Shown: positions 1 through 30,226 of the stretch, piece by piece
Position numbering within the stretch: the first letter of the stretch is position 1
Layout: the number at the start of each line of letters is the position of its first letter
Origin: a virus
Direction: 5' to 3' (one strand)
IMG/VR virus record: IMGVR_UViG_3300021599_001779
Span: 1-30,226 of that record
DNA length: 30,226 nt
Position numbers and translations under genes: made by a program
The notes under the pieces: model-generated
What the model was told of the DNA's origin: nothing
The model's input: the letters and a program-made list of their open reading frames with translations, nothing else
Database searches by the model: none

Positions 1-582
1 ATAGATACCATCAATGTTATCTGATTTATCACCGGATAAAATCTTAAATGTTTTTATATTGTAATGGGGAATCTCACATTCTTTCATAGGTATCTTATCA
101 CCCTTCTTATAGGTCTTCTTTGTATTAGGGGAATAGATTGATACTTTGTCGGAGATCAGTTGTGTAAGGTCTCTGTCAGCTGAAAAGATGACCTTATTTT
201 CGTCTTCAGAGATTGAGCAGTAATATGCGATCATATCATCCGCCTCGTTGCCATCAACGTCTAATTGCCTTATAAACACCTCCTCCAAATACTGCTTGAT
301 CCTTTGTTTCTGTCTTTCAAAAGACACCAACTTATTTTCTTCTAATGGAGTTCTCCGGTTAAGTTTATATTGAGGGTAGATAAGTTTTCTTTTGGATGCG
401 GACTCTTCACCATCCCAAAATACAACAACCTTATCAAAGTTTTGCTCCTGAACGAATTTTCTGATTGTATTTAGAAAGTGAAATATTCCACCAACGTGTT
501 CTCCCTTATGGTAGAACTCTTTTACTCCGTGGAACCCTATTTTTAATAAATTATTTCCGTCAACTAATAATGTTTTAATCAC
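1..582 (-). CDS. 5'-3' exonuclease / RNase H, FEN-PIN family (C-terminus beyond window)
   Basis: Reading leftward from a GTG at 582, the frame stays open for 194 codons to the window edge. The N-terminus IKTLLVDGNNLLKIGFHG matches the first acidic metal site of the PIN/FEN nucleases (VDGNN). Further on come VVVFWDGEES near residue 53, the acidic pair DVDGNEADDM near residues 115-123, SADRDLTQL near 140 and SGDKSDNIDGI near 185-194. The last of these is the GDxSDNIxGI helix-hairpin-helix entry motif of 5' nucleases. By family knowledge the enzyme removes RNA primers and flaps during lagging-strand synthesis, like T4 Rnh. An in-frame ATG is absent; the GTG follows AAGGA by only 3 bases, so the start is the uncertain part. 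The next gene upstream ends in a terminator, and a TTATACTTATA motif lies 32 bases before the GTG, so it probably has its own promoter. Confidence 0.88.
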   Translation of the reverse strand, partial: MIKTLLVDGNNLLKIGFHGVKEFYHKGEHVGGIFHFLNTIRKFVQEQNFDKVVVFWDGEESASKRKLIYPQYKLNRRTPLEENKLVSFERQKQRIKQYLEEVFIRQLDVDGNEADDMIAYYCSISEDENKVIFSADRDLTQLISDKVSIYSPNTKKTYKKGDKIPMKECEIPHYNIKTFKILSGDKSDNIDGIY

Positions 583-613
583 ACATCCTTGTTAAAAGGT
601 TAGAAAATGTTTT

Positions 614-624
614 TATAAGTATAA
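614..624 (-). promoter_or_regulatory. Candidate early/middle promoter motif TTATACTTATA
   Basis: On the minus strand this 11-mer lies 32 bases upstream of the exonuclease start. The identical 11-mer lies 36 bases upstream of the gene 32 start at 3468-3478. It differs from the ATATTTAT motif before structural genes. Assignment as a promoter is inference from position and repetition. Confidence 0.35.
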
Positions 625-648
625 CAGAAAAAATAGTTAAATCAAATA

Positions 649-678
649 AAAACCCCTCTTTTTTTTTAAGAGGGTTTT
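649..678 (-). terminator. Hairpin terminator after the 112-residue leader protein gene
   Basis: The arms AACCCCTCTT (651-660) and AAGAGGGTTTT (668-678) form a stem around a T/A loop. Read on the minus strand it is followed by a T run (TTTTTATTTGATTT). It lies 18 bases past the stop at 696. Confidence 0.7.
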
Positions 679-695
679 GAATATGTGTTGAAAAA

Positions 696-1034
696 TTAAA
701 TATGATCTTGGAAATCTTTGCCGTGCGTTTTTCTTTTATCAAGATAATCTTTTACAAACGCCAAATGGTCAAGAAGTCTATTTTTTTGTTTATCCATTAA
801 TTCGGAATCATTATTAATTTCGTTTTCAATTGAATCAAGGGTATTTGAAATGTCTGAAAGTTCTTGATCAGAAATATCATAATCTTCGATATGACCTGGA
901 TTTTCAGGATTAATACCCGCTAATCTTCTCCAAGGTTTTGTCATATTTTTTTCATATGTGTCCAGATCTTCTTTAATAACTCTTTTAACCAATCTTGTTA
1001 AATCTCTCTCCGTTAATCTTATAATTTTTGCCAT
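696..1034 (-). CDS. Small acidic protein with N-terminal [LI]xE leader; candidate packaged internal protein
   Basis: A 112-residue protein that I cannot name. Residues 1-22 (MAKIIRLTERDLTRLVKRVI, then KE) are a basic amphipathic segment almost identical to the start of the neighbour at 1111-1467. After residue 22 the two proteins have nothing in common. The remaining 90 residues are acidic and apparently helical, with heptad-like spacing around residues 55-95. The leader ends in I-K-E before D23. This fits the (L/I)-x-E cleavage rule of the T4 gp21 prohead protease, which removes capsid-targeting peptides from internal proteins. Start: ATG at 1034, no Shine-Dalgarno, with an ATATTTAT motif 16 bases upstream. 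It sits among replication genes but carries the promoter motif of the structural genes. The internal-protein role is inference. Confidence 0.75.
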   Translation of the reverse strand: MAKIIRLTERDLTRLVKRVIKEDLDTYEKNMTKPWRRLAGINPENPGHIEDYDISDQELSDISNTLDSIENEINNDSELMDKQKNRLLDHLAFVKDYLDKRKTHGKDFQDHI

Positions 1035-1079
1035 AATAATATTTTAAATATAAATATCATATAAAATAAAAAAACCCTC
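976..1079. repeat. Direct repeat copy 1: leader codons + 5' leader + promoter motif + terminator arm
   Basis: This 104-base segment matches 1409-1512 at a constant offset of 433 bases with about five mismatches that I can count. It covers the first ~20 codons of the 112-residue protein, its untranslated leader, the ATATTTAT motif and the first arm of the upstream gene's terminator. Similarity stops where the two protein bodies begin. Confidence 0.9.
1050..1057 (-). promoter_or_regulatory. Candidate late promoter motif ATATTTAT
   Basis: On the coding strand GATATTTATATTT lies 16 bases before the ATG at 1034. The same octamer, in sense orientation, precedes nine other genes in the window. Promoter function is inferred. 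Confidence 0.45.
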
Positions 1080-1094
1080 TTTTAAGGGAGGGGT
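1073..1094 (-). terminator. Hairpin terminator after the 118-residue leader protein gene
   Basis: CCCTC (1075-1079) pairs with GAGGG (1088-1092). On the minus strand the hairpin is followed by TTTTTTTATTTT. It lies just past the stop at 1111. The stem is short, so strength is uncertain. Confidence 0.5.
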
Positions 1095-1110
1095 GATATT
1101 GTTTTTATAT

Positions 1111-1467
1111 TTATGGTTTATATGGTTTTGGTTTGATATTATAATGAATCATTGATTTGGTTTTTTCAAATTCAGGATCTCTTTGTCTAATATAACGTTC
1201 TAAATGATCATACATCTCTCTATCAATAATACCATTTTCTTTTATAAAAGGATATTTTTTTCCGGGTCCAATGTCACCGGATTTATTTAAAATTTTTTGT
1301 ACTTCCAAAACATCATTATCCATCTTGGTTCCACTAAAATCAGGCCACATCCAATGATATGTATTATAAACTTGATATACCTTCATTGGTAATTTAGATT
1401 GCTCTTCTATAACTTGTTTAACCAATCTTGTTAAATCTCTTTCTGTTAATCTTATAATTTTTCCCAT
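1111..1467 (-). CDS. Small protein with the same N-terminal leader; weakly peptidoglycan-binding-like body
   Basis: A 118-residue protein without a family I can name firmly. Residues 1-22 (MGKIIRLTERDLTRLVKQVI, then EE) differ from the neighbour's leader at only three positions and end in I-E-E, a potential T4 gp21-type cleavage site. The body is unrelated to the neighbour. Residues about 50-95 contain DVLEVQKILNKSG and, after a gap, ENGIIDREMYDHLERYI. This recalls the layout of a peptidoglycan_binding_1 domain (VxxLQxxLN...DGxxGxxTxxAxxxF), but the match is weak and unproven. The start at 1467 has no Shine-Dalgarno; the leader, ATG context and ATATTTAT motif are part of the direct repeat. 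A hairpin terminator bounds it on each side, so it is probably expressed alone. Confidence 0.72.
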   Translation of the reverse strand: MGKIIRLTERDLTRLVKQVIEEQSKLPMKVYQVYNTYHWMWPDFSGTKMDNDVLEVQKILNKSGDIGPGKKYPFIKENGIIDREMYDHLERYIRQRDPEFEKTKSMIHYNIKPKPYKP

Positions 1468-1512
1468 AATAATATTTTAAATATAAATATCATATAAAAT
1501 AAAAAAACCCTC
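1409..1512. repeat. Direct repeat copy 2: leader codons + 5' leader + promoter motif + terminator arm
   Basis: Second copy of the 976-1079 segment. The untranslated part from the start codon to the ACCCTC terminator arm appears identical; mismatches are confined to the coding part. It serves the 118-residue gene. Confidence 0.9.
1483..1490 (-). promoter_or_regulatory. Candidate late promoter motif ATATTTAT
   Basis: Coding-strand GATATTTATATTT lies 16 bases before the ATG at 1467, as in the duplicated copy at 1050-1057. Function is inferred. Confidence 0.45.
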
Positions 1513-1526
1513 ACTAAAGAGGGTTT
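1505..1526 (-). terminator. Hairpin terminator after uvsX
   Basis: A perfect 8-base stem AAACCCTC (1505-1512) / GAGGGTTT (1519-1526) with a 6-base loop. On the minus strand it is followed by TTTTATTTTATA. It starts 5 bases past the uvsX stop. Confidence 0.8.
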
Positions 1527-1530
1527 AAAT

Positions 1531-2520
1531 TTATTCAGAAACATCTTCAGATTCTTCAAGTTTTATCTCTCCGTCTCCGGATAAGATACCATTCCAATAC
1601 TGAGAGTATTCTTTTTTGTATTTCTCCAACGCATCTTTGTCGTCGGCGATATATCCCTGTGGAACCGCAATGATCTTACCATCTTTATAACCAAGACCAT
1701 TTACGTGGTTTTTAAGAATTGATACTTTAGTTCTGATAGCGTAAGATACGGTTCTACCATTCTTGGTTGCGGTGATATGATTGATACCCGCTTTCTTTTG
1801 GTTACCAAATAAGAATACCAATGATGACGCCAACCATATAGCCTCTCCACCTTTAGCTTTGATCTCAGGTTGTCCGAATGGATTGTCAGGAAGTTCAACC
1901 CAAGGCTGATTAACCACAACGAGAGTATTATAATATGGATAATCTTCTTTTTTAGATTTTGTTATTCTTGAGTGGATTCCCATACCTATCTTATCGGCAA
2001 GAACACTGGCATTATGCTGTTTCCCACCCTTTCCATCATAAGTCATCTTACAAGGAATACTACCAATAGAATCCCAACAAATAAGAAGGTTATATGGAAC
2101 TTCACCTTTTTCTTGAGCATCTAACAACTCATTAATGAAATCGGTTGCCTGTTCAATATAATCAAATGAATCATTGAAGATAAAATCTCCATCCCACTCT
2201 CCATTCTCATTCTTGGATGCTTTTAATCCAAGTTCAACTGCGTGTTCCCACGACCATTTACGTTCAGTGATAATAAATACCGGAAGATCACCTCTCTTTT
2301 GTGCATCTGCCGCAGCTAAGATCATAGCGGTAGTCTTACTACTATTGGTATGTCCCAAAAACATATTTACCCCACCCATTACAGGTCCGGGTATACCACA
2401 AGCGTTATGAAACGCCTCACCACAATTGTAATAATTTGTTTCTTTGTATTTTGTTTTAGTTGAGAATTTGTCTTTTATACTACTAATCCCACCAATATCT
2501 TTTTTCTTAATTCCTGCCAT
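1531..2520 (-). CDS. uvsX: RecA/UvsX-like recombinase
   Basis: A 329-residue ATPase core of the RecA/UvsX family; T4 UvsX is about 390. Walker A is GHTNSSKT at residues 56-63, in place of the bacterial GPESSGKT. The catalytic glutamate is in FIITERKW (E86), Walker B is LLICWDSIG (D150), and VVVNQPW near 205 carries the RecA-type glutamine switch. It should form filaments on single-stranded DNA and drive strand exchange in recombination-dependent replication, working with the gene 32 product encoded directly upstream. The N-terminus is short and basic (KKKDIGG), without an obvious oligomerisation domain. The start at 2520 has an A-rich leader and no Shine-Dalgarno. A terminator separates it from gene 32, so it may depend on read-through; I see no promoter motif of either class in the gap. 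Confidence 0.9.
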   Translation of the reverse strand: MAGIKKKDIGGISSIKDKFSTKTKYKETNYYNCGEAFHNACGIPGPVMGGVNMFLGHTNSSKTTAMILAAADAQKRGDLPVFIITERKWSWEHAVELGLKASKNENGEWDGDFIFNDSFDYIEQATDFINELLDAQEKGEVPYNLLICWDSIGSIPCKMTYDGKGGKQHNASVLADKIGMGIHSRITKSKKEDYPYYNTLVVVNQPWVELPDNPFGQPEIKAKGGEAIWLASSLVFLFGNQKKAGINHITATKNGRTVSYAIRTKVSILKNHVNGLGYKDGKIIAVPQGYIADDKDALEKYKKEYSQYWNGILSGDGEIKLEESEDVSE

Positions 2521-2543
2521 GTTTGATTTTTTTTTAATTAAAA

Positions 2544-2568
2544 AAGGGTGAGGTTTTAACTCACCCTT
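2544..2568 (-). terminator. Hairpin terminator between gene 32 and uvsX
   Basis: A perfect 9-base stem AAGGGTGAG (2544-2552) / CTCACCCTT (2560-2568) with a 7-base loop, followed on the minus strand by TTTTTAATTAAAAAAAAA. It lies between the gene 32 stop and the uvsX start and may attenuate uvsX relative to gene 32. Confidence 0.8.
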
Positions 2569-2583
2569 GGTTTAGTTCATAGA

Positions 2584-3432
2584 TTAGAACGGCAATTCAG
2601 AATCTGGATCTTCGTCCTCTTGTGGATCAACAGTTTTGGTTTTGGTACTTTTGAAAGTTACTTCACCTTCTTCATCGTTACCATAGACATAACCACCTTT
2701 GTCAGAATCCCATCTTGGTGTTTCACCTCTTGCGATTGCTTCCAAATACTCGGTTGGTTTTTTGGAATAAACATCTCTCCAAGAGAGTTCATCAGCCAAC
2801 CAAAGTTTAGCAGTTTCTTTATCTTCAGATACCGGAGAAGGATCATCATACATTACAGTTTGAATTGTAGTGTATTCCTTACCTTTTGGAGTTTTTGCCT
2901 TTGTGAGTTCAATGATGAGATCTCTTCCTTTTTCAGGATCAGTGATATCACCCTTTGCTCTCCAAATAGGAATGATTTTATCTAAAACACCTTCGTTCTT
3001 ATAATTGTGTTTGAATCTCCAAAACTTAACACCATCTTCAGGTTTATCTCTATCAATAACCTTAACGATGTAGAACTTTCTCGCCTTATATTGTTTAGCA
3101 AGTTCTTTATCGGAATCTTTACCGGTGCCACTCAACTCTTCATAAACTTCGTTTAATGGAGATTTTTCGTTGTCGTTCTTTGCCGGATCGTAGAGTTTAT
3201 TCCACTGACCACCAACTTGAACTTCGTGAAACCACGCTTCAACAAATGGAGAACTACCGTCTTTTGTGGGGAGAATTCTGATTCTTTTTTGTGCGGATTT
3301 TTCGTTTTGAGTAAGTATTGCCGCGAAATACTTTTTCATTCTTTCCTCTTGAGTCATCTTACTTGACCCGGAAGAACCTGACTGTTTTGACTTTTCGTAC
3401 TGAGCTAAGACAGAATCTAATGTAGACATCAT
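2584..3432 (-). CDS. 32: gp32-like single-stranded DNA-binding protein
   Basis: A 282-residue protein with the layout of T4 gp32 (301 residues). There is a basic N-terminal segment with LAQYEK, then a core in which FYIVKVIDRDKPEDGVKFW (residues about 120-140) aligns by eye with the gp32 stretch around VLVVKDPAAPENEGKVF, and a strongly acidic C-terminal tail. It coats single strands during replication and recombination and recruits partners through the tail. There are no cysteines anywhere, so the zinc ribbon of T4 gp32 is absent. The last residues DSELPF resemble the DDDIPF tip of bacterial SSB. The start carries two ATG codons in a row at 3432; either could be used. A strong terminator and a TTATACTTATA motif lie directly upstream, so it probably has its own promoter. 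Confidence 0.85.
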   Translation of the reverse strand: MMSTLDSVLAQYEKSKQSGSSGSSKMTQEERMKKYFAAILTQNEKSAQKRIRILPTKDGSSPFVEAWFHEVQVGGQWNKLYDPAKNDNEKSPLNEVYEELSGTGKDSDKELAKQYKARKFYIVKVIDRDKPEDGVKFWRFKHNYKNEGVLDKIIPIWRAKGDITDPEKGRDLIIELTKAKTPKGKEYTTIQTVMYDDPSPVSEDKETAKLWLADELSWRDVYSKKPTEYLEAIARGETPRWDSDKGGYVYGNDEEGEVTFKSTKTKTVDPQEDEDPDSELPF

Positions 3433-3451
3433 AAAATTTAATTTAATAAAA

Positions 3452-3494
3452 AAAGGTTTAATTACGATATAAGTATAATCTAAATTAAACCTTT
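3452..3494 (-). terminator. Hairpin terminator after the 215-residue protein gene, with a promoter-like motif in the loop
   Basis: A perfect 12-base inverted repeat AAAGGTTTAATT (3452-3463) / AATTAAACCTTT (3483-3494), followed on the minus strand by a T run. The 19-base loop contains the TTATACTTATA motif. Confidence 0.75.
3468..3478 (-). promoter_or_regulatory. Candidate early/middle promoter motif TTATACTTATA for gene 32
   Basis: Identical to the 11-mer before the exonuclease (614-624) and at nearly the same distance, 36 bases from the start. It sits inside the loop of the preceding terminator. Promoter assignment is inference. Confidence 0.35.
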
Positions 3495-3501
3495 AGTCAA
3501 A

Positions 3502-4149
3502 TTAAATTCCAAAATTCTTATTCATATCTATATTAAAAGAATCCCTAACTTCATCATTTGAGAAGTTTTCTACCTCATCTGCAGTTAACACATACTCATT
3601 TTTACCGGATTTTTGAATATCTTGTTGTTTGTCATCAAAGAAGTCTGTAAGTTTCTGATTAAAAGGACCTGAATCTAAACTTCTTAATTCTAATTTTTCT
3701 TGCGGAGTCTTAGGTCTTGATCTTTCCACCGCTTGTTCAAGTGAATTGATTTTATTAACTAAATTATCCATTTCTCCCAACTTTGCCTCAAGTTTTTGAA
3801 GTTGCCCAAATAACTCTTCAAAATAAGAATCTTGTTTTTCTTTCATGTCTTTTTGAGAAGTGACAAGTTCTGTAACATCTAGTTCTTCAGTATCTCCTTC
3901 ACCTTTTTCTTCTGATTCACCTTCGGCATCAACTTTTTCAACATCAGGATCGTTCTCAACATCAACAACTTCAGTCCCTCCGGTTGTTGCTCCTTCAGCT
4001 CCGGGAGCCGGTGGAACATCTCCTCCAGGAGGTGGTGGTGGAACTCCTAAATCTCCTCCGGGTGGAGGTGGTACATCTTGCTCAGATATATATCTATTAA
4101 TTTTTTTATATCTTTCTATTTCTGTTATAATTTTTTTATCAATACTCAT
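3502..4149 (-). CDS. Acidic Pro-rich coiled-coil protein with N-terminal leader; scaffold or internal-protein candidate
   Basis: A 215-residue protein with no named family. Residues 1-24 (MSIDKKIITEIERYKKINRY, then ISEQ) form a basic helix ending in I-S-E, another potential gp21-type cleavage site. Residues 25-50 are a proline/glycine linker with runs of four and five prolines. Residues 60-95 are very acidic. Residues about 100-150 are a predicted coiled coil (EELFGQLQKLEAKLGEMDNL). The C-terminal part has acidic helices. Composition and layout recall prohead core or scaffold proteins, but I cannot prove it. The start at 4149 lies 2 bases after the stop of the upstream 74-residue gene, so the two are almost certainly co-transcribed and perhaps translationally coupled. 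A strong terminator follows. Confidence 0.7.
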   Translation of the reverse strand: MSIDKKIITEIERYKKINRYISEQDVPPPPGGDLGVPPPPPGGDVPPAPGAEGATTGGTEVVDVENDPDVEKVDAEGESEEKGEGDTEELDVTELVTSQKDMKEKQDSYFEELFGQLQKLEAKLGEMDNLVNKINSLEQAVERSRPKTPQEKLELRSLDSGPFNQKLTDFFDDKQQDIQKSGKNEYVLTADEVENFSNDEVRDSFNIDMNKNFGI

Positions 4150-4151
4150 TT

Positions 4152-4376
4152 TTAATCGTTTAAAAGTTGTTTAACACCTGTTAGGGTTTCTACTTGAACC
4201 TTTCTGTTTTTATTAACCATGTCGTCGACTCTTTCTATCAAACCATCTTTCATTCTTACAGTATAACAATCCCCACTATCCAAATCACATACTTGTTTAA
4301 TACCATTACCTAAATCTTTTTCAGTAGTTCTTGTATTTTTACCAAGATAACTATCCAATATTAATTTTGCACTCAT
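4152..4376 (-). CDS. Hypothetical 74-residue protein
   Basis: Unrecognised. It begins MSAKLILDSYLGKNTRTTEK and contains two cysteines in CDLDSGDCYTVRMKDG (residues about 30-45), followed by a charged C-terminus (ETLTGVKQLLND). The spacing CxxxxxxC could suggest a disulfide or metal pair but nothing more can be said. It has an ATATTTAT motif 17 bases upstream of the ATG at 4376, no Shine-Dalgarno, and leads directly into the coiled-coil gene, so it is likely a late structural or assembly gene. Confidence 0.65.
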   Translation of the reverse strand: MSAKLILDSYLGKNTRTTEKDLGNGIKQVCDLDSGDCYTVRMKDGLIERVDDMVNKNRKVQVETLTGVKQLLND

Positions 4377-4392
4377 AAAATATTATTTATAT

Positions 4393-4400
4393 ATAAATAT
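4393..4400 (-). promoter_or_regulatory. Candidate late promoter motif ATATTTAT
   Basis: Coding-strand GATATATTTATATATAAAT lies 17 bases before the ATG at 4376. This stretch reads nearly the same on both strands, so orientation is less certain than elsewhere. Confidence 0.4.
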
Positions 4401-4416
4401 ATCAAAAAGTTCAAAT

Positions 4417-7350
4417 CTACAAAAGTTTCAATGTTTCAGCTAAAACTGTGCCGGCAGCAAATGTATTAGTAATTAGTGCGATATCTCTTGGGGATTTAAC
4501 TTTAAGTTCCTCATAAAATTTATCGTCTTTTGGATCAGTATTCCAATATAAAATCCAAGCTTTAGCCGCACTATCCACTTTTGATTCTGGAGTGGATAAA
4601 TCAATTTTACTCAAAAAATTATTCCATCTTATTTTTACAAAATCAACCATTTTTTCTTTTGATTGAAATGTTGCGTAAGGTATATTTTGACTACCAGATA
4701 TTAAACATAAAAACTCTTTATTTAAAATCGCATTTGCGTTAGTCCCCCAGTTTATTTTGAGTTGAGCACCACAGAAGTTATTATTAAAAGAAACAAACTG
4801 ATTATTTGTAAAAGAATATTGGTATACAGTTAAGAAAATCATTAACCTCAATTTTTTATTGTTTTCTGTTGTACCAGGTATTTTTTGTAATAAAATTTTA
4901 GACAAATCCAACGGGGTTATAGTGCTTTGTATTTGATTAGCAGAAATGAAGGATTGATATTTTTGTTGTAGTGAATTCTTACATCCTTCTTTATTATCAA
5001 CAGTGGTTGTAAGAATTTGTTCTTCTCTTCGTATTATTGTTATATTAGTTGTTGCTGCACTGCTAGTTTTAGTTTGTTTTTGTTGAACTTTATCTTTGAG
5101 AGATAAGAAAAGTTCAGTGATAATGTTTTGTAAATAATTATTTATTTCCGGATAGCTAAACATTTGTTGTCTAGTACCTGTAAACTTTGTGTCGAAAGAT
5201 CCTGGTCTAATACTATGACTTACTTTTGTAATCAAATAAGGACCCGTAAACATAGGAATATGTTTAAGGTTGAAGTACATATCAGGTTGAATCATAGCAT
5301 TACCCATTGCGGTAACCTCACAATTGTACGACCTATAATTATAAAAATCCCAAAGTGAAATATTTTGACTTGCAAATTGATTACCTGAGTTTCCCTCAAC
5401 CTGATTTCTATTAGTCATCAAAGCTTCAACAGTGCTTTTACCTGCATCTTGTCCAACTTGTATATTTTTAAATATATTTTGATTTCTTATTCCTGCGTCC
5501 ACATTAAATGCAACAACCTTGTTAGATAATGCCCAATCTTTTTTATTTATTAAATCATCCAAAATAGGAAGTTCAGAAACTCTTTTAAATTCCCACGCAT
5601 CTGACTTAAATTTAACTTCAGGTGTTTTTTCAGCCGATAAATGCTTACTAGGTTGGTATCTCAACGTGAATACCAATTTAGGACCTGTCTTTCTTGTATC
5701 CACATTAGCAAACACTCCAAACATTTCATTACCGAATTCTAATGTTCCTTCTGTTTTTGGAACCTCGTTTTTGTCCGGCTCATAAACACCATAAAAATTA
5801 GAATACGACGATCTTAATGAAGTATTAAAATTATGGTCATTCATTATCTCCATCAACAACCCATAAACATCGTTAAAATTACTTGATGTAAAATTAGTAA
5901 TTCTTTTTTTAACCTTCATTGGATCAAAGTAATGCTTGTCTCCAACATTTCTACTACCCCTATCTATTATCAAAACATCATCCATCAAACATTTTTGATT
6001 AAAATCATAACCAGCAATCCATTGATCGTTATAAGCTTTAAATGAATCCCACAGTTGTAAAGGTAATACTTCACTTTGCACCGCTGATTTTTTTGGTGAT
6101 TCTTCCTTACTCTCTGTGATATCAGGTAATTCTTTTCTCAGCGTTGTAAAAATAAAATTAAGTGTTGTATCAATATAATTTTGATTATCGGTCAAATAAG
6201 TATCTATCTCCTGTATAAACTTGGTCCAATTATAATTGGGAATTAAATATTTTCTAGTTGCGTAAATTTTAATCAAAGGTGCCAATGCCGGGACACTGTT
6301 TTCATTAAATATGATATTACCATCTATGAAAAAGTCCGTTATGTACGACCCATTATTGGAATATCTCAAATTTGGTAGTGAAGAAAAACCCACATATAAC
6401 TCCAACAATTTCCAAGTTTCCGGATAAGCGGCTCTTGATGCTGCTAGTGTGGTTCCTCCGGGTGTTGGTAGTGATCCTGCGGTATAGTTTCCGAAAACAA
6501 ATTCATCCTCGATGAAGTTTACAGTTGAAAAACTGTCGAAAAGAGATCTATTATATCCCGATGGATTTCCAAATTTAATTATCTCATCGTATTCTAAAAA
6601 CGATTGTGTATTTTTTAAAAGTTTTTTAAATTGTTCTTGTTGTATTGTATTAACAAATAAAGTAGAATCATTACTAACGGGAGTTTCAATTTTTAATAAA
6701 TCAACCATCATAAGTTGAAAGTTTTTCTCTTTTTGTTTTACATCAACACTTAATTTTGTAATATCAATAACACTTATTGTTGTATCTCCAGATTTTATGA
6801 CCTGAATATCATACATGGACCTACAATAATTTAAGAATTCAACTTCTAACTTATCCAACGCATCATAATCAAAAACAGAAAACATTTCTTCTATAGACGC
6901 ATAATCGGAAATAACATTTAAAGAAAATGACTCTTGTTGTGTTTCATTTGTGAATATTGTTTTAGGATATCTATCAGGAGTAAATTTATCTATTTGCGAA
7001 TTGTCAAAAAATCCGTAATGAGGTAAACCCCATAAACCTCTGACAGACCCATTAAAAACTGCCGAGTTATTAAGAACCGGAGTTTTTAACTTACCATCTT
7101 TATCAAAACATTCAAATTCAACTTGATTTATATTACTTCCAAATGAAGGGACAATAAACCTCTGATTATTTTTTTTATCGTTCAAAATACAACTCCAAGT
7201 TCTAAATCTTAATAACTCCGAAGGATTCGATTTATTGTATTTTCTTCCCTTATTAAAAGATGAACTATTAATATAAACTATATCAACAGAATCTCCGGTA
7301 GAATTAATAGAATTTTGAATTTCAGCGTCATTGTAATTAGTAATAATCCA
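4417..7350 (-). CDS. Baseplate hub giant, C-terminal part (second frame after frameshift)
   Basis: This 977-residue stretch is open from the TGG at 7350 and continues the frame of the gene at 7278-10679 after a -1 shift. The 55 codons before the first possible start (TTG at 7185) contain no ATG and read as ordinary protein (IITNYNDAEIQ...YINSSSF...). That favours one protein of about 2087 residues over two. A weak GGAG lies 7 bases before the TTG, so separate initiation cannot be excluded. The segment encoded near 5200-5340 (EVTAMGNAMIQPDMYFNL, then PMFTGPYLITKVSHSI and a following FTGTRQ) is the kind of sequence seen in baseplate hub or late-control proteins of contractile tails. Location next to the LysM/gp53-like and tape measure genes supports a central baseplate role. 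The exact T4 equivalent is unknown. Confidence 0.72.
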   Translation of the reverse strand, partial: WIITNYNDAEIQNSINSTGDSVDIVYINSSSFNKGRKYNKSNPSELLRFRTWSCILNDKKNNQRFIVPSFGSNINQVEFECFDKDGKLKTPVLNNSAVFNGSVRGLWGLPHYGFFDNSQIDKFTPDRYPKTIFTNETQQESFSLNVISDYASIEEMFSVFDYDALDKLEVEFLNYCRSMYDIQVIKSGDTTISVIDITKLSVDVKQKEKNFQLMMVDLLKIETPVSNDSTLFVNTIQQEQFKKLLKNTQSFLEYDEIIKFGNPSGYNRSLFDSFSTVNFIEDEFVFGNYTAGSLPTPGGTTLAASRAAYPETWKLLELYVGFSSLPNLRYSNNGSYITDFFIDGNIIFNENSVPALAPLIKIYATRKYLIPNYNWTKFIQEIDTYLTDNQNYIDTTLNFIFTTLRKELPDITESKEESPKKSAVQSEVLPLQLWDSFKAYNDQWIAGYDFNQKCLMDDVLIIDRGSRNVGDKHYFDPMKVKKRITNFTSSNFNDVYGLLMEIMNDHNFNTSLRSSYSNFYGVYEPDKNEVPKTEGTLEFGNEMFGVFANVDTRKTGPKLVFTLRYQPSKHLSAEKTPEVKFKSDAWEFKRVSELPILDDLINKKDWALSNKVVAFNVDAGIRNQNIFKNIQVGQDAGKSTVEALMTNRNQVEGNSGNQFASQNISLWDFYNYRSYNCEVTAMGNAMIQPDMYFNLKHIPMFTGPYLITKVSHSIRPGSFDTKFTGTRQQMFSYPEINNYLQNIITELFLSLKDKVQQKQTKTSSAATTNITIIRREEQILTTTVDNKEGCKNSLQQKYQSFISANQIQSTITPLDLSKILLQKIPGTTENNKKLRLMIFLTVYQYSFTNNQFVSFNNNFCGAQLKINWGTNANAILNKEFLCLISGSQNIPYATFQSKEKMVDFVKIRWNNFLSKIDLSTPESKVDSAAKAWILYWNTDPKDDKFYEELKVKSPRDIALITNTFAAGTVLAETLKLL

Positions 7351-10300
7351 AAACCTCTACAAAAAATATTAAAATCATTTATCACTTTTGGATAAAAACC
7401 AACATTCATTTCAACAACATCATCACCAGCAACTGCCGACGTTCTTTGTAATACTATATTTTCTTGAGTCCCATTTATTGTTAAGTTATACTCTTTAGTA
7501 TCTGTTTTGGTTATCGGATCATAGTTTTCTTTGGCGTCAAAGTTTTTCCAACAGTTATCCAAAATATCAACTCCTGTTTTTTTCCAAACTTTATATCTAT
7601 GCCATATACTACCATATTTTAAAATCCAAGCGTATGGCACTTTATGTATTCCACCAAACTTTTTTAAACTAGCAAATATATAATCTAATTCACTAGTTGT
7701 ATTGTTTTCATAGGTCACGTATTTCTCCCTTAAAGTCGCCAAAGGAAGACTATTAAGAAACAAATATGCCGCCGCAACATATGGAAAATCATTACCCGAT
7801 GTAAATCTGTTTACACCATCTAAAATCGCATTTATAAAATATGGAGTATTAATTAATGAAGTTGATTGTATTTCACTTATGTTTCCTGGATTTCTTCTAT
7901 AAAAAACACCCCCTTCAGTCGGTAGTTGTTTTTTTATCCCTTCTTTTTCTATTCTACCATCATAAAAAGTTTTGAAATTTTTCCCGTTGAATGTTGTTTC
8001 TGTTGGTTCAGGTAATTTTAATGATGAATCCAAATAGTTAAAATTTGTTATTGGTCTAATCTGAGACAAAGATGTTGTAATATTAAAATTACTAATAACT
8101 TTTTTGTCGTCATTCAACATCAAAGTTTTTGTAGTATTTAATATGTTTTTAAGATCCGCGGTTTTTTGTCCATTTGCCAAACCGGTTTTGAACCAATCAG
8201 GAATTGAATATGGGAATATGTCAGTAAACTCAAAAAAGTTAGAACTAGTGTTCTTAAGATATTCAGTTAATTCATTAAGTTTACCAGGTTGCGGATTAAC
8301 CTTCCCTTTGTTTGGATCTATAGAAGATAGACTTAAAACTTGGAAATTTTGAGAAACTTCGTTTTCGATATAATTAGTTACAAATATACCTCTAATATAC
8401 TTTTGCCAACTTTCACCTAACCCTCTGTTGGATATGTTAGCCAAATAATTTATATAATTACTTGATGTTAAATCAAATTGTTTTAGTTTCTGAATCAAAA
8501 AAGGATTATCAGAACTCAAAGAATTTTTTATATTTAAGGTTTCATTTTCAGCAATAATTTGAGGTAATAATTTTTGAATTTCTTTTTTTCCAAACCTTTG
8601 ATAGAAAGCGGATATGAAAACTCGTTCCCAAATTTCAAATAAAAATTTGACTTCTTGCTTGTTAGAAAAAAAGGTATTTGTTGTTGGGAAATCTATCGAG
8701 TTCAAAGAAATTCTATTAACATTTTGATTTTCATTAGTAAAACTTGGAATGTCAAAACTAATAGCATTGTCATTTCTTTTAGTCGTTGCTCTCATATATT
8801 CCTCTACAAATTCAACTTCAGGCCAAATTTCTGTCAAATATGATTTTGTTTTAGAATTATATTTCGGATCTCCAATATATTGTAAAATATACTTTTCGCC
8901 ATTAGGAACCGCAGTTTCAACAAAAAAATGAGGCCAAGGATAAACAGGTATTAAATTTTCACCGTTTATATCCACATATTCTTTGAGATCCGGACTAGTA
9001 ACTGTTTTATCTTTATCCTGAATAACGTTCATTCTTATAGGATTATTTCTACCGTTCCAAGCTGAATCATGGACATCACACATCAATCTCAAAAAAGCTT
9101 CTGTGTTAGCCATTATAATTGAAATCATGTTTCTTATAGTAGGTTCGAATCCTAACCCATTATCATTACTTTTTAATAAATTAGTTAGTTTGTCCTGGAG
9201 ACCACTTTCAATTTCTTTCATTTTAGTGTTTAATTCTTTCAACATGTTTTCAGTTATTGTCATGAAAGAATTAGTTGTATCTTCAAATCCAAACCAATAT
9301 GATCCACCAGAAGAAGTTAAATATTGATTTAATTGTAATTTAAATTTATCAAAATCTTTAGAATTTTCTGAGCTCTCCTTCGAAAATCTTTGTTTATAAC
9401 TCTCTTCGTAATTTATTTGTGGATTTTTAATATTTATTATCTCATATGTAATTGGATTATTAATTGCATAAGGAGCTCCATATCCAAAAGTTTTATTTTC
9501 TTTTAATTTTTTATTACTATCGTCAATCGATGCTTTTAATTCTGTAATAGCTTTTTGTAAATTACCAGCTTCTAATGTTTCTTTTTTGAATGTATATATT
9601 TTCTGATTAGTTCCTGACGCAACATAAAAGTTCTTTTTGTCTAAATAATTTTCAAAAAAAGAACTTTGAGCCGTGAATACTTTTTGTTGATATTGAGCAA
9701 TGTAAAATTGATAGTTTTTATGGTCATCGATTGGAGATAAATCTTGTTGATTAATCCAATTGATTAAATTTTTCTCCAAGGTATTTAGTCTCGCCAAAAA
9801 TTGAGCGATAGTTATTTCCGGAAAATCATCACTTAACAATCCTTTAGATTTATACTCGGTAAAAACTTGTTTTATTTTTTGAACCCCTCTTGTTGTTGGT
9901 ATTACTTTTACATTTTTATCTTGCGTACCTACGTTTGATGGTGGTGTTATGTTTAACTTGCTTTCATACATATAAGGTAAAACCATAATATGTTGAATTG
10001 GTAAATTTTGAAAACAAGAAAATTGATAGGTTTGAAACCTAGTCGTTATTTTAAAATTCCCTGTATCAGGAGAATATGTTGCACTAAATGTTTTTAGATG
10101 TAAGGCATGTTTCACCGCCTTCCCATAATAACCTTTAATCGTTAAAAAGAATATAGGATAAGGATAGGTGAAAAAACAAGCATATGGTGATTGTTCTCCT
10201 TTTTCAAATAACGCCCTACCATGATAATCCTCCATAGTTATGGTAACTTCAAAAAAACCATTAACTTTATTTTCTACTTGAATTTCTGTAATCCCTAATA

Positions 10301-10679
10301 ATCCAGTGTCTAAATTTTTTATAACTTGTTTCTGAAAACCTTTTGGTTCTTTTTGTTGATTAACACCCTCACCTTTTGTCGTATCTAAACCTGTTATCTC
10401 ATTATAATAATCGTCAGTTAAAAAACCAGTACCTGACGGATTTAAAAAGTTCACCGTGGCGATTGAAACTAAATTCCTCGAAACGTTGTTATCCACCCCT
10501 AACGCTAATCTTGTTCTCGGAATTAATGAACATTCCAAGTTAGCATACATTATTAAGTCTTCGTTTTTTACCGCCCTTTCCTTTACATTACCCAAGGAAT
10601 CAATCAGTTTGTTCGGATCAACTAAAACGCAGTTTTGATAATCGAACTCTACATATATATTTTCGTCATTACCTACCAT
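7278..10679 (-). CDS. Baseplate hub giant, N-terminal part (frame ends after a probable frameshift)
   Basis: An open frame of 1133 codons from the ATG at 10679, overlapping the end of the upstream 107-residue gene by 11 bases. Codons 1-1110 read as normal protein. After FCRGFG the last 23 codons become an odd leucine/isoleucine run (LLLITMTLKFKILLILPEIL) that looks like out-of-frame translation. In the -1 frame the sequence continues as FWIITNYND into the next segment. The N-terminal 250 residues are rich in beta-type sequence (FFEVTITMEDYHGRALFEKG; PIFFLTIKGYYGKA), as in tail and baseplate proteins. I see no enzymatic motif. Its position between the LysM/gp53-like protein and the hub-like C-terminal half suggests a structural role at the tail tip. 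The name is an inference from context. Confidence 0.72.
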   Translation of the reverse strand: MVGNDENIYVEFDYQNCVLVDPNKLIDSLGNVKERAVKNEDLIMYANLECSLIPRTRLALGVDNNVSRNLVSIATVNFLNPSGTGFLTDDYYNEITGLDTTKGEGVNQQKEPKGFQKQVIKNLDTGLLGITEIQVENKVNGFFEVTITMEDYHGRALFEKGEQSPYACFFTYPYPIFFLTIKGYYGKAVKHALHLKTFSATYSPDTGNFKITTRFQTYQFSCFQNLPIQHIMVLPYMYESKLNITPPSNVGTQDKNVKVIPTTRGVQKIKQVFTEYKSKGLLSDDFPEITIAQFLARLNTLEKNLINWINQQDLSPIDDHKNYQFYIAQYQQKVFTAQSSFFENYLDKKNFYVASGTNQKIYTFKKETLEAGNLQKAITELKASIDDSNKKLKENKTFGYGAPYAINNPITYEIINIKNPQINYEESYKQRFSKESSENSKDFDKFKLQLNQYLTSSGGSYWFGFEDTTNSFMTITENMLKELNTKMKEIESGLQDKLTNLLKSNDNGLGFEPTIRNMISIIMANTEAFLRLMCDVHDSAWNGRNNPIRMNVIQDKDKTVTSPDLKEYVDINGENLIPVYPWPHFFVETAVPNGEKYILQYIGDPKYNSKTKSYLTEIWPEVEFVEEYMRATTKRNDNAISFDIPSFTNENQNVNRISLNSIDFPTTNTFFSNKQEVKFLFEIWERVFISAFYQRFGKKEIQKLLPQIIAENETLNIKNSLSSDNPFLIQKLKQFDLTSSNYINYLANISNRGLGESWQKYIRGIFVTNYIENEVSQNFQVLSLSSIDPNKGKVNPQPGKLNELTEYLKNTSSNFFEFTDIFPYSIPDWFKTGLANGQKTADLKNILNTTKTLMLNDDKKVISNFNITTSLSQIRPITNFNYLDSSLKLPEPTETTFNGKNFKTFYDGRIEKEGIKKQLPTEGGVFYRRNPGNISEIQSTSLINTPYFINAILDGVNRFTSGNDFPYVAAAYLFLNSLPLATLREKYVTYENNTTSELDYIFASLKKFGGIHKVPYAWILKYGSIWHRYKVWKKTGVDILDNCWKNFDAKENYDPITKTDTKEYNLTINGTQENIVLQRTSAVAGDDVVEMNVGFYPKVINDFNIFCRGFGLLLITMTLKFKILLILPEILLI
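7350..7353 (-). other. Frameshift site joining the two hub segments
   Basis: On the coding strand the frame AGA GGT TTT GGA must shift by -1 to AGG TTT TGG ATT. The second frame is closed by a TAG just upstream (7354-7356 region), so the shift is confined to the run of four T. Adding one T here would give an uninterrupted GFWIITNYND. It could be a homopolymer sequencing error, a true mutation, or programmed slippage on TTT. Confidence 0.75.
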
Positions 10680-10992
10680 AATAGAAAAAATAATTATTCA
10701 ATTCAGCCTCGTAATCTTGGACGGATGAAATTAATGGGAATGGAATTACTAACAAGGCTTTATCCGGTATGTTCCACTCTAACCCACCATATTGGGGGTT
10801 CGCCGCCAAAATTAACCAACCAAAAAAAGGAGATCCATATAATTCTTGACTAATTTTATCTAATCTAGAAACATTGGTTCTATAAATATAATTTTTATCA
10901 GAGGTTTTAGATGGTAGTTTAACAAATGGAACTACTGTCTGAACACCATTGATTAAAAAGTTATTATATCTATTAAAATACAAACTAGACAT
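10669..10992 (-). CDS. LysM-like / gp53-like baseplate protein
   Basis: A 107-residue protein. Residues about 40-85 (SRLDKISQELYGSPFFGWLI, then LAANPQYGG and PDKALLVIPFP) follow the pattern of LysM-type modules in contractile-tail proteins such as T4 gp53: start of a domain at xRxDxIS, YG-xP-xxWWLIL, a short turn, and a final L-x-IP. In T4, gp53 locks baseplate wedges around the hub. The gene overlaps both neighbours. Its ATG at 10992 is in a TAATG overlap with the stop of the 1587-residue gene upstream, and its own end overlaps the start of the hub gene by 11 bases, so the three are translationally coupled. Assignment to gp53 specifically is moderate, because the module is short and common in other tail proteins. 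Confidence 0.65.
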   Translation of the reverse strand: MSSLYFNRYNNFLINGVQTVVPFVKLPSKTSDKNYIYRTNVSRLDKISQELYGSPFFGWLILAANPQYGGLEWNIPDKALLVIPFPLISSVQDYEAELNNYFFYYGR

Positions 10993-13900
10993 TATAAGAA
11001 AATATTTTTACCGTTAAATGTTTTTTTATTATTATTTGAATTACCTTGACTATAGATATTTTTTAATCTTGTTTTATCTTGATTATCACCCTCTTCACCT
11101 TCATTATACGTAAATTTCCTTTCCACCCCTTTAACATATGGGTCCCACTTTTTATACGTATCTAATTGAGTTTTTATTTTATCAAACTCGGTTTTTTGTG
11201 TTGCTTTGAAAGACTTAGAATTATCTTTTATACGAGTCATCCATTCCGAGATTCTCGTTTTTAAGGATATTCCAGATGCAACTATGTCCTCATTTGGTGT
11301 TATTTCATTCAAAACTCTATTATATTCATTATCATCCAAAAATATTCTAGACATGATAACCCAAAACTTAGCATTACTATCATTCCCTGTTCCGGAAACA
11401 AATCCAGAGTCAATAAAATCGAATTTGTATGACACTTTATGTTCTACAATTTTTTGGTTTTTAAGAATATTATAATAATCAACCAATTTATCTGAAGCCT
11501 TTTTGTAATCCGCCTTCACCACAACTAATGTATCGCCACTACTTGTATTAGTTTTTATTTTGAATGTTTTAATTTCTTGGGTTGGTTTTATATATCCATC
11601 TTTCTCAGTAACAACAAAATCAACTTTTGCAAACATATTAACTAATTTCTGTTCGACCTCAACTATTTTTTGAGTCACTGTGGTTAAGTCAGTTATTATA
11701 TTTTGATATTCCCTATTTACAACCGTAACTAATTTTTCATTTACTTTATTAACATCTTTTGTTTTAAAATTTAGTCCTGTAAATATCCCTATATCACCAT
11801 TATTAATAGATTTCACAACATCGTCTTTAACTTCTTTTAATCTTACTTCAAAATCATATGGTTTTCCAAGTATTCTACTTGCAGAAGGATTAGTAAATGG
11901 TTGGGTATTACCTTCAGAATAGTTAGACGTTTCTAAAAAGTAGTTAACTACCTGTAGATTATATCTATTAAAAATCTCATCAATTTTATTAGTAGAGGTG
12001 TCTAAATATGATTGGCCGGTATCATAAATCTGATCCATAATTTTTTTATATGATATCTCACCCGTTGTTGCGGATGTCGTTCCCGTTGATCCTGAACTTG
12101 TATTAGATAGAATTGTTCCTATTGTTTCACCTCCAGCGTTTTGTATTTTATTTTGATTATTTCCAACCGTGACAGGTGCTTGATCATCAAATAACGCTTT
12201 TTTCAGAGACTCATCAACTTGTTTAAATGAATCATCGGTCCAATCCGCTCTTTCATCATAAACTTCGGTATTAGCATAATAGTTAAAAGACAACGCATTT
12301 TGTAATTTTTGTATTGGTTCTTTAAGCCCCATTCCACCAACTATGTTAAAATTCAAACTCACCTTAACGATCATTGGTTGAACCCCAATACCTTCAGGAT
12401 TTATATCCAACAGAGGTTCGTAAGCAAATTGAACATCTGTCGGTATGATCTTTGTATTAAAAAAGTCACCCAATCTCAACACTAAAACAGGTGGAGCACC
12501 AAATGCCGTGTTTACTGCATTATTATATTTTGGTTTTCCATTTATATCTATCACAGGTATTGTGTCTCCGGGTCTAGTACACTGTTGTAAAAATGTCAAT
12601 CTAGAATTTAAACCTTCAGGTGTGATTGCGTGAAATGCAGGACTGAAATATTTTATTTTTTGTTTCATCGAGTCATAGAAAAAAGGGTCTGACTCTTTTA
12701 TTAACTCAAAATAATCACATTCTGATAATAAACTTCTTAAGATTGCCTTTCCAATTCCTTGTTTAAATTTCTCTTCAACTGTAACAGTCGCCGGTTTTGG
12801 TGGTAATGCTCTTAATTGTTTTTCTGAAACTAACTCATCTCTTCTATTAATTTTTGTTTTGTCATCACTCAAAGGCTCAGGTTTTTGTGCATCAATAGAC
12901 TTAATAGACACTCTTCTACAAGCCATCGCAGGAATGGAAAATTTACGATCAGTAAGATAAGTTGGGTCTTCATTACCACAATTGTAAGAACCTATATTAT
13001 TTTTATTTTTAGTTTTCACACTAAGGTTTGTTATTGTTTCTCCTTGTGGTGATAATTTCACTGTTATATTATCTTTATATTGAGGTAATAAACCATCCAA
13101 ATATATTTTTACAGATTGAGCTCTTCTCTGTGATAATTTGTAATTATAATCAACCGACGCAGGGGCAGAAGTTGATCCAACAAGTTCGATGGTTATTCTT
13201 GGTTTTTGCGTATTATCTTTAGGATATGTTTCAAAATACTCTTTTATCTTTGGTATAAAATCACTATTAACAATTTCAAAATTATATTTTATAGCATCCT
13301 GTAAAAAAGTATTTGATTCTGTCTTGGACAGATAATCTTGATTTACAACATAAGAACTATATAGATTGGAATAATTTTCGGATCCTGTTTTTGGTATGTC
13401 ATTATCGAAATAAAATCCCAAATCCGTCAAAGAAGAAAAATCAGGACCTGTGAAAACATTGGCCTTTCTATCAGTTGTTGTTGTTTCGTTAAAAAGTCCA
13501 TTAGTTTTTATTATCTCTTCATATTCATCTGATTTAGCCATGACCACTTTTTTCTGAAGTTCGACTAACTGGTCTCTCCTTAACGTGTTCCATCTTTTAG
13601 CCAATTCATATATGTCAAATTTTAAACACCCAGCAATAAATGAATCCACAATTTGATTCACAGTTCCTGTTTGTTGATTTGAAAGTTCTTTATTAACAAT
13701 AACATTCAATATCGATGGATGATCAACAATTATCTTCCAAGAAATAGAACCTGATCTAGTTGTATCTTTATAAGTAAAAATAGGTTCCGGTCTTCCTAAA
13801 AAGTTAACAGCATTGAAGTTTGGTTTTGATGTCTCACTAAATGTTAAATCATAAGGTGGAAACCACATTACTCTACCACCATTTGGACCCTTCTCACATT

Positions 13901-15755
13901 CAGGTAAATCCTCGTATGTTAGACCTGCTCTATTAGAAGTTCTCCAAGCCAAATTTTCCAAGGAGAACATATATTTTTTTACTTTACCATCAACTATGTT
14001 TGTAGATCCCGGATTTTTTAGTGGTGCAATATTCAAGTTGTAAGTGTTATCCAATACAGAATAACTGAATTTCCTAATATTACCATCAGTTTTTTGTAAA
14101 TTTGAAAAAGTGTAATATGGTTTGTCTTTTGTAAAGATTCTACAATAAACGTTACTATTTGTATATACACCTTTAGCCGGATTATCCCACTTTTGAATTT
14201 GCGACCCTTTTGTTATTTGTTTGTATCCGTCGTTGAATATTGTACTCACTTGATTTATTGCATTTCCAACATGAGAATACCTATTAGGTCCCCCCAAATC
14301 ATCAGCTGCGGTTACAAATCTTTGTGTATAATCTAAAATTGAACTTTCAGTAAAATCAAATGATGTAGAATTAAATGGTGGTTTAATTAAATCGCTTGTG
14401 TATTTAGGTGAACTCCAAACAAACCCTCCTGTTAAATCACCACCATTATCTGTTATTGATTTACCATTCAATCCAAAGTCAAATCTTTTATCAGGTCCTT
14501 CATATTGTTTTCCCGCCTTATCAGGGCCATACATCGGAGCGATTATTTGTCTTCCGAATGGGTCATTTGCTAAAGCGTCTGCAGGAGAATCTAATCTTGA
14601 CGCCTCTAATTGTTTGTTTCCAATATAATATCCGCCCTTGTTTGGTTTATCTAAAATACTATTAATAGCTTTTCTAGCGGTATCCACTATTTCACCCACA
14701 ATTGATCTTTCATAATCAGGTGAGTATCTGTTCAAATTAAGATTGAAATATAATTGCGACTTTTGACCCCCTCCGGTATTGTTAATAAAATTCTGCGATG
14801 GAGAATCTTGAGTAAAAAACCTACCAAATAGTTTCCCGATTCCTGTTGATCTTTGGTTTCCTTGGTCATCTGTTTTTACTCTTGGGTCTCTCCCCCCATT
14901 GAAAGCCTGTGAAATTTGACCAAATAAACTTAAATTATTTTGTGGTTGTGTAAAATAATCACCAGGTATTACCGATCCTGGGAAATAAAACCCTCCAAGT
15001 CTTGCTGCAAAATCTGCAGCCTTTAATACAATATTACTCGGTCTTGTAATTACCCAATCTCTCTCAACTAACGGTCTTTTACCTTGTGCAAGCTGTATTG
15101 CTTGTATAGGATCACCAATTGCATTAGGTAAGTTAATCCTACCAACTGTGTTTTGTATAATTTCTCTACCTATTCTTTCTTGAAATTCTTTTTTTAAAAC
15201 TTTTGAACCTAGTTGTGCAATAAATGAATCTTGTGATAATGATCCATTATCACCTGTAGGATTGTCTTGTAATAATATCTGATATGGAGAATAGCTTGAC
15301 GGAACAAAACTTAAAGGATCTGTGTATTGTTTAAAAGTGGGAACAGATTGAATGTTTCCAATCCTAATAAGTTGTATTGTATTTTGTGGAGCATATTTGT
15401 TTTGTGTTGGTATTTGTCTTTCAATTGGCTCACTTAATTGTGGTAATTTGTTATCTGAATAATCATAAGGTCCTAAATTACTTTTAGTATTTGCCAGCCC
15501 TCCAGCGTCCACTATTTTCAAAAATCCTCCTTCAGGTCCATAAGCATTTAATGGATATAATCTATCCGCAAATGGATCTTCAGATATGAATTCATCAGGA
15601 GAATCAATGACAGAGTAATCACTCAAAACCGTTTCATAATTTCTGTCTCCTACAGGTGGCGTGTAAGCCCCAGGAACAGTATATGGTTTGAGATTTCTCG
15701 TCATCAATTTATTCCTAAATGATGATGTTGAATCAAATGTTAAACTACTCGGCAT
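10992..15755 (-). CDS. Giant baseplate protein with an internal OmpA-like peptidoglycan-binding domain
   Basis: A 1587-residue protein, one of the largest here. The N-terminal third is proline/glycine/asparagine-rich without a recognised domain. Residues about 640-700 contain NFLGRPEPIFTYKDTTRSGS followed by ISWKIIVDHPSIL, typical of baseplate/tube-cap proteins that precede a LysM module. Residues about 850-925 are an OmpA_C-like domain: IELVGSTSAPASVDYNYKLS followed by QRRAQSVKIYL, with the RR and spacing of Pal/OmpA. Residues about 1075-1150 (LVLRLGDFFNTKIIPTDVQF) are again tail-like, and the C-terminal 350 residues contain charged helices. The whole sits between the tape measure gene and the gp53-like gene, so a baseplate position is likely. 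It may contact the cell wall during injection (inference). The start at 15755 is preceded by an ATATTTAT motif and lacks a Shine-Dalgarno. Confidence 0.75.
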   Translation of the reverse strand: MPSSLTFDSTSSFRNKLMTRNLKPYTVPGAYTPPVGDRNYETVLSDYSVIDSPDEFISEDPFADRLYPLNAYGPEGGFLKIVDAGGLANTKSNLGPYDYSDNKLPQLSEPIERQIPTQNKYAPQNTIQLIRIGNIQSVPTFKQYTDPLSFVPSSYSPYQILLQDNPTGDNGSLSQDSFIAQLGSKVLKKEFQERIGREIIQNTVGRINLPNAIGDPIQAIQLAQGKRPLVERDWVITRPSNIVLKAADFAARLGGFYFPGSVIPGDYFTQPQNNLSLFGQISQAFNGGRDPRVKTDDQGNQRSTGIGKLFGRFFTQDSPSQNFINNTGGGQKSQLYFNLNLNRYSPDYERSIVGEIVDTARKAINSILDKPNKGGYYIGNKQLEASRLDSPADALANDPFGRQIIAPMYGPDKAGKQYEGPDKRFDFGLNGKSITDNGGDLTGGFVWSSPKYTSDLIKPPFNSTSFDFTESSILDYTQRFVTAADDLGGPNRYSHVGNAINQVSTIFNDGYKQITKGSQIQKWDNPAKGVYTNSNVYCRIFTKDKPYYTFSNLQKTDGNIRKFSYSVLDNTYNLNIAPLKNPGSTNIVDGKVKKYMFSLENLAWRTSNRAGLTYEDLPECEKGPNGGRVMWFPPYDLTFSETSKPNFNAVNFLGRPEPIFTYKDTTRSGSISWKIIVDHPSILNVIVNKELSNQQTGTVNQIVDSFIAGCLKFDIYELAKRWNTLRRDQLVELQKKVVMAKSDEYEEIIKTNGLFNETTTTDRKANVFTGPDFSSLTDLGFYFDNDIPKTGSENYSNLYSSYVVNQDYLSKTESNTFLQDAIKYNFEIVNSDFIPKIKEYFETYPKDNTQKPRITIELVGSTSAPASVDYNYKLSQRRAQSVKIYLDGLLPQYKDNITVKLSPQGETITNLSVKTKNKNNIGSYNCGNEDPTYLTDRKFSIPAMACRRVSIKSIDAQKPEPLSDDKTKINRRDELVSEKQLRALPPKPATVTVEEKFKQGIGKAILRSLLSECDYFELIKESDPFFYDSMKQKIKYFSPAFHAITPEGLNSRLTFLQQCTRPGDTIPVIDINGKPKYNNAVNTAFGAPPVLVLRLGDFFNTKIIPTDVQFAYEPLLDINPEGIGVQPMIVKVSLNFNIVGGMGLKEPIQKLQNALSFNYYANTEVYDERADWTDDSFKQVDESLKKALFDDQAPVTVGNNQNKIQNAGGETIGTILSNTSSGSTGTTSATTGEISYKKIMDQIYDTGQSYLDTSTNKIDEIFNRYNLQVVNYFLETSNYSEGNTQPFTNPSASRILGKPYDFEVRLKEVKDDVVKSINNGDIGIFTGLNFKTKDVNKVNEKLVTVVNREYQNIITDLTTVTQKIVEVEQKLVNMFAKVDFVVTEKDGYIKPTQEIKTFKIKTNTSSGDTLVVVKADYKKASDKLVDYYNILKNQKIVEHKVSYKFDFIDSGFVSGTGNDSNAKFWVIMSRIFLDDNEYNRVLNEITPNEDIVASGISLKTRISEWMTRIKDNSKSFKATQKTEFDKIKTQLDTYKKWDPYVKGVERKFTYNEGEEGDNQDKTRLKNIYSQGNSNNNKKTFNGKNIFL

Positions 15756-15768
15756 TAATTATTTTATA

Positions 15769-15776
15769 ATAAATAT
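15769..15776 (-). promoter_or_regulatory. Candidate late promoter motif ATATTTAT
   Basis: Coding-strand CAATATTTATTATAAAAT lies 14 bases before the ATG at 15755, in the 29-base gap after the tape measure gene. Confidence 0.45.
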
Positions 15777-15784
15777 TGTTATAT

Positions 15785-17749
15785 CTATTTTTTGGGTATA
15801 AATTGAGCAAAACGACCTCTTCCAAATTCTTTTTCTAATTCTGAAGATAAACTTTCCATGAAAATAGGATTGGTTATATATTCACTCATTAGTTCTTTGA
15901 ACCTTTGATCCACATTTGGAGCATTTACATTCAAATTTATATTGAATGGATTAGACTGAACTAAGCTTACAACACTGCTTGAAGGTGATAGTGGTGTTAT
16001 AGGTGTAGATGATGCTGGCACAACGCTAACTGTTGTTGGTGATACGGGTGATACAGATGATGTCGAAGGATTAAGATTAATACCTCCCATAGCGCCTGTT
16101 GACATTTTAGTGAATGCGTCTTTAACAAAATCAAATACTTTTTTATCTAACCCACTTAATTCGAAATTTGCAGGTAATGAACCTGTTATTGCGTTACCCA
16201 ATTTAGCTTGTAAATTTTTTAACGCTTCTACAACAGGAGTTCCACCCAACACCTCAGCAAATAGTGTTGAAACGCTCGATGTCATAGTATTCAAAAAAAC
16301 ATCACTAATTGTATTTACCTCACCCATCCTTTTTGTTACATCCATTCTTTCACCTCCAGATTCTGTCGTTGTTTTTTCCAAACCAAAAACAGGTCCTGTC
16401 ATGACCTTTTCTTTGAAGTTCCTTAGCATAATTCCTCCCAACTTACTTAATCCTTCATTAACAGTTTTGTTACTAGCTAATAAACTAGGATAAAAATTAT
16501 GTAATGCTTTAATTGAATTGTTCAACTGTAATAATTCATGTTGGGAACTTCTTTGAGCTTCTATAACATCCGCATTTGGTCGTGCTTGAGCATCTAATTC
16601 AGCCCTAACTCTTTTCAAATCTTCATCCTTTAATGTGGATATATCTTTAGCTTCACCTCCAACATTAATTATATACTTACCCTCCATGTCAGTTCCTTTC
16701 TCCCCTAATTTTGCCTGAGCGTAAATTAAGTTTTTCAAAGATTCGTCTTGTGCGAAGTCGGGTAATTCTATTTTTTTTACCTTGTCTTGAAACTCCGCCA
16801 TGGCCAACCCACTTTGAACTATATAATCCGTTTTTAATCCCGGAACTTCTTTCGATAAAACTCTTATCACCTCTTGACCCATTGCATTAATTCTTCTTTC
16901 CCCTGTTTGTGCATCTATTTCAACAAATCTGGTAAATTCGGACGCCAACATTTCTTGAAGTTTCTTTGGGTCACTTCTCGCCATATCCTGTAATTCATAT
17001 ACATTAGTCATCGACCCCAACCCTAATCTTTGGAAAGTACTTGCAACCTCTACCGCCTTTTCAGGATCATACAACTGTTCTGCAAAATCTAACGTTTCTT
17101 GCATTGTTACCCTCAACATTTGAGATTGTGCCGCCATCTTTGTCATACCCTCAACACCATTCTTAAAATTGAATAGGTTTAGTTTAGACATGTTTTTTTC
17201 TACTTCATCGAATACTAATTTTACATTTGCACCTGTCTCTTTTGCGGTATTAAAAATCTTATTAACTTCTTGTCCTATATTATAAACTGAAAAACCGGCC
17301 TTTGTAAAATTCTCAATCAAACTTTTTGCATTCTCTTTAGTTATATTCATACCTCCCTCAACTAAACTGATTGACGCAAATAATTGTTTTTGACCTTCGG
17401 CCGTTATTATTGCTGCAGAACCCATTGCTTCATTTGCCGCCTGCTGAATATCAACCATATCCTTATACGTTCCACCCATCATTTTTATATCGACTTCAGC
17501 CTTAGCGAATGAATCCCTGAGTGTTTGAGCAAAAGCTCTACCACCACCGAATGTGGATGATAGACCCATAATAGCATTTTCAAAATCCGCAACTCTCTCG
17601 AAAAAACCATCAGCTTGAGTTTTTGCTAAATCTTTAAAAGCGCCAGCAATATCTTTGAACATTGATGACGAATACTGTAAGGTCGGTTCTTCAGGGGGCG
17701 GTGCACCAGATCCGGTGGTTCCGGGTGGTCCTGTTAAATGAAAAAGCAT
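15785..17749 (-). CDS. Tail tape measure protein
   Basis: A 654-residue protein, close to T4 gp29 (590). It is predominantly helical, with long alanine/lysine/phenylalanine-rich stretches such as FKDIAGAFKDLAKTQADGFF (residues about 31-50) and repeated KEN/AKS helices, as in tape measure proteins. The N-terminus is a Gly/Pro-rich tail (GPPGTTGSGAPPPEEP). Residues about 555-600 are a low-complexity Ser/Thr/Pro/Val linker (SSVSPVSPTTVSVVP). It sets tail length and is ejected before DNA. It follows the tail assembly chaperone pair, the canonical neighbour of tape measure genes, after a 33-base gap carrying an ATATTTAT motif. No peptidase or transmembrane segment is obvious. Identification rests on composition, length and position. 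Confidence 0.8.
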   Translation of the reverse strand: MLFHLTGPPGTTGSGAPPPEEPTLQYSSSMFKDIAGAFKDLAKTQADGFFERVADFENAIMGLSSTFGGGRAFAQTLRDSFAKAEVDIKMMGGTYKDMVDIQQAANEAMGSAAIITAEGQKQLFASISLVEGGMNITKENAKSLIENFTKAGFSVYNIGQEVNKIFNTAKETGANVKLVFDEVEKNMSKLNLFNFKNGVEGMTKMAAQSQMLRVTMQETLDFAEQLYDPEKAVEVASTFQRLGLGSMTNVYELQDMARSDPKKLQEMLASEFTRFVEIDAQTGERRINAMGQEVIRVLSKEVPGLKTDYIVQSGLAMAEFQDKVKKIELPDFAQDESLKNLIYAQAKLGEKGTDMEGKYIINVGGEAKDISTLKDEDLKRVRAELDAQARPNADVIEAQRSSQHELLQLNNSIKALHNFYPSLLASNKTVNEGLSKLGGIMLRNFKEKVMTGPVFGLEKTTTESGGERMDVTKRMGEVNTISDVFLNTMTSSVSTLFAEVLGGTPVVEALKNLQAKLGNAITGSLPANFELSGLDKKVFDFVKDAFTKMSTGAMGGINLNPSTSSVSPVSPTTVSVVPASSTPITPLSPSSSVVSLVQSNPFNINLNVNAPNVDQRFKELMSEYITNPIFMESLSSELEKEFGRGRFAQFIPKK

Positions 17750-17763
17750 ATTTTTCTTTCTTT

Positions 17764-17771
17764 ATAAATAT
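17764..17771 (-). promoter_or_regulatory. Candidate late promoter motif ATATTTAT
   Basis: Coding-strand CAATATTTATAAAGAAAG lies 15 bases before the tape measure ATG at 17749. Confidence 0.45.
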
Positions 17772-17782
17772 TGAAAAAAAGT

Positions 17783-17942
17783 TTATTCAGGCGTTTTTTC
17801 CTCAATAAACTTATTAATTATAAATTTTCTTAAATAAATAGGAAGGTTCAAGAAATCTGAATATGAAACATTCAGGTGTCTTGTACAAAAATAATATTCC
17901 AATGATTGAACTTGTCTATAATCAGAAGAAAGGGCGAAAAAA
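17783..17942 (-). CDS. Frameshifted C-terminal extension of the tail assembly chaperone (T-type segment)
   Basis: An open +1 frame overlaps the end of the 250-residue chaperone and continues about 50 codons past the T run: ALSSDYRQVQSLEYYF, then TRHLNVSYSDFLNLPIYLRK, then IEEKTPE. The frame has only a TTG as possible start and no ribosome site, so a free-standing gene is unlikely. In many tailed phages a chaperone gene directly upstream of the tape measure gene is extended by ribosomal frameshifting (G/GT, E/E'). Position, size and helical composition (LNVSYSDFLNLP-x-YLRKFI) match that arrangement. A fused product would be about 296 residues. That the shift happens is inferred. Confidence 0.6.
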
Positions 17943-18674
17943 TTCAACCCCGAAAGATATCTCAAACGGTATCTCTCTTCCAGACGGGGCTAAAATTGTT
18001 CTTTTTAAATCTAAACCGGGTTCGTTTTCGTTTAGAAAATTTCTGATGTATTTTGAATCTACAATTGGCATTGTGTCTATTGTTTGAGCAATTGATCCTT
18101 TTTCTCTATTACCATCAATTTCAACAATAATCTTATTTAATTTCCAAGTTTGAGTTGGAGCAACTCTACCAACCGGATATTGGGATGCCATTTTTTCGAT
18201 TTCGGATGTTTCCGCAAAACTGAGCGGTTTAATTTTAACTTTTAATCCTGATTTAGGTAATGTTAGAGAAAACAACCCCTCTTCATCAATTGTATTTTTT
18301 GTTTCCTTGAATGAAAGTTCATCCAAAAGTATTGTGGTATCAAATTCTTTATTTGTCTCCGGATCCTTTAATTTGAAATTGTATTCAGGTCCAAAAGCGG
18401 TATTTCTTAAAAATATTAAAATAGCTTGAATATCTCCTTCAACCAATTCGTCTGGTCTTATTTCTGGTTCGTATATTTTATTTCTCAACAATGACATAAT
18501 AATCCCTTCTTTAATTGTTGATCCAGCCATTAATATATTTTCATCGGCAGCCGTCAAATATCCAACCTTCAAAGATTTTTTCTTTGACTTATAATAAACT
18601 CCACCACTGGGTAATTTCACAACATCATGTGGTAGGTTAAAATTTTCTTGTCCATATTTAATTGATTCTTCCAT
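17922..18674 (-). CDS. Tail assembly chaperone / T4-like baseplate hub assembly protein
   Basis: A 250-residue protein with the look of the T4-type base plate protein family that includes gp26/gp51. It starts with NLPHDVVKLPSGGVYYKSKK, followed by LTAADENILM and IRPDELVEGDIQAILIFLRN. The middle part has FSLTLPKSGLKVKIKPLSFA, and the C-terminus is PFEISFGVEFFRPFF. The opening 'LPS-G-x-Y' and 'LT-x-DE-IL' are typical for these proteins. They are functional analogues of gpG-type chaperones that hold the tape measure protein while the tube polymerises around it. The gene lies just upstream of the tape measure gene, and an overlapping +1 frame extends it. A strong terminator lies between it and the tube gene upstream, so expression may depend on read-through. 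No good ATATTTAT precedes it directly; a variant TTATTTATAATAT lies at about 18711-18730. Confidence 0.75.
   Translation of the reverse strand: MEESIKYGQENFNLPHDVVKLPSGGVYYKSKKKSLKVGYLTAADENILMAGSTIKEGIIMSLLRNKIYEPEIRPDELVEGDIQAILIFLRNTAFGPEYNFKLKDPETNKEFDTTILLDELSFKETKNTIDEEGLFSLTLPKSGLKVKIKPLSFAETSEIEKMASQYPVGRVAPTQTWKLNKIIVEIDGNREKGSIAQTIDTMPIVDSKYIRNFLNENEPGLDLKRTILAPSGREIPFEISFGVEFFRPFF
17937..17942 (-). other. Candidate +1 frameshift site (six-T run) in the tail assembly chaperone
   Basis: Coding strand: GAA TTT TTT CGC CCT TTC TTC TGA in frame 0. Moving +1 on the T run gives TTT TTC GCC CTT TCT TCT GAT and opens the extension frame. The frame-0 stop follows within six codons. It could also be a homopolymer sequencing error, because five T would fuse the frames permanently. 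Confidence 0.6.
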
Positions 18675-18681
18675 AAATAAA

Positions 18682-18705
18682 AACGTAGGGTTTTGTCCCT
18701 ACGTT
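18682..18705 (-). terminator. Hairpin terminator after the tail tube gene
   Basis: A perfect 9-base stem AACGTAGGG (18682-18690) / CCCTACGTT (18697-18705), loop of 6, followed on the minus strand by TTTATTTATGG. It would make the tube transcript more abundant than the chaperone transcript. Confidence 0.85.
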
Positions 18706-18741
18706 AAAATTAATATTATAAATAAATAAGTAAAGTTTATA

Positions 18742-19230
18742 TTAATAAACTAATATACATCTATCCATTCTTAAAGTGGCAGATATTTCAACCAACTTAT
18801 CACCTTCATAACTCAAATCACCAAATGAAACGTCTGATAAGAATGTTCCTTCTAATATCCATTTTTCTACCACCACCCCTGTTGGATCTAACATCTCCAA
18901 ATCCACGTTTCTTTTATAACCTACTGCATAACCCATACGACCTGTCACAGATTCCGCACAAAGACGAACCCATTCCATTAGAGCTTGAGCCGCGGAAGGT
19001 CCGATTGGATCTCTAAATTTAACAGAAATGGTTTCCCAGTTAAACTGACCCGCAACATATGTTGATGTATTCAAAAATTTAATCTCAACCGGATTAATTT
19101 TAATTTTCGGTCTACTGGCCGAAACTACATACCATTCATTAATACCCAATGGACTTGGAAATCTTAAGATAAATCTATTCTGCCTTTTCGGTTCGTATGG
19201 AATCGGCATTTTCATTAGCAAATCAGCCAT
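18742..19230 (-). CDS. 19: gp19-like tail tube protein
   Basis: A 162-residue protein, the same length class as T4 gp19 (163). Tube-family features are the N-terminal PKRQNRFILRFPSPLGINEW (residues about 14-33), VSASRPKIKINPVEIKFLNT with the conserved 'S-x-P-x-x' turn, WETISVKFRDPIGPSAAQAL (about 65-84) and a C-terminal beta strand pair ending VEISATLRMDRCIL. Hexamers stack to form the inner tube around the tape measure and inside the sheath. It lies downstream of the sheath gene in transcription order, with a HAD gene inserted between the two. It has its own ATATTTAT motif 32 bases upstream and a strong terminator behind, consistent with high expression. No Shine-Dalgarno. Confidence 0.88.
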   Translation of the reverse strand: MADLLMKMPIPYEPKRQNRFILRFPSPLGINEWYVVSASRPKIKINPVEIKFLNTSTYVAGQFNWETISVKFRDPIGPSAAQALMEWVRLCAESVTGRMGYAVGYKRNVDLEMLDPTGVVVEKWILEGTFLSDVSFGDLSYEGDKLVEISATLRMDRCILVY

Positions 19231-19261
19231 AATATTTAGTTTTAATTTTTTTTAGTTTATT

Positions 19262-19269
19262 ATAAATAT
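19262..19269 (-). promoter_or_regulatory. Candidate late promoter motif ATATTTAT
   Basis: Coding-strand GGATATATTTATAATAAAC lies 32 bases before the tube ATG at 19230. Confidence 0.42.
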
Positions 19270-19280
19270 ATCCAAATACA

Positions 19281-19316
19281 AAATTTTTTCTATTTACTTT
19301 AATTTTGAAAAAATTT
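19281..19316 (-). terminator. Possible weak AT-only hairpin after the HAD gene
   Basis: A perfect 10-base inverted repeat AAATTTTTTC (19281-19290) / GAAAAAATTT (19307-19316) with a 16-base spacer, just past the HAD stop. The stem has only one G-C pair, so stability is doubtful; in such AT-rich DNA it may be chance. Confidence 0.3.
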
Positions 19317-19320
19317 ATTA

Positions 19321-20112
19321 TTAATTATCTCCAGTATACTTAAATTTAACACGCTTACTTAAAAATTCATCTTCACTAGTCTTTTCAATATTCTTTAAAT
19401 CATCATCTGAAAATCCTATAAATGGTAAAAAGAAATTTTTAATATCATTTTTAATATATGCCTTTTTATTTAGTTCATGTGATAATTCTGTTACGTAATT
19501 AACAAACTTTTTGAGAGCCTTTACTTTTTCTTCTTCTGGGTTGGCTTCACTTCCTTTTCCAAAACTCACCGGATAAAATTGACATAAATCTAAATAAGAG
19601 TTTATAAGTTCCATATCCGACAAACTTTCCTCATCCATAAATTCCCTATATTTTTTAAGGTTTTTAACCAACTCGTTTTTATCAATACCATTTGTATTTG
19701 ATACTATATAATTATATACCGCCTCTTTTAAGACTGTCGGTGTGTGTCCTCTTGCTGTGATGATAGAAAAAATGGATCCATTATTTATACATTCTACAAA
19801 ATCACCCCATGAAGGTCCGGGTTCGGCTATCATGGCATCAATAATAAATCTTTTATCACCTTCTACCCTAAATTGAATGAAAGGATTTTCAGAATACCCA
19901 ACAATTTCTTCTCCTTCATAAAAAAAATTTTCTTTCCCTATGACTGACCTATATTTGGCGAAATCATCAGTTGACATCCCAATTTCTTTTCCTTCCTTAT
20001 TCTTTACCAATATTTTTGTTGGCATGTAAGCTATATTATCATCCCAATCGAAAGCATAATACTTAAGATCGGGTGTTTGGTCTTTGAATCCTTCAAATAA
20101 TTTTATTTTCAT
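19321..20112 (-). CDS. HAD-superfamily hydrolase encoded between sheath and tube genes
   Basis: A 263-residue protein. HAD motif I is YYAFDWDDN (nucleophile D22, acid D24), motif II is SIITARGHTP near residues 117-126, and the acidic GFSDDDLKN near residue 237 could be motif IV. Phosphatase-type chemistry on a nucleotide or polynucleotide end is possible (T4 Pnkp has a HAD domain), but the substrate cannot be read from sequence. The cap region, residues about 30-110, is unfamiliar. The N-terminus MKIKLFEGF includes L-F-E before G, a [LI]xE site like that of the other leaders, so packaging in the head is conceivable but speculative. An enzyme gene here is unusual: T4 places 18 and 19 side by side. 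It follows the sheath gene and its large terminator with no ATATTTAT of its own. Confidence 0.75.
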   Translation of the reverse strand: MKIKLFEGFKDQTPDLKYYAFDWDDNIAYMPTKILVKNKEGKEIGMSTDDFAKYRSVIGKENFFYEGEEIVGYSENPFIQFRVEGDKRFIIDAMIAEPGPSWGDFVECINNGSIFSIITARGHTPTVLKEAVYNYIVSNTNGIDKNELVKNLKKYREFMDEESLSDMELINSYLDLCQFYPVSFGKGSEANPEEEKVKALKKFVNYVTELSHELNKKAYIKNDIKNFFLPFIGFSDDDLKNIEKTSEDEFLSKRVKFKYTGDN

Positions 20113-20124
20113 AATTTTTCAAAA

Positions 20125-20186
20125 AAAGTGGGGTTTTAAATTGTAACAAAGTTATGATTTTTTTGTTACAAAATTAACCCCACTTT
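20125..20186 (-). terminator. Large two-stage hairpin terminator after the sheath gene
   Basis: The outer arms AAAGTGGGGTT (20125-20135) and AACCCCACTTT (20176-20186) are perfect complements. The inner arms TGTAACAAA (20142-20150) and TTTGTTACA (20162-20170) pair again around an 11-base loop. On the minus strand a T run follows (TTTTGAAAAATTAT). It lies 11 bases past the sheath stop. Confidence 0.85.
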
Positions 20187-20196
20187 GATGTTAATA

Positions 20197-23100
20197 TTAG
20201 ATATTTTCGAATGAAGCACCTGTTGGTGTGATCAAAAATTCAATATCTATAAATTCAAGAGCTTTGGTTGGTTTGATATAAATCTTACCGGTCAATTGGT
20301 TTCTATCTAAATCTTCCGGAGAAGAAGAAACCGTAACACGGAAATCATATAAACCTCTATCTCTTCTAATACCGTCCAAAATAGGATTAACAGCATCTAA
20401 GAAATCTTGTCTAACTCTTTCGTCATTTTGTTCGAAAAGTAATCTCACAGAAACTGCGGAGATAAGTTTTCTAGCTTGTAAAAGAAGTCTTCTTACATTG
20501 ATACGATCAAGTGCTGATTCTCTAATTTGAAGAGTTTTATTACCCCAAATTACAGTTCCTACATCAGAGAAAGTCGCAATTGGGTTAATTCTACCTTGAT
20601 AAAGAGTGTCTCTATCTTCTTGGGTAAGTTTTCTTCTCGCTTTGATAGAATTTACAAGACCTCTAGTATAACCCGCCGCAGCAAACCAAGGGAACGCGAT
20701 ATTATCCGTTAATGCTAAGTTTCTTGTAACTTCAGCGGTCGCAGGTAAATAAATTTGAGTATTATTAACTGTGTCTCTTGTTAATACCCATGGGTAATAA
20801 GTCGCTGTGTAGTTTGAGTCAATACCTATAGTATCCAAGCTATCAACCGCTTCTTGTGGATAGATAAAATCTTGATTACCCGCCGAAGAAGGTACAAACA
20901 TTTTGTAATCCGGAGTTGTTGTTATATAAATTGAATCTGCTCTGTCAAATTCAATCATTTCAATTGCCCTCTCAACAAGATTACTATTATTAACATAATC
21001 AATACCCGGAGTTACGAATACATTTATATTAACACCTTCAGGATTAGAGTATGCCTTTTGACCTAAAAGATATGCGTAATAATCAGTATTAGCCCAATCA
21101 CCTGTATTATCTCCAACGGTAATTCTTCTGAATAATCCACGACCACTTGCGTTGGGGTATCTATCACTAATACAGGCCCCTTTCAAATATCCTCTTTTAC
21201 CTAAAATATATTCATCGGCATTTGTTCTATATTCTCTATATATATCCCAACCATCGAAACCACCCGCAACCAATAAAGTGAACTTTCTTGCGAATATTCT
21301 ATAATAAGGGTTGTCATCATTATCAGGATCTTCACGGAACGGTGCGTCACCAACGAGGAAAGCGGAAGTACCTGAAGTGTTAAATGTATCAGGAATTGTT
21401 ATAACCCAAGCTCCTTCATCCATATGGAAACCGGCGGTTTTATATGCCCAATCTTGTAGAACTGGTTCACATACAACACCAATATTTTGTTTACCGAAAT
21501 ATTGGAAGAAATCTAAATCATAACCTACAGAAGAAGATAAACCTAAATATGTTCTTCTAACATTATCACCAGGACTTGTTGTAGAGTTATCTCCTGTATC
21601 TAAACCGAACGGAGGATTTTTAATGATCTCGCCTGGAAAATCATATTTAGTTTTGTAAATTGGGAATGGAGATCTAACACCTGAATAGTTTCTGAATGAA
21701 TATCCCTCAAATCCACAAGGTAATGAATCGACAGGTGCGTCTTCGTTCAACTCTAACATAATAAATTTAGAGTTTAATGAGTATTCACCATCAGAAGTTC
21801 CTATTTTTTTACCTATAAAACTATTAAGTTCAGGATCCATAGAACAATTTGTGAATTTTTCAAGAACAACAGGGGCATCATCACTATCATAAAAATCTCT
21901 AACTATTACATCAAAAGTTAAATTATTAAATGTCATGTTAGCTAAAGAAATTTTTATTTGATCATTTGCACTATTTCCATCGGCAATAGATATAAATTTG
22001 AACAATCTATAAACATTACTACCTCTTAGTTCAGAAACAACCCAAGGACTTTCTGGTGCTTGATATCTTTCAGCATAATAAGCGATACTATCAAGTTTAC
22101 CCGATCTCAAACTATCTAGTTCTACAAGTTTTGCACTTAATCCTCTTATATAACCTTGATTATACGCGTAATTTAACAAAGTATCAAATCTTTCTTCTAC
22201 AAATAAAGGAACTTCTTTCCTATCTTTTCCGAAATTGGAAACACCAAAAACTTTAGGTAAGTATGTGGAGTCAGAAATAGACAGTGAAGTTTTAAAAGTG
22301 AATAATTGATTATCTCTATTAACGACATTTATTCCAAAAGGTGCAAAAGGATTTTTCTTAGCGGACTCATAAGGACCTGTAAAATCCAAAGTGACTTTGG
22401 TACAATCATCTACTTCATATTTTGGACCATCATCATCTTGATCGAAAATGGAGATACCTCTAGATCTTAAAGTTGCAACAACAACATTATTGTAATTACT
22501 ATAAGAATCTCCGGTATAATAATAAATTACACCATACATAGTTCCTGAAAAACAATTAGGAGGGACAACTTGTGTAACAGTAGGTGTTACCGTAGGTGTT
22601 GGTGTATCATCACAAGGGTTAACAGGTGGTAATGTTGTTGGAGGTAATGTCGTAGTTGGTGTGATATTATTTGGAAATTGAAATAAGTTACCAATCGCGG
22701 TCCAAAAAGAAAATCCGGAATAACTATCCGTACCTTTACTATCAAATAATGAATAATACCAAGCATCATTTTTGAAAGACGTATAGTCAGCTTGTGTAGA
22801 ATCAACATTATCTACATCTAAAACATTAGTTCCCGCAGTAAACTGACTTGATAAAGTTAAGTAATCATCACCCTCGATTGTACCATAATAATAAATAGAG
22901 CTAGCACTTTTTGATGGTGTTGTAAAAATACTTGACAACTGAGATTTTATATCAGAATCAAGAGTGGAAGTTCCTCCATCATTTTTCGTATAAGATTGAA
23001 ATAATAAATCTTTTATTTCATCAGGTAAATTAGTTAAATACTGAATTGATGATGTAGAATCATTACAACCTGAAAAATTAACTTGAAAAGGTTTAGTTAC

Positions 23101-23529
23101 TGCTGTACAAGAAATATCACAAGTTTGTGCGGTGAAGTTAGGTGTTTTTGTACAGATTTCTCTGAAACCTACCGTACCATTATCAACATTTGCGACTGTT
23201 GTGATAGACCAAGAAGGACCCGCATCGTATCCTGAAAGACCTAAAACTCTAGTCATGAACATTTGATTTGACTGTTGTAAATAAGCCTTGGCGATATATG
23301 ACGCCTCATACTTTGGAATTTGAGTGTTTATAAATTTTTCAGGAGATGTTCCTCCGAAATAAGTTTCGAATTCACTGTAAGAAGTGATAAATATGGGTTC
23401 AAAGGCAGGTCCTTTCAATGACTCACCAACAATACCCAAAGTCGTTACACCGACACTTTGAGAGACAAAACTCAGATCTCTTTCTGAAGTGTAAACACCG
23501 GGAGATACGAATACTTTACTATTTGCCAT
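20197..23529 (-). CDS. 18: gp18-like tail sheath protein, enlarged
   Basis: A 1110-residue sheath protein; T4 gp18 has 659. The N-terminus KVFVSPGVYTSERDLSF, followed by TTLGIVGESLKGPAFEPIFI, and the C-terminal LLLQARKLISAVSVRLLFEQ, with IYIKPTKALEFIDIEFLIT after it, are diagnostic of sheath proteins: the C-terminal arm and core that contract around the tube. Extra length lies mostly between residues about 130 and 480. Residues about 289-324 there are a Thr/Pro-rich linker (TPTTTLPPTTLPPVNP, then TPTPTVTPTVTQVVPP) with a cysteine on each side. The insertion is expected on the outer surface of the tail, as insertions in gp18 homologues usually are. Start ATG at 23529, no Shine-Dalgarno, ATATTTAT 35 bases upstream; strong terminator downstream. 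Confidence 0.92.
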   Translation of the reverse strand: MANSKVFVSPGVYTSERDLSFVSQSVGVTTLGIVGESLKGPAFEPIFITSYSEFETYFGGTSPEKFINTQIPKYEASYIAKAYLQQSNQMFMTRVLGLSGYDAGPSWSITTVANVDNGTVGFREICTKTPNFTAQTCDISCTAVTKPFQVNFSGCNDSTSSIQYLTNLPDEIKDLLFQSYTKNDGGTSTLDSDIKSQLSSIFTTPSKSASSIYYYGTIEGDDYLTLSSQFTAGTNVLDVDNVDSTQADYTSFKNDAWYYSLFDSKGTDSYSGFSFWTAIGNLFQFPNNITPTTTLPPTTLPPVNPCDDTPTPTVTPTVTQVVPPNCFSGTMYGVIYYYTGDSYSNYNNVVVATLRSRGISIFDQDDDGPKYEVDDCTKVTLDFTGPYESAKKNPFAPFGINVVNRDNQLFTFKTSLSISDSTYLPKVFGVSNFGKDRKEVPLFVEERFDTLLNYAYNQGYIRGLSAKLVELDSLRSGKLDSIAYYAERYQAPESPWVVSELRGSNVYRLFKFISIADGNSANDQIKISLANMTFNNLTFDVIVRDFYDSDDAPVVLEKFTNCSMDPELNSFIGKKIGTSDGEYSLNSKFIMLELNEDAPVDSLPCGFEGYSFRNYSGVRSPFPIYKTKYDFPGEIIKNPPFGLDTGDNSTTSPGDNVRRTYLGLSSSVGYDLDFFQYFGKQNIGVVCEPVLQDWAYKTAGFHMDEGAWVITIPDTFNTSGTSAFLVGDAPFREDPDNDDNPYYRIFARKFTLLVAGGFDGWDIYREYRTNADEYILGKRGYLKGACISDRYPNASGRGLFRRITVGDNTGDWANTDYYAYLLGQKAYSNPEGVNINVFVTPGIDYVNNSNLVERAIEMIEFDRADSIYITTTPDYKMFVPSSAGNQDFIYPQEAVDSLDTIGIDSNYTATYYPWVLTRDTVNNTQIYLPATAEVTRNLALTDNIAFPWFAAAGYTRGLVNSIKARRKLTQEDRDTLYQGRINPIATFSDVGTVIWGNKTLQIRESALDRINVRRLLLQARKLISAVSVRLLFEQNDERVRQDFLDAVNPILDGIRRDRGLYDFRVTVSSSPEDLDRNQLTGKIYIKPTKALEFIDIEFLITPTGASFENI

Positions 23530-23563
23530 TTAATTAAAAATTTAATTTATTATTTATTTAATC

Positions 23564-23571
23564 ATAAATAT
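23564..23571 (-). promoter_or_regulatory. Candidate late promoter motif ATATTTAT for the sheath gene
   Basis: Coding-strand AAATATTTATGATTAAAT lies 35 bases before the sheath ATG. It shares the 129-base divergent region with the plus-strand motif at 23607-23614. Confidence 0.45.
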
Positions 23572-23606
23572 TTCTTTTTTTAGCAAAAAACTTTACTTTT
23601 CAAAAG

Positions 23607-23614
23607 ATATTTAT
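23607..23614 (+). promoter_or_regulatory. Candidate promoter motif ATATTTAT for the ribbon-helix-helix gene
   Basis: Plus-strand AAAGATATTTATAAGTTGG lies 45 bases before the ATG at 23659. Orientation matches the plus-strand gene, opposite to the sheath motif 35 bases away. Confidence 0.4.
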
Positions 23615-23619
23615 AAGTT

Positions 23620-23648
23620 GGCAGATTATTTTCTTCCTTTTTTCTGCC
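23620..23648 (+). promoter_or_regulatory. Leader hairpin before the ribbon-helix-helix gene
   Basis: GGCAGA (23620-23625) pairs with TCTGCC (23643-23648) across a pyrimidine-rich 17-base loop, ending 10 bases before the ATG. It contains the only GC-rich patch in the intergenic region. It could be an operator or a translational control element. Confidence 0.35.
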
Positions 23649-23658
23649 TTTGATTATT

Positions 23659-23820
23659 ATGTCAGAAAAGAAAAAAATAAAAAATCTTAAGATATCTGTA
23701 GAATCTCACGAGATTTTAAAAAAATATTGTGATAAAAAAGGTATTAAAATCTACAAGTTTTTGGAAAACTTAATCATAGAAAAATGTAAAGAAAAGAAGG
23801 ATATTTATGGAGAAACCTAA
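23659..23820 (+). CDS. Small ribbon-helix-helix (Arc/CopG-like) DNA-binding protein
   Basis: A 53-residue protein. After a lysine-rich start (MSEKKKIKN) it shows the ribbon-helix-helix plan: a short strand NLKISVES (residues 9-16), helix 1 HEILKKYCDKKG and helix 2 KIYKFLENLIIEKCKEKK. Such dimers bind operators through the strand pair and act as repressors or transcription modulators. It is the only plus-strand gene between the sheath and the helicase, lies divergent from the sheath gene and overlaps the end of the gp15-like gene by 4 bases, tail to tail. It has an ATATTTAT motif and a hairpin in its leader and no Shine-Dalgarno. It might regulate the sheath promoter or its own; no toxin partner is present, so an antitoxin role is unlikely. 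Confidence 0.72.
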   Translation: MSEKKKIKNLKISVESHEILKKYCDKKGIKIYKFLENLIIEKCKEKKDIYGET

Positions 23821-24857
23821 ACAATATTGGCGATAAATTTTAATTTAGAACTTTCAGAACTAATATCTTTTATAATTTCAAATCTCAATAAATCCTCACT
23901 ATTCACCTGTATTTTAGATAAGTTGGATCCATAATATTCATCATTTATATAAACATCAAAAGATTTTGAATTTTCATCTTCAAAGAAAGACAAGTCGACT
24001 CTGTCATAAAACTTTTTACTTGTTATGTTACTACTTCCAGAAAAAATAACATCCACCGTATAACTAGAAGGATTATCGTCTTTTTTTATTTTTCTACCTC
24101 TCCTATTTTGACTTGAAGCTTCATATAGTTGTAAAACCCTTGATACTGCCGGTTTTATTTCGAATTCATCTTCGTCCATTAAAAATCCCATCATCGTAAA
24201 ATCGTAAGATTGTGTATAATATTTTCTTTTTTCTAAATCCAACACAGATTCATCAGAAATATTATCCCAAATAATTGGAATATAATGTCCTTTAATAACT
24301 GAATACGCTTGACGTGAAGAAAACTTTTGCAACACATTTTTATTAAATTGGTTTAATTCCCTCATTCTATTACAAATAATCTTGATAGAATACTTGATGT
24401 CGACCGGAACTGGTTGTGGAATTTTATAAACATCAACATTTAATCTATTTCCATCATAACTTGGGACAGAAGCATAATAAAATTGTTTTCTATTAGGTAT
24501 GGTATATTGTAGTGATGGTGTAGAACCGTATTTAACTTCAGGAGTTCTAACCACAGCGATAAATGGAGGGGCAATATTCTTATCTAAATCCTGAAAATTC
24601 CAGGTTTCAGTAAACTGAGCCCAATTCTGTGTGGTAATTATAATATCTACATTAGGAACTTTTTTACCATCAACTATAAGTTGTAGATCGTCCCTAACAA
24701 AGTCCAAAAACCCCCTATCTAAATCAGCATGAAGAATTGATTTTGGAAGAAAAGTTCCCTTTTCATTTATTTTTTCCAATAACTCAACTCTTCTCGGATA
24801 TAGAGTTCTCTGATATCCTAAAGTTATATCTTTTTTTATTTTTTTAGGAAATCCCAT
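23817..24857 (-). CDS. gp15-like tail completion / sheath terminator protein
   Basis: A 346-residue protein (T4 gp15: 272). The middle part resembles gp15 by eye: VDIKYSIKIICNRMRELNQF, then NVLQKF (residues about 155-183), corresponds to the gp15 stretch around MIYELSIFTRYEDDMFQIVE; ISDESVLDLEKRKYYTQSYD, then GFLMDEDEFEIKPAV (about 205-240), corresponds to the gp15 stretch around LSRRRIEWSLTFEVNGWMYP. gp15 caps the top of the tube and sheath and joins tail to neck. A C-terminal extension of about 80 residues (SYTVDVIFSGSSNI, DVYINDEYYGSN) looks like an added beta domain. Its start lies 2 bases after the endolysin stop, so both are in one operon. It runs toward the sheath gene but is separated from it by the plus-strand regulator. 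Confidence 0.62.
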   Translation of the reverse strand: MGFPKKIKKDITLGYQRTLYPRRVELLEKINEKGTFLPKSILHADLDRGFLDFVRDDLQLIVDGKKVPNVDIIITTQNWAQFTETWNFQDLDKNIAPPFIAVVRTPEVKYGSTPSLQYTIPNRKQFYYASVPSYDGNRLNVDVYKIPQPVPVDIKYSIKIICNRMRELNQFNKNVLQKFSSRQAYSVIKGHYIPIIWDNISDESVLDLEKRKYYTQSYDFTMMGFLMDEDEFEIKPAVSRVLQLYEASSQNRRGRKIKKDDNPSSYTVDVIFSGSSNITSKKFYDRVDLSFFEDENSKSFDVYINDEYYGSNLSKIQVNSEDLLRFEIIKDISSESSKLKFIANIV

Positions 24858-24859
24858 TA

Positions 24860-25396
24860 TTATAGTTTTACATAATTAGTTCCGGGTATGAAATCTTTCG
24901 CATTATGTTTTGGTAAAAGAGTTCTCCAAGTATGACCAAATGTTTTTTCAAAGTGTGGTTTGTCTTTGAATGATTTCCAATCACCACCCCAATCCCAATT
25001 GTTTCTTTTTAGTATTTCAACCACCTCCATCCAATCTGATTTACCATCCTTATCAAAGTCAATATTATCTTCCCAAGTTGCAGAATCAAATTTTCCGTCA
25101 TTATTGGTGTCTTTAATTAAAACAATATCTAAAGCCAAACCGAAATTGTGGATTGACTGACCCCCTTTAGCTTTGGTAACGATTCCAAGTTTTTTACCAT
25201 TCGAATCAAACAATCTTGTTCTACCTTGTGCGTAAAGAGCATCTTGTTCCGCGAATGTTCTCAAGGTATATGCAAATCTACAGATTGCTTTTCCATTTAA
25301 TGCGGGAACAATCTGTGCCCTATAGATATAATCAACTTCTTCTCTTACAGCAGGATGTAATAATTTAATCCTGTCTAATGTGATTTTGTCTTCCAT
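24860..25396 (-). CDS. M15-family endolysin (VanY-like peptidase) with two calcium-loop motifs
   Basis: A 178-residue protein with the M15 zinc peptidase motifs: SIHNFGLALDI (S81, H83, D90) and PHFE (H148, E150), giving the zinc ligands H83, D90 and H148. Such enzymes cut L-Ala-D-Glu or D-Ala-D-Ala bonds in peptidoglycan and serve as phage endolysins. Between the two halves of the active site are two EF-hand-like loops, DTNNDGKFD (96-104) and DFDKDGKSD (113-121). The T5 endolysin, also M15, has a calcium-regulated loop in the equivalent place. There is no signal peptide or transmembrane helix, so release depends on a holin not seen here. It could also be virion-associated, since it sits in a structural operon between neck and tail-completion genes. 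Confidence 0.9.
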   Translation of the reverse strand: MEDKITLDRIKLLHPAVREEVDYIYRAQIVPALNGKAICRFAYTLRTFAEQDALYAQGRTRLFDSNGKKLGIVTKAKGGQSIHNFGLALDIVLIKDTNNDGKFDSATWEDNIDFDKDGKSDWMEVVEILKRNNWDWGGDWKSFKDKPHFEKTFGHTWRTLLPKHNAKDFIPGTNYVKL

Positions 25397-25401
25397 ATAT
25401 T

Positions 25402-25647
25402 TTATTTTTTAATTTCCGCATCAACTCTCCATACCTCGTTCCCACGACTGAGAAGTATTCTCAACCCGGGATATTTTTGTTGGAGACGTTTAGCCCATTC
25501 TATCGCTTTGGTCTTACCGATTGAGTAAGATTTTACTCTATCTTCACTATAGAAATCATCAAGTTGTTCTTTTGGTGTCTTTGTGATTTCTTCCTCCTCT
25601 TCCTTAAGGATTCTTTTATATTGTGTTTCAGTTATTTTTATTCTCAT
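25402..25647 (-). CDS. Small protein with N-terminal [LI]xE leader
   Basis: An 81-residue protein, no family recognised. It begins MRIKITETQYKRILKEEEEE: a basic-hydrophobic segment with L-K-E at residues 14-16, similar in type to the leaders of the proteins at 696-1034 and 1111-1467 but not a recent copy. The body (residues 25-81) looks like a compact alpha/beta fold with SIGKTKAIEWAKRLQQKYPG, then LRILLSRGNEVWRVDAEI. It overlaps the upstream neck candidate by 4 bases (ATGA-type overlap) and is followed 5 bases later by the endolysin, so it belongs to this late operon. A packaged head protein is one possibility. Confidence 0.7.
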   Translation of the reverse strand: MRIKITETQYKRILKEEEEEITKTPKEQLDDFYSEDRVKSYSIGKTKAIEWAKRLQQKYPGLRILLSRGNEVWRVDAEIKK

Positions 25648-26159
25648 AATCCTCTAAATTCATTTTGACTTACAGGCGCCGCCACTATAGTCCTATAAAA
25701 AGGTTTATATCCTGCGTAAGTATGTTTATTATCTGAAACAACCCTTCCGTCATTTGCAACCACATAATATCTAACCCTTGTTTCAGTTTCATAATACCCG
25801 ATGTAATCACCGAGTTCTATGTCTATATTTAGTTCCTCTAAATGTTTTTGATACACGGATATTCTAACATTACCGGGTTCCGTTTGACCCAAGTTTGTTT
25901 TACTCCCCAACATTTTATTTTCCGGAGCCATAACCTGAATAAACGCTTTAAATTCAACCGGAGGAAGATATTTTATACCATCCGGTACGGTTTCACCATA
26001 AACATCATCGGTTTTGGTTTTATATCTATCTATTCTATACAACACACAGGTAAAATTCATATCCCCCTCCAACCACTCTCTACCCATACCAATGTCTAAA
26101 GAATAATCTTCACCACCAAAAAACTTACCAAGTCGTGTTATAGGAACCTTTTTTTCCAT
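25644..26159 (-). CDS. Neck / head-closure protein candidate (gp14-like)
   Basis: 171 residues from the ATG at 26159 (MEKKVPITRLGKFFGG). A longer frame reaches a GTG or TTG near 26225 but would run across the promoter motif, so the ATG is preferred. The protein is beta-rich: FTCVLYRIDRYKTKTDD, VRISVYQKHLEELNIDIELG, then DYIGYYETETRVRYYVVAND and KPFYRTIVAAPVSQNEF. The 'G-D-x-I-x-Y' strand followed by a 'KPFYR' C-terminal strand is seen in head-closure and neck proteins, and the neighbours (gp15-like, gp13-like across the divergent gap) fit a neck cluster. I could not align it convincingly to T4 gp14, so the name is tentative. It is the first gene of a four-gene operon with stop/start overlaps. 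Confidence 0.5.
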   Translation of the reverse strand: MEKKVPITRLGKFFGGEDYSLDIGMGREWLEGDMNFTCVLYRIDRYKTKTDDVYGETVPDGIKYLPPVEFKAFIQVMAPENKMLGSKTNLGQTEPGNVRISVYQKHLEELNIDIELGDYIGYYETETRVRYYVVANDGRVVSDNKHTYAGYKPFYRTIVAAPVSQNEFRGL

Positions 26160-26163
26160 ATTG

Positions 26164-26171
26164 ATAAATAT
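26164..26171 (-). promoter_or_regulatory. Candidate late promoter motif ATATTTAT, start-proximal
   Basis: Coding-strand AAAGATATTTATCAATATGG: only 4 bases separate the motif from the ATG at 26159. If the motif is a -10 element, the message would be leaderless or start inside the gene. Confidence 0.42.
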
Positions 26172-26182
26172 CTTTAATTGTG

Positions 26183-26193
26183 TTATCTTTATA
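26183..26193 (+). promoter_or_regulatory. Possible promoter motif TTATCTTTATA before the helicase
   Basis: Plus-strand GTTATCTTTATATAAAAAG differs at two positions from the TTATACTTATA motif of the exonuclease and gene 32. It lies 57 bases before the helicase ATG, in the 90-base divergent region. Confidence 0.25.
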
Positions 26194-26249
26194 TAAAAAG
26201 TTTTTTTTTGGAAAATGGAGCACATTTAATTGAGAGAAAGGCGCTTGAT

Positions 26250-27299
26250 ATGATTGAGTCATATTCAGGTTCAAATAACTATATCCTAAAGATTCAGCAC
26301 CAACAGAGCATCAATAAGAAATTTTATCCTACCCGATCTCAATCTGAATACATATTAACTTTTCACGACACAAAACCAAAGGTTGCAAAAAAATGGGTTG
26401 AACTTGACCCATATTTTGCAAACAAGATTTCTGATGAAAAGTTATATACAAAGGTTCCGGATCAAGTTTGGGTTGAGAAATTATTGGTTGAAAAAGAAAA
26501 AGCATATCACATTTGGGGTAAGTTCTTTTCCGGTGAAACTAACCACGAATTTTGGTTACCAAAGTCCGCATTAATTAAAACTCACACGATAGAAAAGGTT
26601 GATATTGATTATTCAAAATATGATCATAGACCTCCTTTATCACATCAGAAGGAAGCAATTGAGAAATTGGTTGGCAGTAAAAGATTTATCTTGGCAGATG
26701 ATATGGGATTGGGTAAGACCACATCCACAATCATTGCTGCGCTTGAAACCGGAGCGAAAAAGATTTTAATTATTTGTCCGGCATCCCTTAAGATCAACTG
26801 GCAAAGGGAAATTTCAAATTATAGTGATAGAAGTGTTTATATCTCTGAAGGTAAAAACTTCTCAACTGAACACGACTTTGTTATTATTAATTACGATATC
26901 ATTAAAAACTTTTATGATACCAAAGACAAAGAAAACTCTCTGATTTATAAATCAAACTTTGATTTAATTATTATTGATGAAGCACATTACCTTCAGAATA
27001 CACAAGCCCAAAGAACCAAACTTGTTAATTCTTTTGCAAAGAAGGCTAACAGATTATGGTTATTAACCGGGACACCGATGACTTCACGACCAATTAACTA
27101 TTTTAACTTACTAAACCTTATTGAATCCCCTGTTGCACAAAATTGGATGGCCTATGTCATAAGATACTGTGAGGGATATCAGTTTAGAGTTGGAGGTAAT
27201 AGAAAAATTTGGAATACAAATGGTGCTTCTAACTTGGAAGAGTTAAGAGACAGAACTTCAAAACAAGTATTAAGAAGATTGAAGAATCTTCATCTTTGA
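26250..27299 (+). CDS. SNF2-family helicase, N-terminal ATPase half (broken gene, part 1)
   Basis: 349 residues from the ATG at 26250, which has AAAGG 8 bases upstream; an upstream TTG in frame is not preferred. Helicase motifs: I = DDMGLGKTTSTI (residues about 150-161), II = IIIDEAHYL (about 240-248), III = LLTGTPMTSRP (about 270-280), with LRRLK at about 343-347. This is RecA domain 1 of the SNF2/HARP type, often found in phages for fork remodelling. The frame then meets a TGA after NLHL. The second half continues one base out of phase in the next entry. Family members have roughly 100 residues between RRLK and the KVIIF motif; only about 40 are here, so about 60 residues appear to be missing, together with the frame change. 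Confidence 0.82.
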   Translation: MIESYSGSNNYILKIQHQQSINKKFYPTRSQSEYILTFHDTKPKVAKKWVELDPYFANKISDEKLYTKVPDQVWVEKLLVEKEKAYHIWGKFFSGETNHEFWLPKSALIKTHTIEKVDIDYSKYDHRPPLSHQKEAIEKLVGSKRFILADDMGLGKTTSTIIAALETGAKKILIICPASLKINWQREISNYSDRSVYISEGKNFSTEHDFVIINYDIIKNFYDTKDKENSLIYKSNFDLIIIDEAHYLQNTQAQRTKLVNSFAKKANRLWLLTGTPMTSRPINYFNLLNLIESPVAQNWMAYVIRYCEGYQFRVGGNRKIWNTNGASNLEELRDRTSKQVLRRLKNLHL

Positions 27300-27850
27300 C
27301 GGTTCAGTTTTCAAAATTAATGAAAATCAGACAGGTGATTGCCGAAGAAAAAGTTTCATCAACAATTGAACTTGCGGAGAACATTATTGAACAGGGAAAG
27401 AAAGTTATTATATTCACAAACTTCACCAACACTCTTAAAACTTTACTTGAACACTTCGGTAAGAAAGCGGTTGGTCTTGATGGGTCCTCTTCTAAAGTAG
27501 AAAGACAAAATGCGGTAGATCAGTTTCAAGAGAACGATAAACTCCAAGTATTTGTAGGAAACATTAAAGCCGCAGGTGTTGGTATTACATTAACTTCTGC
27601 TGAGGCGGTTATAATGAATGACTTATCATTTGTTCCATCCGATCATAGTCAGGCCGAAGATAGAGCTTACAGATACGGACAAAAATCAAATGTGTCAGTT
27701 TATTACCCCATATTTGAAAATACGATAGAAGGTGTCATCTACGACATGCTAATGAAAAAGAAAAACATATTTGAAACTGTAATGGGTGATAATATGGATA
27801 AGGGGGACTTCGTGGAGGAAGTTATGAATTTAATTAACAATAGATCATAA
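27296..27850 (+). CDS. SNF2-family helicase, C-terminal half (broken gene, part 2)
   Basis: 184 codons from a TTG overlapping the first part's stop; the first ATG in frame is at 27320. Domain 2 motifs: KKVIIFTNFTNTL, GLDGSSSKVERQNAVDQF, VGNIKAAGVGITLTSAEAVI, then SQAEDRAYRYGQ (motif VI with both arginines). The frame is open further upstream, overlapping the first part (EESSSLTVQFSKLMKIRQ). It thus reads as the remainder of one helicase after a deletion with frame change near 27280. If the ATG at 27320 is used, a stand-alone C-terminal domain could be made and pair with part 1. More likely the gene is damaged, or the assembly is. Confidence 0.8.
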   Translation: MTVQFSKLMKIRQVIAEEKVSSTIELAENIIEQGKKVIIFTNFTNTLKTLLEHFGKKAVGLDGSSSKVERQNAVDQFQENDKLQVFVGNIKAAGVGITLTSAEAVIMNDLSFVPSDHSQAEDRAYRYGQKSNVSVYYPIFENTIEGVIYDMLMKKKNIFETVMGDNMDKGDFVEEVMNLINNRS

Positions 27851-27864
27851 TATTAATTTATCAG

Positions 27865-27872
27865 ATATTTAT
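27865..27872 (+). promoter_or_regulatory. Candidate late promoter motif ATATTTAT for the neck gene
   Basis: Plus-strand CAGATATTTATGGTAAAAG lies 12 bases before the ATG at 27884. As the gene is on the plus strand, this shows that motif orientation follows gene direction. Confidence 0.48.
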
Positions 27873-27883
27873 GGTAAAAGAAT

Positions 27884-28996
27884 ATGGCTATAATTGCAGA
27901 ACCACAAAGAACCAAACTCTATACAAGAGTTAGACATCTTCTAGGGGCTCCGATCAGAAGCGTGGAATTAGAAGATGAAATGATGGATTCCCTTTTGGAA
28001 TTATCCATAGGGGATTATTCACAATATATACAAGATTGGTTAATTGAATCTCAATGGGCGGCACTTCAAAATCTTAACCTTGATGAGCAATCTTTAACAA
28101 GGGCGTTCGTCACAAGAAGTTTAGACTACGAAACAAGATATAGTTATGCATATTCAAAAATAGTCGGATTACAAACCGGTGGAGATTGGGTGTTAAAAAA
28201 AGATTATTTCACTTTACAAAAAAATCAACAATTATACGAAATTCCTGCGGGTAGAGAAATTAATGAACTTTTATGGTATACTCCACCAACAATGAATAAT
28301 GTATTGTTTGACCCTTGGGCTTTTGGGGCAATGGGTGGACCGGGACTTGGTGGTTCAGGTGGATTCGCTCAATTAGGTTATTCAGGTTCATATACTATGA
28401 TGCCGGCTTTTGATATTCTATTAAGAATGCAAGAAACCAACATTCAAAGAAGAATAATTGGGGGTGATTTAACTTATAGAATCACCGCATTACCTGATGG
28501 TAAAAAAATGATTCACTTGATGAATGTTCCCGGAGGTAAGTGGGATTTTGGAAATGCCGCATTCCATAACGGAAGAGTTTGGTATTGGTATTATGATTTA
28601 GATGGTAAAGATAGAGATGATTGTTTGAAAAACAACCCAGATATTGTTAAACTACCATCAGACGTTCCTATTGATGAAATAAGTTGGGACGAGTTAAATA
28701 ATCCGGCTCAACAATGGGTTAGAAGATGGTTTATAGGTCTTTGTAAAGAATCTTTGGGTAGAGTAAGGGGAAAATATAGTGGAAACTTGAAAACTCCGGA
28801 TAGTGAACTTACAATGGACTATACAAGTTTATTGACAGAGGGTAAAGACGAGAGAGCTAAATTAGAAGAAGAACTTAAACAACGTCTTGAAAGGATGAGA
28901 CCTGAAAAAATGATGGAAAAGGAAGCTCTAACCGCCGAAAATCTGAACAAAGCGATGAAGTTCAGAGCGTTCCCGAGACAAATATATGTAATTTAA
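27884..28996 (+). CDS. gp13-like neck protein
   Basis: A 370-residue protein (T4 gp13: 309). The N-terminal half has LYTRVRHLLGAPIRSVELED and a helical IGDYSQYIQDWLIESQW. A glycine-rich insert MGGPGLGGSGGFAQLGYSG lies at residues about 147-165. The C-terminal part reads AQQWVRRWFIGLCKESLGRV, then RGKYSGNLKTPDSELTMDYT and KDERAKLEEELKQRLERMRP. The order 'W+xR...AxxKE-x-LG-x-x-x-G+Y-x-G-x-L-x-x-P-x-x-E' is the pattern I associate with T4 gp13 neck proteins, which close the portal after packaging and form the tail attachment site. It has its own ATATTTAT motif, unlike the helicase before it, and is followed 3 bases later by a small gene. Confidence in the exact T4 equivalence is moderate. Confidence 0.62.
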   Translation: MAIIAEPQRTKLYTRVRHLLGAPIRSVELEDEMMDSLLELSIGDYSQYIQDWLIESQWAALQNLNLDEQSLTRAFVTRSLDYETRYSYAYSKIVGLQTGGDWVLKKDYFTLQKNQQLYEIPAGREINELLWYTPPTMNNVLFDPWAFGAMGGPGLGGSGGFAQLGYSGSYTMMPAFDILLRMQETNIQRRIIGGDLTYRITALPDGKKMIHLMNVPGGKWDFGNAAFHNGRVWYWYYDLDGKDRDDCLKNNPDIVKLPSDVPIDEISWDELNNPAQQWVRRWFIGLCKESLGRVRGKYSGNLKTPDSELTMDYTSLLTEGKDERAKLEEELKQRLERMRPEKMMEKEALTAENLNKAMKFRAFPRQIYVI

Positions 28997-28999
28997 TTT

Positions 29000-29335
29000 A
29001 TGCCAGTAATAAGAAACACACCATCACAAAGAGTCGTGAATGGTAACATCGTTAACACATCTGAAACCGCAATTGTTTCAGATTCCTCCTTCAGAACCAA
29101 AGGAGAAGGTATTGTTATAGTTAAACAAATTGATTTTTGTAAAATCAGTTTGGATCATTCAACAACAGATCATATAACAATCAAAGCCCTAACAAAAGTT
29201 TTAATCCAACCAATTATCGGGCTTATTGATGACGAATATCAGGAAATGGAAATTGATAAGGGTGCTTGTGTTGAACTTGCATACTGTGCGGGTAACTGGT
29301 ACATTATGAGCTCAGATGGGTTAAAATTTAGTTGA
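29000..29335 (+). CDS. Hypothetical 111-residue beta-rich protein, neck operon
   Basis: Not recognised. It starts 3 bases after the neck gene stop, so it is co-transcribed with it. The sequence alternates short hydrophobic strands (EGIVIVKQIDFCKISLD, TIKALTKVLIQPIIG) and ends with ACVELAYCAGNWYIMSSDGL, a beta-hairpin-like strand pair with two cysteines and a tryptophan. No helices of note, no signal peptide. A small virion decoration or neck-collar protein is plausible given the operon, but unproven. Its last 8 bases overlap, tail to tail, the end of the DNA polymerase gene on the other strand. Confidence 0.65.
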   Translation: MPVIRNTPSQRVVNGNIVNTSETAIVSDSSFRTKGEGIVIVKQIDFCKISLDHSTTDHITIKALTKVLIQPIIGLIDDEYQEMEIDKGACVELAYCAGNWYIMSSDGLKFS

Positions 29336-30226
29336 TAAATTCTTCCCATCCTTCTACAGCCATTTCATACATATAATCCGGTTTCAAACCACGTCTTTCC
29401 CAATACGCGACTTCGGCTTCAGACATATTCAACACTTCATCCAAACTATCTTGATCCTTTTCATCAAATGGATGTCCGTTAATAAGTTCACATTGTGATG
29501 ATGTGAATAGACCCCTTTCATCAGGATTCTCAACCAATAATGAATTTCTAATCTCATCTTTGAATACGACAAGTAATGGTTCAATCCTTTTATTGAAAAC
29601 GGATATTGCTCTTGGAACATTATAATCTCCGGTCATATTTGGATTTTCTTCAATCGTTTTTGAATCCAACATATAACAATTAATCTGAACAAACCCTTCG
29701 GGCATTTCTTTTCCGGCCTTTGTTTTCTGTGTTGACCTTTTCTTATAATCCTCCATTGATAACTTAACCTTGGCTCTTTGAGCAATCTTCATAAGTGGAA
29801 TCTCCTTGTTGTGAATCTTGGTTAGATATTCATAATACCACTCAACAAACTCTTGTCCCTTTCCTTCCAATAACATCTTAACACCTTTGTCCAAGAAGTC
29901 CTCAATATAAAGGGGAAGTTTTTTTGATTTGATTGTATTACCGGTGAGTTTAACTTTACCTTTCGCGTCCATAACCGCATAGTTCTTACGAGCAAGGTTG
30001 ATACACGAAGGCCAAGTTCCGTCAGTATCAAGTGCCATTTCACCTCTCATAAACATATCATTAAATTCGGCCACATCTGCGTTATCACCAGTATACTCCT
30101 TACCCTCTTTAACCTTCCAATTTAGACCTTTCCCTATATACCTTCTATTCTCCCACCCTTCAGGTTTGGAGAAGTTTACACCATCCGTATCCATCACCAG
30201 AGGGGTATATCCTCTCTTCATAAAGA
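29328..30226 (-). CDS. Family B DNA polymerase, C-terminal part (N-terminus beyond window)
   Basis: The frame is open to the right edge, giving about 299 residues of the C-terminus. Palm motif C is LVMDTDGVNF, where most family B enzymes have YxDTDS. It is followed 70-80 residues later by CINLARKNYAVMDAKGKVKL, the K-x-Y motif that contacts the primer terminus. TGNTIKSKKLPLYIEDFLDK (about residues 92-111) starts the thumb, as in T4 gp43. The remainder is a charged thumb domain ending GWEEFIN, without an obvious clamp-binding peptide at the very end. It is the replicative polymerase of a T4-type replisome with the SSB, recombinase and exonuclease at the other end of the window. The apparent ATG at 30221 is internal and not a start. 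Confidence 0.88.
   Translation of the reverse strand, partial: FMKRGYTPLVMDTDGVNFSKPEGWENRRYIGKGLNWKVKEGKEYTGDNADVAEFNDMFMRGEMALDTDGTWPSCINLARKNYAVMDAKGKVKLTGNTIKSKKLPLYIEDFLDKGVKMLLEGKGQEFVEWYYEYLTKIHNKEIPLMKIAQRAKVKLSMEDYKKRSTQKTKAGKEMPEGFVQINCYMLDSKTIEENPNMTGDYNVPRAISVFNKRIEPLLVVFKDEIRNSLLVENPDERGLFTSSQCELINGHPFDEKDQDSLDEVLNMSEAEVAYWERRGLKPDYMYEMAVEGWEEFIN

Follow-up and report, generated by a model that had tools for sequence, protein, structure and literature searches.

What could lead two neighbouring genes of an uncultured phage to begin with almost the same 22 residues and then to encode entirely unrelated proteins? The genes in question lie on the minus strand at 696-1034 and 1111-1467 of a 30,226-base IMG/VR contig (the window, by which we mean the whole stretch of DNA analysed). 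The window is a fragment of a T4-like phage, coding for a UvsX-like recombinase, a gp19-like tube protein, a sheath protein and large baseplate-like proteins. By UvsX comparison its closest named phages are the Flavobacterium phages 'immuto' (37%), and several uncultured large contigs are far nearer: a 317-kb contig, G001, whose UvsX stands at 82%, also encodes homologues of the window's HAD-like protein (61%) and of the proteins at 25644-26225 (67%) and 29328-30221 (56%). Pfam matches of window proteins to TelA and FTA4 were weak, below the curated cut-offs, and were rejected. A helicase-like gene apparently occupies two plus-strand ORFs with a 4-base overlap (26178-27299 and 27296-27850), reflecting a frameshift, a sequencing error or a true split.

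A sequence-only reading of the window had described the shared 22-residue start and the unrelated bodies behind it, and both hold: 19 of the 22 N-terminal residues are identical (BLASTP E = 3e-10), and BLASTP detects no similarity beyond residue 22. The leader of the first protein, MAKIIRLTERDLTRLVKRVIKE (969-1034, minus strand), is recognized by its identity with the neighbouring leader, by profile A1 and by matches in viral contigs; that of the second, MGKIIRLTERDLTRLVKQVIEE (1402-1467, minus strand), by the same identity and by the loci retrieved with a DNA pattern. The predicted cut falls after E22 in both. The 90-residue body of the first protein (696-968) is mostly helical in a low-confidence single-sequence AlphaFold2 model (pLDDT 63) and has no confident Pfam match; the 96-residue body of the second (1111-1401) is unrelated to it, matches no Pfam family, gave an unusable model (pLDDT 39) and has no relatives in viral contigs except in a near-identical contig. 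A fold search from the two models was discarded, the models being too poor. At the DNA level the common block comprises the leader and the 45 nt directly upstream (1035-1079 and 1468-1512, minus strand), which hold a terminator end and an AT-rich 5' region; a single upstream and leader cassette has thus been duplicated and joined to two bodies. The positions and leader endings that the reading had listed for these and other window proteins (IKE, IEE, LKE and ISE, and LFE at residues 5-7 of the HAD-like protein) are likewise correct, as is its caution that so short a motif invites chance matches. A lone [LI]xE is frequent, at about 0.012 per residue, so isolated cases are weak evidence and it is conservation that carries the argument.

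Such conservation is apparent across viral contigs. A degenerate DNA pattern over leader residues 4-16, with residues 17-22 unconstrained, retrieved 65 loci of this class A leader, each with a start codon 3-6 residues away, corresponding to 49 distinct proteins with differing bodies. An aliphatic-x-E ending, which the pattern did not ask for, stands at or near position 22 in 48 of the 49; glutamate occupies the residue-22 column itself in 42, P3 being mostly I or V; of the remaining seven, six belong to a longer 'DLHRLVKESV..' variant that also ends in aliphatic-x-E, and the sole exception (L043) is a 25-residue ORF. Conservation drops off directly past this ending. The longer form (IIRLTESDLHRLVKESVxxILxE), found in a sub-clade (G012, L011, L030, L037, L042, L045, L065), gains four residues, equal to one helical turn, and retains the aliphatic-x-E end. 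Synonymous codons vary freely across phages, whereas the leader residues are retained, which indicates that selection acts on the protein. Among 84,980 genomes of bacteria and archaea none matched the DNA pattern, and tblastn, a weak instrument for diverged 23-mers, found no class A leader in named phages. The literature searched, with subscription journals and preprints outside its scope, yielded no published report of these leaders, nor did the literature searched yield virion proteomics of phages that bear them.

The class A leader, MKKIIRLTESDLTRLVKRVIKE, is one of four. Prompted by N-terminal families in the gene list of one related contig (G011), we defined classes A-D by regular expressions and profiles, the others being class B (MNLQESIRRILRE), class C (MK(I/Y)IITExQYxRL..) and class D (MNLQEEIxRIKxMMG(x)LxE). 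Among unique proteins, [LI]xE follows closely on the class core in 89% of class A, 84% of class D, 59% of class C, where about 40% of N-termini have no such motif past the core, and 97% of class B, a value inflated partly by construction, many B loci having been retrieved by a pattern containing the E; farther downstream in the same proteins the figure is 16-20%, and [LI]xD is not enriched after the core. Information falls away after P1, and P2 varies more than P3 and P1, although these two were fixed by the motif search in that analysis, unlike in the class A search over residues 4-16. When 150 representative leader proteins are aligned with MAFFT, conservation is likewise confined to the leader. 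A search for further N-termini of the same kind, proposed in the sequence-only reading, found them in abundance: the class profiles assign leaders to 39 of the 214 ORFs of G003, 35 of the 186 of G011, 24 of the 88 of the G027 fragment and 19 of the 387 of G001, or 19-39 genes per related phage. T4, 100 kb of immuto and 50 kb of the crAss-like phage phi14:2 gave none. Over all ORFs of G003, G011 and G027, [LI]xE is over-represented about 2-3.5-fold at residues 5-20, part of the excess arising because the leaders' own (L/I)TE matches too. A short conserved N-terminal segment, carried by unrelated bodies and ending in [LI]xE (in class C at 59%), is what would be expected of a capsid-targeting propeptide of the T4 type. 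Classes A and C also hold an internal [LI]TE (LTE at residues 7-9 and ITE at residues 5-7, respectively) resembling the site, ITE-6, at which T4 Alt is cut, and a second, earlier cut is therefore possible.

Other proteins of the window, all on the minus strand, carry predicted cut sites of the same form. The protein at 25402-25647 starts with a class C leader, MRIKITETQYKRILKE (25600-25647; next residue E), assigned through the class C profile and the class statistics; its 65-residue body (25402-25599) belongs to no Pfam family and has no relatives except in near-identical contigs, and the case for its leader is thus made at the level of the class. Directly downstream lies a leaderless Peptidase M15 (VanY-like) protein (24860-25396, minus strand); one VanY-domain protein of the leader set, unlike this one, does bear a leader. 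In the conserved protein at 3502-4149 the N-terminal segment MSIDKKIITEIERYKKINRYISE (4081-4149) leads to a predicted cut at YISE|Q, and in the predicted mature part (3502-4080) an acidic region comes after a Pro-rich linker. All 33 distinct homologues have [ILV]-x-E-Q ahead of a Pro- or Ala-rich linker, with a hypervariable P2 (mostly M, N, L, T or Y). The HAD-like protein, so labelled in the sequence-only reading, begins with the seven-residue leader MKIKLFE (20092-20112; predicted cut LFE|G). Its body (19321-20091) has no Pfam match and its homologues have a conserved YYAFDWDDN motif; distinct homologues have leaders of 5 to about 20 residues, and in all of them the junction carries [LIV]xE, with G next in nearly every case. 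With an aliphatic P3, a free P2 and Glu at P1, both N-termini behave as protease sites would be expected to.

The leaders are also exchanged between bodies. Homologous bodies occur behind different leaders, with the junction at the [LI]xE codon and DNA homology beginning at that junction. A class A protein reading ...LVKRVINE|GLHDTSWQNDEGDK (L289) and a class D protein reading ...IQSMMGVINE|GLHDTSWENEEGDK (L339) have bodies 84% identical and the same junction, INE|GLHDTSW; another class A protein, ...LVKRVINE|SDPKDGTGKK (L271), which resembles L289 upstream and in the leader, has its counterpart in a B-like one, ...RLLRKYLVE|SDPKVGTGKK (L364). Pairs of lower identity combine classes A and C (L014, L328), C and D (L199, L343) and B and D (L270, L368). 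Such swaps, falling exactly at [LI]xE, support the view of the leader as a removable tag. In L270 (3608-5158, plus strand) two class B leaders stand in tandem (MNLQQTIRKILRE|EFKSHNNLQETVRKVLRE|..) ahead of a body found elsewhere behind a class D leader.

A removable tag calls to mind the prohead protease gp21 of T4, which cuts at L/I-x-E, and T4 gp23, which loses a 65-residue propeptide (PMC9026906). T4 Alt is cut at ITE-6 (PMC5694885), and packaging of IPIII needs just its first 10 residues, the capsid-targeting sequence (PMC9026906); MKTYQEFIAE opens two internal-protein ORFs of T4, and MELITE opens Alt. The sequence-only reading had made its proposal depend on a gp21-like protease gene, and this was borne out in relatives with a head module and not in the window itself, a 30-kb fragment without that module. 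A profile search for Peptidase_S77 (PF03420), with T4 and immuto as positive controls, located the protease in 15 of the 28 contigs that bear leaders, with scores of 77-89 bits where the curated cut-off is 27; neither the window contig nor any of 15 related contigs, all of them fragments no longer than 70 kb, contains it. All 12 leader contigs found with a Gp23 capsid gene also have S77, and among contigs searched for both genes those without S77 are also without Gp23, so that the two are missing together, as fragments would show; several of these contigs are closely related, and the counts do not represent independent events. The catalytic residues H85, S140 and D168, numbered as in T4, do not vary among 14 leader phages, T4 and immuto. 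The cleavage site of the major capsid protein is conserved as well: T4 gp23 L63-T64-E65|A66 aligns with [LI]xE|[AS] in 12 of 12 leader-phage capsid proteins, the same column holding VSE|A in immuto and LRE|S in T4 gp24. P1' is mostly Q, N, S, E or D in the leaders as against A or S in the capsid protein, and an excess of [LI]xE in the scaffold-like gene is significant in only one (G001) of three genomes.

We conclude from the sequence comparisons that the leaders are very probably cleaved capsid-targeting propeptides of the gp21 type, a system like that of the T4 internal proteins but greatly enlarged; the earlier proposal that they are packaging tags is thereby supported by the leader as a module, by its ending in [LI]xE, by the swaps at that end, and by the protease and capsid motif in relatives. 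The leader segment would bind the scaffold core during head assembly and bring the protein into the prohead, where the gp21-family (Peptidase S77) protease would cut past the terminal glutamate of [LI]-x-E; the freed body would stay inside the head and exit with the DNA on infection.

Might the leader instead be retained, as an uncleaved helix docking on a partner in the head, tail or scaffold, its [LI]xE being the C-terminal turn of the helix? The regular, basic and amphipathic character of class A, with few exceptions, would suit such a role, as would the helix at residues 9-23 in the low-confidence model of the 1111-1467 protein. A helix turn, however, would hardly lead four classes and the very short leaders of the HAD-like proteins to end in one P3-x-P1 signature with P2 free, nor would it preserve the aliphatic-x-E end in the class A variant longer by four residues; moreover, the swaps fall at the predicted scissile position, and the gp23 cut site has the identical motif. 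We therefore regard a docking helix as improbable.

The bodies bear on the destination of the leader proteins. Few of the 150 representative leader proteins match any Pfam family; those that do include PG_binding_1, LysM, Tae4 amidase, VanY, phage lysozyme, HD, P-loop kinase-like, ART-PolyVal and ArdA, and PHROGs adds endolysin and transglycosylase families. In the proteins checked the domain starts after the leader, at residue 28 (L035), 64 (L235) and 87 (L108). PADLOC gave eight weak, single matches, which were set aside. One body cluster, drawn by BLAST linkage, accounts for 177 of 544 leader proteins and occurs under all four classes (in G011, G003, G001 and L270-L377), many of its members having an RRR motif soon past the leader. 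The lytic-enzyme bodies are compatible with enzymes of entry and with other roles too, since cell-wall enzymes could act at lysis, and the ArdA- and ART-like bodies would fit a part in early take-over of the host. The peptidoglycan-binding, LysM, lysozyme, amidase and VanY domains might equally suggest that the leader targets the host envelope, or else the replication compartment or the tail, with the co-occurrence of S77 reflecting merely the common descent of T4-like phages. Yet the leaders have no hydrophobic core like that of a Sec signal, their [LI]xE agrees with the motif that these same phages have at the capsid-protein site, and T4-like immuto has S77 and none of the leader classes, so that common ancestry alone does not bring leaders; a destination other than the head is accordingly still less probable than a docking helix.

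The sequence-only reading had counted late-type promoters in favour of packaging, a point that did not survive: the T4-type late promoter TATAAATA precedes 3-12% of leader genes and 8% of other genes, and is not enriched. Terminator-like GGGTTTT runs, by contrast with other genes, are about 3-4-fold enriched before leader genes (for example at 1035-1110 and 1468-1530 of the window), suggesting that many leader genes are transcribed singly. That the shared start is a recent gene conversion or duplication of promoter, 5'UTR and start codons, retained for expression rather than protein function, is very unlikely, for although the window pair has 45 nt upstream and the leader DNA in common, and L271 and L289 are alike over the same parts, across phages the residues are conserved while synonymous codons differ, and homology stops at the E codon.

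Only the cleaved propeptide accounts at once for the N-terminal position, the unrelated bodies, the P3-x-P1 end, the swaps, and the protease with its capsid site; each rival accounts for part. On this basis we infer packaging, cleavage and injection, and effector or anti-defence roles for the bodies. We further lean, if only slightly, towards a broader reading, in which at least four interchangeable tags ending in a prohead-protease motif constitute an open-ended loading code that sends up to about 15-25% of phage genes into the head for injection, mostly proteins of unknown nature but including cell-wall enzymes and a handful of proteins that resemble antirestriction proteins or ADP-ribosyltransferases. 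The proteins injected by large phages are mostly unknown, and they are the first answer to host defences; if the proposal is true, the tag by itself would suffice to list phage effectors from sequence. A tag readable in the sequence would turn hundreds of anonymous genes of uncultured phages into testable candidates for head-packaged proteins, and the leaders would be new short modular loading peptides, comparable with the single well-studied tag of T4.

How far does the parallel with known systems extend? In T4, IPI-III and their capsid-targeting sequence (Mullaney and Black 1996; PMC9026906) likewise combine a short N-terminal propeptide ending in [LI]xE (MKTYQEFIAE), one tag on unrelated bodies, a gp21-type protease and a matching capsid cut site, but T4 shows a single main type of tag on three IP genes, whereas the leader phages have at least four classes, tags of 5-24 residues, 19-39 leader genes each and swapped tags. 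Profile A1 has no match in T4 and classes A-D none in its ORFs; the resemblance would thus be functional, with no common descent implied. T4 Alt, an ADP-ribosyltransferase, has a very short propeptide, MELITE, reminiscent of the HAD leader MKIKLFE and of (I)ITE in class C, although its body differs from those of the leader proteins. The ejection proteins of the giant phages phiKZ and SPN3US are, as the leader proteins would be, numerous, head-packaged, protease-trimmed and injected; in those phages, however, the prohead protease is of family S80 and the propeptides are mostly long, several over 100 residues (PMC5694885), in contrast to S77 and short tags here. A further parallel is with the hypervariable IP loci of T-even phages with their anti-GmrSD proteins (PMC12373910, PMC9391042), where T4 Ip1-3 block type IV restriction (PMC12373910): there too the leader alone is common to the bodies, and the gene content is accessory, variable and likely arms-race cargo, although most leader-phage bodies match no family. 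The principle is that of the T4 internal proteins and is known; what is new is the much enlarged scale and the variety of tags.
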